Source of the DNA: Sphingomonas phyllosphaerae 5.2 | Lineage (GTDB): Bacteria; Pseudomonadota; Alphaproteobacteria; Sphingomonadales; Sphingomonadaceae | Direction of reading: 5' to 3' | Length of the DNA: 64,000 bases | Assembly (NCBI RefSeq): GCF_000419605.1 | Contig: NZ_ATTI01000001.1 | Span: 2,762,501-2,826,500 of the forward strand | In this document: positions 1-64,000 of the stretch, piece by piece | Layout: each line of letters opens with the position of its first letter | Numbering within the stretch: position 1 is the stretch's first letter | The notes under the pieces: generated by a model | Told to the model about the DNA's origin: nothing | Database searches by the model: none | The model's input: the letters and a program-made list of their open reading frames with translations, nothing else | Translations under genes and position numbers: made by a program

Positions 1-1596
1 TACGCCGGCGACTCCCTGTGGGACTGGTGGACGCTGCCGGACCGGACCGATCCGCGCTACACCGACTATGCACGGGCCAATGCCTCGATCGGCATCAACG
101 GCACCGTACTCAACAACGTCAATGCCAAGGTCGACAGCCTGACTCCGCGCTACATCGCCAAGGCGGCGGCGCTGGCCGACGTTTTCCGACCCTGGGGCAT
201 CAAGGTCTATCTGTCCGCGCGCTTCTCCGCCCCGATCGAGCTGGGCGGCCTCAAGACCGCCGACCCACGTGACCCCGCGGTGGCGGCGTGGTGGAAGGCG
301 AAGGCCGACGAGATCTATCGCGCTATCCCGGACTTCGGCGGCTTCCTGGTCAAGGCGAACAGCGAGGGGCAGCCCGGCCCGCGCGATTACGGGGCCACGC
401 ACGCGGACGGCGCAAACATGCTGGCCGCGGTGGTCAAGCCGCACGGCGGAATCGTGATGTGGCGCGCGTTCGTCTATGCCGATACCGACCCCAGCGACCG
501 CGCCAAACAGGCCTATACCGAGTTCAAACCGCTCGACGGCACGTTCGCCGACAATGTGCTGGTGCAGGTGAAGAACGGCGCGATCGATTTCCAGCCGCGC
601 GAGCCCTTCCATCCGCTGTTCGGCGCGATGCCCAAGACGCCGCTGATGGTGGAATTCCAGATCACCAAGGAATATCTCGGCTTCGCGACCCACCTCGCCT
701 ACCTCGGCCCGCTGTTCGAGGAGACGCTGGCGTCGCGGACCGGGCGCGGGGCGGAGACCGTTGCGACGGTCGTCGACGGCAGCAGCGAAGGGCACCGCCT
801 GACCGGGATCGCCGGGGTCGCCAATATCGGGCGCGACCGCGACTGGTCCGGCTCGACCTTCAATCAGGCCAATTGGTACGTGTTCGGCAGGATGGCTTGG
901 GACCCGACCTTGACCGCAGCGCCGATCGCACGCGAATGGGCGCAGCAGACGTTCGGCACCGACCGCCAGGTCGTCGATACCGCCGTGAAGATGATGATGG
1001 GCTCACGCGAGGCGGTGGTCGATTACACCGGCGCGCTCGGGCTCGCGCACCTGATGGCAACCGGGCACCACTACGGGCCGGGGCCGTGGGTGGACGATCT
1101 CAAGCGTCCCGAATGGAACCCCGCCTATTATCACAAGGCCGACCGGGCCGGGATCGGCTTCGACCGGACCAGGACCGGCAGCGATGCGGTCGACCAATAT
1201 GCGCCGCCGATCGCCAAGCAACTCGCCGATCCGAAGACCACACCGGAGCGCGAACTGCTGTGGTTCCACCATGTTGCGTGGGACCGGAAGATGCCGTCGG
1301 GCAAGACGCTCTGGGAAGATCTGGTCGCGCACTACGATCGCGGCGTCGGCTATGTGGCCGGTATGCGGCAGCAGTGGGACGGGGTGCGCACGCTGGTCGA
1401 TGCCGAACGCTGGCAGAAGACCGCCGCGTATCTGGCGGTGCAGGAGCGCGAGGCGCGCTGGTGGCGTGACGCCAGCCTCTCGTACTGGATGTCGATCAAC
1501 GGACGTGCACTCCCCCGCGGTGTTACCGCTCCCGCGCACGATCTGGCTTGGTACAAGGCGCAGCATTACGCATACGTCCCCGGTCATTACGACTGA
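1..1596 (+). CDS. aguA: Alpha-glucuronidase GH67 (5' truncated by window edge)
   Basis: The frame is open from base 1, so the N-terminal domain lies outside the window; 531 residues remain of a family usually near 700. GH67 enzymes remove 4-O-methylglucuronic acid from the ends of xylo-oligosaccharides during xylan use. The catalytic residues of the family are visible: the acid Glu in ANSEGQPGP (codon 364-366), the Asp in GAIDFQPREP (586-588) and the Glu in MVEFQITKEY (652-654). WRAFVY and the GRDRDWSGS region are also typical. The protein ends in a Trp- and Tyr-rich C-terminal helical domain. No other xylan gene is visible to the right, so the rest of any xylan cluster would lie to the left. 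Family call is firm; localisation cannot be judged without the N-terminus. Confidence 0.95.
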   Translation, partial: YAGDSLWDWWTLPDRTDPRYTDYARANASIGINGTVLNNVNAKVDSLTPRYIAKAAALADVFRPWGIKVYLSARFSAPIELGGLKTADPRDPAVAAWWKAKADEIYRAIPDFGGFLVKANSEGQPGPRDYGATHADGANMLAAVVKPHGGIVMWRAFVYADTDPSDRAKQAYTEFKPLDGTFADNVLVQVKNGAIDFQPREPFHPLFGAMPKTPLMVEFQITKEYLGFATHLAYLGPLFEETLASRTGRGAETVATVVDGSSEGHRLTGIAGVANIGRDRDWSGSTFNQANWYVFGRMAWDPTLTAAPIAREWAQQTFGTDRQVVDTAVKMMMGSREAVVDYTGALGLAHLMATGHHYGPGPWVDDLKRPEWNPAYYHKADRAGIGFDRTRTGSDAVDQYAPPIAKQLADPKTTPERELLWFHHVAWDRKMPSGKTLWEDLVAHYDRGVGYVAGMRQQWDGVRTLVDAERWQKTAAYLAVQEREARWWRDASLSYWMSINGRALPRGVTAPAHDLAWYKAQHYAYVPGHYD

Positions 1597-1678
1597 CCGC
1601 GGCGAGGGCGCGGTTTCTCGCCGCGCCCGTCGAAGCCGCTTCCCCCCGGCCCCCGATTGCGCCTAACAGCGCAAATAT

Positions 1679-2350
1679 ATGTGGCAGCTCTATCAGTTCC
1701 CGCTGTGTCCGTTCACGCGCAAGGTCCGCACGCTCCTCAACGAGAAGGACGTGGGCTATCAGCTCATGCGTGAGAACCCGTGGGAACGGCGCGATGCGTT
1801 CATCGACATGAATCCTGCCGGGCAGACCCCGGTGATGACCGACAACGATCGCGGCGTGGTGCTGGTCGATTCGATGGCGATCTGCGAGTATTTCGAGGAG
1901 ACGGTCGAGCGGGTGGCGATGGTCAACGGAACCGCCGCCAACCGCGCCGAGATACGCCGGCTTGTTGCGTGGTTTGACACGCATTTCTACCGCGACGTGA
2001 CGCAGCCGTTGCTGGACGAGCGGATGATCAAGCGGATCGCGCACCGTACGGCACCGGACGCGTCGCGGTTGCGCGAGGCGATGAAGTCGGCGGTCGGACA
2101 TCTCGATTACATCGACTTCCTGCTCGATCATCGGAAGTGGATCGCCGGCTCGACGATAAGCCTCGCCGATCTTGCCGCCGCGGCACAGATCTCGGTCGCC
2201 GACTATCTCGGCGGGATCGACTGGGCGGGTCATGCGCTGACCAAGGCGTGGTATTCCGCGTTCAAGAGCCGGCGCAGCTTCCGCCCGCTGCTGGCCGAAC
2301 GGATCAGCGGGATCGAACCGCCGAGCTATTACGAGAACCCCGACTTCTGA
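1679..2350 (+). CDS. fzlA: GST-fold protein, FzlA-like cell-division factor
   Basis: A 223-residue glutathione S-transferase-fold protein. The N-terminal thioredoxin-like half has CPF at residues 10-12 and the NPAGQTPVM and DSMAICEYFEE segments of the GSH-binding half; an all-helical C-terminal domain follows. It ends in a short tail of the type GIEPPSYYENPDF. In Caulobacter, FzlA is a GST-like protein that binds FtsZ filaments, controls their curvature, and needs its conserved C-terminal tail. The tail, the length and the alphaproteobacterial setting make FzlA the best guess; an ordinary GST is the alternative. Its TGA shares one base with the ATG of the next gene, so it probably heads a coupled three-gene operon. 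Confidence 0.7.
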   Translation: MWQLYQFPLCPFTRKVRTLLNEKDVGYQLMRENPWERRDAFIDMNPAGQTPVMTDNDRGVVLVDSMAICEYFEETVERVAMVNGTAANRAEIRRLVAWFDTHFYRDVTQPLLDERMIKRIAHRTAPDASRLREAMKSAVGHLDYIDFLLDHRKWIAGSTISLADLAAAAQISVADYLGGIDWAGHALTKAWYSAFKSRRSFRPLLAERISGIEPPSYYENPDF

Positions 2351-2721
2351 TGCATGCCACTCACGACCCCGCCGCTCTGCCCGCCCCGGAGATCGCCTTT
2401 GACGATTTCCTCGCGGTCGACATCCGCATCGGGACGATCGTGGCAGCGGAGCCGTTCCCGGAGGCGCGCAAGCCCGCGTACAAGCTGACGATCGACTTCG
2501 GCGGCACGATCGGCATGAAGCGGTCGTCCGCGCAGATCACCGAACATTATACCTGCGCGGAACTGCCGGGCCTGCAGGTTGCGGCGGTGGTGAACTTCCC
2601 GCCGCGGCAGATCGGCCGTTTTATGTCGCAGGTGCTGACGCTCGGCTTCCCCGATGCCGACGGCAAGGTGGTGCTATTTCATCCGGGCATGCCGGTGCCA
2701 AACGGCGGACGGCTGTTCTGA
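2350..2721 (+). CDS. csaA: CsaA-type tRNA-binding domain protein
   Basis: A 123-residue protein consisting of one OB-fold tRNA-binding domain like that of CsaA and of the MetRS and Arc1p C-termini. Hallmarks are the DIRIGTIVAAEPFPEARKP stretch, the SSAQITEHY segment and the C-terminal VVLFHPGMPVPNGGRLF-type tail. In Bacillus CsaA has export-chaperone activity; the usual ligand of the fold is tRNA. The start is taken at the ATG overlapping the upstream stop (TGATG), which gives the normal family length. It overlaps the next gene the same way, so the three genes are likely translationally coupled. Confidence 0.9.
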   Translation: MHATHDPAALPAPEIAFDDFLAVDIRIGTIVAAEPFPEARKPAYKLTIDFGGTIGMKRSSAQITEHYTCAELPGLQVAAVVNFPPRQIGRFMSQVLTLGFPDADGKVVLFHPGMPVPNGGRLF

Positions 2722-3137
2722 TGCGGCAGGCACACGGGCAATTGATGATAGCCACCCGCGGGCAAGGACTTGTCGAGGTGACGCGGGAAGTCGCAGCGTG
2801 GCTGGATCAGCAAGGCGTTGCGGATGGCTTACTCACCGTTTTCTGCCGTCACACCTCCGCCTCGCTGACGATCAACGAGAACGCTGCGCCAGCGGTTCGT
2901 CGGGATCTGGAGCGCTATTTCGCGCGACTCGCGCCCGAATCGCGGGAGTATGAGCATGACGACGAAGGACCGGACGACATGCCCGCGCATCTCAAGACGG
3001 CGCTGACAAACGTCTCGCTTTCAATGCCCGTGACAGGTGGTCGGATGGTGCTGGGGACGTGGCAGGGCATCTATCTGTTCGAACACCGCACCGCGCCGCA
3101 CCGCCGGACGCTCGCGCTGCATGTGATCGGGGAATAG
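2721..3137 (+). CDS. yjbQ: YjbQ / UPF0047 family protein
   Basis: A 138-residue protein of the YjbQ (UPF0047) family. The signature FCRHTSASLTINEN lies near residues 41-54 and the closing GTWQGIYLFEHR motif near 113-124; the conserved histidines lie at a metal-bearing trimer interface in solved structures. Some members have been named secondary thiamine-phosphate synthase because E. coli YjbQ has weak thiamine-phosphate synthase activity; the physiological role is unsettled. The start overlaps the csaA stop by one base (TGATG), so it is the last gene of the fzlA-like/csaA/yjbQ operon. Confidence 0.9.
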   Translation: MRQAHGQLMIATRGQGLVEVTREVAAWLDQQGVADGLLTVFCRHTSASLTINENAAPAVRRDLERYFARLAPESREYEHDDEGPDDMPAHLKTALTNVSLSMPVTGGRMVLGTWQGIYLFEHRTAPHRRTLALHVIGE

Positions 3138-3339
3138 CTGATCGCTCTTCCGGCCCGAAGCTCGCAACGGCAAGAGCTAGTCTAGCAATCCCGGTAATCC
3201 GACCTCCGTCGTTGACCCGGAGTCCAGCGCTGGTGCTTTCGTCACCGTTGAGGTCGGCGCGATTTTGATGAATTTCAGTGCAGCGAAAATTCGGCGCATT
3301 TGGCTGCTTGCGCACCAAGGCGCGTTTTCCAAGGAGGCG

Positions 3340-4068
3340 TCAGCGCGGCTCCGCCAACGTCAGGATCGACACCCCCGTCGGCATCGGCACGCGCCCAACC
3401 AGGTGCCGCTCGAGCCGGAAAATTCGCTCGAACAGCGCGTTGAGCGGCGCGACGGGCGGTGAGTCGTCGCTGTCGTCGCGTCCGGTAAGTCGCCCTGCAA
3501 CCCGCGCAGCCGCAGCCAGCGGGAACAGCAGCGAGTTGAAATAGGTGAGCCCCCGCTCCTTCAGCCCCGCCTCGTGAAGTGCACCGAGCAGCGTCATCTT
3601 GGAATAACGGCGGTGGTGATGGTTGACCACGTCGTGTGCGCTCCACATCCACTGGTGCGCGGGCACCGCGATCAGGATCTTGCCACCGGGCGCAAGACAC
3701 GCGCGCATCGCCGCAAGGGCGGCGACATCGTCCTCGATATGCTCCACGACATCCAGCACCGCGATCAGGTCGTAATGCCCGCGCGGCACACCCGGCAGTT
3801 CGGGCAACGGCGCAACCGCGACCGGCTTGCCCAGCCGCTTGCTGGCGATTTCGCGCGCCGCCGGATCGATCTCGATGGCATCGACCTCTCCGAACCCCGC
3901 CAGCATCGGCAGGTTGTGGCCGGTACCGCACCCGATTTCGAGAATGCGCGCCTGCTGCGGCAAGCGCCCCTCGCGGGTCAGATAGTCGGCGAGGATGTCA
4001 CGGCGCGCGCGATACCACCAGTGCGTGGAATCATGCTCCGCCATGCGATCGTAGACGCGGCGATCCAT
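3340..4068 (-). CDS. Class I SAM-dependent methyltransferase
   Basis: A 242-residue Rossmann-fold methyltransferase. Motif I reads ILEIGCGTGHN (residues 42-52), the acidic ribose-binding strand is AIEID, and YDLIAVLDVVEHI is motif IV/post-II. The N-terminal HWWYRARRDIL stretch is common in methyltransferases of envelope polysaccharide or lipid-linked sugar loci. The start was placed at the ATG 16 bases after the upstream gtrA-type gene, which removes an Arg/Ser-rich leader that overlaps that gene. It is the last gene of a minus-strand run with a GtrA-family flippase and a PRISE-type reductase. The substrate cannot be named; a sugar or polyprenyl-linked glycan is an inference from the neighbour. 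Confidence 0.85.
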   Translation of the reverse strand: MDRRVYDRMAEHDSTHWWYRARRDILADYLTREGRLPQQARILEIGCGTGHNLPMLAGFGEVDAIEIDPAAREIASKRLGKPVAVAPLPELPGVPRGHYDLIAVLDVVEHIEDDVAALAAMRACLAPGGKILIAVPAHQWMWSAHDVVNHHHRRYSKMTLLGALHEAGLKERGLTYFNSLLFPLAAAARVAGRLTGRDDSDDSPPVAPLNALFERIFRLERHLVGRVPMPTGVSILTLAEPR

Positions 4069-4084
4069 CAGCAAGTGACCTTGT

Positions 4085-4534
4085 TCAAGCGAAGACCCAG
4101 AAGCGATTGAGCGCGAAGGTGACCAGCGGGGTGACGAACAGGATCGGCACCAGCGGCCACCACGTCGCGCCATGCAGCGGCCCGGTCAGCAACCACACGA
4201 AGAAGGTGTTCATCGCGAAACTGACCAGCGACACGATGAAGAAACGCCCGCCGGTCCGCGCCAGATTGTCACGATCCCCCACGCCGCGAAAACTCCAGCG
4301 GCTGTGCATCACATAACCCGACAGCATCGCTACAAGATAGCCAAGCACATTGGCGACCAGCGGCCAGATACTACGATCCGGCAGCGGCCACCGCGCTTGG
4401 CCGTAGGTAGCAAGCGGCCAGTAAACGACCGCGTAGAGCGCCGTGGCCGCACCGCCGGTCAACCCGAAGCGCACCAGCTGCCAGAACAGCGCCTGCCATT
4501 CCTCCGCCTTGCCGTCCGATCGCAACGTCGTCAC
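4085..4534 (-). CDS. GtrA family membrane protein
   Basis: A 149-residue integral membrane protein with four predicted helices. The family pattern is present: FGLTGGAATALYAVVYW in helix 1, a short cytoplasmic stretch with HSRWSFRG, then the closing TFALNRFWVF typical of GtrA. GtrA-like proteins are thought to flip polyprenyl-phosphate-linked sugars across the inner membrane during glycosylation of envelope polymers. The partner glycosyltransferase (GtrB/DPM type) is not adjacent; the next gene downstream is a methyltransferase. Confidence 0.9.
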   Translation of the reverse strand: MTTLRSDGKAEEWQALFWQLVRFGLTGGAATALYAVVYWPLATYGQARWPLPDRSIWPLVANVLGYLVAMLSGYVMHSRWSFRGVGDRDNLARTGGRFFIVSLVSFAMNTFFVWLLTGPLHGATWWPLVPILFVTPLVTFALNRFWVFA

Positions 4535-4601
4535 ACCCGCCCTTTCCGCCCGCCCGCCTAGGGCCGCGCACCGTCGCTGGCAATGGCGCGCTGCGTGGTC
4601 G

Positions 4602-5663
4602 TCAGGGGATCAGGCGATCGGCACGCAGTTGCTCGAACAGCTTGAAGAACGCATCGTCGGTCGGCTGATAGCCGGCGAAGCCGAGCCGCCGGCTCTTCGA
4701 CATGTCCGTCACCACCTCGAACGGGCGCCCGAGATCTGCATCGGTGTGCCAGGGCGACGCCAGCCGCGCGAGTTCCGGCTCGGCCAACCCCTCGCGCATC
4801 GCAATCTCACGCCACCGCCCGGCATCGTCCGCCATCTGCTCCTCCAGCGGACGCACGCTGCCGTCGAAAGGCGCCGCCTCCACCCCGAACCATTCCGCAA
4901 TCCGGCCCCACATCCATTGCCAGCGGAAGACGTCGCCGTTGACGACGTTGAACGCCTGATCGTGCGCCGCCTCGGTCTCCGCCGCCCACAACAGGTGGCG
5001 CGCGAGTTGCCCCGCGTCGGTCATGTCGGTCAATCCGCTCCACTGCGCCGCCGACCCCGGAAATCGGAACGGCCGCCCGCTCGCGCGGCACAAGGTCGCA
5101 TAAACCGCCAGCGTCGTCCCCATGTTCATGGCGTTGCCGACCGCCTTGCCGATCACGGTATGCGGGCGGTGCACGCTCCACGTGAAGCCGTCGCGTGCCG
5201 CCGCGGCGAACAGCTCATCCTCCTGCGCGTAATAGAAGTTCTCGACGTTCAGCCGACCCTGTTCCTCGCGGAACGGCGTCGCCGGCAACTCGCCTTTTCC
5301 GTACGCCTCGAACGGGCCGAGGTAATGCTTCAACCCCGTAACCAGCGCGACGTGGCGTGGCGCGCTTGGCTTGGGCAAGCCATCCAGCAGGTTGCGCACC
5401 ATCGCGGCGTTGACGCGGATATTTTCGGCCTCGCTGTCCTGCCGCAACCACGTGGTGACGAACACCGCATCGGGATGAAGGTCGGCCAGCGCCGCCGCGG
5501 TTGCTGTCGCATCCTGAAGATCGGCAATGACCGGCCGGACGCCGGGTTGCCCGCTCGGCCGTCGCGCAAGCCCATAGACCGTCCAGCCCTGCTCCACCAG
5601 CAGCGCCGCCGTCGCACTGCCGACGATCCCGCTCGCGCCCACCACCAATGCCGTCCTGCTCAT
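4602..5663 (-). CDS. SDR, PRISE-type enone reductase (progesterone 5-beta-reductase/iridoid synthase-like)
   Basis: A 353-residue atypical short-chain dehydrogenase. The N-terminal dinucleotide site is VVGASGIVGSA (residues 7-17) followed by GLARRPSG, which suggests NADPH. The PRISE signatures known from plant progesterone 5-beta-reductase and iridoid synthase are clear: TGLKHYLGPFE with Lys112 and NVENFYYAQED with Tyr144/145, about 32 residues apart as in the plant enzymes. PRISE enzymes reduce activated C=C bonds of small enones. The second ATG was chosen as start because AAGGAG lies six bases before it. A HxlR-type regulator is transcribed divergently 89 bp away and is the likely controller. 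Confidence 0.85.
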   Translation of the reverse strand: MSRTALVVGASGIVGSATAALLVEQGWTVYGLARRPSGQPGVRPVIADLQDATATAAALADLHPDAVFVTTWLRQDSEAENIRVNAAMVRNLLDGLPKPSAPRHVALVTGLKHYLGPFEAYGKGELPATPFREEQGRLNVENFYYAQEDELFAAAARDGFTWSVHRPHTVIGKAVGNAMNMGTTLAVYATLCRASGRPFRFPGSAAQWSGLTDMTDAGQLARHLLWAAETEAAHDQAFNVVNGDVFRWQWMWGRIAEWFGVEAAPFDGSVRPLEEQMADDAGRWREIAMREGLAEPELARLASPWHTDADLGRPFEVVTDMSKSRRLGFAGYQPTDDAFFKLFEQLRADRLIP

Positions 5664-5716
5664 CTGCATCTCCTTGTTACATCAGAGCTAGGCAGCGTAG
5701 GGCGCACGTTCCAGAC

Positions 5717-5732
5717 GGCACCATCCGGTGCC
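5717..5732. promoter_or_regulatory. Inverted repeat in divergent reductase/HxlR promoter region
   Basis: A GGCACC-ATCC-GGTGCC inverted repeat (six-base arms, four-base spacer) lies in the 89-bp gap between the PRISE-type reductase and the HxlR regulator gene. It is placed where a dimeric regulator would control both promoters. The arms are short and GC-rich, so it may be chance. Confidence 0.3.
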
Positions 5733-5752
5733 CGGGGTACCAGGAGGTCACC

Positions 5753-6133
5753 ATGCAGCCGGGAAGCCCGGACACTGAATGGCGCGAAGATTGCGCACCG
5801 CGTCGCGTCCTGGAACTGTTCGCGACCAAGTGGACAAGCATGGTGCTGCACACGCTCCATGCGCGCCACGGCGGCACGGCGCGCACCGGCGTGCTGCTGC
5901 GTAGCCTGCCGGGCATCTCGAAAAAGATGCTGACCCAAACAGTGCGCGACATGGAGGCAAGCGGCCTGCTTGATCGCCACGTGCACAGCACCACCCCGCC
6001 GATGGTGGAGTATCGACTGACGCCCCTGGGGAAGCGCTTTGTCGAGCCTGTCGAGCTGCTCTACGGCTGGGGGCGCGACAATGCCGATGCGCTCGACGCT
6101 TTGGTACCGCGCGCGCGATCGCGGCGCGAGTAG
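5753..6133 (+). CDS. HxlR family transcriptional regulator
   Basis: A 126-residue winged-helix regulator. The order is typical of HxlR proteins: a conserved Cys near residue 14 (REDCAPRRVLELFATKWT), the recognition-helix segment GISKKMLTQTVRDMEASGLLDR, then the wing with VEYRLTPLGKRF. HxlR members often sense electrophiles or oxidants through that N-terminal Cys (for example YodB and QsrR), which would suit control of the divergent enone reductase. The ATG is preceded by AGGAGG at proper spacing, which settles the start. Confidence 0.92.
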   Translation: MQPGSPDTEWREDCAPRRVLELFATKWTSMVLHTLHARHGGTARTGVLLRSLPGISKKMLTQTVRDMEASGLLDRHVHSTTPPMVEYRLTPLGKRFVEPVELLYGWGRDNADALDALVPRARSRRE

Positions 6134-6225
6134 CTCCTGCGCGACAATCGCCGCCCGTTGCCGTTTGCCGGCCCGGCTCGTAAGCACCGGCACATCGACG
6201 GGCCGCGCGGCGGCGTGAAGGGAAA

Positions 6226-8025
6226 GTGTTGACCAACGATCTGTTGTCGCCCGCCACGCGCAACCGTGCGGCGCGCCTGCTCGACCGCCATTGGATGCGC
6301 CTGACACTGCTGGCATGGGCCGGCATCGCGATCTGGTATCTGTGGCAACGCTGGGCGGCGATCCACTGGCTGTCGCTGGGCGATACCGACGACAACATGC
6401 GTTTGATGCAGGTCCGCGGGCTGTTGAACGGCCAGGGCTGGTTCGACCTGCGCAACTATCGCCTCAACCCGCCGGGCGGCTTCAACATTCACTGGTCGCG
6501 GCTGGTAGACCTGCCGATCGCCGGCCTTATCGTGCTGCTACGCCCCTTCGTGGGCGCCGCGGAGGCGGAGCGGCTGGCATGCGGCATCGCACCGCTGTTG
6601 CCGATGGCGGTGACGCTTGCGGCGCTCGGCGCAACGCTGCGGCGTCTGGTGCACCCGTTCGCCTGGCCGCTCGGCCTCGCGCTGTTCCTCGCCACCAACG
6701 TCTGCCTCGGCATGTTCATGCCCGACCGGATCGACCATCACGGCTGGCAGCTGGCGATGCTCGCGATCACCGTTGCGGGCTTGTGCGACCCGCGGCGCGC
6801 GCGGGGCGGCATGCTGGTCGGCGCCGCGACTGCGGTGTCGCTGACGATCGGGCTGGAGATGCTTCCCTATGCCGCGATGGCCGGCGCGATCATCGCGCTT
6901 GCGTGGATCTGGGAGCGCGGCGAGCGCGAGCGGCTGGCGCTTTACGCGCTGGCGCTCGCTGGCGGCACCGCGGCGGGGTACGCGGGCTTCGCGTCCTACG
7001 CCAACCGGATCTACCGCTGCGACGCGCTGACCCCGGTCTACGCCTCGACGGTCGTGTTGGCCGGCGGGCTGCTGCTCGCGCTGGCGATGCTGTCGCCGCG
7101 TCGCCCGGTGGTGCGGCTGGTGCTGGCGGTCGCAGCCGGCGCCTTGATCGCCGCGTTCTTCGCAATTGCCTTTCCGCAGTGCCTCGGCCGCCCGGAGCAG
7201 GTCTCGAACGAACTCTACACCAGCTGGCTGTCCCAAGTCCGCGAGGCCAAGCCGATCTACCGTCATCCCTTGCGCGTCGCGCTGCCGATCGTGACTTTGC
7301 CGCTGATCGGGCTGATCGGTGCGTTGTTGGCGACATGGCGTGCGCGCCGGCAGGCGAGCCTGCGCGGCTGGGCGTGTGTCGCGCTGTTCGGCGCGTTCGC
7401 GGCGCTGATGCTGCTGTGGCAGGCGCGCGCCGGGCCGGCAGCGCAATTGCTTGCGATCCCAGGTGCGGCGGCGCTGGCGTGGATGGCGGTGCCGTGGCTC
7501 GCCGCGCCGCGTTTCTGGTGGGCGAAGGTTGCCGCAGCCGTCGCACTGTTCGTCATCGTCTCGGGCAGCTTCACGCAGATCGTCATCGACAGTTTCAAGG
7601 TCGACCGTCCCAGCGCCTATGTCCGCCGCGTCAACAAGGCCACGGGCCGATGCCTGACGATTCCAGCGATGCGGCCGCTGGACCGATATCCGGCGCAAAC
7701 GGTGTTCACCTTCGTCGACCTGGGGCCACGGCTCATCACGCTGACGCACCACGATGCCATTGCGGGTCCGTACCATCGCAACGGCGACGCGATCCTCGAC
7801 GTCCACCACGCCTTCCTGCGTTCGCCACAGGAGGCCCGCGCCATCATGAAGCGCCACGGCGCGACGATGTTGCTGGTGTGTCCGGACATGGCCGAGTCTA
7901 CCAACTACCGTGCCAAGGCTCGCGGAGGCTTCTACGACCGGCTGGCCAAGGGCGAGCATTTCGACTGGCTGGTGCCGCTTCCAATCAAGAAAGGTTCGCC
8001 GTTCCGGGCATTCAGGGTGGAGTGA
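6226..8025 (+). CDS. GT-C fold membrane glycosyltransferase-like protein (STT3/PMT-like)
   Basis: A 599-residue protein with roughly ten or more membrane helices and a C-terminal soluble part of about 120 residues. After the first helix there is an acidic loop, GDTDDNMRLMQ (Asp53, 55, 56), in the position where STT3 and PMT-family GT-C enzymes carry their metal/donor acidic motif. A second loop motif, DRIDHHGWQ, fits the same superfamily. GT-C enzymes move sugars from polyprenyl-phosphate donors onto proteins or lipids on the periplasmic side. I cannot name the acceptor. The start is a GTG, or the adjacent TTG, just after an AAGGGA-like ribosome site. Confidence 0.75.
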   Translation: MLTNDLLSPATRNRAARLLDRHWMRLTLLAWAGIAIWYLWQRWAAIHWLSLGDTDDNMRLMQVRGLLNGQGWFDLRNYRLNPPGGFNIHWSRLVDLPIAGLIVLLRPFVGAAEAERLACGIAPLLPMAVTLAALGATLRRLVHPFAWPLGLALFLATNVCLGMFMPDRIDHHGWQLAMLAITVAGLCDPRRARGGMLVGAATAVSLTIGLEMLPYAAMAGAIIALAWIWERGERERLALYALALAGGTAAGYAGFASYANRIYRCDALTPVYASTVVLAGGLLLALAMLSPRRPVVRLVLAVAAGALIAAFFAIAFPQCLGRPEQVSNELYTSWLSQVREAKPIYRHPLRVALPIVTLPLIGLIGALLATWRARRQASLRGWACVALFGAFAALMLLWQARAGPAAQLLAIPGAAALAWMAVPWLAAPRFWWAKVAAAVALFVIVSGSFTQIVIDSFKVDRPSAYVRRVNKATGRCLTIPAMRPLDRYPAQTVFTFVDLGPRLITLTHHDAIAGPYHRNGDAILDVHHAFLRSPQEARAIMKRHGATMLLVCPDMAESTNYRAKARGGFYDRLAKGEHFDWLVPLPIKKGSPFRAFRVE

Positions 8026-8184
8026 TCCGGATAGCGCGCAAAGCCGGAGCGTAGGACGCGATCGAACGCCGGTTATCTCCGGTGAAGGTGCCTCCCTCGA
8101 CCGAGGCCGGGTGACGCGAGCGCGAACGAGGCACGAGCCGACGGCTCCGGAAATCAACGCGAGCCCACGCCGGGGCGGGTCAAG

Positions 8185-8802
8185 CTACCGTAGCTGCTCC
8201 ATGATCCCATCGATCACGAACTGCACGGCCAGTGCTGCCAGGAGCACGCCGAGCAACCGCGTGATGACCGCCTCGATCTTCACGCCCATCACGCGCATCA
8301 GCGGCCCGGCCGCCAGCAGCGACAGCAACATCAGCAGCAGGTTCGCGGCCAACGCAGCCATGACGACCGCCGTCTGCTCGATCCCGTTGCTGCGCGCCGT
8401 CAGCAGCATCACCGATGCGATCGAGCCCGGCCCGGCGATCATCGGCATCGCCATCGGGAAGATCGAAACGTCGTCGGCTTCTTCGGTGGTGATCTTGGCG
8501 GCGCGATCCTCGCGACGCTGGGTTCGTTTTTCGAACACCATCTCGAGGGCGATGAGGAACAACATGACGCCGCCCGCGATCCGGAACGACGCGAGTTCGA
8601 TGCCCAGCGCACGGAGCAAAGGCTCGCCCGCCAGCGCAAAAACCAGCAGGATCAATGCCGCGACCACTACCGCGCGCACCGCCATCGCACGGCGATGCTC
8701 CGCCGTCGCGCCTGCCGTCAAACCCGCGAAGATCGGCGCGCAGCCGGGCGGGTCGATGATGACGAACAGCGTGACGAACGCCGAGACGAACAGTTCGAGC
8801 AT
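8185..8802 (-). CDS. marC: MarC family inner-membrane protein
   Basis: A 205-residue, six-helix membrane protein. MarC/UPF0056 features include the opening FVTLFVIIDPPGCAPIFAGL-type stretch, FRIAGGVMLFLIALEM and MAMPMIAGPGSIASVM. The family was once linked to multiple antibiotic resistance through its position beside marRAB, but the role is unproven. It lies 13 bp after folD and is probably the last gene of the six-gene minus-strand operon starting with the YhhQ-type transporter. Confidence 0.93.
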   Translation of the reverse strand: MLELFVSAFVTLFVIIDPPGCAPIFAGLTAGATAEHRRAMAVRAVVVAALILLVFALAGEPLLRALGIELASFRIAGGVMLFLIALEMVFEKRTQRREDRAAKITTEEADDVSIFPMAMPMIAGPGSIASVMLLTARSNGIEQTAVVMAALAANLLLMLLSLLAAGPLMRVMGVKIEAVITRLLGVLLAALAVQFVIDGIMEQLR

Positions 8803-8815
8803 CAGAGCGCCCGCA

Positions 8816-9685
8816 TCACAGCGCGGGATCGATCGCGACGCCCGCGCGCCGCGAGGCCGCGACCAGCGTGTTGCGCATCAGCACCGCAATCGTCATCGGC
8901 CCGACGCCGCCGGGCACCGGGGTGATCGCCCCGGCGACCTCCGCCGCGCGCGGATCGACATCGCCGACCAGCCCCGCCTCCGTGCGGTTGATGCCGACGT
9001 CGATCACGGTTGCCCCGGGCTTGATCCAGTCGCGCTGGACGAAACCCGCAATGCCGACCGCGGCGACGACGATGTCCGCCTGCCGCACATGGCCCATCAC
9101 ATCGCGCGTCCGGCTGTGCACGGTGGTGACGGTGCAGCTTTCCCGAAGCAGCAGCGCCGCCATCGGCTTGCCGACGATGTTCGAACGGCCGATCACCACC
9201 GCCTCCAGCCCGGCGAGGTGCGGATGGATGTCCTGGAGCAGCATCAGGCAGCCGAGCGGGGTGCACGGCACCAGCCCGTCCAGCCCGGTCGCCAGCCGCC
9301 CGGCATTGACCGGGTGGAAACCGTCGACGTCCTTGTCGGGATCGATGCGGGTGATGACCGCACGTTCGTCGATGTGGCGCGGCAGCGGCAGCTGCACGAG
9401 GATGCCGTCGACGGCTTCGTCGGCGTTCAGCCGGTCGACGAGCGCGATAAGCTCCGCCTCGCCGACATCAGGCGACAGGCGGTGCTCGAAGCTTTCCATA
9501 CCTGCCGCGACCGTCGCCTTGCCCTTCGAACGGACGTAGACCGACGACGCCGGATCCTCGCCTACCAGCACCACGGCCAGCCCGGGCTTACGCCCGGCGT
9601 CCCGCGTGAAGGCGGCGGCGGCGGTCGCGACACGGTCGCGCAGGGTGGCGGCGAAAGCTTTGCCGTCGATGATGCGGGCTGTCAT
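8816..9685 (-). CDS. folD: Bifunctional methylene-THF dehydrogenase/cyclohydrolase FolD
   Basis: A 289-residue protein that interconverts 5,10-methylene-, methenyl- and 10-formyl-tetrahydrofolate in the cytoplasm with NADP. Visible landmarks are YVRSKGKA with the catalytic Lys, VQLPLPRHI, the DKDVDGFHP folate-site motif, the Rossmann segment [11 protein letters not shown], and the closing [11 protein letters not shown]. Length is normal. Its ATG overlaps the stop of the DUF167 gene (ATGA). folK, another folate gene, lies about 7 kb away in a separate unit. Confidence 0.98.
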
Positions 9686-9984
9686 GGCACGATCGCATAA
9701 AGCGAAGCGGCGGTGCGCGCCAGCGCTTGCGGATCGCCGGCGATCGTCAGTCGCTTCGTCCGCGCGGTCTGGCCGGCGACCAGCGTCACGTTGCGCTTCG
9801 CTACGCCGAAATGCCGCGCTACCAGCGCGATCAACGCCGAATTCGCTGCGCCATCGACCGGCGCGGCGGCAAGCCGCGCGCCAAACTGCGTGTCATCACC
9901 GGCCAGCAGGGCATCGCGACCGCCACGCGGCGTCACCCGTACCGCGATCGCGATGCCGTCCGCCGTCTGCCGCCAAGCCGTCAG
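9682..9984 (-). CDS. DUF167 (YggU-like) protein, probable CTG start
   Basis: About 100 residues of the DUF167/YggU family: [14 protein letters not shown] near the start, then [23 protein letters not shown] and the basic [15 protein letters not shown]. YggU-like proteins are small, uncharacterised, and usually sit beside yggT, as here. No ATG, GTG or TTG lies in frame between the family N-terminus and a long unrelated stretch inside yggT. The only sensible start is a CTG that overlaps the yggT stop as CTGA, exactly where an ATGA junction would be expected. The 3' end overlaps folD by four bases. The gene is real by conservation; the start is an inference. Confidence 0.8.
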
Positions 9985-10289
9985 ATCGCAGCGCCCGTCG
10001 CCGCGCTGACGGCGATGTTGTTCAGGATGATGTTCAGGATCGCGAGCAGCACCAGCACCACGGCCGGCGCGAAGTCGATCCCCCCGGTATTGGGCAACAT
10101 CCGCCGGATCGGACGGTAGAGCGGCTCGCTCAAGCGATCGAGTCCCTCGTACAGCGAGCGCACGAAGTTGTTCGAGGTATTGACCACGTTGAAGGAGATC
10201 AGCAGCGACAGGACGAACTGCACGATGATGATCCACCATACGAGGTTCAGGATCACCTGCAGGATCTGGATGATGGTGAGCGTCAGCAC
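9981..10289 (-). CDS. yggT: YggT family membrane protein
   Basis: A 102-residue membrane protein with two hydrophobic segments and the YggT signature between them (DRLSEPLYRPIRRMLPNTGGIDFAP). The C-terminal helix VVLVLLAILNIILNNI is typical. YggT proteins are linked to osmotic tolerance and, in relatives, to division or photosystem assembly (CCB3/YlmG); the mechanism is unknown. A GTG at 10289 gives the usual family length and follows a GGAGA; an upstream GTG at 10331 would add 14 atypical residues. It lies between argB and the DUF167 gene. Confidence 0.92.
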   Translation of the reverse strand: MLTLTIIQILQVILNLVWWIIIVQFVLSLLISFNVVNTSNNFVRSLYEGLDRLSEPLYRPIRRMLPNTGGIDFAPAVVLVLLAILNIILNNIAVSAATGAAI

Positions 10290-10356
10290 GCGATTGCGTC
10301 TCCGAATGGGTGTATCGGTAATATAGATCACCGAAGGGCCGGGCGAAAGGCCGCGG

Positions 10357-11250
10357 CTAGCGGCGGATCAGCGTTCCTGCGCCGCGCTTGGTAAATATCT
10401 CCAGCAGCATGGCATGGGGAATGCGCCCGTCGAGCACCACCGCGGCGTCCACCCCGGCCTGCACCGCCGCCACGCACGTCTCCAGCTTGGGGATCATGCC
10501 GCCGCTGATCGTGCCGTCGGCGCGCAGCGCGGCGACCGCGGCGGGATCGAGATCGCTGACCAGATTGCCCTGCTTGTCGAGCACGCCGGCAACGTCGGTC
10601 AACAGGAAGAAGCGTGCCGCCCCCATCGCCGCCGCGATCGCACCGGCCATCGTATCGGCGTTGATGTTATAGGTGTGACCGTCCGCGCCGATCCCGATGG
10701 GGGCGATCACCGGGATGATGCCGTCACGGCTGAGCGAATCGATGATGCGCCGATCGACCGCGACCGGCTCGCCGACGAAACCCAGGTCGACCTTGCGCTC
10801 GATCCCCTGCAACGGATCGGGCGCGCGGCTGCCGACCTTCTCGGCTTGCACCAGCCCGGCGTCCTTCCCCGAAATACCGACCGCACGGCCACCGGCGCGG
10901 CCGATCCAGCCGACGATCTCCTTGTTGATCGATCCGGCGAGGACCATCTCGGCGATCTGCGCGGTTTCGGCATCTGTGACGCGCAACCCGTCGACGAAAC
11001 GCGACTCCACTCCCAGCCGCTTGAGCATGCGCCCGATCTGCGGGCCGCCGCCGTGCACCACGACCGGGTTGATCCCGACCGCCTTCAGCAACACGACGTC
11101 CTCGGCGAAATCGGCCTGCGCTTCAGGATCGCCCATCGCATGCCCGCCGTATTTCACGACGAACGTCTTGCCGGCGTAGCGTTGCAGGTACGGCAGCGCT
11201 TCGACCAGGGTTTCGGCCTTCAGCGCGGGCGACAGGTTCGGATCGGTCAT
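10357..11250 (-). CDS. argB: Acetylglutamate kinase ArgB
   Basis: A 297-residue amino-acid kinase-fold enzyme that phosphorylates N-acetylglutamate, the second step of arginine synthesis, in the cytoplasm. KYGGHAMGD near residue 34 supplies the phosphate-binding Lys and glycines, [10 protein letters not shown] follows near residue 64, and the C-terminal [14 protein letters not shown] segment reads [12 protein letters not shown]. The long N-terminal helix ([17 protein letters not shown]) is the one that allows hexamer formation and arginine feedback inhibition in many bacteria. It is second in the minus-strand operon. Confidence 0.98.
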
Positions 11251-11287
11251 GCCGGCGCCATAGCGGCGGCGGGGCCGGCGCGAAAGG

Positions 11288-11959
11288 TCAGGCGTCCAGC
11301 CGCCGCCCGACCGCCACCATCAGGTAGATCAACGGCGGGACCAGCGCGATCGACAGCACGACCTTCGCCAGCATCTGCCCTGCCATCAGCCAGCCGACCG
11401 CCGACATGCCGAAGGCGATCGAGATGAACAGGATCGAGTCGACGATCTGGCTCAGCGCGCTGGCGGTCGCGGCGCGAAACCACAGCAGCTTGCCGCCCTC
11501 GCGACCCTTCAGCCACGAGAAGATCGTCACGTTCAGCGTCTGGGACACGCCATAAGCGACGATCCCGCCCGCCCAGATCCACGGCGTGGCGCCCATCATC
11601 TGGTTGAAGGCGGCGAGATGCCCGGCGTTCATCTCCGGCGCAGGCGGCAGCACCAGTACGACAAGCGTCAGCACCATCGAGACGAGCAGCGGCACGAACC
11701 CCATCAGCACCAGCCGGCCGGCCATCCTTTGCCCATGCAATTCGGCAATCGCGCTCGATGTAACGACCAGCAGCAGGAAAGCGAAAATTCCTGCCTCGAC
11801 TGCCAGCGGCGGCAGCCCCACCAGCGGCCCGAGTTGCGAGATCGTGCCGAGCGACACCTGTTTGTTGCCCAAAACGCCCGCGATGCAGACCATTCCGCCG
11901 TAGAAGATCGAGAAGGCGAACAGCGAGCGGGGGATCGGGGCGGCGGCAGCGGGTTCCAT
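11288..11959 (-). CDS. yhhQ: Queuosine precursor transporter, VUT/YhhQ family
   Basis: A 223-residue protein with six or so membrane helices. VUT (DUF165) family marks include a [16 protein letters not shown] opening, [13 protein letters not shown] in the second helix region, and the late [17 protein letters not shown] motif. E. coli YhhQ imports the queuosine precursors preQ0 and preQ1, and VUT proteins in other bacteria are assigned the same role. queH, the epoxyqueuosine reductase, is also in this window (about 40.3 kb), consistent with a queuosine-making or salvaging host. It is the first gene of the operon that continues into argB. Confidence 0.9.
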
Positions 11960-12093
11960 GCCGTTCCGTAGCGGGAGCGACCGGCCACGGGCAAGGACTT
12001 GCGTCGATCCCGCTACTCCCTGCCTATCGTTCTTGGCTGGCGATCATGCCCGGTGCATGTCATGGCGCGGACCTTCGGCTGCGAAGAAGAAAA

Positions 12094-13428
12094 ATGCAAA
12101 GAATCCTCATCGGTCTGGCGGGCATCGTCGTCATCCTGCTGCTCGCGGTGCTGCTGTCGGCAGACCGGCGCGCGATCCGCTTGCGGATCGTGTCCAGCGC
12201 GTTCGCGTTGCAGGCCGCGATCGCGGTGATCGTGCTTTACTGGACGCCGGGGCGCGCGGCCTTGGCGGGCGCATCGTCGGGGGTGGCGGCGCTGCTGGGC
12301 TATTCGCAAAAGGGTACCGAATTCCTGTTCGGCAACCTCGCCAGCCCGGCCGTGGGCGGGCAGAGCTTTGCGATCGCGGCGCTTCCGGTCATCATCTTCT
12401 TCGCCAGCCTCGTCTCGATCCTCTACTATCTCGGCGTCATGCAATTCGTGGTTCGCTGGATCGGCGGCGCGATCGAAAAGGTGATCGGCACCAGCAAGGT
12501 CGAGAGCCTGTGCGCGGCCGCCAACATCTTCGTCGGGCAAAGCGAATCACCACTGGTGATCCGCCCCTATCTGGCCGGGCTGACCCCGGCGCAGGTGTTT
12601 ACCGTCATGACCAGCGGGATGGCGGGTGTCGCGGGCACGATCCTGGCTGCCTATGCATCGATGGGGATCAGCATCGACTATCTGCTCGCCGCCAGCTTCA
12701 TGGCCGCGCCCGGCGGCATCCTGATGGCCAAGATCATCATGCCGGAGCGCGTGATGGCGCCCGAAGGCGAACTGCCGCTGGGCGACGTGCCCGACGAGGC
12801 GCGGCAGATCGCGCTGGCGGAAGCGCGGATCAGCGGGCGCGGTCCCGCTGCGCTGCTTCCGGAGGGCACGCCCGGCGAGCCGCTGCCCGAAGCGACGCAC
12901 GACGAGGAAAAGCCCGCCAACCTCATCATGGCCGCCGCACAGGGTGCGCAGACCGGCGTGAAGCTGGCGGTGGCGGTCGGCGCGATGGTGCTGGCGTTCG
13001 TCGCGCTCGTCGCACTGGCGAACGGGCTGCTTGGTGCGGTCGGCGGCTGGTTCGGGCATCCGGAGCTGAGCTTCCAGGGGTTGCTGGGCTATGTTTTCCA
13101 GCCGGTGATGTTTTTGCTGAACGTGCCGTGGAACGAAGCCGGGATCGCCGGCGGGCTGTTCGGCGAGAAGATCGTGTTGAACGAATTCGTCGCCTACATC
13201 GACCTCGGCAAGCAAGCGGCACAGCTCTCCCCGCGCACGATCGCAGTGGTGACGTTCGCGCTGTGCGGCTTCGCCAACTTCAGTTCGATCGCTATCCAGA
13301 TGGCGGTGACCGGCAGCCTTGCGCCCAACCAGCGGCCGACGATCGCACGACTGGGGCTGCGCGCGCTGGCGGCCGGGAGCCTCGCCAACCTGATGAGTGC
13401 AGCGCTCGCGGGGCTGCTGATCGGCTGA
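12094..13428 (+). CDS. nupC: NupC family concentrative nucleoside transporter
   Basis: A 444-residue inner-membrane protein of the CNT family, which couples nucleoside uptake to a Na+ or H+ gradient. The core motifs are present: ANIFVGQSESPLVIRPYL (nucleoside/ion binding on TM4), MTSGMAGVAGTILAAYASMG, and the late NEFVAYIDLGK and TFALCGFANFSSIAIQ segments. The N-terminal helix pair and the acidic cytoplasmic loop around residues 225-275 are normal. The start follows an AAGAAG-type ribosome site. It is divergent from yhhQ. Cytidine deaminase (37.5 kb) could use the imported nucleosides. Confidence 0.95.
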   Translation: MQRILIGLAGIVVILLLAVLLSADRRAIRLRIVSSAFALQAAIAVIVLYWTPGRAALAGASSGVAALLGYSQKGTEFLFGNLASPAVGGQSFAIAALPVIIFFASLVSILYYLGVMQFVVRWIGGAIEKVIGTSKVESLCAAANIFVGQSESPLVIRPYLAGLTPAQVFTVMTSGMAGVAGTILAAYASMGISIDYLLAASFMAAPGGILMAKIIMPERVMAPEGELPLGDVPDEARQIALAEARISGRGPAALLPEGTPGEPLPEATHDEEKPANLIMAAAQGAQTGVKLAVAVGAMVLAFVALVALANGLLGAVGGWFGHPELSFQGLLGYVFQPVMFLLNVPWNEAGIAGGLFGEKIVLNEFVAYIDLGKQAAQLSPRTIAVVTFALCGFANFSSIAIQMAVTGSLAPNQRPTIARLGLRALAAGSLANLMSAALAGLLIG

Positions 13429-13740
13429 ATCTCAGCACGCGAGCGGCTCATTCGCGTCGTTGCGAGTGCCGTGACGCATGACGTTGCCCACGCCACGATC
13501 GTAGTGGCGGCACGTGGTCCGCCACCTCATCAAAAAGATTGCCGTTCCGTCATCCCTAAGTCGACCCGGAGCCGCACTTCCGACGCCCTTGATCGACAGC
13601 GAACCGCCGATCGATCCGGGAGACATCACCCGATCCGGGGAGACGCAACTCGCCCCTCCGCCGCGAATTTAGGCGCGCGGCCCAACCGCGCCGCCGCGGC
13701 TAGATCCAACCACCGCTTACCGCCCAGTTGAACAATCAAG
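13429..13740. other. Intergenic gap without a recognisable gene
   Basis: About 310 bases between nupC and the PEP-CTERM terminator. Short frames occur on both strands but none has a family motif or a ribosome site. No repeat or RNA gene is seen. Confidence 0.5.
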
Positions 13741-13774
13741 AAAAAAGGCCGCCGGATCGCTCCGGCGGCCTTTT
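13741..13774 (-). terminator. Rho-independent terminator, bidirectional
   Basis: A perfect ten-base stem GGCCGCCGGA/TCCGGCGGCC closes a TCGC tetraloop. On the minus strand it is followed by six U, ending the PEP-CTERM gene; on the plus strand four U follow. It is the clearest intrinsic terminator in the window. Confidence 0.9.
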
Positions 13775-13796
13775 GCACGCAACCGTGAAAGTCGAA

Positions 13797-14594
13797 TCAG
13801 GCGATGCTGATCTTGGTCGCGCTACGGCGACGGCGCAACGCCGCGCCGACCACGCCGAAGCCCAGGATCATCGTCATCCAGGTCGTCGGCTCGGGCACGC
13901 CGCTCGTCACCTTGATCGAGTTCAGCTTGAAGGAGTCGTTCCGGTTGTCAGGGCCATTGACCGAGCCGCCGATGATCCAGACGTTGCCCGCCTTGTCCGG
14001 CGACAGATTGTAGTTCTGCGTCGCAGTATTGTACTTGGCGCTGTCGCTGTTGAACCAGAAGTTGCCCGACTGCTTGCTGGCATCGTAGCCGAGGCCGTTC
14101 GTGATCGAGTTCAGCATCGTGCTCGTCATCGTCGCGTTATAGTTGCCGGCTGCGCGTGCGATGAATGCATCGTTGTCGCTGTAGTTGTTGCCGTTGATCG
14201 CGAACGGGTTCAACACCGCCGATTGAAGCGACACAACCTTGTCGAACTGCAGAACGACGAACTCCCACCCGTTGAGATTGTCGATCGTGTGCACGTTGCT
14301 GCCGACCTCGCCCGCCTGCAGAACGCCGAGGCCGTTCGCGCCCCACGATGCGAGCGCCGACGCGGTGTAGTTGCCGTCGAGGCCGCGCGTCCAGGCGGTC
14401 GCCTTCACGTTGAGCGTCTGCTTGTTGTCGGTCGAGGTGACGGTATAATTGATGCTGTTGTACGCCGTGTTCGTCTTGATCGCGGCGGCGCCAGACTTGC
14501 CCACCGCGGTGTCGATGATGAAGTCGGCGGCCTGTGCCGGCACTGCGGCGACGAGCGCCCCGGCGGCGAGCGCGACGTGCGCGAAACGAATCAT
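13797..14594 (-). CDS. PEP-CTERM sorting domain protein
   Basis: A 265-residue exported protein. The N-terminus is a Sec signal peptide (MIRFAHVALAAGALVAAVPAQA) with cleavage after AQA. The mature part is rich in Asn, Ser and Thr without cysteines, as usual for surface or matrix proteins of this class. The C-terminus has the full sorting signal: VPEPTTW, a hydrophobic helix, and a terminal RRRR cluster, the form common in sphingomonads. Exosortase/EpsH systems are thought to cleave this tag and hand proteins to the envelope or exopolysaccharide matrix; no exosortase gene is in the window. AAGGGG precedes the chosen ATG, and a strong terminator follows the gene, so it is monocistronic. Confidence 0.92.
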   Translation of the reverse strand: MIRFAHVALAAGALVAAVPAQAADFIIDTAVGKSGAAAIKTNTAYNSINYTVTSTDNKQTLNVKATAWTRGLDGNYTASALASWGANGLGVLQAGEVGSNVHTIDNLNGWEFVVLQFDKVVSLQSAVLNPFAINGNNYSDNDAFIARAAGNYNATMTSTMLNSITNGLGYDASKQSGNFWFNSDSAKYNTATQNYNLSPDKAGNVWIIGGSVNGPDNRNDSFKLNSIKVTSGVPEPTTWMTMILGFGVVGAALRRRRSATKISIA

Positions 14595-14756
14595 TGAATT
14601 TTCCCCTTCGAAACTGGTCTTTCGTTGACAACTGTCTCGCCGGTTCGTCGCGCAGACGCAACGACGTGCCGCAGTGCACACGTCTCAATAGGAGACAAGT
14701 CAGCGGGTTATGCCTGATGCTGGCATCGCACGCGTCGAGCGCCTATGTGCTCCGTG

Positions 14757-15620
14757 ATGACCGAGATCACCGTCGCCGCGCTGCAACTCGCCTTCTCCGC
14801 CGATATCGACGCGAACATCGCCAGGGTGTCCGAAGCGGTGCGCGAAGCGCATGGCCGCGGGGCGCAGGTGATCCTGCCGCCCGAATTGTTCGAGGGTGAA
14901 TATTTCTGTCGCGTCGAGGACGAGGCGCTGTTCGCCAATGCCGCGCCCGTGAACGAGCACAAGGCGGTGCTGGCGATGCAGGCACTGGCCGAAGCGCTCA
15001 AGGTGCACATCCCGACCAGTTTCTTCGAGCTCGATGGCCCGCACCATTACAATTCACTGGCGATGATCGGGCCGGACGGCGAGATCCAGGGTGTCTATCG
15101 CAAGAGCCACATTCCTGACGGTCCGGGTTATGAGGAGAAGTTCTACTTCCGCCCTGGTAACACCGGCTTCAAGGTGTGGAACGGCCCGCGCACGCAGGGG
15201 CACCAGACGAAACTCGGCGTCGGCGTCTGCTGGGACCAATGGTATCCGGAGACGGCGCGGGCGATGATGCTGATGGGAGCCGAGCTACTGTTCTATCCGA
15301 CCGCGATCGGCAGCGAGCCGCACGACACCTCGCTGGATACCGCGCGGCTGTGGCGCCGCGCAATGGTCGGCCATGCGGTATCGAACGTCGTGCCGGTGAT
15401 CGCCGCCAATCGCGTTGGGGTCGAACACGGCCAGACCTTCTACGGCACCAGCTTCATCACGGACGAGCGCGGAGACATTCTTGCCGAGCTGGGCCGGGAG
15501 GAAGAGGGCGTGATCGTCGCGACGATCGATCTGGCCCGCGTACGACGCCACCGCGCCGCGTTCGGCTTCTTCCGCGATCGTCGACCGGAACTGTACGGTC
15601 GGCTGGTGCAGGATATCTGA
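14757..15620 (+). CDS. aguB: N-carbamoylputrescine amidase
   Basis: A 287-residue nitrilase-superfamily amidohydrolase. The Glu-Lys-Cys triad can be placed at Glu43 (LPPELFEGEYF), Lys116 (YRKSHIPDGPGY) and Cys158 (GVGVCWDQWYPE). The WDQWYPE and THDTSLD-like HDTSLDTARLWRR segments are characteristic of N-carbamoylputrescine amidase, which yields putrescine, CO2 and ammonia in the agmatine route. The partner agmatine deiminase (aguA in that pathway, unrelated to the GH67 gene here) is not in the window. An in-frame ATG at 14745 is an alternative start; neither has a clear ribosome site. Confidence 0.93.
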   Translation: MTEITVAALQLAFSADIDANIARVSEAVREAHGRGAQVILPPELFEGEYFCRVEDEALFANAAPVNEHKAVLAMQALAEALKVHIPTSFFELDGPHHYNSLAMIGPDGEIQGVYRKSHIPDGPGYEEKFYFRPGNTGFKVWNGPRTQGHQTKLGVGVCWDQWYPETARAMMLMGAELLFYPTAIGSEPHDTSLDTARLWRRAMVGHAVSNVVPVIAANRVGVEHGQTFYGTSFITDERGDILAELGREEEGVIVATIDLARVRRHRAAFGFFRDRRPELYGRLVQDI

Positions 15621-15639
15621 CCGCCGCCCCCCAGCTCGA

Positions 15640-16296
15640 TCAGGGACGCAATTCCAGCGCGCGGGCGAACACTGCCTCGAACATCGCTGGCGTCAGCCGT
15701 CCGGTATTCTGATTTTAGCGTGAGCAATGATAACTGTCGATCAAGACGCGTCCGTCAGGCACGCGGTGCTCGGCGAGGTGCGCAAAGCGTGCCTTGGGAA
15801 GCCGACCGCCCAGCACCTTCACCGTCGACTGGTGTGCGATCTGCCCCAACGCCACGAACACGCGCGCGTTCGGCAACGCCTCGACCTGCGCGGCGAGATA
15901 TCCGCGGCAGGTGCGCACTTCCTCGGGCGTCGGCTTATTGGCGGGCGGCAAGCACTTGACCGCATTGAGGATCATCGCGCCGCGCAGCCGCACGCCATCG
16001 TCGGGGCGTGCCGCGAACTCACCGTCCAGCAATCCGAAACGCGCCAGCGTGCCGAACAGCAGCGGCCCGGCACCGTCACCGGTGAACGCGCGTCCGGTGC
16101 GGTGCGCGCCGTGCATCCCCGGCGCCAATCCGACGATCGCCAGCCATCCATCGGGATCGCCGAACGCCGGCACGGGGGCGTTCCACCAGTCAGGATGCCC
16201 TGCCCCCACCTCTTCCCGGAAAGCGGCCAGCCGCGGGCACAAGGCGCAGTCACGCGGCGGCTCGGTGTCGGGCAGCGAAGGGGGTGCGAAGGCCAT
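15640..16296 (-). pseudogene. Type-5 uracil-DNA glycosylase interrupted by an in-frame stop
   Basis: The first 193 codons encode a family-5 (UdgB-like) uracil-DNA glycosylase: four Fe-S cysteines (CALC at 17-20, NAVKCLPP, VRTCRGYL), the motif GLAPGMHGAHRTGRAFTGD, and the terminal DSYHCSR motif that carries the active-site His. A TAA at 15715-15717 then stops the frame. The same frame continues for 24 codons, beginning NQNTGRLTPAMFEAVF and ending at a TGA at 15640-15642. That is the C-terminal motif the family needs (the expected residue at the stop is Tyr, TAC or TAT), so a single base change has cut the gene. The truncated form would lack the conserved GRLT segment. It is either a young pseudogene, a readthrough case, or a base-call error. 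The N-terminal ATG lies 23 bp from divergent folK. Confidence 0.8.
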
Positions 16297-16319
16297 GCCG
16301 GTGCGATAGGCGCAGCACG

Positions 16320-16808
16320 GTGAGCGGTTCAATCTATCTCGTCGCACTCGGCTCGAACCGTCGCGGGCGGCACGGGCCTCCACGTGTGGAGGTCATCGCG
16401 GCGCTCGCGCTGCTCGGCGGGTGCGCGTCGCCGATCGTCGCCAGCGCGCCGCTCGGCCCGTCGACGCGCACCTTCGCCAACGCCGCTGCCTTGATCGCCA
16501 GCGACGAGGCACCGCCGGCGCTGCTCGCGCGGCTGAAGGCAATCGAGCGCGCGTTCGGCCGACGCAACGGGCGGCGCTGGGGGCCGCGCGTGATCGACCT
16601 CGACATCATCGCCTGGTCGGGGGGGCGCTGGCGCAGCGCGACGCTCGCCATCCCGCATCCGGCGTTCCGAACGCGCGCTTTCGTGCTGACGCCGGCCTGT
16701 GCGATCGCACCGCAGTGGCGCGATCCGGACAGCGGGCTGACAATGCGTCAGCTTCATGCCCGGTTGACCCGCGCGCGCCCCGCCCCTAACCGGCTTCGAT
16801 CCGTGTGA
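16320..16808 (+). CDS. folK: HPPK, 2-amino-4-hydroxy-6-hydroxymethyldihydropteridine pyrophosphokinase
   Basis: A 162-residue HPPK, which transfers pyrophosphate from ATP to the pterin in folate synthesis. The family motifs are the opening YLVALGSNRRG, the central FGRRNGRRWGPRVIDLDII with the catalytic Asp pair, and IPHPAFRTRAFVLTPAC. The start is a GTG, chosen because it places the first strand at the usual distance; no ATG fits. The stop codon at 16806-16808 is followed at once by the first base of tRNA-Lys. Confidence 0.93.
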   Translation: MSGSIYLVALGSNRRGRHGPPRVEVIAALALLGGCASPIVASAPLGPSTRTFANAAALIASDEAPPALLARLKAIERAFGRRNGRRWGPRVIDLDIIAWSGGRWRSATLAIPHPAFRTRAFVLTPACAIAPQWRDPDSGLTMRQLHARLTRARPAPNRLRSV

Positions 16809-16884
16809 GGGTCCGTAGCTCAGTTGGTAGAGCAAGCGACTTTTAATCGAGAGGTCCCGGGTTCGAGCCCCGGCGGACCCACCA
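16809..16884 (+). tRNA. tRNA-Lys (TTT)
   Basis: A 76-base tRNA including an encoded CCA. The acceptor arms GGGTCCG/CGGACCC pair fully, the D arm is GCTC/GAGC, the anticodon loop is CTTTTAA (anticodon TTT) and the T arm is CCGGG-TTCGAGC-CCCGG. The anticodon stem pairs only at its inner three positions; the outer two appear as A-G and G-A. It starts directly after the folK stop. Confidence 0.95.
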
Positions 16885-17066
16885 CACGGATGCGGCACGC
16901 AGGCACGTTCTGTGCGCCAGCCTGCCATCGGCGTTGAGGCCCCTAAGTCGAACCCGCGCAGCCCCGGGCACCACCTTGCAGCGGCGTAACGGTTCTACCG
17001 CCGTCATTAGGCCCGCGGTCGGTGGGAAGGTCGACAGCGGTCATCGGTGAAGTGCGAGCCTCGCGC

Positions 17067-19526
17067 CTAGTAGATATCGCGGCAATAGCGCCCGTGCGCG
17101 GCAAGTTCCTCCAGCCGCTCGTCCCCGAGTATCTCGCGTAGCGCTGCATCGACTCCGCTCGCCATTCCCGCCAGGCTTCCGCAGACGTAGATCGCTGCGC
17201 CACGTGCGATCCAGTCGGCAACCGCGTCCGCCGCTTCGGCGACCAGGTGCTGGACGTAACGCCCGCATTCCGCGTCGCGCGAGAAGGCGAGATCGACGCG
17301 CGCCAGGACGCCGGCCGCTTCCGCTGCGCTGAGCTCCGCCGCGAATGGCCGATCGCTGCCGCGCGCGCGCTCCCCGTACAGCAGCCAGCACGCCGCCCCG
17401 CCGGTCGCTACCCGCGCCCGCAGATGCGCCATCAACCCGGCGAGCCCGGTGCCGTTGCCGATCAGGATCAGCGGCGTCGCGGCATCCGCGGGGGGCATGA
17501 AGCCGGGATTGTCGCGTACGCGCAGTCGAACGACGTCCCCGACCTGCGCGGTGGCGGTCAGCCAGCCAGAGCCGACCCCAAGCGAGCCGTCCCCGGCGCA
17601 CATCTGCCGCACGAGCAACTCGATCACGCCCGACGCGGCGATCGACGCGACCGAATAGTCCCGGTGCGCCAGGGGCAGGGTGGCCGCCGTGCCGTCATCC
17701 GGCAGGCTCCGGTCGCGCAATGCGGCGAGCGCGGTCGCATCGGCCTCGCGACCGGTCGTCGCCAGCCACTGCGCGACTCTCGCCGGATCATGTCGCGGCA
17801 TCACCTCGGCGATCGCGCCGGGCGTCCAGTCGGTGGGCGCATCGGGCGTCAGGACGAGGTGGTACATCGCCGCGCCGGGGCTGCCGGGGTTCACATGCGT
17901 GCGCCTGGCCAGCGTCCACGGCTGGTAGGCGGCCGGCGACCAGTCGGGCTGGATGGCATGACCGGCGATGGCGGCGAGTTGCTGCTGCCAATGCCGTTCG
18001 GCATCGCGATCGTCGCCATCGACCTCGACCAGATCGAACAGCCGTCGCGCGCCGCCAGCATGTAGCCACGCATCCAGACGATGCCCGAATGCGCAAAAAT
18101 CGGGATATTCGCGGTCACCGAGTGCGAGCACCGCATAGTCGAGCCCACGCGCCACCGGCGGCGCCGTCATCACTTGCGCTTCGAAGCGGCGGGCGCGGTC
18201 GGGCGCATGACCCTCGCCATAGGTGGAAACGACGAACAGCGCGCGCGACGCCTTGGCCAGCATGTCCGGCTCGAGCCCGGCGAGCGCGCGGACGGTCGCA
18301 CCCGGAAAAGCCGCCGCGCTCAGCCGCGCCAGGCGTTCGGCATTGCCGGTCTGCGAGGCGTGAACGACCAGCATACCCGCACCCGCGTCGCTCGTGACCG
18401 GGTCTGGGCTGAGCGCGATCGCGGAGAGGGCGCGCCTGGTACGCCGCCGTGCGAGATAGAGCAGCAACCCGGTCACGGTGAACAGCGGCATAGCCAGGCT
18501 GGAGAACAGCATCACGATCCGCCCCGGCAGCCCGAAGAATTGCCCGGTGTGCAGCGCGTAGAAATTGCCCGCGACGATCTCTCCGACGTCGCGCTCGGCG
18601 TAGCGATCCGCTTTCACCAGCGCACCGGTCTGCACATCGAAGCGCAATTCATCGGTCATCCGGTCGAAGCGCGCACCGCGCGGCAAGACCCGCATCACGA
18701 CGGGCTTGTCGCCCTTGGCAGGGCTGATCGCGACCCGCTCATAGCGTCCACCATCGCTGCGCAGGAACCCCGCCCACGCCGGCTGCAGCGGCAGCGAAGC
18801 GCCCTTCGCTTCGTCGCGGCGCGCCTCGCGTGCGCCGCCGGCCTTGCCGGTCAGCACGTAGCGCGCGCCCTGCCGATACCAATCGTAGCTCCACGTCAGC
18901 CCGGTCAGCGCACTCAGCAAGTAGAAGATCACGACCCAGCCGCCGACCACCGCGTGCAGCGCGCGATGAAGGTTGCGACCGGTCTTGCGCAGGTCGAGTA
19001 CGAACCACGCCCGCCAGTCGAGCGCACGGCGCGGCCAGCGCAGGTACAGCCCCGACAAAGCGAAAAAGATCAGTGCCATCGCGGCAAAGCCGGTGATCTG
19101 CCGCCCGATGCCGTTGGGGCCGCCGGGCAACGCCAGCCACCGGTGGAGGTCCATTACGGTGCGGAAGAACCGCTCGCCGGTGGGATGGCCCAGCAGCGCG
19201 CCGGTACGGGGATCGACGAACACATGCTCGCCGCGTCGCTGCCCCTTCGGTGGAGCAAGCGTCACCTCGGCGGCCAGACGCGGGTCGCGCTGCATCACGA
19301 GTTGGGTCACCGCCGCCCTGCGCTGTCGCGTTACCGCCGCGGCCAATGCGTCTGGCGATAGCGGCGGCATCGCGGACGGCGCCAGCGTTACCACCCCGGG
19401 GCTGAGCGCCGCCATGATCTCGTCCTCGAAACTCATCAGCGCGCCGGTGACGCCCATCACCGCCAGCACGAAGCCAGCGGTGATGCCGAGGAACCAATGG
19501 ATCTGGAACAGAATGCGGCGGGTCAT
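17067..19526 (-). CDS. PepSY membrane protein fused to flavodoxin and FAD/NADPH reductase domains
   Basis: An 819-residue fusion. Residues 1-370 form a PepSY-type membrane module with four helices (opening ILFQIHWFLGITAGFVLAVMG; heme-type His in DLHRWLALPG, NLHRALHAVVGG and ALHTGQFFGLPG). Residues about 390-540 form a flavodoxin domain (LVVHASQTGNAERLA, STYGEGHAPD, ALGDREYPDF). The rest is a ferredoxin-NADP reductase module with ILIGNGTGLAGLMAHLR and the terminal GRYCRDIY typical of diflavin reductases. The layout implies electrons passed from NADPH through FAD and FMN to a membrane heme and a periplasmic acceptor. Such proteins are often found with TonB siderophore receptors and serve ferric-siderophore reduction; no receptor is adjacent here. 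A 17-residue reading frame overlaps the start (TGATG). Confidence 0.9.
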   Translation of the reverse strand: MTRRILFQIHWFLGITAGFVLAVMGVTGALMSFEDEIMAALSPGVVTLAPSAMPPLSPDALAAAVTRQRRAAVTQLVMQRDPRLAAEVTLAPPKGQRRGEHVFVDPRTGALLGHPTGERFFRTVMDLHRWLALPGGPNGIGRQITGFAAMALIFFALSGLYLRWPRRALDWRAWFVLDLRKTGRNLHRALHAVVGGWVVIFYLLSALTGLTWSYDWYRQGARYVLTGKAGGAREARRDEAKGASLPLQPAWAGFLRSDGGRYERVAISPAKGDKPVVMRVLPRGARFDRMTDELRFDVQTGALVKADRYAERDVGEIVAGNFYALHTGQFFGLPGRIVMLFSSLAMPLFTVTGLLLYLARRRTRRALSAIALSPDPVTSDAGAGMLVVHASQTGNAERLARLSAAAFPGATVRALAGLEPDMLAKASRALFVVSTYGEGHAPDRARRFEAQVMTAPPVARGLDYAVLALGDREYPDFCAFGHRLDAWLHAGGARRLFDLVEVDGDDRDAERHWQQQLAAIAGHAIQPDWSPAAYQPWTLARRTHVNPGSPGAAMYHLVLTPDAPTDWTPGAIAEVMPRHDPARVAQWLATTGREADATALAALRDRSLPDDGTAATLPLAHRDYSVASIAASGVIELLVRQMCAGDGSLGVGSGWLTATAQVGDVVRLRVRDNPGFMPPADAATPLILIGNGTGLAGLMAHLRARVATGGAACWLLYGERARGSDRPFAAELSAAEAAGVLARVDLAFSRDAECGRYVQHLVAEAADAVADWIARGAAIYVCGSLAGMASGVDAALREILGDERLEELAAHGRYCRDIY

Positions 19527-19579
19527 CAGCGACGTGCCGCCGCGACGCTGCGGTTCCAGTCACCGATGATGGTCTTCAT
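19526..19579 (-). CDS. Candidate 17-residue leader reading frame
   Basis: An ATG at 19579 opens the frame MKTIIGDWNRSVAAARR, whose TGA shares a base with the ATG of the PepSY-diflavin gene (TGATG). This is the same junction used by real operon genes elsewhere in the window. It has a weak AGAGCAG ribosome site. It could be a leader that couples translation, the end of a lost gene, or chance. Confidence 0.35.
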   Translation of the reverse strand: MKTIIGDWNRSVAAARR

Positions 19580-19590
19580 ATCTGCTCTAT

Positions 19591-19606
19591 CCCCCTGCTA
19601 CGGGGG
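19591..19606 (-). terminator. Short hairpin between chemoreceptor and leader frame
   Basis: CCCCC and GGGGG arms enclose a six-base loop, 37 bases after the chemoreceptor stop and 12 before the candidate leader ATG. There is no U tract, so it is at best a weak or regulatory structure. Confidence 0.35.
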
Positions 19607-19642
19607 ACTTACACTAATGATAGAGCTTCGCAATAGCCGAGC

Positions 19643-21082
19643 TTAGAAGTCCGACCACTCCTCGTCCGCAACTGCCAGCGCGTTCCCGCGCGTGCCGGTG
19701 ACAGGGCGGCGAGCGGTACGGGCGAGATCGCGGCCGGCCTGGGCGGCGCGCGCCTGCAGATCGTGGACCGGCGACGCGGCGACCGCCACCGGGATGGCGC
19801 GTGCGCGGCCATCGATGCGGAAGCGTGAAACTTCGGCCATCAGCCGGTCGGCTTCCTCGGCAAGGCTGCGCGCGGCGGCGGTCGCCTGCTCCACCATCGC
19901 GGCGTTCTGCTGCGTGACGCCGTCCATCTCGGAGACGGCGGTGTTGACCTGCTGAAGCCCGGTCGCCTGGTGCTCGGCGGAGGCGGCGATCGTCGAGACC
20001 AGCGTGCTGACCTCACCGATCCGGGCGATGATCCGCTGGAGCGCCTTGCCGGTCTCGCTGACCAGCGCGACGCCGGCGTCGACCTGTTCGGTGGAAGCGT
20101 GGATCTTGACCTTTACGTCCTTGGCAGCGTCGGCGGAGCGCTGGGCGAGTGCACGCACTTCGCTGGCGACGACGGCGAAGCCCTTGCCTGCATCGCCGGC
20201 GCGCGCAGCCTCGACCCCGGCGTTCAGCGCGAGCAGATTGGTCTGGAAGGCGATGCCATCGATAACGCTGATGATTTCGCTGATCTCCGACGACGACCGC
20301 TCGATCCCGCCCATTGCGGCGACGGCGCGGCGCACGACCTCGCCGGAGCTTTCCGCTTCGGTACGCGCGTCGCCGACCGCGGTGTTGGCGCGACGGGCGC
20401 CGGCCGCGGTCTCACGGACCGTGCAGGTGATCTCCTCCATCGCGGCCGCAGTTTCCTCGAGCGATGCGGCCTGCTGTTCGGTGCGCTGCGACAGGTCGTC
20501 GGACGCCTGGCGAATGTCGGCCGAGCCACTCTTGATTCCGTTGGCAGCGCCGGTCACCGCCCCGATCGCGTCGGCCACCGCCGACATCGCACGATTGAAG
20601 TCACGCCGAAGTGCTTCGTAATCGGCCGCGAACGGCGTCTCGAGGCGATGCGTCAGGTCGTTGTCGGCAAGCCGCCCCAGTCCGTGCCCGAGCGCATCGA
20701 CGACCTCGCGCTGCGCCGCCGAGGACAAGGCGAGCGCCTGACCGTTGCCGCGGAACACCTCCATCGCCTTGGTCATCCGTCCGACGCAATCGCGCGATTT
20801 GGTGTAGCGGATCTCGCTGGCGTAGTCGCCGCGCGCCAGTGCCTCCATACGCACGACGGTGTTGACGTAGGGATCGCAGACCAGCTTGCGCGAGGCGATC
20901 GCCACAAGGCCGACCAACGCCACAATGCCGGCGACGATGCCGACCGCGACGGTGCTCGACACGCGTCCTGCCGCCAACCCGCCGGTCGCGGCGAGCGCGA
21001 TCAGCGCCGAGCCGGTGTAGACGATGCCGAGTGCCGCGAACTTCGTTCTGATCGGCGCATCATCGCGAAACCAAGCGATCAT
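19643..21082 (-). CDS. Methyl-accepting chemotaxis protein
   Basis: A 479-residue receptor. Two membrane helices lie near residues 16-60 with almost no periplasmic loop, so sensing is probably membrane-proximal or internal. A HAMP region follows (MEALARGDYASEIRYTKSRDCVGRMTKAMEVF), then a cytoplasmic signalling domain whose hairpin tip reads IDGIAFQTNLLALNAGVEAARAG; note Gly in place of the common Ala after LN. A C-terminal tail ends EEWSDF, a pentapeptide-like CheR/CheB tether (x-W-x-x-F). GGAGG lies seven bases before the chosen ATG. A CtrA-like site lies upstream. No other che genes are in the window. Confidence 0.93.
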   Translation of the reverse strand: MIAWFRDDAPIRTKFAALGIVYTGSALIALAATGGLAAGRVSSTVAVGIVAGIVALVGLVAIASRKLVCDPYVNTVVRMEALARGDYASEIRYTKSRDCVGRMTKAMEVFRGNGQALALSSAAQREVVDALGHGLGRLADNDLTHRLETPFAADYEALRRDFNRAMSAVADAIGAVTGAANGIKSGSADIRQASDDLSQRTEQQAASLEETAAAMEEITCTVRETAAGARRANTAVGDARTEAESSGEVVRRAVAAMGGIERSSSEISEIISVIDGIAFQTNLLALNAGVEAARAGDAGKGFAVVASEVRALAQRSADAAKDVKVKIHASTEQVDAGVALVSETGKALQRIIARIGEVSTLVSTIAASAEHQATGLQQVNTAVSEMDGVTQQNAAMVEQATAAARSLAEEADRLMAEVSRFRIDGRARAIPVAVAASPVHDLQARAAQAGRDLARTARRPVTGTRGNALAVADEEWSDF

Positions 21083-21133
21083 CGTTGTCCCTCCATTGCG
21101 CACCATTCTTGAAGCCTGCTTAGCCGTCATGCT

Positions 21134-21148
21134 TGAAATATATGTTAA
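21134..21148 (-). promoter_or_regulatory. Possible CtrA-binding site upstream of the chemoreceptor
   Basis: On the minus strand the sequence is TTAA, seven bases, TTCA, one mismatch from the alphaproteobacterial CtrA consensus TTAA-N7-TTAA. It is about 50 bp before the chemoreceptor ATG. CtrA commonly controls motility and chemotaxis genes in this class. Confidence 0.35.
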
Positions 21149-21168
21149 TTCCGTCGGCTCTCGTGAGC

Positions 21169-21193
21169 TGAACCGAAGCGTCGCCAAAAAGTT
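21169..21193 (+). promoter_or_regulatory. Possible EcfG-type stress promoter
   Basis: TGAAC, 17 bases, GTT lies 33 bases before the small membrane protein gene at 21226. The alphaproteobacterial general-stress sigma factor EcfG recognises GGAAC-N16/17-CGTT, so this is a near match with the first G replaced by T. Confidence 0.3.
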
Positions 21194-21225
21194 GTGCCGC
21201 GTGACAGACAAGCGGAAGACAAAGT

Positions 21226-21639
21226 ATGATACGATCGATCCTGATGGGCGCGGTGGCAGGTGCGCGAGCGATGACACCCCTCGCCGCCCTGGCTTTGGCG
21301 ACACGTGACAAGGGTGGGCGTGCCTCGCTGCTCTCGGCCGGGTCACTGGCGTTGGCGGCCGGCGAACTGGCAGGCGACAAGCTGAAGCAGGCGCCCGACC
21401 GTGTCGAACCGGCGGGTATCGCGGGCCGGCTGCTGAGCGGGGCGCTGGCCGGTGCCGCATGTGCGCCGCGCGGCGAGCGGGCGATCGGCGCGATGCTCGG
21501 CGCCGCAGCCGCGGTCGCTGCATCGCACCTTACCTTCCGGCTGCGCGCTGCCGCCGCCGAACGGTACGGCCAGACCGCAAGCGGGCTGATCGAGGATGGG
21601 CTGGCGGTGGGCAGCGCGGTGTTGCTGGCGCGACGTTGA
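21226..21639 (+). CDS. Small Ala-rich membrane protein, DUF4126-like
   Basis: A 137-residue hydrophobic protein with glycine-zipper-like Ala/Gly-rich helices. The opening MGAVAGARAMTPLAALALA and the later AGDKLKQAPDRVEPAGIAGRLLSGALAGAA resemble DUF4126-type proteins, in which a charged KxxxxPDR segment links two membrane hairpins. No function is known. GGAAG precedes the ATG. It is divergent from the chemoreceptor, and a possible EcfG-type promoter lies upstream. Confidence 0.8.
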   Translation: MIRSILMGAVAGARAMTPLAALALATRDKGGRASLLSAGSLALAAGELAGDKLKQAPDRVEPAGIAGRLLSGALAGAACAPRGERAIGAMLGAAAAVAASHLTFRLRAAAAERYGQTASGLIEDGLAVGSAVLLARR

Positions 21640-21712
21640 TTTTCTTGCACGGCGATTGCGACGAAGATGCGCTTCGTGAGTTTTGCGCCTGAAGGCAGAA
21701 GGGGAAAAGCTC

Positions 21713-22042
21713 ATGGTTGACGATCGCAACGCCCGTATCCGCGAACAGGCCTATCGCCTGTGGCAGCAGGAAGGCGAGCCGCACGGTCGTGACCGCGAGC
21801 ATTGGGAAGAGGCCGAGCGCGCGTTCGCGGGTGAGGGCCCGGTCGCCGACGAGATCGATCCGAAAATCGAACCTGATGCGGGCGCTTCGGCGTCCGAGAT
21901 CGGTGCAGATGTCGCCGACGCATCTGTCGGGCAGCAGCAGCCCGAGGCGGCGGAGGTCGGTGCGGGGTCGCCAGCGCCTGTCGCGGCCGCCAAGCCCGCT
22001 GCGGCGAAGAAGCCTGCAGCGCGGCGCAAGCGCGCCAACTGA
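21713..22042 (+). CDS. DUF2934 family protein
   Basis: A 109-residue cytoplasmic protein. The first 40 residues are the DUF2934 domain, recognised by IREQAYRLWQQEGEPHGRDREHWEEAE. An acidic linker follows and then an Ala/Pro/Lys tail (AAKPAAAKKPAARRKRAN) like the basic tails of nucleic-acid-binding proteins. In alphaproteobacteria DUF2934 genes are often found near glycogen/trehalose or general-stress genes, which fits glgX downstream. AGAAGGGG gives a strong ribosome site for the chosen ATG. Confidence 0.88.
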   Translation: MVDDRNARIREQAYRLWQQEGEPHGRDREHWEEAERAFAGEGPVADEIDPKIEPDAGASASEIGADVADASVGQQQPEAAEVGAGSPAPVAAAKPAAAKKPAARRKRAN

Positions 22043-22048
22043 CACGCG

Positions 22049-22066
22049 CGCCGACGCGCGTCGGCG
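22049..22066. promoter_or_regulatory. 18-bp perfect palindrome upstream of glgX
   Basis: CGCCGACGC/GCGTCGGCG is a perfect two-fold palindrome, seven bases after the DUF2934 stop and 45 bases before the glgX start. With no spacer it is more like a dimeric operator than a terminator hairpin, and no U tract follows. Confidence 0.45.
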
Positions 22067-22111
22067 ATGCCATCATGACTGCGCCATTTTCCTCCTGACG
22101 GGAGCACATCG

Positions 22112-24208
22112 TTGCACGACTTGCCGGACCGGCTCCTGCCGGGATCGCCCTATCCGCTTGGCGCCACGTTCGACGGCGAAGGGGTCAATTTCGCGGTATT
22201 TTCCGCCAATGCCGACGCGATCGACGTCTGCATCTTCGATTCCGCCGGAAAGCGCGAGTTGCAGCGCCTGCCACTGACCGAATGCACCGACGAGGTGTGG
22301 CACGGCTATTTGCCCGATGTCGGCCCCGGGCTCGTCTACGGGCTGCGTGCGCATGGCCGCTATGCGCCCGAAGAGGGCCATCGCTTCAACCCCAACAAGC
22401 TGCTGCTCGATCCCTATGCGCGCCGCATTCAGGGGCAGATCAAGTGGACCGACGCGCTGCACGGCTATCGCATCGGGCATCGCCGCGAGGACCTGTCCTT
22501 TGACAAGCGCGACAGCGCGCCGGCGATGCCGAAGTCGGTGGTGGTCGACGACCATTGGGATTGGTCTCGCGACCGGCGGCCGAACACGCCGTGGGCGGAG
22601 ACGGTGATCTACGAGGCGCACGTCAAGGGGATGACGAAGCTGATGGAACTGGTGCCCGCGCGCGAGCGCGGGACCTATGCCGCACTCGGACACCCAGCCG
22701 TGATCAAGCACCTGCAACGTATCGGCGTGACCGCGATCGAGCTGTTGCCGATCCACACCTTCACGCAGGATCGCTTCCTGCAGGAGAAGGGTCTGCGGAA
22801 TTACTGGGGCTATAACACCCTTGGTTTCTTCGCGCCGGAACAGAGCTACATGGCGTCGGAGCATCAGGACGAGTTGCGGCGCGCGGTCCACCGGCTGCAC
22901 AAGGCCGGCATCGAGGTAATCCTCGACGTGGTCTACAACCACACCTGCGAGGGCTCGGAAAAGGGGCCGACGCTGTCGTGGCGCGGGTTGGACAACGCCA
23001 GCTACTATCGACTGGTCAAGGACGAGCCGCGTTACACGATCAACGACACCGGGACCGGCAACACGCTGAACATGAGCAAGGCGCGCGTGATCCAGATGGT
23101 CGCGGATTCGCTGCGCTATTGGGCGACCAGCTTCGGGATCGACGGGTTTCGCTTCGATCTCGGGCTGACTCTGGGTCGCGAGGAGCATGGCTTCGATCCC
23201 GGCTCGGCCTTCTTCGACGTGCTGCGGCAGGACCCGGTACTGGGCCGATTGAAGCTGATCACCGAGCCGTGGGATGTCGGCCCGGGCGGCTATCAGCTCG
23301 GCAATTTTCCGCCCGGTTTCGCCGAGTGGAACGACAAGTACCGCGACACGGTGCGCGAATATTGGCGCGGCGAACCGGGCAAACGTCCCGATCTCGCGGC
23401 GCGGCTGTCGGGTTCGGGCGATCTGTTCGACCGGCGGGCGCGTCGCCCGTGGGCGAGCGTCAATCTGCTCGCCGCGCATGACGGCTTCACGCTCGCCGAC
23501 ACGGTGATGTACGAGGAGCGCCACAACGAGGCGAACGGCGAAGACAATCGTGACGGTCACTCGCACAATGCCTCGTGCAACTGGGGTGTCGAGGGGCCGA
23601 CCGACGACGAGGCGGTGAACGATGCGCGCGGCCGCGTGATGCGCTCGATGCTGACCACGTTGCTGACATCGCTCGGCACGCCGATGCTGGTCGCGGGTGA
23701 CGAATTCGGGCGCACGCAACAAGGCAACAATAACGCCTATTGCCAGGACAATGAGATCAGCTGGCTCGACTGGAAGGCAGCGGCGACCCCCGACGGGCAG
23801 GCGCAGATCGAATTTACCGGACGCCTTGCCGAGTTGCGCCGCCGCTTCCCGGTGCTGCGCAGCCCGACCTTCCTCTACGGCGAGGAAACAGCCGCGGGCG
23901 GCGTAAACGACATCGAGTGGTGGGACGAACGCGGCGCGCAGCTATCCCCGGAGGACTGGCAGAACCCGGACGGCCGCGCGCTGATGATGCGCCGCGCCAT
24001 GGCGACTGCGGACGGCGAGATCGAGGCGGTGTCGCTGCTGCTCAACGCCTCTGGCGACCCGGTCACCTTCCACTTCCCGACCCCGCACGCGACGCGCACC
24101 GTGCTGGTCGACAGCGCGAAACCGGAACAGGGTGAGGTGTCCGTGGAGGACAGCTACGAGGTCGCGCCACAAGGTGCGGTGCTGGTAACGTGGCGGACGG
24201 CGGCATGA
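22112..24208 (+). CDS. glgX: Glycogen debranching enzyme GlgX
   Basis: A 698-residue GH13 isoamylase-type enzyme that cleaves alpha-1,6 branches left after phosphorylase action. An N-terminal CBM48 domain (LGATFDGEGVNFAVFSANAD) precedes the barrel. GH13 motifs: DVVYNHTCEG, GFRFDLGLTLG (nucleophile Asp), LITEPWDVGPGGY (acid Glu) and NLLAAHDGFTLAD (third Asp). GDEFGRTQQGNNNAYCQDNE is diagnostic of the GlgX/TreX group. The start is a TTG behind GGGAG. It is the first gene of glgX-treZ-malQ-treY; its stop overlaps the treZ start (ATGA). Confidence 0.96.
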   Translation: MHDLPDRLLPGSPYPLGATFDGEGVNFAVFSANADAIDVCIFDSAGKRELQRLPLTECTDEVWHGYLPDVGPGLVYGLRAHGRYAPEEGHRFNPNKLLLDPYARRIQGQIKWTDALHGYRIGHRREDLSFDKRDSAPAMPKSVVVDDHWDWSRDRRPNTPWAETVIYEAHVKGMTKLMELVPARERGTYAALGHPAVIKHLQRIGVTAIELLPIHTFTQDRFLQEKGLRNYWGYNTLGFFAPEQSYMASEHQDELRRAVHRLHKAGIEVILDVVYNHTCEGSEKGPTLSWRGLDNASYYRLVKDEPRYTINDTGTGNTLNMSKARVIQMVADSLRYWATSFGIDGFRFDLGLTLGREEHGFDPGSAFFDVLRQDPVLGRLKLITEPWDVGPGGYQLGNFPPGFAEWNDKYRDTVREYWRGEPGKRPDLAARLSGSGDLFDRRARRPWASVNLLAAHDGFTLADTVMYEERHNEANGEDNRDGHSHNASCNWGVEGPTDDEAVNDARGRVMRSMLTTLLTSLGTPMLVAGDEFGRTQQGNNNAYCQDNEISWLDWKAAATPDGQAQIEFTGRLAELRRRFPVLRSPTFLYGEETAAGGVNDIEWWDERGAQLSPEDWQNPDGRALMMRRAMATADGEIEAVSLLLNASGDPVTFHFPTPHATRTVLVDSAKPEQGEVSVEDSYEVAPQGAVLVTWRTAA

Positions 24209-25893
24209 TGCGCTGGGGTCCGGAGCCGCTGCCGAACGGCGGCACGCGCTTTCGGTTGTGGGCACCCGATGCAGAAGGCGTGACGCTGGAGCTGGACGGC
24301 ATCGACGAGGTCGCGATGACGCGCGGCGAAGACGGCTGGTACGCACTCGACCGCGCGGAAGGGCCGGGCACGCGCTATCGCTTCCGGGTCGGGGATCAGG
24401 CGGTGCCGGATCCGGCATCGCGTGTGCAGTCGGGCGGGGTCCACGGGTGGAGCGTGGTGCCGGAAACGGCGTTCGAATGGCAGCATTCGTCGTGGCGGGG
24501 ACACGCTTTTCACGAATTGGTGATCCTCGAGTGCCACGCGGGAACGCTGGGCGGCTTTGCCGGCGTCATGGACCGGCTGCCCGCGATCGCCGCGACCGGG
24601 ATCACCGCGATCGAGCTGATGCCGGTCGGCGCGTTCGGCGGCACGCGCGGCTGGGGCTATGACGGCGTGCTGCCCTATGCGGTTCAGGAGGATTACGGCT
24701 CCCCCGCCGATCTGCGCAGGTTGGTGGACGCCGCGCACGGACTGGGCATCAGCGTGTTCCTCGATGTCGTCTACAACCACTTCGGACCGGACGGGAACTA
24801 CCTCGGCGCTTATGCCGCGGACTTCTTCGATGCCGCGGTGCACACGCCGTGGGGCGGTGCGGTCGCGGTGGAGCGCGCGCCGGTCGCGCGGTTCTTCGTC
24901 GACAATGCGCTGATGTGGCTGCGCGACTATCGTATCGACGGGCTGCGCTTCGACGCGGTCCACGCGATCCGCAACCCCGGCTTCCTCGATGCGATGGCGG
25001 CCGAGATCCGCGCCGCGCTGCCCGATCGCCCCGTCCACCTCGTGCTGGAGAACGAGGAGAACGACGCGGCACGCTTGCGCGACGATGCGTTCGACGCGCA
25101 GTGGAACGACGACTTCCACAATGTCATGCACGTGCTGCTGACCGGCGAGAGCAACGCCTATTACGCCGACTTCGCCGATCGCCCCGCCGAGCGGCTGGCG
25201 CGGTGCCTGGCGGAAGGTTTCATCTACCAGGGCGAAGGCTCCGCCAATCACGACGGCGCGGTGCGCGGCACGCCGAGCGCGCATTTGGCGCCGACGCGCT
25301 TCGTGGCCTTCCTCCAGAACCACGACCAGGTCGGCAACCGCGCGTTGGGTGAACGGCTGCTGTCGCTGACCGACACGGCCAAGCTGCGCGCCGCGACCGC
25401 GCTGCTGCTGCTGTGTCCGCAGATTCCGCTGTTGTTCATGGGCGAGGAAGAAGGAAGCGCCACGCCGTTCCTGTTCTTCACCGACTTCCATGACGAACTC
25501 GCGGACGCGGTGCGCGAGGGGCGGCGCAAGGAGTTCGCCAAGTTCGACGCCTTCGCCGACCCGCAGGCGCGCGAACGCATCCCCGATCCCAATGCCACGA
25601 GCACCTTTGCGGCCTCGATCCCGCAGCCCGGTCAGGACGCCGCCGAATGGCGCGTCTTCTACACGGAATTGCTGACGCTGCGCCGCGACCGGATCGTCCC
25701 GCAGCTGGGTGGCGCGCAGTCGGTCGGCGCGCAGGCGCTGGGCGAGGCCGCCGTCGTGGCGCGCTGGCGGCTCGGCGACGGAACGACGCTCGGGCTCGCA
25801 ATCGATCTCGCCGACGAACCCGCGACACTGCCCGGCGGGGCCGACCCGATCTTCACCTGCGGCGATCGCTTCGTCGCATGGATCGAGGCGTGA
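24205..25893 (+). CDS. treZ: Malto-oligosyltrehalose trehalohydrolase TreZ
   Basis: A 562-residue GH13 enzyme that releases trehalose from maltooligosyl-trehalose made by TreY. The N-terminal E-set domain (FRLWAPDAEGVTLELDG) is followed by the barrel with VFLDVVYNHFGPDGNYL, GLRFDAVHAI (Asp), LVLENEENDA (Glu) and FLQNHDQVGNR (Asp); FNHFGPDGNYL- and WNDDFHN-type motifs separate TreZ from GlgB. The ATG overlapping the glgX stop was chosen; a GTG 15 bases upstream is possible. It works with treY three genes away in the same operon. Confidence 0.96.
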   Translation: MMRWGPEPLPNGGTRFRLWAPDAEGVTLELDGIDEVAMTRGEDGWYALDRAEGPGTRYRFRVGDQAVPDPASRVQSGGVHGWSVVPETAFEWQHSSWRGHAFHELVILECHAGTLGGFAGVMDRLPAIAATGITAIELMPVGAFGGTRGWGYDGVLPYAVQEDYGSPADLRRLVDAAHGLGISVFLDVVYNHFGPDGNYLGAYAADFFDAAVHTPWGGAVAVERAPVARFFVDNALMWLRDYRIDGLRFDAVHAIRNPGFLDAMAAEIRAALPDRPVHLVLENEENDAARLRDDAFDAQWNDDFHNVMHVLLTGESNAYYADFADRPAERLARCLAEGFIYQGEGSANHDGAVRGTPSAHLAPTRFVAFLQNHDQVGNRALGERLLSLTDTAKLRAATALLLLCPQIPLLFMGEEEGSATPFLFFTDFHDELADAVREGRRKEFAKFDAFADPQARERIPDPNATSTFAASIPQPGQDAAEWRVFYTELLTLRRDRIVPQLGGAQSVGAQALGEAAVVARWRLGDGTTLGLAIDLADEPATLPGGADPIFTCGDRFVAWIEA

Positions 25894-27767
25894 CCGACCT
25901 CGATACGCGCGCGGCGGCAGCCGGACTGTCGCGCGACTGGGAGGATGCCGACGGACGCCCGCAACGGGTCGACGACGACGTGCTGGAGGCGATCCTCGCC
26001 TGCCTCGACACCACGCCGCCCGAGGCGCCGTTCCTCTCCGCCGACGCCGGGCAGCCGATCGCGCTGCCCGGCGGCGTGACCGGCACCGCCGAGTTGCTGC
26101 TCGACGATGGCCATCGCCTGACGCTGCCGATCGGCGAAGACGGTGCGCTCCCGCCGGTCGAGCGTGTCGGCTACCACCGGCTGCTTGCCGGCGACCGCGC
26201 GTTCACGCTCGCGATTGCGCCACGTCGTTGCGCGTTGCCGCCGCGCGGCTGGGGTGTCGCGGTACAGGTGCCGAGCCTGCGCGGCAGCACCGACAGCGCG
26301 TTCGGCGACGCCGGGGCGCTGACCGAAGCCGCCGCGGCCTTTGCACGCGTCGGCGCGCAGGCGCTGGCGATCAGCCCGACCCACGCGCTGTTTCCTGCCG
26401 ACCCGACACGCTTCAGCCCCTATTCGCCCTCGACCCGGCTGTTCCACAACGTGCTGCTCGCCGATCCGGGGCTGATCGGCATCCCGCTTCCCCCTGCCCC
26501 CGCCGCCGCCGCCGCCACTGCATTGATCGACTGGCCGGCGGCGGCGCGGGCGCGGATGGCGCAGTTGCGCGCCGCGTTCGAACTGGCGAGCGAAGGTGCG
26601 CTGTCGGCGGCGCGCACGTACCGGCGGCAACGCGGTGCCGCGCTGGAGGCGCATGCGCGCTTCGACGCGCTGCACGCGCAACTCGGCGGGAACGGCTGGC
26701 AGGACTGGCCGGCCGAATATCATGATCCGACAGGCGAGGCGGTAATCCGCTTCGCCGCCGAGCATGAGCACGACGTCGCGTTCTTCGCCTTCCTGCAATG
26801 GCTTACCGATCTCGGGCTCGCCAGTGCGCACCGCATCGCGAAGGAGCGGATGGCAACAGGCATCGTCGCCGATCTGGCGGTGGGGATGGATGCGGGCGGC
26901 AGCCATGCGTGGAGCGCGCGGGCCGAATTGCTGACCGGGCTGACGGTCGGCGCGCCGCCCGATCCGCTCGGACCCGATGGCCAGAACTGGGGGATTACCG
27001 CGCTCGACCCCTTCGCGCTCCAGCGCACCGGCTTCAGCGCCTTCATCGATACGTTGCGCGTCGCGTTGGCGCACGCCGGCGGCATCCGCATCGACCATGC
27101 GCTGGGGCTGGAGAGGTTGTGGGTGATCCCGGCCGGCGAAGGCGCGGATCGCGGCGCATACCTGCGGATGCCCGGCGACCACATGCGCCGTATCGTCGCG
27201 ATCGAGGCGCACCGCGCCGAGGCGCTGGTGATCGCGGAGGATCTGGGCACAGTGCCGCCCGGCTTCCGCGACACGTTGGCGCAGCGCTGCATGCTCGGGA
27301 TGCGCGTGCTGCCGTTCGAGCGCGACGAGGATGGCGGGTTCACCGCGCCTGCCGCATGGGACGAGCCGGCCGTGGCGATGAGCGGCACGCATGACACTGC
27401 GACACTTGCCGGCTGGTGGCGCGAACGCGACATCGACTGGGCCGAGCGGCTGGGGCGCAGCGGCGGCGACCGCCCGCGGCGCGCCGCCGAACGCGCCGCA
27501 TTGTGGCACGCGATGGGCAAGCCCGGCGATCCGCCGGCCACACCGCCGATCGATGCGCTGCTCGCGCACGTCGCCAGTGCACCCTGCCCGCTCGCGATCT
27601 TCCCGCTGGAGGATCTGCTCGGGCTCGAGGAACAGCCGAACCTGCCCGGCACGATCGACGAACATCCCAACTGGCGGCGGCGGATGGACGCGCCGACCGC
27701 GGCGCTGCTCGCGCGCCGCGATGTCGCGCGCCGCATCCATTCGCTCACCGCGGAGAGACACGCATGA
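25878..27767 (+). CDS. malQ: 4-alpha-glucanotransferase MalQ
   Basis: A 629-residue GH77 amylomaltase. It disproportionates maltodextrins, here probably lengthening short chains left after debranching. GH77 marks are FSPYSPSTRLF, an active-site region GIRIDHALGLERLW (nucleophile Asp), VIAEDLGTVPPGF (acid Glu) and MSGTHDTATLAGWW. An N-terminal extension of about 120 residues carries a small beta domain, as in proteobacterial MalQ. The start is uncertain: an ATG at 25878 inside treZ, or a GTG at 25890 that overlaps the treZ stop. The 3' end overlaps treY (ATGA). Confidence 0.95.
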   Translation: MDRGVTDLDTRAAAAGLSRDWEDADGRPQRVDDDVLEAILACLDTTPPEAPFLSADAGQPIALPGGVTGTAELLLDDGHRLTLPIGEDGALPPVERVGYHRLLAGDRAFTLAIAPRRCALPPRGWGVAVQVPSLRGSTDSAFGDAGALTEAAAAFARVGAQALAISPTHALFPADPTRFSPYSPSTRLFHNVLLADPGLIGIPLPPAPAAAAATALIDWPAAARARMAQLRAAFELASEGALSAARTYRRQRGAALEAHARFDALHAQLGGNGWQDWPAEYHDPTGEAVIRFAAEHEHDVAFFAFLQWLTDLGLASAHRIAKERMATGIVADLAVGMDAGGSHAWSARAELLTGLTVGAPPDPLGPDGQNWGITALDPFALQRTGFSAFIDTLRVALAHAGGIRIDHALGLERLWVIPAGEGADRGAYLRMPGDHMRRIVAIEAHRAEALVIAEDLGTVPPGFRDTLAQRCMLGMRVLPFERDEDGGFTAPAAWDEPAVAMSGTHDTATLAGWWRERDIDWAERLGRSGGDRPRRAAERAALWHAMGKPGDPPATPPIDALLAHVASAPCPLAIFPLEDLLGLEEQPNLPGTIDEHPNWRRRMDAPTAALLARRDVARRIHSLTAERHA

Positions 27768-30064
27768 CCCCCCGCGCCACCTATCGTTTCCAGTTCCACA
27801 AGGACTTCACCTTCGCCGACGCCGAGGCGCTGGTCCCCTATCTCGACGATCTCGGCATCAGCCATCTCTACGCATCGCCGATCACCACCGCGGCACCCGG
27901 TTCCACGCACGGCTATGACGTGATCGATCCCACGACGATCAACCCCGAACTGGGCGGCGAGCCGGCGTTCCGCGCGCTGGTGGCGGCGCTGCGCGCGCGC
28001 GGGATGGGCGTGATCATCGATATCGTCCCCAACCACATGGGCGTGGCGGGCGAGGCGAACCGTTGGTGGCACGACGTGCTGGCGCGCGGACCGGCAAGCG
28101 ACCATGCCGCGGTGTTCGACATCGACTGGCGCGCGGCCGTGGTAGTGCCGGTGCTCGGCGCACCGCTGCAGGAAGCGCTCGCCAACGGCGACATCGCGCT
28201 GGAGAAGGTGGAGGGACGCTGGCACGTCGTTGCATACGGCGAGCATCGCTTCCCCGTCCGCGACGAGGACCAGGCGGACGCCGACGCCGTGCCGCTCGCC
28301 GAACTGCTTGCGCGCCAGCATTACCGCCTCGCCTACTGGCGGGTCGCCAACGACGAACTCAACTGGCGGCGCTTCTTCTCGATCAACGAACTCGCCGGGG
28401 TGCGGATCGAGGATCCCGCCGTGTTCGAGAAGACGCACGCGCTCTACTTCCGCCTTCACGACGAAGGATTGATCGATGGCGTTCGCATCGACCACGTCGA
28501 CGGGCTGACCGATCCGATCGGATACACCCGACGCCTGCGCGAGCGACTCGGCCCGGATGCGTGGATCGTGATCGAGAAGATCCTCGCCGCGGGCGAGCCG
28601 CAGCCGCTCGGCTGGGGGGTAGACGGCACCAGCGGCTACGACTTCATGGAACAGGTCGCCGCGCTCCTCCACGATCCCGCCGGTGCCGAACCGCTCGGCG
28701 CGTTGTGGGAAGAGGTCAGCGGGCGCAGCGCCAGCTTCGAGCCAGAAGAGTTCCAGGCACGGCAGGACCTGCTGGCATGGCAATTCTCCGGGCAGCTCGA
28801 TGCCTGCGTCGCCGCCTTCCATGCATTCGCACCCGACGGGATCACCGCAGCGATGCTGCGCCGCGCGATCGAGCGGTTGCTGTGGGTGTTCCCGGTCTAT
28901 CGCACCTACGGACCTGCCGCGCCGGAGAGTGATGCCGCGATCCGCGAACTGGCGCGCACGCGCGTCGCCGAGCTGATCCCGCCCGGCGAGGCGCACGTCG
29001 TCGACCTGATCCTGTCGTGGCTGGCCGGCGACGGCGACGCGCAGACCGCCGATGCGGTGCGGCGCTTCCAGCAATTGTCCGCTCCGATCGCCGCCAAGGC
29101 GGTCGAGGACACCGGCTTCTACCGTTACGGGCGGCTGCTGTCGCGCAACGACGTCGGCTTCGATACCGAGCGGATGGGCATGGCCCCGGCCGACTTCCAC
29201 GCGCTGATGACCGAGCGCGCCCGTGACGTACCGCGCGCGATGCTGACCACCGCCACCCACGACCACAAGCGCGGCGAGGATACGCGCGCGCGCCTGGCGG
29301 CGATCAGCGCGCAGCCGGGCATGTGGCGTGACGCCGCGCTGGCGTGGCTGGACCGCGACGACGGAGGGGTCGACGATGCCGACCGCTACATGCTGTTCCA
29401 GTCGCTGGTCGGCGCATGGAGCGGCGACGGCGCGAGCGCCGACTTCGTGGAGCGGATCACCGCGTGGCAGCAGAAGGCGCTGCGCGAGGCCAAGCTGCGA
29501 TCGTCGTGGGAGGCCCCGGACGACGCCTATGAGCAAGCCGCCGCCGCGCTGGTCTCGGCGCTGCCGGACGATGCAGCGGCGCTGGCGCTGATCGAGCGGA
29601 CCGTTTCCGCGCTCGACACGGTCGCGCGCGCCAACACGCTGGCGCAGGTGCTCCTGCGCTACACGCTGCCGGGTGTGCCGGACCTTTATCAGGGCACAGA
29701 GTTCGCGGACCTCAGCCTGGTCGATCCCGACAACCGCCGGCCGGTCGATTACGCCGCACGCCGTGCTGCGCTTGCCGGCGACCCGCCGCCCAAGCTGCGG
29801 CTGATCGCGGCGCTGCTGCGGCTGCGGCGCGACGACCCCGTACTGTTCGCGGACGGCGACTATGCGCCCGCCACCGTCGATGGTGCCGACGGCGCGCACC
29901 TGCTCGCGTTCGAGCGCCGCCTCGACGGACGTATGCTGCGCGTCGCCGTCGCGCTCCACGGACACCGCCCCGATCCGGGGACGCGCATCGCCTTCGCCTC
30001 CGGCCACGTCGCCACTGCGAGCGTGCTGTTCGGCACCAATCCGATCTGGTACGAACTGGCCTGA
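27764..30064 (+). CDS. treY: Maltooligosyl trehalose synthase TreY
   Basis: A 766-residue GH13 enzyme that turns the reducing-end alpha-1,4 bond of maltodextrins into the alpha,alpha-1,1 bond of trehalose. Signatures include the opening ATYRFQFHKDFTFADA and YLDDLGISHLYASP, IIDIVPNHMGVA, GVRIDHVDGLTDP (Asp), WIVIEKILAAGE (Glu), and TTATHDHKRGEDTRARL (Asp). GFYRYGRLLSRNDVGFD is unique to TreY. GGAGAG precedes its ATG, which overlaps the malQ stop. It is the last gene of the operon, so debranching, chain remodelling and both trehalose steps are made together. Confidence 0.97.
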   Translation: MTPRATYRFQFHKDFTFADAEALVPYLDDLGISHLYASPITTAAPGSTHGYDVIDPTTINPELGGEPAFRALVAALRARGMGVIIDIVPNHMGVAGEANRWWHDVLARGPASDHAAVFDIDWRAAVVVPVLGAPLQEALANGDIALEKVEGRWHVVAYGEHRFPVRDEDQADADAVPLAELLARQHYRLAYWRVANDELNWRRFFSINELAGVRIEDPAVFEKTHALYFRLHDEGLIDGVRIDHVDGLTDPIGYTRRLRERLGPDAWIVIEKILAAGEPQPLGWGVDGTSGYDFMEQVAALLHDPAGAEPLGALWEEVSGRSASFEPEEFQARQDLLAWQFSGQLDACVAAFHAFAPDGITAAMLRRAIERLLWVFPVYRTYGPAAPESDAAIRELARTRVAELIPPGEAHVVDLILSWLAGDGDAQTADAVRRFQQLSAPIAAKAVEDTGFYRYGRLLSRNDVGFDTERMGMAPADFHALMTERARDVPRAMLTTATHDHKRGEDTRARLAAISAQPGMWRDAALAWLDRDDGGVDDADRYMLFQSLVGAWSGDGASADFVERITAWQQKALREAKLRSSWEAPDDAYEQAAAALVSALPDDAAALALIERTVSALDTVARANTLAQVLLRYTLPGVPDLYQGTEFADLSLVDPDNRRPVDYAARRAALAGDPPPKLRLIAALLRLRRDDPVLFADGDYAPATVDGADGAHLLAFERRLDGRMLRVAVALHGHRPDPGTRIAFASGHVATASVLFGTNPIWYELA

Positions 30065-30187
30065 GCCGACCCCGTAAGCCGTCCCGCGATGGAACGGCGG
30101 CGACCGGCGCGGGAGACGGGTGGTGCCGCGCGGCACGCGAGTCACGCAATTGTCGTACATGGGGTGCACGGGAACGCTTGGCTTGGC

Positions 30188-30212
30188 GGGCGCTCCGTGC
30201 TTCGGGGCGCCC
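30188..30212 (+). terminator. Hairpin downstream of treY
   Basis: A ten-pair stem GGGCGCTCCG/CGGGGCGCCC with one T-G wobble encloses a five-base loop about 125 bases after treY. A run of five T starts six bases beyond the stem, so it may be a suboptimal intrinsic terminator of the glg/tre operon or the 5' structure of the next transcript. Confidence 0.5.
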
Positions 30213-30247
30213 TGCATGTTTTTACAATTCGTTCGGGATGGAGTTTG

Positions 30248-30892
30248 ATGTTCGCTTGGTTCCAGCGGCTGCTGCCGAAGACGGGCAATTTCTTCGAGCA
30301 ATTCGAAGGACATGCCGCCATCGGCCTGTCTGCCGCACGCGCGACGGCACGGTTGCTGGAGGGCGGCCCGGATCGTCCCGCGCTGTTCGCCGAGATCAAC
30401 CGGCGCGAACATGAAGCCGACGAGATCACCCGCGACGTCCTGAAAAGCGTGCGCGCGACCTTCCTGACGCCATTCGATCGTGGCGCGATCACCGCGTTGA
30501 TCGGCGCGCTCGACGATACGATCGACGAGATGTACGCCGCCGCGTCGGCGATCGACCTGTACGGCCTCACCGATTATGCGCCCGAGATGCGCGAGATGGC
30601 GGCGGTCGCGGTCGAGGCCGCGGAACTGTCCGTCGAGGCGATGCCGCTGCTGCGTGACGTCAACCGCAACGGCGGGCGGCTCCACGAACTGACCGAGGCG
30701 CTGATCCGCCTGGAGGGCAAGGCCGACGAATTCCACGCTGCCGGGCTGCGTCGCTCGCTCCAGCAATATGGCCAGACCGATACGCTGCGCTTCGTGGTGG
30801 AACGCGAGATCTACAAGCATCTCGAACGCATCCTCGATGCCTTCGAGGATGTCGCCGACGAGATCGACGGCATCGTCATCGACCACGCCTGA
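30248..30892 (+). CDS. DUF47 family phosphate-transport accessory protein
   Basis: A 214-residue, all-helical PhoU-like protein of the DUF47 (TIGR00153) family. It opens FAWFQRLLPKTGNFFEQF and contains the repeated acidic helices INRREHEADEITRDVLKSV and LIRLEGKADEFHAAG that bind metal in the PhoU fold, ending with the HLERILDAFEDVADEIDGIV helix. Members are nearly always encoded beside a Pit transporter and are thought to modulate it. Here pit follows after nine bases. GGATGGAG gives the ribosome site. Confidence 0.94.
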   Translation: MFAWFQRLLPKTGNFFEQFEGHAAIGLSAARATARLLEGGPDRPALFAEINRREHEADEITRDVLKSVRATFLTPFDRGAITALIGALDDTIDEMYAAASAIDLYGLTDYAPEMREMAAVAVEAAELSVEAMPLLRDVNRNGGRLHELTEALIRLEGKADEFHAAGLRRSLQQYGQTDTLRFVVEREIYKHLERILDAFEDVADEIDGIVIDHA

Positions 30893-30901
30893 TCGCCGGT
30901 C

Positions 30902-31915
30902 ATGCACGAACTCGCTTTTCCGCTGCTGGTCGGCCTGATCGTGGTCGCACTGGCGTTCGACTATCTGAACGGCCTGCACGACGCCGCCAATTCGATCGCG
31001 ACCGTCGTCGCCACGCGGCTGCTGTCGCCGGTCCGGGCGGTGGCGTTCGCGGCGTTCTTCAACTTCGCCGCCTATTTCCTTACCCTTGCCTTCCCCAGCT
31101 TGCACGCGGTGGCGGAGACGATCGGCAAGGGGCTGATCGACAAGGACGTCGTTACCCCCGGGGTCATCTTCGGCGCGCTGGGCGGCGCGATGACGTGGAA
31201 CGTCGTCACCTGGCTTAAGGGTATTCCGTCGTCGAGCAGCCACGCGCTGGTCGGCGGGCTGGTCGGCGCCGGCGTCGCGCATGCCGGGTGGACCGGTGTG
31301 AAATGGGCCGGGCTCAACAAGACGCTGATCGCGATCGTGCTGTCACCGATGATCGGCATGTTCCTGGCGATGGCGGTGATGCTGATCTCCAGCTGGGCGC
31401 TGCGCCGGTCGACCGCACCGCAGGCGGAGCGCAGCTTCCGCACCTTGCACCTGATCTCGTCGGCCGCCTACTCGCTGAGCCATGGCCTGAACGACGCGCA
31501 GAAGACGATGGGGATCATCACCGTCCTGCTCTATTCGACCGGATATCTGAGCGGTCCGTTCGAGGTACCGCATTGGGTGGCGATCAGCTGCTATATCGCG
31601 ATCGCGCTCGGCACGATGACCGGCGGCTGGCGGATCATCGAGACGATGGGATCGCGCATCACGCGCCTGTCGCAGCACCAGGGTTTCAGCGCCTCGGCGG
31701 CCGGATCGATCGTGGTCTTCACCGCCTCGACGCTCGGCATCCCGGTATCGACCACGCACACCATCACCGGCTCGATCATCGGCGCAGGGGTCTCGCGGCG
31801 CGCATCGGCGGTGCGCTGGGGCGTCGCCAAGAACGTGGTGGTCGCGTGGATCATCACCATCCCCGCTTCCGCCGCGGTGGGCGCGCTGGTCTATTCTACG
31901 ACGCTGCTGTTCTGA
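30902..31915 (+). CDS. pit: PiT family inorganic phosphate transporter
   Basis: A 337-residue inner-membrane transporter with about ten helices. The two inverted PiT signatures are present: DYLNGLHDAANSIATVVATR in the first helix region and SLSHGLNDAQKTMGIITV in the second half, with PSSSSHALVGGLVGA and PVSTTHTITGSIIGAG as the paired re-entrant segments. It takes up metal-phosphate with protons at low affinity. The shorter form of about 340 residues lacks the large cytoplasmic loop of E. coli PitA and is the type found with DUF47 partners. No convincing Pho box was found upstream. Confidence 0.96.
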   Translation: MHELAFPLLVGLIVVALAFDYLNGLHDAANSIATVVATRLLSPVRAVAFAAFFNFAAYFLTLAFPSLHAVAETIGKGLIDKDVVTPGVIFGALGGAMTWNVVTWLKGIPSSSSHALVGGLVGAGVAHAGWTGVKWAGLNKTLIAIVLSPMIGMFLAMAVMLISSWALRRSTAPQAERSFRTLHLISSAAYSLSHGLNDAQKTMGIITVLLYSTGYLSGPFEVPHWVAISCYIAIALGTMTGGWRIIETMGSRITRLSQHQGFSASAAGSIVVFTASTLGIPVSTTHTITGSIIGAGVSRRASAVRWGVAKNVVVAWIITIPASAAVGALVYSTTLLF

Positions 31916-31964
31916 TCGGATCGAAAACGGCCGTTACGGATTGGTAACAGTAGCAAGGGCGTTG

Positions 31965-33437
31965 ATGGAGATCAGGTTGCGGCGCGTGTTACTTGTTCCC
32001 GTGCTACTCGCCGCGGGATGCGCGCGCCACGATCCGGCGCCCGCGCCGCCGCGCATCGACACCACGATCGCGCCCTTCCCTGACCAGACCTCGACAATCG
32101 TCGTGCCGGTGACGGCCGACCTGCGGATGCTGGAGCGCGGGCTCGACCAACGCACCCCGCGCGTGCTGTGGACGATCGACGAGCATCGCGACAAATGCGT
32201 TCGCGGCAAGCGGGTCAATCTGGGCATCGGGCGCGTCAAGGTGACGCCCGACCTCGGCTGCCGGATCATCGGCGAGGTGACGCGCGGCACGATCCGCGTC
32301 ACCGGCGTGGGCGACCGGCTGAACATCACCATGCCGGTCTCGGCCGTCATCCATGTGCGCGACGTCGGCGGGGTGTTCGGCGAAACGGTGACCGCCCGCG
32401 CGATCGTGAACGCGACCGGGCGGCTCGGCCTGGCAGGCGACTGGCAGCCGCGCGCCACGCTCGACCTCGCCTACGACTGGCGCGAGCCGCCGGGGATCGA
32501 CATCGCCGGGCAGCGCATCAGCTTCACCAGCCGCGCCGACGAAAAACTGAAGCGCGTCGTCGCCAAGCTCGAGCGCGACCTGCCCAAGGAAGTCGCCAAG
32601 CTCGACCTGCGCACGCAGCTGGACGGTGCGTGGCGGCACGGCTTCACCGTGATCGAACTCAGCAAGCGCAACCCGCCGGCATGGATGCGCATCGCGCCAC
32701 GCGCGCTCGGCTTCGGCGGCTACAAGATCGAAGGACGGCAATTGCGCCTGACGCTCGCGGCCGAGGCGCTGACGCAGACCTTCGTCGGGCCTCGTCCCGC
32801 CGATCCGGCGCCGACGCCGCTGCCTCCGCCGTCGCAGGTCAAGGGTCAGCCGGGCCTGCGCTTCTTCATCCCCGTGCTCGCCGACTATGCGCAGCTGGAG
32901 CCGATCGTGCTGCGGACGCTGCGCAAGCTGGCAGCGAAGGGCATCACGCTTACCGGTGTCGGCCCGGTCGACGTCGCATTCGGCAAGGTCACCGTCTATG
33001 CCACCACCGACAACCGGCTGGCGGTGGGCGTCGTCGCCAAGGTGACCCCGCGCGACAGCAAACTGCCGGCGACCACCGGCGAGGCGTGGCTGACGGCGCA
33101 ACCGTACAACGAGGAGGGCTCGCAGCTGGTGCAGGCGCGCGACGTGCAACTCGCGGCGGACACCGATTCGACGGCGGTCGACCTGATCGTCAGCCTGCTG
33201 GACGCCACGCAGGTGCAGCAGGCGGTGGCGCTGGCGCTTCGCCACGATTTCGCACCCGATTACCAGCGCGTGCTCACCAAGGCGCAAGCCGCCATCGGCG
33301 CACGACGACAGGGCGACTTCTTTCTGTCGACGGAGGTGTCGCGGGTTACCACCGGGCGGCTGCAGGTCACCGGCGCGGGGTTGTTCCTGCCGGTGCGCGC
33401 GGAGGGTACGGCGCAGATCGCATATCGTCCGCGTTGA
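31965..33437 (+). CDS. DUF4403 family lipoprotein
   Basis: A 490-residue predicted lipoprotein. The signal peptide MEIRLRRVLLVPVLLAAGC ends in a clear lipobox (LAAG-Cys19). The mature protein is beta-rich with repeated alternating segments and matches the DUF4403 pattern, including paired halves that each begin with a strand like STIVVPVTADLRMLER and RFFIPVLADYAQLEP. Two related halves (about 45-260 and 290-490) suggest a tubular lipid-binding-like fold, but that is inference. The ATG follows AAGG. It lies 49 bases after pit but has its own spacing and may be independent. Confidence 0.85.
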   Translation: MEIRLRRVLLVPVLLAAGCARHDPAPAPPRIDTTIAPFPDQTSTIVVPVTADLRMLERGLDQRTPRVLWTIDEHRDKCVRGKRVNLGIGRVKVTPDLGCRIIGEVTRGTIRVTGVGDRLNITMPVSAVIHVRDVGGVFGETVTARAIVNATGRLGLAGDWQPRATLDLAYDWREPPGIDIAGQRISFTSRADEKLKRVVAKLERDLPKEVAKLDLRTQLDGAWRHGFTVIELSKRNPPAWMRIAPRALGFGGYKIEGRQLRLTLAAEALTQTFVGPRPADPAPTPLPPPSQVKGQPGLRFFIPVLADYAQLEPIVLRTLRKLAAKGITLTGVGPVDVAFGKVTVYATTDNRLAVGVVAKVTPRDSKLPATTGEAWLTAQPYNEEGSQLVQARDVQLAADTDSTAVDLIVSLLDATQVQQAVALALRHDFAPDYQRVLTKAQAAIGARRQGDFFLSTEVSRVTTGRLQVTGAGLFLPVRAEGTAQIAYRPR

Positions 33438-33477
33438 CGGCCGCGCGGCACGATCATCGCGCCGCGCCGCCCGCCGA

Positions 33478-34161
33478 TCAGAAGCGCCAGCCGATCGCGA
33501 CCTGCAGGATCGGCCACACCTTCACCTTGTCGACGTCGTCCTGCAACGAGATCCGCTCACGCTCCAGCGCCGCCTTGAAGTCGGCATCGTTGCGGGCGGT
33601 GCCGCTCGCCTGGAACTGCTCGAGCTTGAACGCGCCCTGGAACAGCACGCCGATCTCGCTTCCGACGAAGAAGCCGCGGCGGTTCTGCCCCGCCCAGCCG
33701 AGCGTCAGCGCGGGCGAAAACTTCTTCGGCGTCGCACGTCCCGACAGGCGCCCGACTTCGGCGGCGGTGAAATCCTGGTCGCCGATCGTCACCTCTTCGT
33801 CCGGGGTCAGCCCGACGGTGATGCGGTTACGGTTGATCCGCGCGCCGGCCGACACGCGGAACGCGCCCCCGAACGGATAGACGTCGAGCATCGCGCCATA
33901 GCTTTGCAGCCGGAACTTGCCGTCATATTCCAGATCGTCCGACTCGGCTGTGCCGTTGACGGTCAGGAACCCCGCCCCGCCCCGCACGCCGACGTGATCG
34001 TTGAAGCGTACCGCCAGCTCCGGTCCGATGCCGAGCGTTCCCGCGGTCACCGCCGCGCGCACGTGTGTGCCGCCATCGGCAGCGGCGTCCTGCTGCGCCA
34101 TCGCCGGCGTCGCGGCCAGCACCAGCCCGGCCGCCGCAGCGACCATCGATAATCTACGCAT
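33478..34161 (-). CDS. Outer-membrane beta-barrel protein (OmpA/OmpW-like small porin)
   Basis: A 227-residue exported protein. A Sec signal peptide (MRRLSMVAAAAGLVLAATPAMA) is followed by a mature part of alternating hydrophobic residues ending in IAIGWRF-type VAIGWRF, with a terminal Phe as required by the BAM machinery. Segments such as GVRGGAGFLTVNG, SYGAMLDVYPFGGAFRVSAGARI and PALTLGWAGQNRRGFFVGSEIGVLFQGA look like successive strands of an eight- to ten-strand barrel. No precise family is assigned. GGGGGAA precedes the start. Confidence 0.8.
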   Translation of the reverse strand: MRRLSMVAAAAGLVLAATPAMAQQDAAADGGTHVRAAVTAGTLGIGPELAVRFNDHVGVRGGAGFLTVNGTAESDDLEYDGKFRLQSYGAMLDVYPFGGAFRVSAGARINRNRITVGLTPDEEVTIGDQDFTAAEVGRLSGRATPKKFSPALTLGWAGQNRRGFFVGSEIGVLFQGAFKLEQFQASGTARNDADFKAALERERISLQDDVDKVKVWPILQVAIGWRF

Positions 34162-34763
34162 GATATTCCCCCTGACGTCCGCCCCCCCGGGCGGTACGCG
34201 CACGCCTGTGGAGGAACGCGCCGCACACGTCATACCCCGAACGGATTAGGCTGCGCACGATAGCGCAAATGCGCGACGCCGCGGACGAGCGATAATGTCG
34301 AAATAGGCAGATCCGGTCGGACGCGAGATCGAACGTCTGCCACCTGTCAGCCGACGCAACCGCTTTCAGCTTCGGCTTCGCAGCGGGACTCGCGTTGTCG
34401 AAGCAGGCGGATCGAAGCGCTGCGAGGGCCGAACGGCGAAACTTCCCCATGCGGCCTCGTTTGGCCGACCCTGCCAAAACCCCGGCGCAGCGTGAGGTGC
34501 CCCTTCACCTGCCGCGGGTAAGTAGCGGAACGCTCAGGTCCGGGATGACGGTTTCGGCGCGGCCGTCCGGTTTGCAAGGGGCGCTGGACGGGCCGGACAC
34601 GCCGGCCGCGCGGTCCGGTTCCTCGGGCTTGGCACATCTCGCCTATTCACAAGCTAACCGAACCGCGCACCCACTTCGGCACGCGCCGGTATCCGACTTT
34701 CACTACCGTCGGGTCGGTGCCGAGGGGTCGGATCGTCCCATGCCGCAGTTGCGACGCGGCCGT
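34162..34763. other. 600-base gap with no recognised gene
   Basis: Between the outer-membrane protein gene and dnaB. Both strands have open frames because of the high GC content, but none shows a domain motif, signal peptide or ribosome site. No tRNA, terminator or repeat is evident. Confidence 0.5.
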
Positions 34764-36251
34764 TCAGAAGCCGGCGTAGTCGCTAAAGCGCGTGATCGTC
34801 GGGTCGAACTTCAACACCACCTTGCCGGTGGCGCCGTGGCGCTGCTTGGCGACGATCAACTCGGCAAGGCCGTAGACACGCTCCATGTCGGCCGCCCAGC
34901 GCGCGTGATCCTCGAACACCTTCGCCTCATCGCCTTCCATCGGACGCTTCGGCTCGCGCTGCGCGGTGTAATAATCCTCTCGGAAGACGAACCACACCAT
35001 GTCGGCGTCCTGCTCGATCGATCCCGATTCGCGCAGATCCGACAGCATCGGGCGCTTGTCCTCGCGGCTTTCCACCGCACGGCTCAGCTGCGACAGCGCC
35101 AGCACCGGGACGTTCATGTCCTTGGCCAACGTCTTCAGCCCGCGCGAGATTTCGGAAATTTCCTGCACGCGGTTGCCGTCGCCCTTGCCCGACCCGGTCA
35201 GCAGCTGGAGGTAATCGACCACCACCAGCCCGATCTCGTTGTTGTGGCGCCGCTGGAGCCGCCGGACACGGGTGTGAAGCGACGCGATCGTCAGGCCGCC
35301 GGTATCGTCGATGAAGAACGGCAGGTTTTCCAGCTCGGCCGCCGCCGCCGCCAGTTGCTCGAACTCGGCCTTGCTGATCTTGCCCATGCGCAGCGCCTCG
35401 GAACTGATCCGCGACTGTTCGGCCAGGATACGCGTCGCCAGCTGGTCGGCGCTCATTTCCAGGCTGAAGAACGCGACCTTCGCGCCGACCGACTTGGCCG
35501 GCGGGATGCCGTCGCGCATGTCGCGCATCCAGCGCTGCGCGGCGTTGAACGCGATGTTGGTGGCCAGCGAGGTCTTGCCCATGCCGGGGCGCCCGGCGAG
35601 GATCATCAGATCCGAGTGGTGCATGCCGCCGATCTTCGAGTTGATCGAATCGAGCCCGGTGGTGACGCCGCTGAGGTTCCCGCCCCAGTTCAGCGCCTTC
35701 TCCGCCATCTTCACGGCCGCTGTACTGGCCTGCGCGAAGCTCTTGACGCTGTTCTCGGCACCGCCGTCCGCGGCGACGCGGTAGAGCTCTTCCTCCGCGG
35801 CCTCGATCTGCGCGCGCGGGTTCACTTCCTCGCTGGTGTCCATCGCGCGATCGACCATCGAATGACCGACCGACACGAGCGTGCGCAACATCGCGAGGTC
35901 GTAGATCTGCGTCGCGAACTGCCGCGCGCCGATCAGCCCCGCGCCCGAGCCGGTCAGGCTGGCAAGATAGGCGACCCCGCCCAGCTCCTTGATCCCCTCG
36001 TCCGCCTCGAACATCGGCCGCAGCGTGACGGGGGTGGCCAGCATGTCCTGCGCGCGCAGCCCCTTGATCGCGGCGAAGATTCGCCCGTGGACCGGTTCGT
36101 AGAAGTGCATGGGCTCCAGCCGGTCGACGATGTCGTCGGCAAGGCGATTGTCGATCATCATCGCGCCCAGCATCGCCGCCTCCGCCTCCACGTTGCGCGG
36201 CAGGTGGACGGGTTCGGCCGGGGCCGCGTGAGGAAATGCCAGAGTCGCCAT
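34764..36251 (-). CDS. dnaB: Replicative DNA helicase DnaB
   Basis: A 495-residue hexameric helicase that unwinds DNA at the replication fork. The N-terminal domain (residues about 20-130) opens RNVEAEAAMLGAMMIDN. The RecA-type motor carries Walker A AGRPGMGKTSLA, FFSLEMSADQLA, the DYLQLLTG motif with the acidic Walker B residue, LSQLSRAVESREDKRP with the sensor and Arg finger, and LRESGSIEQDADMVWF. The ending AELIVAKQRHGATGKVVL is canonical. No intein or insertion is present. It is divergent from the UPF0262 gene. Confidence 0.98.
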   Translation of the reverse strand: MATLAFPHAAPAEPVHLPRNVEAEAAMLGAMMIDNRLADDIVDRLEPMHFYEPVHGRIFAAIKGLRAQDMLATPVTLRPMFEADEGIKELGGVAYLASLTGSGAGLIGARQFATQIYDLAMLRTLVSVGHSMVDRAMDTSEEVNPRAQIEAAEEELYRVAADGGAENSVKSFAQASTAAVKMAEKALNWGGNLSGVTTGLDSINSKIGGMHHSDLMILAGRPGMGKTSLATNIAFNAAQRWMRDMRDGIPPAKSVGAKVAFFSLEMSADQLATRILAEQSRISSEALRMGKISKAEFEQLAAAAAELENLPFFIDDTGGLTIASLHTRVRRLQRRHNNEIGLVVVDYLQLLTGSGKGDGNRVQEISEISRGLKTLAKDMNVPVLALSQLSRAVESREDKRPMLSDLRESGSIEQDADMVWFVFREDYYTAQREPKRPMEGDEAKVFEDHARWAADMERVYGLAELIVAKQRHGATGKVVLKFDPTITRFSDYAGF

Positions 36252-36346
36252 CCCCCAGCCTATAGCCGCACGGCCCGCCGCCGGAAACGCGCTTGCGATG
36301 AAGCGGCCTGTGGAAATCGCGGACGATCGTCTCTATCGCCACGCGG

Positions 36347-36829
36347 ATGGCCGATCCGCGGATCATCGACATCACATTGGACGAGCACACGATCCTGTGG
36401 CGCTCGGCCGATATCGAGCAGGAACGGCGGATCGCGATCTTCGACCTGATCGAGGCCAATCATTTCGCGCCGCAGCGCGCGCATGCCGACGGCTATGCCG
36501 GGCCCTATCGCGTGACGCTGGGCGTCGAGGAAGGTCGGCTGGCGATCGCCATCGCGCGCGAGGATGGCGCGCATTTGGAGATGCTGGTGCTGGGGCTGGC
36601 GCGTTTCCGCCGCCCGATCCGCGACTATTTCGCGATCTGCGACAGCTATTTCCAGGCGATCCGCCAGTCCACGCCGGCGCAGATCGAGACCGTCGACATG
36701 GCACGCCGCGGCATCCACAACGACGCCGCCGAGCTGCTGCGCGAGCGGCTCGACGGCAAGATCCATATCGATTTCGACACGGCGCGGCGGCTGTTCACGC
36801 TGATCTGCGTCCTGCACATCAAGGCTTGA
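36347..36829 (+). CDS. UPF0262 family protein
   Basis: A 160-residue protein of the alphaproteobacterial UPF0262 family. It opens RIIDITLDEHTILWRSADIEQERRIAI-type and has the conserved core GPYRVTLGVEEGRLAI, FRRPIRDYFAICDSYFQAI and MARRGIHNDAAELLRERL, ending FTLICVLHIKA. The function is unknown; the family is nearly restricted to alphaproteobacteria. It lies ten bases before the GH25 gene and may be cotranscribed with it and cdd. Confidence 0.92.
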   Translation: MADPRIIDITLDEHTILWRSADIEQERRIAIFDLIEANHFAPQRAHADGYAGPYRVTLGVEEGRLAIAIAREDGAHLEMLVLGLARFRRPIRDYFAICDSYFQAIRQSTPAQIETVDMARRGIHNDAAELLRERLDGKIHIDFDTARRLFTLICVLHIKA

Positions 36830-36839
36830 GATACATATC

Positions 36840-37529
36840 ATGTGGGGTTTGGGACGGCTCGTGCTGTTTCTGGCGGCGTTTGCGCTGGCCGGCGTCGCGG
36901 GATGGCGACTCGCGATGCGCTGGACGCCGTCGCTGGAGCGCTATCCCGTGCAGGGCGTCGACGTTTCGGAGACGACCGGCACGATCGTGTGGCCGGTGCT
37001 GAAGGGCGCCGGCGCGCAATTCGGCTATGCGGTGGCGACCGTGGGCGCGACGACCCGCGACCGCAACTTCCAGGCGAACTGGGACGCGATGGCGCGCGTC
37101 GGCATGAAGCGCGGCGCGATGCACGTCTTCTCGTTCTGCCAGTCGCCGCGCGTGCAGGGCGACGTGTTCAATACCGTCGTGCCGCGCGATCTGCGCGCGC
37201 TGCCCGCGACGATCGACTTCGCCTACGATCCGCAGTGCGGCGACCGCCCGGAGCGGGCCGCGCTGTTGGCGGGCGTGCGCGCGATGATCGAGCGGGTCGA
37301 GGCGCATACCGGCACCGCCGTGATCCTGCGCATCGCCCCCGACGTGGAAGGCGACTACCACCTGACCGAGGCGATCGACCGGCGTTGGTGGGCGGTGGGC
37401 AATTTCCTGAAGCCGGGCTATGGCGCGCGCGGCTGGACGATCTGGCGCGCGAGCGATGTGCGCCGCATCGACGGCGTGCAGGGCCCGGTCGACTGGAACG
37501 TGGCCGTACAAGGAGCCTTTGCGCGATGA
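36840..37529 (+). CDS. GH25 lysozyme-like protein lacking the catalytic Glu
   Basis: A 229-residue protein with an N-terminal membrane anchor or signal (LVLFLAAFALAGVAGWRLA) and a GH25 muramidase barrel. The first strand YPVQGVDVSETTG carries the conserved Asp41 and the second region keeps FGYAVATVGATTRDRNFQANW. In active GH25 enzymes the fourth strand reads D-x-E; here it is IDFAYD, with Asp126 but Ala128 where the acid Glu should be. The C-terminal part (GWTIWRASDVRRIDGVQGPVDWNV) keeps the substrate-groove motifs. It may be a peptidoglycan-binding pseudoenzyme or use another acid. Its stop overlaps the cdd start (ATGA). Confidence 0.82.
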   Translation: MWGLGRLVLFLAAFALAGVAGWRLAMRWTPSLERYPVQGVDVSETTGTIVWPVLKGAGAQFGYAVATVGATTRDRNFQANWDAMARVGMKRGAMHVFSFCQSPRVQGDVFNTVVPRDLRALPATIDFAYDPQCGDRPERAALLAGVRAMIERVEAHTGTAVILRIAPDVEGDYHLTEAIDRRWWAVGNFLKPGYGARGWTIWRASDVRRIDGVQGPVDWNVAVQGAFAR

Positions 37530-37975
37530 CCGACGAAGCAATGCGCCTGATCGCCGCCGCGCGTACCGCCGCCCGCCACGCGCACGCGCCCTATTCGCGC
37601 TTCGCGGTCGGCGCGGCGGTGCTGCTGACGGATGGCAGCATCGTGACGGGCGCCAATGTCGAGAACGCCAGCTACGGCTTGTCGCTGTGCGCCGAAACGG
37701 TGGCGATCGCGACCGTGTCTGCTCAGGGGCGGCTGCGCGAGGTCGTCGCGGTCGGGGTGATCGGCGGGCTGATGGACGCCGCAGGCCAGGTGACCGGCGA
37801 CACGCCGGTGCGACCGTGCGGGCGCTGCCGGCAGGTATTGAACGAAGCCGCGCAGCTCGGCGGGCGCGACCTGGGCGTACATTGCGCGGGCGCGGACGGG
37901 GATGACGTGGCGAGCTATCGACTCAGCGAGTTGCTCCCCGATGCGTTCGGGCCAGCCGATCTCGGCATCGCCTGA
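37526..37975 (+). CDS. cdd: Cytidine deaminase
   Basis: A 149-residue zinc enzyme of the small, tetrameric class that deaminates cytidine and deoxycytidine. Zinc ligands and the catalytic Glu are in SLCAETVAI (Cys55, Glu57) and RPCGRCRQ (Cys98, Cys101). The opening YSRFAVGAAVLLTDG and NVENASYG nucleoside-binding segments are standard. It overlaps the GH25 gene by four bases. With nupC in the window it would support nucleoside salvage. Confidence 0.97.
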   Translation: MTDEAMRLIAAARTAARHAHAPYSRFAVGAAVLLTDGSIVTGANVENASYGLSLCAETVAIATVSAQGRLREVVAVGVIGGLMDAAGQVTGDTPVRPCGRCRQVLNEAAQLGGRDLGVHCAGADGDDVASYRLSELLPDAFGPADLGIA

Positions 37976-38050
37976 TCCGACGCCAGCGCGGGCGTCCCGA
38001 TGCGATGACGAACGTCGCGGCGCCCTTCCTTCGCAGCGGCGGCAGCCGGA

Positions 38051-38134
38051 TGGTGCGGGCGGTCGGACTCGAACCGACATGTATTGCTACGGCAGATTTT
38101 GAGTCTGCTGCGTCTACCATTTCGCCACGCCCGC
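38051..38134 (-). tRNA. tRNA-Leu (CAA)
   Basis: An 84-base class II tRNA with encoded CCA. The acceptor arms are GCGGGCG/CGCCCGC, the anticodon stem GCAGA/TCTGC closes the loop CTCAAAA (anticodon CAA), a long variable arm follows, and the T arm is GTCGG-TTCGAGT-CCGAC. All stems pair. Confidence 0.96.
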
Positions 38135-38241
38135 GCGTGCGACCGGGCGGCCTATACGGCAGAGATATGACGATGGCTAGGTGTCGCCGTCTTGACCCGT
38201 CGCCCGCTTACACGTCATCGGAATCCGCATAGGAGAGACGC

Positions 38242-40170
38242 ATGAGTGACACCGTGTACCCCGCCCCCACCGGAACCGGCGACAGCATCGACCGCACCGG
38301 AGCCGATGCTGCGTGGCAGCGCGCGGTCGCCGATCCCGACGGCTTCTGGCGCGAGGAGGCACGACGGATCGACTGGATCACGCCGTTCACGCAAGTGAAG
38401 GACACGTCGTTCGACGAGGCCGACTTCCGCATCCGCTGGTTCGCGGACGGCACGCTCAACGTCTCCGCCAATTGCGTCGATCGCCACCTTGCGACGCGCG
38501 GCGACCAGACCGCGATCGTCTGGGAAGGCGACGAGCCCGGCGAGACCAAGACGCTCACCTATCGCGAGCTGCACCGCGACATGTGCCGGTTTGCCAATGT
38601 CCTGAAGAAGCTGGGCGTGAAGAAGGGCGACCGGGTCACGCTCTACCTGCCGATGATCGCGGAGGCGGCGGCGGCGATGCTCGCCTGCACGCGGATCGGC
38701 GCGATCCACTCGATCGTGTTCGGCGGCTTCTCCCCCGACAGCCTCGCGAACCGCATCCAGGATTGCGACTCGAGCGTCGTGATCTGCGCCGACGAAGGCT
38801 GTCGCGGCGGCAAGCGCGTGCCGTTGAAGGCCAATGTCGACAAGGCGCTGGCACACTGCCCCGGCGTCGGGCACGTGCTGGTCATCCGTCGCACCGGCGG
38901 CGATGTCGCCATGACCGAGGGCCGCGACCTGTGGCTGCACGATGCGCTGTGCGACGTCGAGGACGATTGCGCGCCCGAGCCGATGAACGCCGAGGACCCG
39001 CTGTTCATCCTCTACACCTCGGGATCGACCGGCAAGCCCAAGGGCGTGCTCCACACCACCGGCGGCTACCTGCTGTGGGTGACCAAGACGTTCAAGGACG
39101 TGTTCGACTATCGCGACGGCGAATTGTTCTGGTGCACCGCCGATATCGGCTGGGTCACCGGGCACAGCTATGTCGTCTATGGTCCGCTGGCCAACGGCGC
39201 GACGACGGTGATGTTCGACGGCGTGCCCAATTATCCCGATCACGGGCGCTTGTGGGAGACGATCGACCGGCTCGGCGTCAACATCCTCTACACCGCCCCC
39301 ACTGCGATCCGCGCGCTGATGCGCGAGGGCGACGACTGGGTCACACAGCATCGCCGCACCTCGCTGCGGCTGCTCGGCACCGTCGGCGAGCCGATCAATC
39401 CGGAGGCGTGGAACTGGTATTACCGCGTCGTCGGCGACGAGCGTTGCCCGATCGTCGACACGTGGTGGCAGACCGAGACCGGCGGCATCCTGATCTCACC
39501 CCTGCCCTATGCGACCGACCTGAAGCCCGGCTCCGCGACGAAGCCGCTGCCGGGCGTCCAGCCGCAGATCGTCGATGCCGACGGCGCGGTGCTGGACGGC
39601 GCGACAGCGGGCAATCTGTGCCTGATCGACAGCTGGCCCGGCATGATGCGCACGGTGTGGGGCGATCACGAGCGCTTCTTCCAGACCTATTTCAGCACCT
39701 ACCCCGGAAAGTATTTCACCGGCGACGGCTGCCGGCGCGATGCCGATGGATATTACTGGATCACCGGGCGGGTCGACGACGTCATCAACGTCTCCGGCCA
39801 CCGCATGGGCACCGCAGAGGTCGAATCGGCGCTGGTGTCGCATACGAACGTCGCGGAGGCCGCAGTGGTCGGCATGCCGCACGAGGTGAAGGGTCAGGGC
39901 ATCTACGCGTTCGTGACGCTCAACGCCGGCGTCGCGCCGTCCGACGACCTGCGCACCGAACTGCGGCAGTGGGTGAGGAACGAGATCGGGCCGATCGCCA
40001 GCCCGGACGCGCTGCAGTTCGCGCCCGGCCTGCCCAAGACCCGCTCGGGCAAGATCATGCGCCGCATCCTGCGCAAGATCGCCGAGAACGACACCGGCAG
40101 CCTCGGCGACACCTCGACGCTGGCCGACCCGTCGGTGGTCGACACGCTGGTGGCGGAACGGGTGCGGTAG
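38242..40170 (+). CDS. acs: Acetyl-CoA synthetase
   Basis: A 642-residue AMP-forming enzyme that makes acetyl-CoA from acetate, ATP and CoA. The core motifs are [10 protein letters not shown] (P-loop-like), [33 protein letters not shown] and the C-terminal [11 protein letters not shown], whose Lys is the regulatory acetylation site in Salmonella Acs. The length and the WTCADIGWV-like segment ([14 protein letters not shown]) separate it from propionyl-CoA synthetase. AGGAGAG precedes the ATG. A palindromic repeat follows the stop. Confidence 0.98.
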
Positions 40171-40178
40171 GCTCCCGC

Positions 40179-40255
40179 CGTCATTGCGAGCGTAGCGAAG
40201 CGATCCAGAGCCGGATCAGGACGCCCTGGATTGCTTCACTGTGCTCGCAATGACG
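40179..40255. repeat. Palindromic intergenic repeat, complete copy
   Basis: Two 30-base arms in inverted orientation (40179-40208 and 40226-40255), beginning CGTCATTGCGAG and ending CTCGCAATGACG, separated by a 17-base spacer. It occupies the gap between the convergent acs and queH genes and could act as a bidirectional terminator when transcribed. Related copies occur near 48.0 kb and 41.0 kb. Confidence 0.85.
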
Positions 40256-40256
40256 A

Positions 40257-40919
40257 TTATTTTGCGGCTTCTTCGCCGTAGAACATCTCGCCCATGCGGA
40301 TCTCTTCGCGCCCCTGCGACACGCGGTGCGCGTTGGTATCGCGCAGCGAATAGACGCAGCCGCAATATTCCTGCTGGTAGAAATGCTCGCGCTTCGAAAT
40401 CTCGATCATGCGCGCCGCACCGCCGCCCTTGCGCCAGTTGAAGGTCCAATAGGCGATGTCGGGATAATGCGCCGCCGCGCGCTCGCCGCAGTCGTTGATC
40501 TGCGTCATGTTCTTCCAGCGCGAAATCCCCAGCGACGAGGTGATGACGGGAAAGCCATGTTCGTGCGCATAAAGCGCGGTCCGCTCGAAACGCATGTCGA
40601 AGCACATCGTGCACCGCGCGCCACGTTCCGGCTCGAACTCCATCCCGCGCGCCCGCCTGAACCAGTTGACGGTGTCGTAATCGGCATCGACGAAAGGAAT
40701 ATCGTGCTTTTCGGCAAAGCGGATATTCTCCTCCTTGCGCAGGATATATTCGTCCTTGGGGTGAATGTTCGGGTTGTAGAAGAAGATCGTATAGTCGATC
40801 CCGCTGGCGGTCATCGCCTCCATTACCTCGCCCGAACAAGGCGCGCAGCACGAATGGAGCAGCACCTTCTTGTGCCCGTCGGGTGGGGTCAGCAGCGGGC
40901 GGTCGTAGTCGGTCGTCAT
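40257..40919 (-). CDS. queH: Epoxyqueuosine reductase QueH
   Basis: A 220-residue protein of the QueH (DUF208) family, the non-cobalamin enzyme that reduces epoxyqueuosine to queuosine in tRNA, replacing QueG. It carries the Fe-S and metal cysteines HSCCAPCSG (Cys24, 25, 28), RCTMCFDMR, and the late EYCGCVYS, with [11 protein letters not shown] and [11 protein letters not shown] typical of the family. The start is an internal ATG (MTTDYDRP) rather than an upstream one that adds an Arg-rich leader. Its stop abuts the palindromic repeat. Confidence 0.95.
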
Positions 40920-41001
40920 GCGCGCCGCCTTAGCGGAAAAGCGCGGCCACGTCACCGCGCGCCGGACCTGCAAACAGCGCACGGCGATACAGGCCCGCCA
41001 T

Positions 41002-41031
41002 CGTCGATGCGAGCATAGCGAGGCAACTCAA
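41002..41031. repeat. Degenerate single arm of the palindromic repeat
   Basis: About 23 of 30 bases match the left arm of the 40179 copy, including TGCGAGC and TAGCGA. No right arm is present. It lies between queH and the HerA-like gene. Confidence 0.5.
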
Positions 41032-41073
41032 CGCGTCGCGATCCGGCGATGGACGACGCTCGTCCCTGCGCGG

Positions 41074-42690
41074 TCAACGCCGCATCAGGCCACCGAGCAC
41101 GCCGCGCATCACCTGCCCCAGCAGCCCGCCACCGCTGCCGGCGCGTCGCCGCGACGATCCGAACACCGCCTTGGTCACCTCGTTGGCGACGGCGCGGCCG
41201 ACGGCCGATGACGCGGAGCGCGTCGCCGACGTCATCGCACGGTTCCACGGGTCGCTCGCCGCCTCGCGCGTGGCGGTGCGTTGCGCGCGCTCGGCCTCGC
41301 GCGCGACGCGGGCGTCTTCCTTCGCCTGTACCGCCGCCGCCTTTTTCGCAGCGCTCGATGCACGCGCCGCCGCGACCGCAGCCGCCGCCTCCTGCGTCTT
41401 GGTCGCGAGCAGTTCCTCCGCCGATTCGCGGTCGACGAGCGTGTCGTATTTCGCGCCGATCGCGTCGGTCTGGATCAGCACGCGGCGCTCCTCGGGAGTC
41501 ACCGGACCGACGCGGCTGGCCGGCGGGCGGATCAGCGTGCGTTCGACCGGCGACGGCGCGCCATCGCTTTGCAGCAGTGAGACCAGCGCTTCGCCGGTCC
41601 GCAGTTCGGTGATCGCGGTCGCGACATCGACGCCGGGGTTCGCGCGGAACGTCTCGGCCGCGGCCTGCACGGCCTTGCGATCGCGCGGGGTGAAGGCGTT
41701 CAGCTTGTGCTGCACGCGGTTGCCGAGCTGTCCGGCGACCGCATCGGGCACGTCGATCGGGTTCTGCGTGATGAAAAAGACGCCCACGCCCTTCGACCGG
41801 ATCAATCGCACCACCTGCTCGATACGGTCGAGCAGCGCCGCCGGCGCCTCGTCGAACAGCAGATGCGCCTCGTCGAAGAAGAAGCACAGCTTGGGTTTGT
41901 CGAGATCGCCGACCTCGGGGAGATGCTCGAACAATTCGCCGAGCAGCCACAGCAGGAAGGTCGAATAAAGCTGCGGCGAGGCCATCAGCTTGTCGGCGGC
42001 GAGGATATTGACCAGCCCGCGCCCACGATCGTCGCTGCCGAACAGGTCGTCCAGCGCCAGCGCCGGCTCGCCGAAGAAATGCTCCGCGCCTTGCGCGCGC
42101 AGTTGCAGCAGCGAGCGCTGGATCGCGCCGACCGACTGTTTCGACACGTTGCCGTAGCGCGTCGTCAGTTCGTCGGCGCGCTCGGCACAATGCGCCAGCA
42201 TCGCCTGCAGGTCGTCGAGGTCGAGCAGCAGCAGCCCCTCTTCGTCCGCGACGTGGAAGGCGATCGTCAGCACGCCTTCCTGCACCGCGTTCAGCCCCAT
42301 CAGCCGCGCCAGCAGCAGCGGCCCCATCTCGCTGATCGTCGTGCGTACCGGATGCCCCTGCTCGCCGAACAGATCCCAGAATTGCACCGGCATGTCGGCA
42401 TAATGCCAGTCCGCCAGCCCGATCTCCGCGGCGCGCGCGGCGAAGGCGGCATGGGTCTTGGCGGTCGCCGATCCCGGCATCGCGAGCCCGGACAGGTCGC
42501 CCTTCACGTCGGCGAGGAAACAGGCGACGCCGGCGGCGGAGAAGCCCTCGACGATACCCTGCAAGGTCACGGTCTTGCCGGTGCCGGTCGCGCCTGCGAT
42601 CAACCCGTGGCGATTGGCGCGCGCCAGTTCCAGCCGTTGCGGTGACGCTCCACCCTCGCCTGCGCCGATGAAAATGCCGCCGTCTGCCAT
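41074..42690 (-). CDS. HerA-like ATPase, DUF853 (YjgR) family
   Basis: A 538-residue P-loop ATPase of the FtsK/HerA superfamily. Walker A is GATGTGKT (residues 33-40), a VKGDLSGLA segment follows, and Walker B is [30 protein letters not shown] is the sensor region, and [18 protein letters not shown] is diagnostic of DUF853/YjgR. The C-terminal 110 residues are a charged Ala/Arg coiled region ending in a glycine-rich membrane-like tail ([19 protein letters not shown]). The family's role is unknown; a DNA- or protein-pumping motor is inferred. The start is an ATG ten codons inside a longer frame. Confidence 0.9.
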
Positions 42691-42702
42691 CCGCCGCGTC
42701 CC

Positions 42703-42738
42703 AAACAAAAGAGCCGCCACACCATGCGGTGCGGCGGC
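42703..42738 (-). terminator. Rho-independent terminator after degP
   Basis: An 11-base stem with one mismatch (GCCGCCGCACC/GGTGTGGCGGC on the minus strand) closes on a GCAT loop and is followed by TCTTTTGTTT. It ends the degP transcript 30 bases after the stop. Confidence 0.85.
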
Positions 42739-42768
42739 CCGTTTGACCAGTGTCGCCCGGCGTACGCC

Positions 42769-44322
42769 TTACTTGATCTTCACCGCCATGAAGACGCCGC
42801 TGGTGCGCCCGCGCGTCAGGTTGAGCAGCACCGATGGCCGCCCCGCCGATTTCGCCGCGGCGACGATCCGCGCGACGTCCGCCGCGGTGCGCACCGGCTG
42901 CGAATTCACCGCGGAGATCACGTCGCCTCGCTTCAGCTTCTGCCCGGCGTCGCTGGACGGATCGACCGCCCCGACCACCACGCCCTGCACCGTCGAGTCG
43001 ACACCAAGCGAGCGCGCGATCTGCGGAGTCAGCGGTTGTACCGCGATCCCGATCGAGCTGGACGCCGGCGCTGTCTGCGTACCGCTGTCGTCGTCGCCCG
43101 GCAGCCCGTCTTCACCGTCCTCACCGCCGGTCAATGCGGCGATCTGATCGTCGGTCGGCCGCGTCGTGACCGTCGCGTTCAGCGTCTGGCGCTTGCCGTC
43201 GCGGATCACGTCGAGGCGGATTGACGAACCCGGCGCCGCATTCGCGACCAGCGACGACAGCGTCCGCTCCGGCGTCACCGCCTCGCCGTTGATCGCCACC
43301 ACGACGTCGCCCGCGCGCAGCCCCGCCTTCGCGCCCGGACCACCCGGCTCGACGCGACCGATGATCTCGCCCTGGTCCTTGGGGAGGCCCAGCGCGCCGG
43401 CGATGTCGTCGGTCATCCGCTGAATACCGACGCCGAGATAGCCGCGCTTGACCGTGTCACCCTTCATCAGCGTGGCGAGGATCGGCTTGGCCTCGGTCGC
43501 AGGGATCGCGAAACCGATGCCGATATTGCCGCCCGACTGCGAATAGATCTGGCTGTTGATGCCGATCACTTCGCCGTTCAGGTTGAACATCGGACCGCCC
43601 GAGTTGCCCTGGTTGATCGCAGCGTCGGTCTGGATGAACGTGTCGAACGGACCCGGCTGACCGGTCGAACGATGCACCGCGGAGACGATGCCCGCGGTCA
43701 CCGTGCCGCCCAAACCGAACGGCTGGCCGATCGCGACGACCCAGTCGCCGACGCGGGCTCGGGTCGAATCGCCCAGCTTCACGAACGGCAGCGGGGTCGG
43801 CGAAACGATCTTCAGCACCGCCAGATCCGAAGTCGGATCGCGGCCGATCAGCTTCGCCTTATATTCCTTGCGATCCTGCAGCGTAACGGTGATCGACTCG
43901 ACCGTCGCGCCCTTGGCCGCCGGGGCGATGACGTGGTTGTTGGTCACGACATAACCGTCCGCCGAGATCAGGAAGCCCGATCCGAGCGACTGGCCTTCGC
44001 GGGTCACCGGCGCGCCACCACCACCGCCGCCGCCGCCGAACTGGCCGAACAGGTCGCCGAACGGCGTACCGGCGAAGGGATTCGCCTGCTGCTGGACGGT
44101 CACCTTCTGGGTAGTGGAGATGTTGACCACCGCCGGCTGGAGCTTGGCGACCATGTCGGCGAAGCTCATCGGTGCCCCGCCACGCGGCGCGGCGGCGCTG
44201 ATCGCGCCCGGTTCGTTTTGCGCGATCTGGGCGGTCGCCGGATTCTGGAAGGCCAGGGACGCCGCAGTGCCGCCAAGCAAAAGGGCGCCGGTCAGGGCGT
44301 AAGCATAACGCACGGTTTTCAT
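42769..44322 (-). CDS. degP: Do-family periplasmic serine protease (DegP/HtrA)
   Basis: A 517-residue envelope protease-chaperone. A signal peptide occupies about the first 30 residues. The trypsin-like domain has His130 (VTNNHV), Asp166 (PTSDLAVL) and Ser241 (QGNSGGPM), with a poly-Gly loop near residues 96-103 in the LA-loop region. Two PDZ domains follow (about 285-385, starting GYLGVGIQRM, and about 415-515), separated by an acidic Gly/Asp linker. The arrangement suits misfolded-protein turnover in the periplasm. It has its own terminator and lies downstream of hflK-hflC, a common alphaproteobacterial order. Confidence 0.96.
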   Translation of the reverse strand: MKTVRYAYALTGALLLGGTAASLAFQNPATAQIAQNEPGAISAAAPRGGAPMSFADMVAKLQPAVVNISTTQKVTVQQQANPFAGTPFGDLFGQFGGGGGGGGAPVTREGQSLGSGFLISADGYVVTNNHVIAPAAKGATVESITVTLQDRKEYKAKLIGRDPTSDLAVLKIVSPTPLPFVKLGDSTRARVGDWVVAIGQPFGLGGTVTAGIVSAVHRSTGQPGPFDTFIQTDAAINQGNSGGPMFNLNGEVIGINSQIYSQSGGNIGIGFAIPATEAKPILATLMKGDTVKRGYLGVGIQRMTDDIAGALGLPKDQGEIIGRVEPGGPGAKAGLRAGDVVVAINGEAVTPERTLSSLVANAAPGSSIRLDVIRDGKRQTLNATVTTRPTDDQIAALTGGEDGEDGLPGDDDSGTQTAPASSSIGIAVQPLTPQIARSLGVDSTVQGVVVGAVDPSSDAGQKLKRGDVISAVNSQPVRTAADVARIVAAAKSAGRPSVLLNLTRGRTSGVFMAVKIK

Positions 44323-44422
44323 GTCCTTTTGGTCACCCGATCCGAAAGTGATGAATATTCTGCATCTTGTGCCGCAATCGCGATGAACGGCGTTTGAATA
44401 TGAACGACGTCGTCAGCACGAA

Positions 44423-45298
44423 TCAACGGCCTCCCCCCTCGAACGCGCGAAGATAGCCATTGTTCGGGCTCATGATGATATTGGTCGACCCTTCGGGCGG
44501 CGTGTTGCCATCGGCGCCGAACGTGTGGCGATAGCTCTGCATCGCGCGATAGAAATCGTAGAAGTCCGCATCCTTGCTGAACGCGTCGGCATAGACGCGC
44601 GCGGCTTGCGCATCGGCCTCGGCCCGCACGATCTGCGCCTGCTTCTGCCCTTGCGCGCGGATCGTGTTGGCTTCCTGCTGGCGCGCGGTGCGCATCCGCT
44701 GCAACGCGCTGTCCAGCGGGCTGCCCTCCGGCAAGTCGGCGTGCTTGATGCGGACGTCGACGATCTCGGCACCGTATTGACGTGCCGAGCTTTGCAGCGA
44801 GTTCTGGATCGCGTCCATCACCGCGCCACGCTCCGGGCTGAGCAGCACCGCGAACGGCACCTTGCCCAGTTCGTTGCGCAATGCCGTGCCCAGCAGCGGG
44901 CGCAACTGGTCGGCGACGCGTTCCTCGGTGTTCGAGGTGCTGCCGGTCGAGGTCACCGCCCGCAACGGATTGACGATCCGGAAGCGCGCATAGGCGTCGA
45001 CGTTCAGCCGCAGCTGGTCGGTCGACAGCACCAGCGTATTGTCGAGGTCGGCGTCGAGCACGCGCTTGTCGATCCACACGATCTTGTCGATGAACGGCAC
45101 GCGCGCGATCAGGCCGGCGCCATCGGCACCGATCGTCTGCCCGGGCTGCCACTGGTTGACCAGCCGCACCGGATTGTTGAGCCGCAGCACCACCGCCTGC
45201 TGCGTCTCGGGCACGATCGCGAACGTCGCCGCGGCGAGGATCGCCACCACCAACGCCAGCATTCCCGCTGCGATCGGGTTACGCATCCACTGCGACAT
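44423..45298 (-). CDS. hflC: HflC, modulator of FtsH protease
   Basis: A 291-residue SPFH/band-7 protein with one N-terminal membrane anchor (AAGMLALVVAILAAATFAIV). The SPFH domain follows (QQAVVLRLNNPVRL, IDKRVLDADLDN, LNVDAYARFRI), and then a long coiled helix rich in Ala/Gln/Arg (RTARQQEANTIRAQGQKQAQIVRAEADAQAARVYADAF). HflC and HflK form a periplasmic cage around FtsH and restrain its proteolysis. The ATG overlaps the hflK stop (TGATG). Confidence 0.96.
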   Translation of the reverse strand: MSQWMRNPIAAGMLALVVAILAAATFAIVPETQQAVVLRLNNPVRLVNQWQPGQTIGADGAGLIARVPFIDKIVWIDKRVLDADLDNTLVLSTDQLRLNVDAYARFRIVNPLRAVTSTGSTSNTEERVADQLRPLLGTALRNELGKVPFAVLLSPERGAVMDAIQNSLQSSARQYGAEIVDVRIKHADLPEGSPLDSALQRMRTARQQEANTIRAQGQKQAQIVRAEADAQAARVYADAFSKDADFYDFYRAMQSYRHTFGADGNTPPEGSTNIIMSPNNGYLRAFEGGGR

Positions 45299-46407
45299 CA
45301 GCGCTGCCCTCCCTGCGCCGCGACAGCGGGCGCGGTGGTCGACGCGCCTTGCGTCGGTTCGACCAGCTTCTTCGCGCGGTCCAGCGGCAGATACGGTGTC
45401 ACGCCCGGTGTCTCGACGATCGTCTTGTCGGTCTTGGCCAGCACGGCCTCCATCGTCTCGTAATACATGCGGCGGCGCGTCACTTCGGGAGCGAGGCGAT
45501 ATTGCGCGTAGACCTGGTCAAAGGCCGATGCCTCGCCCTGCGCGCGCGCGATCACCTGCTGCGAGTAACTGCGCGCGTTGTTCAGGTTCCCGACCGCTTC
45601 CTGTTGCGCGGCGGTGACCGCGTTGAAGTCATCGACAAGTGCCGCCGGCGGCGACGCCTGCTTGATCGACACGCCCTGCACGCGAACGCCCGCCTGATAG
45701 CTGTCCAGGATCTGCTGCATCACCTGCGTGACGCGGGCCTCGATCGTGCCGCGACCGGCGCCGATCGCCTCGTTCATCTGCGTGGTGGCCAGCACCGCAC
45801 GCATCGCGCTCTCCGCGGTCGCGCGTACCGTCTCCTGCGGATCCTTGATCTCGAAGACGTAGTTGCGCGGGTCCGACACGCGCCAGCGGACGGTATAGGC
45901 AAGGTCGATGATGTTCTGGTCGCCGGTCAGCACCGTCTCGCCGCCGTCCTGCGGGAATTCGTCGGTGCGCACCTGTTCGACATCGACCTTCGTCACGTTG
46001 ACGATCGGCGCGGGCAGCGTGAGGCGGATGCCGGGCTCCAGCATCCCCGAATATTTCCCGAAATAGGTCACGACGCCGCGCTGCTGCGGCCCGATCTGGT
46101 GGAAAGAGGTGAGCAACAGCCACACCGCCACCAGCAAGACGACGCCGATCAGCCACAGCGTCCGCGCCGACGCGCCGAGCGGCAGTTGCGGGCGACCGCC
46201 GCCGCCGCCGCCGCCGCCCCCGCCGACACGGGCCTTCTTCAGGAAATCATCAAGCGCGGTGGGCTTGGACGGAGCGCGCCGTCCGCCCGGCGGCACCGAC
46301 CAGGGATTGCGCGGGCCGGCACTGTCGTCGCCGCCGCCTCCCCAAGGTCCGTTATTGTCGGCGGCAAGAATGATCGGGCGCCGGAACCAGCGTCGCAAGA
46401 TGGTCAT
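45298..46407 (-). CDS. hflK: HflK, modulator of FtsH protease
   Basis: A 369-residue partner of HflC. The N-terminal cytoplasmic part is Gly/Pro rich with a run of ten Gly before the membrane helix (LWLIGVVLLVAVWLLLTSF). The SPFH domain has QRGVVTYFGKYSGMLEPGI, TGDQNIIDLAYTVRWRV and FEIKDPQETVRATAESAMRA, then the RAQGEASAFDQVYAQY helix. The start is placed at MTILRRWFRRP by comparison with relatives; an ATG at 46449 would add 14 residues, and neither has a good ribosome site. The gene is divergent from mrp. Confidence 0.94.
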   Translation of the reverse strand: MTILRRWFRRPIILAADNNGPWGGGGDDSAGPRNPWSVPPGGRRAPSKPTALDDFLKKARVGGGGGGGGGGRPQLPLGASARTLWLIGVVLLVAVWLLLTSFHQIGPQQRGVVTYFGKYSGMLEPGIRLTLPAPIVNVTKVDVEQVRTDEFPQDGGETVLTGDQNIIDLAYTVRWRVSDPRNYVFEIKDPQETVRATAESAMRAVLATTQMNEAIGAGRGTIEARVTQVMQQILDSYQAGVRVQGVSIKQASPPAALVDDFNAVTAAQQEAVGNLNNARSYSQQVIARAQGEASAFDQVYAQYRLAPEVTRRRMYYETMEAVLAKTDKTIVETPGVTPYLPLDRAKKLVEPTQGASTTAPAVAAQGGQR

Positions 46408-46479
46408 GAAGGTCTTTATAAGAGCGCCGCCGACGAAAAACAGTGGCAAGCCGCGCCGACGGGCCTACGGATCGCGGCC

Positions 46480-47436
46480 ATGAGCGATAAAGACGTCACG
46501 ACCCGGGTGGTGGAGGCGGTCCGCGCGGTCGCGGGCGCCCGCGCCACGGTGCGAATCGAAGGACAGCGGATCGGCGTCGTGATCGACGCCAGCGGTCTCG
46601 ACGTGTCGGCGCGCGACGCGCTGGAGGCGAGCGTGCGCATGGCGGCCGCGCTGCCCGGCCACGAGGTGCGCATCGTCGTCACGGCCGAGCGCACGCAGCG
46701 CCGCATCGTCGCGGTGGCGAGCGGCAAGGGCGGCGTCGGCAAATCGACCTTGTCGGCCAATCTCGCCATCGCGCTGGCACGTGGCGGGCGGCGCACCGGG
46801 CTGGTCGACGCCGACATCTACGGTCCGTCGCAGCCGCGGCTGATGGCGGTCGAGGGGACGCGCCCGCAAGCGCGCGACAAGGTGCTGCTGCCGGTCGCCA
46901 CCCCCTACGGCGTGCCGTTGCTGTCGATGGGGCAATTGGTCGAGCCGGGGCGCGCGATCGCCTGGCGCGGGCCGATGACCGCGGGCGCGCTGGGACAATT
47001 GATCGATGCCGACTGGGGGGCGACCGACACGCTCGTCGTCGACCTGCCGCCGGGCACCGGCGACGTGCAATTGACGATGGTGCAAAAGCATCGGCCGGCC
47101 GGGGCGGTGATCGTCTCCACGCCGCAGGATCTCGCGTTGATCGACGCACGCCGCGCGATCGACCTGTTCCAGAAGGCCGGCGTGCCGATCATCGGACTGG
47201 TCGAGAACATGGCCGGCTATGCGTGCCCGCATTGCGGCGAGATATCCGATCCGTTCGGGCATGGTGGCGCGGAGGCGGCAGCGGCGGAAGCGGGGATCGC
47301 GTTCCTCGGGCGGGTGCCGCTCGACATCACGATCCGCACCGCGTCCGATGCAGGGCAGCCGCCGGCGGCCACGGACGACGACCGCGTGTTCGCCCCGATC
47401 GCGGCGCAGGTCGCGACGTGGCTGGACGGGCTGTAA
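46480..47436 (+). CDS. apbC: Mrp/ApbC iron-sulfur cluster carrier ATPase
   Basis: A 318-residue P-loop protein that binds and delivers Fe-S clusters in the cytoplasm. A short N-terminal MIP18-like region is followed by the deviant Walker A VASGKGGVGKST (about 79-90), VDADIYGPSQP (switch I), VDLPPGTGDVQLTM (Walker B), STPQDLALIDARRAI, and the cluster-bridging CPHC in GLVENMAGYACPHCGE. The N-terminal domain is shortened relative to many homologs. The gene stands alone, divergent from hflK. Confidence 0.96.
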   Translation: MSDKDVTTRVVEAVRAVAGARATVRIEGQRIGVVIDASGLDVSARDALEASVRMAAALPGHEVRIVVTAERTQRRIVAVASGKGGVGKSTLSANLAIALARGGRRTGLVDADIYGPSQPRLMAVEGTRPQARDKVLLPVATPYGVPLLSMGQLVEPGRAIAWRGPMTAGALGQLIDADWGATDTLVVDLPPGTGDVQLTMVQKHRPAGAVIVSTPQDLALIDARRAIDLFQKAGVPIIGLVENMAGYACPHCGEISDPFGHGGAEAAAAEAGIAFLGRVPLDITIRTASDAGQPPAATDDDRVFAPIAAQVATWLDGL

Positions 47437-48154
47437 GGGAGCGAAGCGTCCGGGCCTGCCTGAGGACGCGCGCATACTTCGACGAGCGTCGTCGCGCGTT
47501 ACGCCCAAACGACCACCGTCGGTCGTCAGCGCCGAGTGCCGGTGCGTGGCCTGATCCGGCGCCTCGTGATCTATGGCCGACGCGAGAAGGATGACGCCAG
47601 CTGAATTCGCGGAGGGATATCGCGTCTCCGAATCCCGAAACGAAGCTGGTTCCGCGTCCGATCCGGAATGTCGATCAACCTCAGGCGGAGCTGGCGTTCA
47701 CGCTTCATCCGGCCGAACACCATTCGGAAGTCGATCGCGCCGCTCTCCACGGGATAGTGGCGGAGAAACAGAACCCCGGTTCGAAGCCGGCCCGACACGC
47801 TCGCACGGCTGGCCAAACGGGCCTGTGCCCACGTCCAACCTGCGCCCACGTCCAAGCCGGCATCGCGACCAGCCTGGGCGGGATCGACATTCAGCGCTTC
47901 GCGGGTGCCGGACTGCCCGCCGATAAAATCGTGATCTGTTCGGGCGAGCCGCGCTCCCACGATCGGGCAGATTCGCTCCCTCCACCGGTCGCTGCAAGCG
48001 TAGCGAAGCCACCCAAAGCGTCGTGCGGAACGTTGGCTTGCTTCGCTACGCTCGTAATGGCGGCGCTTCGGAATGTCCGGCCGAATGTCGAACGGTCCGG
48101 CGAAGCGATCCTGCGCGGGATCGCCTCGCTGGCTCACGATCGAGGACGGGCCGC
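47437..48154. other. Gap of about 700 bases with a repeat but no recognised gene
   Basis: Between apbC and the cytochrome c gene. Frames on both strands are Arg-rich and lack motifs or ribosome sites, as expected for non-coding high-GC DNA. The only structure seen is the palindromic repeat at about 47.99-48.06 kb. Confidence 0.5.
47987..48064. repeat. Palindromic intergenic repeat, diverged copy
   Basis: An inverted pair sharing AAGCGTAGCGAAGC on the left and GCTTCGCTACGCT on the right, around a spacer of about 15 bases. It is the same element as at 40179-40255 with more changes in the outer arms. Confidence 0.7.
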
Positions 48155-48850
48155 TTACGGCTTGGCCGGCGGAATCACGCCAAGTGACTTGCCATCCTTG
48201 GCTGCCGGATCGATCGACGGCGCGCCCGAGGCCGGCGTACCGGTGTTCGCGAGGTCGGCGGTGTCGCCCTTGGTGGCCTCGGTCACGTTCGCGACGGCCG
48301 GATCCGTTGGCGCACCCGCCGCCGGAGCGGCGGGCAGCGGCAGGTTCGATCCCTGCTGGTTCAGGTACGCGATCACGTTCGCGCGATCCTCGGCATTGCC
48401 GAGACCCGCGAAGGTCATCTTGGTCCCGTTTGCGAACTTGCGCGGCGAGGTCAGCCACGCGTTCATCTTCTCGAAGTCCCAATTTCCGCCGACGCTCTTC
48501 AACGCATCGGAGAAGGCGAACCCGCCCTTGCCCTGCCCGACCGGCTCGCCCAGCGTGCCGTACAGGTTCGGGCCGATGCCGTTGGCGCCGCCCTGGTTGA
48601 TGGTGTGGCACGCGGCGCACTTCTTGAACACCTCAGCGCCCTTTGCGGGGTCGGCCGCGCCCAGCAGCGCCGCGATCGGCACCACGGCGGCGCCACCGCC
48701 ACCGCCGGCTTCCTCGACGCCCTCGATGGCATAGCCCGGCTTCTCGGGGCGCTCGCCATGGAACAGCATGCCGCCCGCGATCGACAGCCCCAGCGCGGTA
48801 CCCGCCGCCGCCAGCGCCCAGCCGAAAATCGTGTTGGTCCGATCGTCCAT
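48155..48850 (-). CDS. Membrane-anchored cytochrome c (CycM-like)
   Basis: A 231-residue protein with an uncleaved N-terminal anchor (TIFGWALAAAGTALGLSIAGG), a Gly-rich linker, and one class I cytochrome c domain. Heme is attached at CAACH (Cys78, Cys81, His82); the distal Met is in GTKMTFAG. GGANGIGPNLYGTLG and NVIAYLNQ complete the fold. Membrane cytochrome c552/CycM carries electrons from the bc1 complex to the aa3 oxidase in alphaproteobacteria. A Pro/Ala/Thr-rich C-terminal tail of about 60 residues is unusual. The internal ATG start (MDDRTNT) is chosen because it leads straight into the anchor. Confidence 0.93.
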   Translation of the reverse strand: MDDRTNTIFGWALAAAGTALGLSIAGGMLFHGERPEKPGYAIEGVEEAGGGGGAAVVPIAALLGAADPAKGAEVFKKCAACHTINQGGANGIGPNLYGTLGEPVGQGKGGFAFSDALKSVGGNWDFEKMNAWLTSPRKFANGTKMTFAGLGNAEDRANVIAYLNQQGSNLPLPAAPAAGAPTDPAVANVTEATKGDTADLANTGTPASGAPSIDPAAKDGKSLGVIPPAKP

Positions 48851-49110
48851 GTCGCCGTTTCGCCCCTCTTCCTTCACCGTTCCATAGAAAGGGCTATCCC
48901 GCATCGCAAGCGCTTGAGCAGCGTCGCGCACGCTTCGTGGGTCCAATCTTCGTCAAACAGCGATCCCGCACGCCGTGGAAGATCGCCCACGAGCACCGTA
49001 CCACCGCGCGCAAACAGGTGAAGAAGCCGCTCCGCGCGAGTCCGCCTCCGACGGGGCGCGCGTCTCCGCGACCTTGTTCTGATCCGGTTTGGACTTTACG
49101 CGCAGCGACC

Positions 49111-50001
49111 ATGCAAAGTTACGCCGAACCCGCCCGTCCGATCGTCGCCGCCATGGCCGCGGCCGCCGCCGCGGCGCCCGACCGGGCCGTCGCGTTCCAG
49201 GGTGCGCCGGGCGCGAACAGCCATGTCGCAGTGCAGGAAGCGTTTCCGACCGCGCTGCCGCTGCCGTGCTTCAGTTTCGAGGATGCGCTGGATGCGGTGA
49301 AGACCGGCGCGGCGGATTGCGCGATCATCCCGATCGAGAATTCGCTGCATGGCCGCGTCGCCGACATGCATTTCCTGCTGCCTGAATCCGGGCTGGTCAT
49401 CACCGGGGAGCACTTCCTGGCCATCCGCCACGCGCTGATCGGCTATGCCCCGCGCGACGGCGTGCGACAGGCGATGAGCCATCCGCAGGCGCTGGGCCAA
49501 TGCCGGCATTGGCTGAAGGCGCACGGCATCGCGCCGGTCAACTACCCCGATACCGCGGGCGCCGCGGCAATGGTGGCGGAGCTGCGCGATCCCGCGATCG
49601 CCGCGCTCGCGCCGCCGGGTGCCGCGGCGATCTACGGGCTGGAGCTGCTCGCCACCGACATCGCCGATGCCGACCACAATACCACGCGCTTCGTCACGCT
49701 GGCGCGCGGCGCCCGGCCGCTGGCGGGCGACGGGCCATGGATGACGACCTTTATCTTCGAAGTGAAGAACGTGCCGGCCGCGCTTTACAAGGCGATGGGC
49801 GGCTTCGCGACGAACGGCGTCAACATGACCAAGCTGGAAAGCTACCAGCGCGGCGGCAGCTTCGCCGCCACCGAGTTCTACGCTGACGTCGAGGGGCGCC
49901 CCGGCGACGCGGCGTTCGACCGCGCGATGGAGGAACTGGGCTTCCACTCGAAATGGGTGCGCGTGCTCGGCACCTATGCGCAGGCCCGCAAGCGCGGCTG
50001 A
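49111..50001 (+). CDS. pheA: Prephenate dehydratase
   Basis: A 296-residue monofunctional enzyme that converts prephenate to phenylpyruvate for phenylalanine synthesis. The catalytic part has AFQGAPGANSHVAV, CAIIPIENSLHGRV, SHPQALGQCRHWL and the active-site DADHNTTRFVTLA (Thr-Arg-Phe). A C-terminal ACT domain (TTFIFEVKNVPAALYKAMGGFA, NMTKLESYQ) binds phenylalanine for feedback control. The chosen ATG is the first that gives the family N-terminus. Confidence 0.97.
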   Translation: MQSYAEPARPIVAAMAAAAAAAPDRAVAFQGAPGANSHVAVQEAFPTALPLPCFSFEDALDAVKTGAADCAIIPIENSLHGRVADMHFLLPESGLVITGEHFLAIRHALIGYAPRDGVRQAMSHPQALGQCRHWLKAHGIAPVNYPDTAGAAAMVAELRDPAIAALAPPGAAAIYGLELLATDIADADHNTTRFVTLARGARPLAGDGPWMTTFIFEVKNVPAALYKAMGGFATNGVNMTKLESYQRGGSFAATEFYADVEGRPGDAAFDRAMEELGFHSKWVRVLGTYAQARKRG

Positions 50002-50026
50002 GCACCGCGCCCGCGAGCCCGGCGAA

Positions 50027-50227
50027 TCAGATCGCCGTCCCGCGCACCACGCCCCACGCGGCATAGGTGCCTGCCATGATCGCGACCGAGCAGGTGATCC
50101 CGAACAGCACGTAGCCGACGTACATCAGCATCGGCGGGTTGGCGCGCGCCAGCTTGCGGTTGCGCGACGCGCCCGTCAGCACGAAACTCAGCAGCATCCC
50201 ATACGTCAGTGCAACGGCTTCGATCAT
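50027..50227 (-). CDS. Small two-helix membrane protein
   Basis: A 66-residue protein with two predicted helices (EAVALTYGMLLSFVLTGA and MLMYVGYVLFGITCSVAIMAGTYAAW) joined by a basic loop SRNRKLARANPP. No family is recognised. The start has a good ribosome site (GAGGGGCGGATA before the ATG). It lies 25 bp past pheA on the opposite strand. Confidence 0.7.
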   Translation of the reverse strand: MIEAVALTYGMLLSFVLTGASRNRKLARANPPMLMYVGYVLFGITCSVAIMAGTYAAWGVVRGTAI

Positions 50228-50369
50228 TATCCGCCCCTCGGCTCCACGACAGTCCACCACGACGCCCCCCGGCGTCCGTGCGCGATTAACCATATCGGCC
50301 GTCCGTCACGAAGTCGTTAACGCGCGCCTCGCCGCTTGCCTCCCACGGCTCGCCGACTAACAGGCGTGC

Positions 50370-51029
50370 ATGTCCACCCGACTCGCCGTCTTCGATTGCG
50401 ACGGCACGCTCGTCGACAGCCAGGCCAATATATGCCGCGCGATGGAGCACGCCTTCGCCACGCTCGCGCTGCCCGCGCCGCCGCGCCCGGCGGTTCGCGC
50501 GATCGTCGGGCTCAGCCTGGTGGAGGCGATGGCGCTGCTCGCGCCCGAGCTTGGCACCGCGGCGCATCTGGCGCTGACCGACGCCTACAAGACTACCTTC
50601 CGCCGGATGCGCGAGGACGGCGAACTGGATGCCGAGCCGCTTTACGACGGGCTGGTGGCGGCGCTGGACGCGCTGGCGGCGGACGGCTGGATGCTGGGCA
50701 TCGCCACCGGCAAGTCCGATCGCGGACTGGCGCACGTCCTCGCGCTGCACGGGCTGACCAGGCGGTTCGTCACCTTGCAGACCGCCGATCGCCATCCGTC
50801 GAAACCGCATCCCGCGATGCTCCACGCCGCCATGGCGGAGGCGGGCGCCGTGCCCCATATGACCGCGATGATCGGCGACACCAGTTTCGACATGGCGATG
50901 GCACGCGCCGCGGGCGTCCGCGCGGTCGGTGTGACGTGGGGCTATCACCGCGAGGCGGCGCTGTGGAGCGCCGGCGCGCAGGCGATGGCGCAACGATGTG
51001 CCGACCTGCCGGCGTGTCTGGCGGCATGA
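50370..51029 (+). CDS. HAD-family hydrolase, phosphoglycolate phosphatase-like
   Basis: A 219-residue HAD phosphatase. Motif I is FDCDGTLVDS (nucleophile Asp9, Asp11), a helical C1 cap follows, motif II/III is GIATGKSDRGL and KPHPAM, and motif IV is MIGDTSFDMAMARAAG. The overall type matches Gph-like enzymes that remove phosphate from small sugars or phosphoglycolate. The substrate is not fixed by sequence. It overlaps a small membrane-protein gene (ATGA), which in turn overlaps the ATP12-type chaperone. Confidence 0.9.
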   Translation: MSTRLAVFDCDGTLVDSQANICRAMEHAFATLALPAPPRPAVRAIVGLSLVEAMALLAPELGTAAHLALTDAYKTTFRRMREDGELDAEPLYDGLVAALDALAADGWMLGIATGKSDRGLAHVLALHGLTRRFVTLQTADRHPSKPHPAMLHAAMAEAGAVPHMTAMIGDTSFDMAMARAAGVRAVGVTWGYHREAALWSAGAQAMAQRCADLPACLAA

Positions 51030-51232
51030 GCGACCCGGCCCGCGCGCGCTGGGCGGCGATCGTCGGGATCCGGCTGGCCGCCACTGCCGGCGCATTGCTG
51101 GGGGTCGTGCTGCTGGGGCGCGCGCAGACGCTTGGCCCGCGCGTGCTGGGCGTTGCGATCGTGCTGAGCGCCCTGTGGATGATGGCGACGGTGCCCCGCG
51201 CACTCGCGCGACGCTGGAGAAGCCCGAAATGA
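51026..51232 (+). CDS. Small membrane protein in HAD-ATP12 operon
   Basis: A 68-residue protein with two helices (AIVGIRLAATAGALLGVVLLG and LGVAIVLSALWMMATVPRAL) and a basic tail. No family name is known to me. The four-base overlaps at both ends (ATGA) support translation. It may be involved in F1Fo assembly by association with the next gene, which is only an inference. Confidence 0.8.
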   Translation: MSDPARARWAAIVGIRLAATAGALLGVVLLGRAQTLGPRVLGVAIVLSALWMMATVPRALARRWRSPK

Positions 51233-51957
51233 AGCGGTTCTGGACCGAGGTCTCGATCGACGCCGACCGCTCGATCCGGCTCGATGCACGCCCCGTGCGC
51301 ACGCCCGGCCGCGCGCCGCTGGCCGTGCCGACGGCGGCGCTGGCGGCGGCGATCGCGGAGGAATGGCGCGCGGTCGGCGAGACGATCGATCCACGCGCGA
51401 TGCCGCTGACCGGGCTGGCCAATGCCGCGATCGACCGCGTCGCCGCCATCCCGGGCGATTTCGCCGCAGGGCTGGTGCGCTATGCCGAGAACGACCTGCT
51501 CTGCTACCGCGCCGATGGCCCGACGCCGCTGATCGCGCGGCAGGCCGCCGCCTGGGATCCGCTGCTCGACTGGGCAAGCCGGCGCTACGACGTGCATTTC
51601 ACGATCGTTGCGGGGATCATGCACCGGCCGCAACCGCCCGCGACGATCGCGCGGCTGGCCGAGGCGGTCGCGAGTCGCGACGCCTTCCATCTCGCCCCCC
51701 TCTCGCCGCTCGTAACGCTGACCGGCACGCTGGTGGGGGCGCTGGCGCTGGCCGAACACGCCGTCGATGCCGATAGCCTGTGGGCCGCCGCGATGGTCGA
51801 CGAGGATTGGCAGAGCGAGCAATGGGGCGAGGACACGCTCGCCACGCAGGTGCGCACGGCCAAGCGTCACGATTTCGACGCGGCGGCGCGGTTCCTGGCG
51901 TTGCTGGACGCGGATCGTATGTCCGAAAACCCGCGATCGGCGTCCTTTACCCACTAG
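51229..51957 (+). CDS. ATP12-family F1-ATPase assembly chaperone
   Basis: A 242-residue protein of the ATP12 family, known in mitochondria and alphaproteobacteria to bind the F1 alpha subunit before assembly. It opens KRFWTEVSIDAD with LDARPVRTPGRAPLAVPTAALAAAIAEEW, and has the conserved MPLTGLANAAIDRV, LLCYRADGPTPLIARQAAAWDPLLDW and late DEDWQSEQWGEDT segments. The ATP synthase operon is not in the window. It is the third gene of a coupled operon. Confidence 0.93.
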   Translation: MKRFWTEVSIDADRSIRLDARPVRTPGRAPLAVPTAALAAAIAEEWRAVGETIDPRAMPLTGLANAAIDRVAAIPGDFAAGLVRYAENDLLCYRADGPTPLIARQAAAWDPLLDWASRRYDVHFTIVAGIMHRPQPPATIARLAEAVASRDAFHLAPLSPLVTLTGTLVGALALAEHAVDADSLWAAAMVDEDWQSEQWGEDTLATQVRTAKRHDFDAAARFLALLDADRMSENPRSASFTH

Positions 51958-52004
51958 CCGCACCGGCCGAAAAGCTGCTGCATCAGCAGTAATCAGGTGC
52001 GTCC

Positions 52005-53135
52005 ATGCAACATATCGATCGAAGAATGGTCCTGACCGCAGCAGCGGCACTGACCGGCACGATGCTCGTCGGCAAGACGGCGTCCGCACAGAAGGTGGAT
52101 GGTCTGTTCGACGCATCGAACAATCCTGCGCCCGAGAAGATCGCCCCCTATCGCGCCCGGTTCGGCCGGACGAGACCGCTGGTTGCCATCGTCGGATTGA
52201 ACGAAGGCACGATCATCAGCGATTTCTGCATTCCCTTCGGCGTGATGGCGCGATCGGGCGTGGCCGATGTCGTGTCGGTCGCCGTGACACCCGGTCCGGT
52301 GAAGATGCAGCCGTTGACCTTCCAGCTGCAGGAAACGGCCGCCAGCTTCGACAAGCTTCATCCCGAAGGCGCCGACTATATCTTCGTTCCCGCGGTCGAG
52401 AACGACAATGATCCCGGCCTGCTACGCTGGATCAAGGCGCAGGCGGCCAAGGGCAGCACCGTGATCAGCATCTGCTACGGCGCGATGGCCGTTGCCAATA
52501 CCGGCCTGTTCGACGGGCATCGCGCGACCTCCCACTACAGTAACGAGCAGATGCGGGTGCGCCGCTTTCCGAAGGTGCGGTGGCAGAAGAACATTCGCTA
52601 CGTCGCCGATGGCAAGGTCGTGTCCAGCGCCGGGGTGAGCGCTTCGATGCCGACCTCCATCGCACTGGTCGAGGCGATCGCCGGCCCCGCCAAGGCCGCA
52701 CAGGTGGCGCGCGACGTGGGCATCGACGGCTGGAGTTCGAAGCATGACAGCGATGCGTTCCAGTCCGATCCGGGCAACGCCGACATGCCGCCGCGCGACG
52801 CGCGACCGGACGTGACGCTCGCCATTCCCGTGCAGGCCGGCGACGATGAGATCGCGCTCGCGCTCACCGCCGAGGCCTACAGCCGGACCGGAAATACGAT
52901 GGCGTATGCCGTCGCGGCCAGCAAGGCGCCGCTTCGGCTCGCGCATGGGCTGGTCGTCCTGCCTGACATCGTCGCGGGCGACGGCACGCGCATCGATCGT
53001 ACGCTGGCGCGGCTCGAAGCGCATGAAGCCACCCGTGCGCTCGACATCGCGCTCACCGACATCGCGAAGACGTATGGAGTCAAGGCGGCGCGCAATGTCG
53101 CGTTGTTCATGGAGTATCCCGGCCCGCTGGGGTGA
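52005..53135 (+). CDS. Exported DJ-1/PfpI family protein
   Basis: A 376-residue protein with a signal peptide (IDRRMVLTAAAALTGTMLVGKTASAQ; the Arg pair could allow Tat export). Residues about 55-225 form a DJ-1/PfpI domain: PLVAIVGLNEGTIISDFCIPFG, then the nucleophile elbow STVISICYGA with Cys157, and GLFDGHRATSHY with the His. The remaining 150 residues are not recognised but resemble a second, degenerate copy or a lid. It could be a periplasmic amidase, chaperone or deglycase-type enzyme. An AraC-type regulator with the same kind of domain follows. Confidence 0.8.
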   Translation: MQHIDRRMVLTAAAALTGTMLVGKTASAQKVDGLFDASNNPAPEKIAPYRARFGRTRPLVAIVGLNEGTIISDFCIPFGVMARSGVADVVSVAVTPGPVKMQPLTFQLQETAASFDKLHPEGADYIFVPAVENDNDPGLLRWIKAQAAKGSTVISICYGAMAVANTGLFDGHRATSHYSNEQMRVRRFPKVRWQKNIRYVADGKVVSSAGVSASMPTSIALVEAIAGPAKAAQVARDVGIDGWSSKHDSDAFQSDPGNADMPPRDARPDVTLAIPVQAGDDEIALALTAEAYSRTGNTMAYAVAASKAPLRLAHGLVVLPDIVAGDGTRIDRTLARLEAHEATRALDIALTDIAKTYGVKAARNVALFMEYPGPLG

Positions 53136-53356
53136 GCCTCGGGCTTGGTGCCGCTCCCCCATGCGAACTGCGCCACTGCCGCGCTTTCGGGCGGGCGAAA
53201 GCAGGGCGGTGCGAACGGCGGCCCGGCCGATCCGGTCGGATCACCCCTGTTTATCGGGCAAAGATCCCTCGATTTTGGCCATGCGCCGGTTTGTGGGTAG
53301 CGACCCGCCTTTTGAGCGATACGGTCGTTGCTCCACGCGCCTTGCCGAGGACCTGC

Positions 53357-54343
53357 ATGGCCAGAACGTTTGCCTTCTTTCTGTGCGACGGATTCCAGTT
53401 GCTCGATCTGGCCGGGCCGTTGGCGGCCCTCGATGCCGCCAATCGTCTTCTCGGGCATGCGCATTATCAGATCGAACTCGTGTCTGATGGCGGAGGATTC
53501 GTGCGGGGAGATGCCGGAGTCGGATTGGCGACCCACCCCGCCGCGTCGATCGTCGCAGAAGCGGTAGTCGTGGTGGGTGGCCGGATCGCCCCGATGCAGG
53601 AGGCCGGCAACGTCGCTGCGATCCGGCACGCGGCGCGTGGCGCGGAGAGCACCGCCAGCATCTGCACCGGCGCCTTCCTGCTTGCGGCGGCCGGGTTGCT
53701 GGACGGTCGACGAGCGACCACGCACTGGCAATTCGCGCAGGAACTGCAGGACCGCTATCCCCTGGTGACGGTCGACGCCGACCGCATCTTCATCAATGAC
53801 GGTGCCGTCTGGACCTCCGCCGGGATGACCGCCGGTATCGACCTGCTGCTCGCGCGGATCGAACTCGATCACGGACCGGAACTCGCCAAGGCGGTGTCGC
53901 GCGAGTTGGTGGTCTATCACCGGCGTCCCGGCGGGCAATCGCAATTCGCGGCGATCGCCCAGATGGAACCGCGGACCGATCGTATCCGCAAGGCGCTGAC
54001 ATTCGCGCGCGATCACCTGTCGGAACCTCTGTCGACCGAGCGCCTCGCAAGTGCCGCCTGCCTGAGTGTCCGTCAATTCAATCGCCTGTTCCGCAAGGAA
54101 ACCGGCGTCACCCCGGCCCGTGCCATCGAACGGTTGCGCTGCGAAGCGGCCCGCATCCGCCTGCGCGATGGAAACGAGACGATCTCGGTCGTCGCGCAGG
54201 CCGTCGGCTTCGCCGATCCGGAACGCATGCGCTGCGCCTTCATCCGCAGCTACGGTCACGCCCCGCAGACGCAGCGCAGGCTCGATCAACCACTGTCTGC
54301 CGGGAACGACGGCCTCGCGTGTTGGCCACCGATGCGGCTCTGA
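53357..54343 (+). CDS. GlxA-type AraC regulator with DJ-1/PfpI domain
   Basis: A 328-residue regulator. Residues 1-190 form a DJ-1/PfpI ligand domain with the elbow STASICTGAF (Cys103) and GLLDGRRATTHW. The C-terminal 110 residues are a double AraC helix-turn-helix (LSTERLASAACLSVRQFNRLFRKETG and ISVVAQAVGFADPERMRCAF). Members such as GlxA, CdhR, GbdR and ArgR respond to quaternary amines or amino acids. GAGG precedes the ATG. Its DJ-1 part is visibly related to the exported protein encoded just upstream, which it may control. Confidence 0.92.
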   Translation: MARTFAFFLCDGFQLLDLAGPLAALDAANRLLGHAHYQIELVSDGGGFVRGDAGVGLATHPAASIVAEAVVVVGGRIAPMQEAGNVAAIRHAARGAESTASICTGAFLLAAAGLLDGRRATTHWQFAQELQDRYPLVTVDADRIFINDGAVWTSAGMTAGIDLLLARIELDHGPELAKAVSRELVVYHRRPGGQSQFAAIAQMEPRTDRIRKALTFARDHLSEPLSTERLASAACLSVRQFNRLFRKETGVTPARAIERLRCEAARIRLRDGNETISVVAQAVGFADPERMRCAFIRSYGHAPQTQRRLDQPLSAGNDGLACWPPMRL

Positions 54344-54828
54344 ATTCAGCGCGGGCCGACGCGGCACCGCGCCCGCTTGCCGTGCCGCCGTGCTCGGGGC
54401 ACCGCGCGCATGCGATGCGCAGGTGACCGCGACAGGTCACGACAGGCGTAGCAGCGTCTGTCGGGCAATCCCATATCGGAGCGACCCACGGGCGCGCAGC
54501 ACCTGCGCCACCACCGCCACCACCCACGCGCCACCGCCAGGCGCCACCGCCGGGCGCCCTCTCCCGTGCGGCGGCGCTCCGGCGCGATGCGGCCCAGCGG
54601 TCGTCGGCATCGGCGGCGAACAGCTGGCCCTCGTTGCAGACCGCACGGATCAGTTCCTCGCCCGTGACGCCGTCACGCGCCAGCTTGCGCCCGGCTTCCT
54701 CATCGCTGCACAGGACGGTGCGGCAAAAGGTCTGTGCAGGCTCCGAAAGATTGCTAGGACGCGTCTGCGCCAGACAGCCAGGCTGTTACGTTCGATCATA
54801 CCAACCGGGGTAGGCTACCATTGGATAA
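54344..54828. other. Gap with an open but startless frame on the minus strand
   Basis: No assigned gene. On the minus strand from about 54790 to 54450 a frame stays open for more than 80 codons with protein-like composition (includes VLCSDEEAGRKLARD and GEELIRAVCNEGQ), but it has no start codon or ribosome site and matches nothing I know. The middle of the gap is Pro/His-codon-rich low-complexity DNA (CCACCACCG type). Confidence 0.4.
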
Positions 54829-56334
54829 GTGGCGGAAATCCAGGTATTTCGCGGCGTGACCTTCAGCGTAGCCACGCGCCCTGGCATCATTCGCCTGACC
54901 GCTGCGGCGGCACTGGCGCTCGCCGCCACCGCGTGCGGGCGCCGCGCCGACGTGGGCGCGGTGGTGGTCAGCGTCATCGGTACCGAGCCGACGCTTGCCG
55001 GGCGTGATCGCGCCGCGCTGTCGGCCGGCGACCGGCTCCTCACCGACTCGCTTGCGGAAGGGCTCGTGCGCTTCGACGCGGTCGGGCAGATCGAGGCGGG
55101 CGTCGCCGAGCGCTGGATCGTCATCGACGACGGGCGCAGCTACATCTTCCGGCTCCGCAACGCGCAATGGACCGACGGCACACCGGTGCGCGCCGCCGAT
55201 GTCGTTCCGTTGTTGCGCCGCCAGATCGCACGCAATTCGCGCAACCGCGTCGCGCCCTATCTCACCGCCGTCGCCTCGGTGGTCGAGATGACGCCCGAGG
55301 TCATCGAGATCGAGCTTGCCCGTCCCCGTCCCGATCTGCTCAAGCTGTTCGCACAACCGGAACTCGCGCTGGTCCGCGCGCGTGACAGTGGCGCCGGCCC
55401 GTTCCGTCGTCGCCCGGGCACACGCGACGGCGCGCTGCTCACCCCCGCCCCCGACCCGAACCGCGATCCCGACGAAGAAGGCCCGACGCCCGAGCAGAAC
55501 GTACGGCTGCGTGGCGAACGCGCCGCGCTCGCGATCCTGCGCTTCGTCGAGCGGCATTCGGATCTGGTCAGCGGCGGCACGCTTTCCGACTGGCCGATCC
55601 TCCAGGCCGCCAACCCCGCTCCCGCCAACGTCCGCATCGATCCGGCAGCGGGATTGTTCGGGCTCGCGATCGTCAATCGCACCGGCTTTCTCGCCGATGC
55701 CGCCAACCGCGCCGCAGTCGCGCAGGCGTTCGATCGCGCCGACCTGACCGGCAGCGTCTCGCCCGAATGGCTCCCGCGCGAGACGATCCTCCCCGACCAG
55801 CTCGACGCCGCCGCACCGCCCACCCTGCCGGCGTGGGCGGCTGTCCCGCCCGATCAACGTCAGGCTGCGGCGCGGCGCCAGGTTGCGGCATGGCGCGCCG
55901 CCAACGGCGTACCGGTCCTGCGGCTCGCTTTGCCCGGCGGCCCGGGAGGCACCTTGCTGTGGGCGCGTCTGGCGCGCGACCTGTTCGCGATCGGCATCCG
56001 TCCGGAACGCGCCACGCTCGACGACACGTCCGCCGACCTGCGCCTGATCGACGACGTTGCCCCCTATGACAATGCGCGCTGGTATCTCGCCGAAGCGTGC
56101 GTGGCCTGCGCGCCCGAGGTCGCCACCGCGATCGAGGCCGCGCGGCTCGCCGATACGCTCCCGGAACGCGCCGCCGCCACCGCACTCGCCGATCGCCTGC
56201 TGACCGAGGATGTCGCTTTCGTGCCGCTCGCCCGGCCACTGCGCTGGTCGCTCGTCGCGCTGCGACTGCGGCAGTGGCAGCCGAACCCGCGCGCCTGGCA
56301 TCCATTGAACCGGCTGCGTACCGACACCAACTGA
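54829..56334 (+). CDS. Peptide/nickel-type ABC substrate-binding lipoprotein, orphan
   Basis: A 501-residue family 5 solute-binding protein. After a basic N-terminus a signal reads LTAAAALALAATACG with a lipobox Cys near residue 36. GDRLLTDSLAEGLVRFDAVGQIEAGVAERW is the conserved opening of domain I, and YIFRLRNAQWTDGTPVRAADVV is the classic SBP_bac_5 motif. The later domains are shortened and Ala/Arg/Pro rich. The start is a GTG. No permease or ATPase gene is nearby, so it may act with a distant transporter or as a binding/sensing lipoprotein. Confidence 0.85.
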   Translation: MAEIQVFRGVTFSVATRPGIIRLTAAAALALAATACGRRADVGAVVVSVIGTEPTLAGRDRAALSAGDRLLTDSLAEGLVRFDAVGQIEAGVAERWIVIDDGRSYIFRLRNAQWTDGTPVRAADVVPLLRRQIARNSRNRVAPYLTAVASVVEMTPEVIEIELARPRPDLLKLFAQPELALVRARDSGAGPFRRRPGTRDGALLTPAPDPNRDPDEEGPTPEQNVRLRGERAALAILRFVERHSDLVSGGTLSDWPILQAANPAPANVRIDPAAGLFGLAIVNRTGFLADAANRAAVAQAFDRADLTGSVSPEWLPRETILPDQLDAAAPPTLPAWAAVPPDQRQAAARRQVAAWRAANGVPVLRLALPGGPGGTLLWARLARDLFAIGIRPERATLDDTSADLRLIDDVAPYDNARWYLAEACVACAPEVATAIEAARLADTLPERAAATALADRLLTEDVAFVPLARPLRWSLVALRLRQWQPNPRAWHPLNRLRTDTN

Positions 56335-56340
56335 CGTATC

Positions 56341-56763
56341 ATGGTCGCTCGCCCCACCCCGCTCAATGCCTCGCTCCTCGACACGCTGCCGGTCGGTCGC
56401 GATCCCGCCGCGGTGCGCCGTCGCGTCGAGGCGGTCGAGCGCCTGCTGGAAGGCTTGTACGTCATCCCCGGCATCAATCGCCGTGTCGGGCTCGACGCGG
56501 TGGTCGGGCTGGTGCCGGTGGTGGGCGATGTCCTCGCCGGTGCGATGGGGATGTGGCTGGTGTGGGAGGCCCGCAACCTCGGCATGGGACGCATGGCGCT
56601 GTTCGGCATGACGGCGCGCGTCGGCTTCGACACGCTGCTGGGGATGGTGCCGCTGGTCGGCGACGCCGCCGACTTCTTCTATCGCTCGAACACCCGCAAC
56701 CTGAAGCGCATCAAGAAGCACCTCGACAAACATCACCCCGCCACGGTGACGCTCGACGGCTGA
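56341..56763 (+). CDS. DUF4112 family membrane protein
   Basis: A 140-residue protein of the DUF4112 family. The duplicated pattern is clear: GLDAVVGLVPVVGDVLAGAMG and GFDTLLGMVPLVGDAADFFYRSNTRNLK, each a glycine-rich hairpin in the membrane. It ends in a basic amphipathic helix. Function is unknown. It lies six bases after the binding-protein gene and is probably cotranscribed with it. Confidence 0.92.
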   Translation: MVARPTPLNASLLDTLPVGRDPAAVRRRVEAVERLLEGLYVIPGINRRVGLDAVVGLVPVVGDVLAGAMGMWLVWEARNLGMGRMALFGMTARVGFDTLLGMVPLVGDAADFFYRSNTRNLKRIKKHLDKHHPATVTLDG

Positions 56764-56772
56764 TCGCGGCGG

Positions 56773-57867
56773 CTACGATGCGTGCGGTACGAACACGGTG
56801 CCGCCGGGCATCGCGCGCGGCACGCCGGTGGTGCCCGGAAAGCTGATCGGCAGCCCTTCCAGCGTCCGTACCGCCATATAGGCGAATCCCTCCGCCTCCA
56901 GCCCGTCGCCGTGCCAGCCGAGCGCGTCGACCGGCTCCGGTGTCAGCCCCGTCCGCACTGCGATCATCGCCAGCAGCGTGGGATTGTGTCGCCCGCCGCC
57001 CGCCACCAGCAGGCGCTGCGGTGCGCACGGCAGCAGCGCCAACCCTTCCGCCACGCTCGCCGCCGTGAACGCGGTCAACGTCGCCGCACCATCCGCGGCG
57101 GAAAGCCCGCGCGCCGGCTGGATCGTGAAATCGTTGCGGTCGAGTGACTTGGGATAGGGTGCCGCGAAGAACGGATGGTCGAGCATCGCGGTCAGCACCG
57201 CCTCGTCCACCCGCCCGGCAGCCGCCAGCGCACCGCCCGCGTCGAATCGTGCCCCGCTCTCCTGTTCCACCCAGCTGTCGATCAGGCCGTTCGCCGGCCC
57301 GGTATCGAACGCCGCCACCGCCTCGCCGGCGTCGACCAGCGTGACGTTCGCCACCCCGCCCAGGTTCAGGATCGCGATCGGCGATGCCACTCCGGCGGCC
57401 AGCGCGGCGTGATAGATCGGGATCAACGGCGCCCCCTGACCGCCGGCCGCGACATCGGCGCTGCGGAAATCGGCGACCGTGCGGATTCTGGTGACGTCGG
57501 CCAGCACCTGCCCGTCGCCAATTTGCCAGGTCCAGCGCCGGTCGGGGCGATGCGCCACCGTCTGCCCGTGGAAACCGATCACGCCGACATCGCTCGCCGC
57601 CACGCCGGCATCGCGCAGCAGCTTCTGCACTGCCAGCGCATGGGTGCGCGTGATCAGCGCGCCAGCAGCCACCAGTTCCGGGCTTGCCCGCGGCCGTGGA
57701 TAGGTCAGCGCCAGCGCGGTCGCCTCCGACAATTGCGCACGCGCCGCATCCGAATATGGCTCGCCCCGGAACGCGATCGAGCGCACCGAACGCCGCCCGT
57801 CGGTTTCGATCAGCGCCGCGTCGATCCCGTCGAGCGAGGTGCCCGACATCAATCCGATCGCCAACAT
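56773..57867 (-). CDS. anmK: Anhydro-N-acetylmuramic acid kinase
   Basis: A 364-residue sugar kinase of the ASKHA fold that opens and phosphorylates 1,6-anhydroMurNAc during cell-wall recycling. Motifs are the opening [70 protein letters not shown] and [12 protein letters not shown]. The C-terminal [22 protein letters not shown] is typical. It is divergent from rimO. The GH25 gene in this window may relate to the same wall turnover, but they are far apart. Confidence 0.97.
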
Positions 57868-57960
57868 CGCCGCGCCCTCCCGTTTCAGATCGCCACCGCT
57901 ATCGCGCGCGACGCCGCCACTGGCAAATCGGACCGTCTCGCATTATGTGCGGACGATCCC

Positions 57961-59292
57961 ATGGCAACGCAAATCCCCTCACCGCCCCGCGTGGGCATGG
58001 TCTCGCTCGGCTGTCCCAAGAACCTGGTCGACAGCGAACGGATCCTGACCCAGCTCCGCGCCGACGGCTACCAGATGTCGGCCGACTATTCCGGCGCCGA
58101 CGTCGTGCTGGTCAACACCTGCGGCTTTCTCGATTCGGCGAAGGAAGAATCGCTCGAGGCGATCGGTGAGGCGATCGCCGAGAATGGCCGCGTCATCGTC
58201 ACCGGCTGCATGGGCAAGGAAGCCGAGACGATCCGCGCGCGCTTTCCGGGCGTCCTCGCGATCACCGGCGCCCATGAATATGAGCAGGTCGTGGAGGCTG
58301 TACACGCCGCCGCGCCCGCCGCGCTCAGTCCGTATGTCGACCTGATCCCCGACGCCGGCCTGAAGCTGACCCCGCGCCACTACAGCTACCTGAAGATCTC
58401 GGAGGGCTGCAATCACCGCTGCTCCTTCTGCATCATCCCGTCGCTGCGCGGCGACCTGGTCAGCCGCCGCCCCGACGCGATCCTGCGCGAGGCCGAGAAG
58501 CTCGTCGCGGCGGGCACCAGGGAATTGCTGGTCATCAGCCAGGACACGTCGGCCTATGGCATCGACATCCGCGACCAGTCGCGGATGTGGAAGGGTGCGG
58601 AGGTGCGCCCCCACATGACCGACCTCGCGCGCGAGCTCGGCCGGATCGCGCCATGGGTGCGACTCCACTATGTCTATCCGTATCCGCACGTCGATCAGGT
58701 CATACCGTTGATGGCGGACGGGCTGGTGCTCCCCTATCTCGACATTCCCTTCCAGCACGCCGCGCCGTCGGTGCTGCGCCGCATGAAGCGGCCCGCCAAC
58801 GACGCCAAGGTGCTCGGCCGAATCAAGGCGTGGCGGGAGATCTGCCCGGACATCGCGATCCGCTCGACCTTCGTCGTGGGCTTTCCCGGCGAAACCGAGG
58901 CGGACTTCCAGTATCTGCTCGACTGGCTGGACGAGGCGCAGCTCGACCGGGTCGGCGCCTTCCGCTTCGAACCCGTCGAGGGCGCGTCCGCAAACGCACT
59001 GCCCGATCCGGTGCCGGAGGAGGTGAAGGAAGAACGTTACGCGCAGATCATGGAGAAGACCGCCGCGATCTCGACGGCGAAGCTCGCTGCCAAGGTGGGA
59101 CGCACGCTCGACGTCATCATCGACGCGGTCGATGCCGAAAGCGGCGGCGCTTCCGGGCGATCGATGGCCGACGCGCCGGAGATCGACGGTGAGGTCCACC
59201 TGCGCGATGCCGGCCATCTCGCGGCCGGCGACATCCTGCGCGTCGTGATCGAGGATGCCGACGAGCACGATCTGTTCGGCGTACCCGCCTGA
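57961..59292 (+). CDS. rimO: Ribosomal protein S12 methylthiotransferase RimO
   Basis: A 443-residue radical-SAM methylthiotransferase that modifies Asp88 of ribosomal protein S12. Three N-terminal Fe-S cysteines are in [29 protein letters not shown] and [11 protein letters not shown]. The radical-SAM cluster motif is [22 protein letters not shown] and [16 protein letters not shown] separate RimO from MiaB. A C-terminal TRAM domain follows residue 375. The ATG is the only start that gives the family N-terminus. Confidence 0.98.
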
Positions 59293-59386
59293 CCATCAAG
59301 CCTCTGAGCCGATGCGATAAATTGGCATGCCTCACGATCGGTTAACGATCCGGCCCTAAACCCGCCGGATTACCGATGGAGACACC

Positions 59387-60418
59387 ATGCCGCGCCGGAT
59401 CAGGTCCCTGTTGTCGTTGTTGAGTGACGAAGTCGCCGCGCACGCCGACCGGTCGGAAGCGATCGCCGGGCAAACACGGCTGCTGGCGCTCAATGCCGCC
59501 ATCGAAGCCGCCCGCTCCGGCGAGGCGGGCCGCGGCTTCGGCGTCGTCGCGCAGGAAGTGAAGACGCTCGCCGCGCAGGCGAGCAGCTCGTCACGTGCCT
59601 TCCGCGAGGAACTGCTCGGCCGTCTCCAGCAAGGTAGCGGGATCGCCGGCGACCTCGTCAGCGAGCTCGAGGGCGGACGGCTCGGCGAACTGGCGCAGTC
59701 GATCGCCGACGCCTTGTCGCGCACGCTGTTCGACCGCACGATCGACGTCCGCGTGCTCGCCAGCGACCATTCGGTACGCGAGAGCCTGCTGCTCTCCGAT
59801 AACGACCGCGCCATCGCCCGCGCGGTGGAGCGGATGCGCTCGCTGCTCAGCTTTTCCCCTTACTTCCTCAACGGCTTCGTCGTCGCTGCCGACGGTCGGA
59901 TCGGGGCGTGCGCGCATGAAAATGCCGCGGTGCGCTCGGTCCGCTTCGACAGCTTCGCGCAGTTCAGGGCGGTCATGCAGGGGCCGCTACCGGCCGGCTG
60001 GTCCACCGACGAGGTCTGGCCCAATCCCTGGTCGCACGAACGCAAGGTCCTGATCTTCACCGCACCCGTCGCGGTAGAGGGGGTGACGATCGGGGTCTGC
60101 TATCTGGAATATGATTTCGAAGGGCAGGTCGCGCAGCTCATCGACGTTCTCAACCGCTCCTCGCGCCGCGCGACCATCTCGATCGTCGACCCGCACGGTC
60201 GCATCGTCGCCACGACGGGCACGCGCCGCTTCCACGAACAGCATCCGCATGCCGCCGGCGGGGCGGCGCGCATCCAGTCGCTCGACGGGCTGGTCGTCGC
60301 GCAGGCGCGGGTCCCGACCGACCACGGCATCCCGGGGCTCGATTTCCGCTGCGTCATCGAAGACCATGTCTCCAGCGACAGCGAGATCGTCGCGGCGATG
60401 TCGGGGCTGGCGGCGTGA
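59387..60418 (+). CDS. Small soluble MCP-like protein with C-terminal sensor domain
   Basis: A 343-residue cytoplasmic protein without membrane helices. The first 75 residues are the tip of a chemoreceptor signalling hairpin ([35 protein letters not shown]), with only short coiled-coil arms. The rest is a mixed alpha/beta region that resembles a PAS/Cache-like sensor ([55 protein letters not shown]). Ordinary receptors have the sensor first, so this order is reversed. It could still bind CheA/CheW, or act as a decoy. It is monocistronic. Confidence 0.8.
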
Positions 60419-60670
60419 AGCCGCCCGCCGGTCGGTAGCGGGTAGCGACCCGTATCCATGACGCAGGGCGGCTTCCGATAGGAACGCCATCGGCGAAGTC
60501 TGTACCGGCCCGCAATGGCGGCAGAAAACGGGCCGCGCTCGTGCGTCTGGCGGCCGATGACATGGGCAGGATCGATCGGATGTGGGGCGGGAATTTCGGT
60601 CATCTCGCAAGCCGTTGACCGAAAGGTAATTCCTCCCGCCTAGCGCCACGTACGGGGCAAGGAGGCGCAC

Positions 60671-61240
60671 ATGGGAATATTGGACTCGCTCGCCAGCTTC
60701 ATCGACAATGAGGGCTTGGCCGAAGCCTTTGCGGTGAAGCCGGACGATCCCGCGAAGGTGCGGAAGCCGATGCGTGACGGGATCGCCCGGACGCGCGAGC
60801 AATATGCGGCGCGCGGCAACGGCACCGTCAAGGCGAGCGGGCGATGGTGGCAGGTCCAGAACGGCATCGTCGCCTTCACCGTGAAGGTCGGCGGTGGCAC
60901 GCTCCCCCTGAACGGCGCGTCGACGAACCACATCCCCGAAGCCATGTTCGACGTCTTCCTGACCAAGCTGGAGCAAGCGCTGGACGCCGGTGAACTCGAC
61001 GAAGCGTTGAAGCTCAACCAGGACGAACGGGCAAAGTCGCAAGCCCCGGGCGGCGGCGCGCGCGCGGCGGACCTCCCTGCGGGCAGCGACCGACGTCCCG
61101 GCATCGACCGCGAGGACTGGGATGACCTCACCTGGGCGCAACGCCAGAAGGTCAATGCGCTGTATCGCCAGGGAAAGAATCCGGACGGCAGCGCAATCGC
61201 CGAAGTCGGCTACAAGCCCGACGCGCCACTTGCGGCCTGA
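60671..61240 (+). CDS. Hypothetical protein, no recognised family
   Basis: A 189-residue soluble protein. The first 100 residues look like a compact alpha/beta domain (SGRWWQVQNGIVAFTVKVGGGTLPLNGASTN and IPEAMFDVFLTKLEQALDAGELDEAL). A Gly/Ala/Arg linker follows, then a short helix REDWDDLTWAQRQKVNALYRQG. There is no signal peptide or membrane segment. AAGGAGG precedes the ATG at ideal spacing, so it is expressed. It stands alone in orientation and spacing. Confidence 0.75.
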   Translation: MGILDSLASFIDNEGLAEAFAVKPDDPAKVRKPMRDGIARTREQYAARGNGTVKASGRWWQVQNGIVAFTVKVGGGTLPLNGASTNHIPEAMFDVFLTKLEQALDAGELDEALKLNQDERAKSQAPGGGARAADLPAGSDRRPGIDREDWDDLTWAQRQKVNALYRQGKNPDGSAIAEVGYKPDAPLAA

Positions 61241-61269
61241 GGAAGCGCCGCGGTGGGCGGCGCCCTTTC

Positions 61270-62388
61270 TCAGGCTTGCGCCTCGGAGCGGCGCGTTGCC
61301 CGCGATCGCGGCGGCAACAGCCATCGCTTCAGCCACGACGCGGCGTGCGCCTCATATCCCGCGTGGATGGCGTAGGCGACCAGCACCAACAGCCCGGCGA
61401 CCGCAACCGGCACCAACGGTGCCCCTATACCCGCGCGCGTGCCCACGGCGGCGATGATGCCCACTCCGAGGTGATTATGGAGCAGATAAAGCGGGTAACT
61501 GACCGTCCCGACGAAGAACAGTCCACGGGTCGCCAGCAGCTTCTGAATCGCGACCGAGCGCTGGCTTGCCGCGAACAGCACCACGACACCGAGCAAGGCG
61601 GCCTTGTCGCTCCATAGCACGACTCGAAAGTTCGTCAGCGAGCAGACCAGACCGATCGCGACCGCCAGCCAATACAGGCGCGGCGATCGCGCCTCGTGCG
61701 CGCGGTAGAACAATGCACCGCTGGCGAACCATCCGAAAAACTCCAGCCCCGCCCACCACAGCGGCTCGGGCGCGCGGCCCAGCAGCGGCACCGAAATGTA
61801 GCGAAGTCCGGCGGCGATCACCCAAAGCGCGATCAGGCCGGCCACCGCCCGCTTCCAGCGAAACGCGAAATACAGCACGCCGAAAATTACGTAGAACGAG
61901 AATTCGGTGACCAGCGTCCAGTACGCGCCATCGACGGGCAGAACGTCGATCTTCATCAACCCGTGGTAGAAAGACGGGCTAATAAAGGTGAGCGCCACCG
62001 CGATATCGCCTACCCGATACCCTCCCGTCGGCATATCCGGCAGCATGGTCGACGCTGCGGCCAGCAAAACCGAACAGAGCAGCAGCGCGGGGGCCAGCCG
62101 GATCCAGCGACGTATCAGGAAGCGCACCACGTCCGTCGACGTCTCCAGCGTCCTGAAGATCACGAAACCGGAAATCAGGAAGAACAGGTACACGCCCAGC
62201 CATCCCTGCCCGAAGAACGGCAGCGCGCGATGGCGGTCGCCATACGGCAGGTTCGCGGCGTAGGTCGCCCCGTAATAATGCCAGCCGATCACCGCTATCA
62301 CGGCGACGCCGCGCAGGCCGTCGAGATAGCGGATGCGATGCGCGGTATTCTCGACGGAGTCGGCACCATGCCCCTCCAGCGGCGTCAT
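61270..62388 (-). CDS. Acyltransferase 3 family membrane protein
   Basis: A 372-residue integral membrane acyltransferase (AT3, OafA/NodX type). The opening RIRYLDGLRGVAVIAVIGWHYYG carries the catalytic His, FFGQGWLGVYLFFLISGFVIFRTLE the second motif, and FLIRRWIRLAPALLL the conserved Arg pair. About ten helices follow, with no C-terminal SGNH domain. AT3 proteins O-acetylate or succinylate surface sugars. The start is an ATG 26 codons before the first motif. Confidence 0.93.
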   Translation of the reverse strand: MTPLEGHGADSVENTAHRIRYLDGLRGVAVIAVIGWHYYGATYAANLPYGDRHRALPFFGQGWLGVYLFFLISGFVIFRTLETSTDVVRFLIRRWIRLAPALLLCSVLLAAASTMLPDMPTGGYRVGDIAVALTFISPSFYHGLMKIDVLPVDGAYWTLVTEFSFYVIFGVLYFAFRWKRAVAGLIALWVIAAGLRYISVPLLGRAPEPLWWAGLEFFGWFASGALFYRAHEARSPRLYWLAVAIGLVCSLTNFRVVLWSDKAALLGVVVLFAASQRSVAIQKLLATRGLFFVGTVSYPLYLLHNHLGVGIIAAVGTRAGIGAPLVPVAVAGLLVLVAYAIHAGYEAHAASWLKRWLLPPRSRATRRSEAQA

Positions 62389-62700
62389 GCGGCCGTCGAG
62401 ACCAGAAGGGGGCTGCCGCAACCCCCGGTGTTTCGCGCGACATTGCCTGCGATGCCGGCCCGCATGGGGCGACCGGCTATGGTCGAACCCCGCCGCCCCG
62501 TCCGAACGACCGCCGTCCCCGCAATCTGCTTCATATCGCGTCCCCCGGCGCACGATTGCCGAGGCGCACCGCGGTTGTCGACCTTTTCCCTGCACGCACC
62601 GTTGCTGGATCGAAACACCATGTCCATACCGCGCTGCCACGGGAAGGCTGAACTTGAGTGGGTGAGTGGCCGAACGACAAACGTCGAGCACCACGAGGGT
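62389..62700. other. Gap between acyltransferase and tRNA remnant
   Basis: About 310 bases with no convincing gene. Open frames on the minus strand have no ribosome site and no family motif. Confidence 0.5.
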
Positions 62701-62750
62701 TGGTAGCGGAGGAGGGACTTGAACCCCCGACACGCGGATTATGATTCCGC
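62701..62750 (-). other. 3' half of a CAU-anticodon tRNA, probable att site of an integrative element
   Basis: Read on the minus strand, this is the anticodon arm (GCGGA-ATCATAA-TCCGC region, anticodon CAT), variable loop, T arm (GGGGG-TTCAAGT-CCCTC), acceptor strand CTCCGCT, A and CCA of a tRNA (elongator Met or Ile2). The 5' half is missing: just before the anticodon stem the sequence switches to unrelated lower-GC DNA with no D arm. Tyrosine recombinases that use tRNA targets leave exactly such a displaced 3' half at one end of the element. An integrase gene lies about 0.85 kb away. Confidence 0.8.
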
Positions 62751-62840
62751 ACGAACGTCGCTTAGGTCCTTGCCTTATTAGCCTCTTGTTGCTTCCATGT
62801 CGCACTCAGCATGCGGCGTAGCGATGACCAAGGACCTGAT

Positions 62841-63566
62841 ATGCGTGAACGTATCCTATCTCAGATGCAATGGCCGATGGTGCATAACGGCGATGTGCCG
62901 TTGGATCGTAGAATGATGGACATGGTACGGCCCTTCTCAGACGCTTGGGCTGCCGCCTTCTGGGAGTTGGAAAATTTAGCCTTGTTTAATCAAGCGGCGT
63001 ATTACAATGTGGAGAGCAGGAACAAGCATCTTGATGAGCATGCAGCCGCCATCAAGTCTTGGACACCGCCCAACGAAGATGATGACGAACTTTACGAGCA
63101 ATTTAGCCTTGCACTCTCGCGCGAACGCAACACCATCATAGGAGGAGAACTTGAGGTTGAAGCAATCGCTCGCTACGCTGACGAGGTCACGATCATAGCT
63201 TGTTGGGCCTTTGCAGAAAAGAATCTAAACGATGGCCTATCTAAACCACGAGGATTATTAGGCCTAGCGGATGCTCGAAGCCATCGATGGCCCGATATTC
63301 GGGCATCGTTCCTAGAGTGCGGCCTTGAGCTTGAAACCTTGGATTCCTTTGCAGATGCAGATGAGTGCCGCCGAGTAAACAATGCCATTAAGCATGGCGG
63401 CCTAGTAGACAGAGGCTTGGCTCAAATTCCCTTTTTCGCGCCTTCAGCGGATAAGAACATTAGCACGCTGGAGCTCGAAACGCAGCGATATTACTTCGGG
63501 GTGGCGGACTTTATAGGAGCGATGTACGAATCGAGCTCGAAAATTTTGGCAGCTTTACCGAGCTAA
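62841..63566 (+). CDS. Low-GC cargo gene, HEPN-like protein
   Basis: A 241-residue soluble protein with codon use unlike the rest of the window (many A/T third positions, AGG, TTA and CTA codons). The C-terminal half resembles HEPN domains: a helix RYADEVTIIACWAFAEKNLNDGL (111-133), then the motif ECRRVNNAIKHGG with R177/R178, N180 and K184-H185, matching the Arg-x(4-6)-His pattern of HEPN RNases. The N-terminal 100 residues are helical and not recognised. HEPN proteins are common in toxin-antitoxin and abortive-infection systems. AAGG lies at good spacing before the chosen ATG; an ATG at 62811 is the alternative. No partner gene follows before the integrase. Confidence 0.65.
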   Translation: MRERILSQMQWPMVHNGDVPLDRRMMDMVRPFSDAWAAAFWELENLALFNQAAYYNVESRNKHLDEHAAAIKSWTPPNEDDDELYEQFSLALSRERNTIIGGELEVEAIARYADEVTIIACWAFAEKNLNDGLSKPRGLLGLADARSHRWPDIRASFLECGLELETLDSFADADECRRVNNAIKHGGLVDRGLAQIPFFAPSADKNISTLELETQRYYFGVADFIGAMYESSSKILAALPS

Positions 63567-63592
63567 AGCGCGGATAATAATGACCCCGTCGT

Positions 63593-64000
63593 TTAAGCTA
63601 ATAGCTCGTTCGCCGTCGCCGCCGCGACTGCTGCGTCGCCAATGTCGTCGCGGATCAAATGGCCGTAGGTGTCGAGGGTAATTTGCACGCTTGAATGGCC
63701 AAGCCAAGTCGTCAGCCGCTTGAGGTCGATACGCTGCTTTATCCAAGCGCTCGCGGCATAGTGTCGCAGGGCATGGAAATCGTATCGAGCACGGCTGCCC
63801 GGCTCATCACTGCCAGACTTCGCAACAGCCGGCCGCACCAGCCCTGCCTTTACCTGCAATGGCCAGTATTCCCGGTTGAGCAGGTTGGAGTGCAACCGCA
63901 CCCCGCCCTCGCTATTCGGAAACAGCAGACCTGCCTCTGAGTGCGGTGCCCGCAGCATCCACTTCCGCAGCTCGGTGACGAGCACCGGCGGGATCGGGAT
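63593..64000 (-). CDS. Tyrosine recombinase/integrase, C-terminal part (cut by window edge)
   Basis: The frame runs off the right edge; 135 residues of the catalytic domain are present. The HALRHYAASAWI segment gives the His and second Arg of the active site, LGHSSVQITLDTYGHL gives the second His and the nucleophile Tyr. The first Arg and the DNA-binding core domain must lie beyond base 64000. The gene reads toward the tRNA 3' fragment. It is the likely enzyme of the element whose left end is at 62701-62750. Confidence 0.92.
   Translation of the reverse strand: MPIPPVLVTELRKWMLRAPHSEAGLLFPNSEGGVRLHSNLLNREYWPLQVKAGLVRPAVAKSGSDEPGSRARYDFHALRHYAASAWIKQRIDLKRLTTWLGHSSVQITLDTYGHLIRDDIGDAAVAAATANELLA

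Follow-up and report, generated by a model that had tools for sequence, protein, structure and literature searches.

Entry into a tRNA gene is a common route by which mobile DNA settles. The integrase gene of such an element usually lies beside the intact tRNA gene. Three crossover subsites in tRNA genes are distinguished in the accessible part of PMC4383910, where the anticodon-centred islands make up the larger of the two Islander classes (2083 of 3919 islands). An excerpt of PMC8371274 describes the 7-bp loop as the overlap region, and in the available portion of PMC9897764 mobile elements are named as a source of tRNA gene fragments.

The locus described here was found near the right end of a 64,000-nucleotide stretch of DNA from Sphingomonas phyllosphaerae 5.2 (G000), and this whole stretch (G000:C1:2762501-2826500) is called the window below. 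The genome is 3.92 Mb long and consists of two contigs. Between a gene that we take to be rimO, or rimO-like, and ligT-kup there is almost certainly a prophage-derived integrative element of about 18.8 kb, seated in the single-copy tRNA-Met(CAU) gene and most likely a cryptic prophage. The element is ordinary in kind. It is, however, a clean and bounded example, since its ends are known to within the repeat, uninterrupted loci exist in relatives, and there is a sister element with swapped cargo.

The Displaced tRNA Half and the Direct Repeat

An earlier note on this DNA had proposed that the left end of an integrative element lies at a CAU tRNA, of which only the 3' half, from the anticodon stem to an encoded CCA, is present. 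The letters of 62701-62750, read on the minus strand, bear this out: they form the anticodon stem (GCGGA), the loop (ATCATAA, with the anticodon CAU), the 3' stem (TCCGC), the variable loop, the T arm, the acceptor 3' strand and ACCA. Within the window ARAGORN calls only a tRNA-Lys and a tRNA-Leu and nothing at 62701-62750, which fits a half gene. The 15-base anticodon stem-loop, allowing at most one mismatch, occurs twice in the 3.92-Mb genome, both times exactly (one occurrence for the backward control).

When a query of 78 bases, comprising the half-tRNA plus its 3' side, was compared with the own genome, the single other strong match was at 2844026-2844084 (minus strand), where 59 of 59 bases agree. 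The repeat is made up of 50 tRNA bases and nine trailer bases past the CCA, and such a repeat between the half and the intact gene is far beyond chance. The right copy overlaps an intact tRNA-Met(CAU) gene called by ARAGORN at G000:C1:2844035-2844111 on the minus strand, and the spacing between the two copies is 18,834 bp. An intact CAU tRNA on the minus strand, repeating 62701-62750, had been predicted to the right of the window, and it is found there exactly, with the nine trailer bases in addition. The intact CAU tRNA is here assumed to be the elongator tRNA-Met rather than a tRNA-Ile with CAU. With the repeat, the intact gene, an integrase beyond the half as the note had also claimed, and phage genes in between (Table 1), the proposed left end of an integrative element holds.

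A tmRNA was also considered for the half (Rfam 11.6 bits, E 0.039, against a gathering score of 47); as the intact gene is an ordinary tRNA-Met, this reading was dropped, and the match reflects half-tRNA resemblance only.

Gene Content and Base Composition

The gene content was read from locus L013 (genome 2824501-2844000), whose positions are converted to window numbering by adding 62000. It holds 77 overlapping frames of at least 90 aa, 30 of which were scanned with PHROGs and 20 of these also with Pfam.

Table 1. Features of the element and its left flank. Positions are in window numbering unless prefixed with L013 or G000.
Feature	Coordinates	Strand	Evidence
Radical SAM methylthiotransferase gene, chromosomal flank, left anchor (taken to be rimO or rimO-like)	57961..59292	+	Pfam Radical_SAM, UPF0004, TRAM_2
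Acyltransferase-3 gene, host side of displaced half	61270..62388	-	PF01757, E 3.8e-21
Left copy of exact 59-bp direct repeat (att site, left end of element)	62692..62750		
9-nt 3' trailer arm ACCCTCGTG, inside the repeat	62692..62700	-	
Displaced 3' half of tRNA-Met(CAU) with encoded CCA	62701..62750	-	sequence and intact gene
Low-GC cargo gene, 241 aa (251 aa from upstream ATG, L013 811-1566)	62841..63566	+	
Tyrosine integrase, 386 aa	63593..64753, cut by the window at 64000 (G000:C1:2826093-2827253; L013 1593-2753)	-	PF00589 (Phage_integrase), E 1.2e-16; phrog_1, E 1.1e-64
Gene overlapping integrase start	L013 2750-3427	-	
AAA_25 helicase	L013 4746-5936	+	
Serine resolvase/recombinase	L013 6251-6949	+	
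Terminase small subunit (TerS)	L013 6991-7398	+	phrog_4044, E 1.2e-40
Terminase large subunit (TerL)	L013 7355-8848	+	phrog_979, E 9.9e-72
Virion structural protein	L013 11039-11488	+	phrog_563, E 2.5e-9
Neck/tail-completion protein	L013 11665-12084	+	phrog_5
SRAP	L013 13371-14036	-	
Candidate phage-defence pair, two low-GC genes	L013 14104-15643 (window numbering 76104-77643)	-	PADLOC PDC-M53 B (E 1.1e-28) and A (E 2.3e-16)
HTH_17 protein, 94 aa, excisionase-like, at tRNA end	L013 19077-19361	+	PF12728, E 2.3e-11; phrog_66 (excisionase and regulator), E 4e-7
Right copy of 59-bp repeat	G000:C1:2844026-2844084		

The low-GC gene of 241 aa sits between the half-tRNA, i.e., the att site, and the integrase gene. 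For its product no match at E 0.01 was obtained with Pfam, PHROG or PADLOC, and judged by its alignment it is a member of a conserved uncharacterised family, which comprises 19 proteins including the window's own, none of them with a Pfam domain. An invariant ECR..NN..KH is found in 11 aligned proteins of this family, a motif that may be HEPN-like. The gene overlapping the start of the integrase gene has relatives in the same place in L054 (46% over 92 residues) and L055 (34% over 128 residues). At the other end of the element, the 94-aa HTH_17 protein is excisionase-like and may be regarded as a putative excisionase.

Both packaging genes are present, i.e., those for the small and the large terminase subunits, and the only structural genes detected in the island are those of the virion structural and the neck protein. 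The 30 of 77 frames scanned gave no match to a portal, protease, major head or tail gene, a result that leaves room for diverged genes, and the frames between TerL and the neck gene are poorly defined. A capsid-forming satellite is recognised by head-formation genes of its own together with a terminase; in the island the portal, protease and major head gene are without match among the frames scanned.

Matches to TerL are found in 93 of the 120 genomes. Among those listed most cover only residues from about 212 to 440, near 50%, and that the wide matches to this gene lie mainly over the C-terminal half suggests that it is a mosaic. The partial matches across the genomes presumably come from gene-transfer-agent terminases. 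The island TerL was itself considered as a gene-transfer-agent terminase and rejected as such; the copies in G049 and G050 match it over nearly the whole length. An older tandem element was looked for in the left flank, and no tRNA fragment was found in 59000-62690, where the matches were chance ones of 8-9 bases.

When it comes to base composition, the GC content is 0.658 in 62000-62691 against 0.509 in 62751-63566, and between 58000 and 62691 the values for the five stretches analysed are 0.658-0.676. GC3 is 0.815 for the acyltransferase gene against 0.525 for the 241-aa gene. The integrase gene (GC 0.643, GC3 0.78) and the TerL gene (0.659 and 0.801) are both near host values, and the defence-like pair further in has a GC content of 0.53-0.55. 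The note had claimed that composition and codon use drop beyond the half. This drop is real across 62751-63566, but as the integrase and TerL genes are host-like it amounts mainly to one small cargo gene and, further in, to the defence-like pair.

Uninterrupted Loci in Related Genomes

The tRNA query matched in 114 of 120 genomes, G000 included, and gene order was compared for the 71 same-genus hits, which include G000 and two hits of G072. In these comparisons rimO was placed in 73 and kup in 71 of 74 genomes. Kup adjoins the 5' side of the tRNA gene in 59 of the 71 hits, and in seven of these 59 rimO is also found within 5 kb on the 3' side, with 180-1593 bp between. With kup at the 5' side this is too close for an element, and G001, G005, G013, G014, G021, G035, and G036 thus appear to have empty sites in the gene order of G000. 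The uninterrupted tRNA of G005, G035, and G001 was also aligned and is 93-94% identical to the left half, and the kup side of these three aligns to the right flank of G000 at 78-85%. The comparison with relatives in which the locus is empty, which the note had suggested, has thus yielded an uninterrupted gene in seven of 71 hits by spacing, and in three of the seven also by alignment. The host DNA at about 60,400-62,685 gave no alignment in the four relatives compared (G005, G035, G001, and G020), so the left junction is placed by the tRNA repeat and the gene order.

The orientation of tRNA-Met varies between species at the rimO - tRNA-Met - ligT - kup locus. It is reversed, with rimO adjoining its 5' side, in nine of the 71 hits, and in three neither rimO nor kup was placed near the tRNA. 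G067 and G006, where 13.8 and 4.8 kb, respectively, separate the tRNA from kup, were not counted as occupied by such elements because no displaced half is listed for them and no Phage_integrase match lies beside the gene.

Integrase Relatives and Other Elements in the Same Gene

The integrase has matches at E <=1e-30 in nine of 120 genomes, G000 included. In Sphingomonas sp. BK345 (G042) an integrase 88% identical to it lies 0.3 kb from a displaced half and 16 kb from the intact tRNA. In 13 of the 18 named integrase relatives (L083-L087, L090, L091, L093-L097, and L100) a displaced 3' half is found downstream of the integrase; 98-887 bp separate its T-loop motif from the point where the integrase match ends. 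L088 holds the first 23 bases of a half at a contig end, and in L089 and L092 no half is found within reach of the integrase. An intact tRNA-Arg(CCU) lies 3.5 kb upstream of the integrase in L092, and what is found in the most distant relatives, L098 and L099, is not a half but an intact tRNA-Met, 0.3 kb upstream of the integrase.

The halves differ in their anticodon loops. A CAU loop on a tRNA-Met body of the G000 type is found in L083, L084, L086, L088, L090, and L096, a CCU loop in L087, L091, L094, L095, L097, and L100, a UCU loop in L093, and CAU on an Arg-like body in L085. The core TYNTAATC, which runs from the last bases of the anticodon loop into the 3' stem, is common to all 13 halves, and TCNTAATC is found in all but L093 (12/13). 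An integrase tree was made from 18 sequences, i.e., G000 and 17 of the 18 loci, the incomplete L100 being left out. In this tree the remaining five CCU-half loci and L092 group with L085, L089, and L093 (nine sequences; support 87/99, not starred). As the integrase group covers Met(CAU) as well as Arg-type loops with the core TYNTAATC, target switching becomes testable.

A separate 3' half of the tRNA is found in at least six genomes (G000, G042, G049, G020, G118, and G093), in G020 and G093 on a different contig from the intact gene. Of these six only G000 and G042 have an integrase of the G000 type as neighbour. All six, however, show a match to Phage_integrase no more than about 0.9 kb away from either the half or the intact gene, so several integrases use the same tRNA gene. 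Half-tRNAs in genomes lacking the integrase had been named beforehand as evidence that would tell against an element; as all six have a Phage_integrase match nearby, the interpretation stands.

In G049 (L056 and L057; C1:86785 and 144485) the tRNA-Met and the displaced half are 57.7 kb apart, kup comes another 43 kb along, and the two tRNA copies are followed by similar sequence. There are perhaps tandem islands at the same gene in this genome. The same tRNA gene is occupied in G118 (L058, C1:511000-522500) by a small element, about 5.9 kb long, which encodes a Rep_1 replication protein and whose integrase, next to the intact gene, is a different one.

Origin and Mode of Integration

The repeat, the intact gene, the integrase, the phage genes, the uninterrupted loci of relatives and the sister element that were observed allow a course of events to be proposed. 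The tyrosine integrase would have recombined attP on a circular form of the element with an attB situated in the gene's 3' half, the overlap region probably being the 7-base anticodon loop. At the right end the host gene would have been made whole by the element's own 3' half, and the host's original 3' half would have been displaced to the left end, 62692-62750.

Several positions inside the 59 bp are compatible with the crossover. It might thus have taken place at the 3' end of the repeat, in which case the intact tRNA would be wholly host DNA and the left half the phage copy, and the 59-bp identity alone leaves this position unfixed. The loop, however, lies inside every shared block seen: in L090 and L096 the identity with the tRNA starts only at the anticodon loop, which points to a crossover at the loop or 3' of it. 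The anticodon-centred class is also the larger one in Islander (2083/3919, in the accessible part of PMC4383910), and a crossover at the 3' end is considered unlikely. The element arm common to G000 and G042, GCGCAGAAATC, starts eight bases past the CCA, with differing bases in between, and is compatible with either position. Half-tRNA copies are found beside other integrases in other genomes, and the half in G000 might be a chance partial duplication unrelated to the integrase; this is hardly conceivable when the BK345 element has the same half on the same side of its integrase, 13 of the 18 integrase relatives have a half-tRNA just downstream, and the locus is uninterrupted in relatives.

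When it comes to the nature of the element, most head and tail genes seem to have been lost, and this makes a cryptic prophage most likely. A phage satellite or a capsid-dependent island that has its own terminase and uses the heads of a helper, and hence is not a decayed prophage, is rather unlikely. Such an island would account for the size of 18.8 kb, for the lack of matches to portal, protease, major head and tail genes among the frames scanned, and for TerS, TerL, the helicase, the integrase, the excisionase-like protein and the candidate defence pair having been kept. However, the phrog_563 and phrog_5 proteins, standing without their usual partners, look like the outcome of deletion, and so do the ill-defined frames from TerL to the neck gene. 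The G042 element, with a tape-measure gene and its best TerL match elsewhere, moreover looks like a different remnant and not like another copy of a single conserved plan. A cryptic prophage is thus the preferred reading.

A Candidate Leader-Trailer Helix in Pre-tRNA-Met

The trailer ACCCTCGTG and a part of the intact gene's 5' leader, CACGAGGGT, are perfectly complementary; this leader and trailer lie in locus L015, which holds the intact tRNA-Met with its flanks. Leader-trailer pairing was surveyed in 70 of the 71 same-genus loci (G003 left out), the null being trailers dealt to other genomes in 5000 shuffles. The mean for the own leader and trailer was 6.90 against 5.73 when shuffled (sd 0.13, maximum 6.29), and 31 of 70 loci scored at least 7 against 11.5 expected (maximum 22). 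For helices starting at most two bases from the CCA a score of at least 7 was reached by 18 of 70 loci, with 2.95 expected (maximum 10). Nine arm pairs, some closely resembling one another, occur among these 18 loci, and as related genomes share arms the loci are not independent events. The other 52 of the 70 loci are without such a CCA-proximal helix, and none of the nine turned-round loci scored at least 7 with a helix at most two bases from the CCA.

In the own genome the 30 best-scoring of 46 tRNA genes, tRNA-Met included, were tested. Helices at most three bases from the CCA gave 4.70 against 3.96 (sd 0.18, maximum 4.68), and with no position limit the difference was not significant (6.02 against 5.74, sd 0.19). 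The tRNA-Lys gene (window 16809-16884) has a 7-bp leader-trailer match abutting the CCA, ATCCGTG/CACGGAT.

A covarying leader-trailer helix in pre-tRNA-Met, kept beside two different elements, is thereby put forward as a candidate from sequence comparison. If it holds, it would be a leader-trailer helix of a bacterial tRNA precursor that mobile elements must respect, a by-product that would outweigh the element itself, and this is the part that merits a specialist's look. According to the available part of PMC9433436, leader pairing with the 3' RCCA inhibits RNase P complex formation. Titles and the opening lines of abstracts mention leader pairing in RNase P substrates and an rRNA leader-trailer helix, and none of them such pairing for tRNA genes used by mobile elements.

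The extension of the att repeat past the CCA was compared in G000 (nine bases), G020 (14), G042 (0), and G049 (five); for G118 one copy only fitted the pattern. In G000 the element arm common with G042 already begins with the ninth base past the CCA. The G020 repeat holds the whole 10-nt arm of its lineage, which pairs with the leader with one G-U, and a match beside the intact gene suggests for this element an integrase different from that of G000. The G042 lineage is without the helix, and there the identity stops at the CCA. G049, with its five bases, is also without the helix and gives no simple fit because similar sequence follows both copies. It is a tentative and somewhat doubtful idea that elements entering tRNA-Met carry a lineage-matched trailer arm in attP, so that integration would rebuild the whole precursor fold. 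The trailer matches would follow just as well from gene conversion between the repeats, or from an attP of the same lineage, as from selection. If the idea is true, trailer matching would act on host range, either as a barrier or as an adaptation.

Comparison with Known Systems

The BK345 element (G042:C8:114459-130763) occupies the same tRNA gene and likewise has its integrase beside the displaced half, a related gene upstream of the integrase (46%) and a common 88-residue gene end (89%). It differs in its cargo, which includes a tape-measure, an HNH and another AAA_25 protein, and in the orientation of the tRNA, which is opposite relative to rimO and kup. Its best TerL match sits on another contig. 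The prophage of G050 (C2:405000-424900) has a TerS 62% and a TerL 49% identical to those of the island, but unlike in the island its TerL is followed by genes for portal, head morphogenesis, protease and major head proteins (nine frames scanned). In the phage collection the nearest TerL proteins are those of the Synechococcus phages Ssp-JY42 and Yong-M4-211 (50.9% over 85%), whereas the phage integrases are less than 30% identical to that of the island among the 10 matches listed.

The marks by which Islander recognises an island, i.e., an intact tRNA, a displaced fragment on the same strand, a tyrosine integrase and absence in some relatives, are all found here. Like the Islander-type islands (PMC4383910), the element thus combines a tyrosine integrase with a regenerated tRNA gene, a displaced 3' fragment and an exact repeat. 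Its integrase adjoins the displaced fragment rather than the intact gene.
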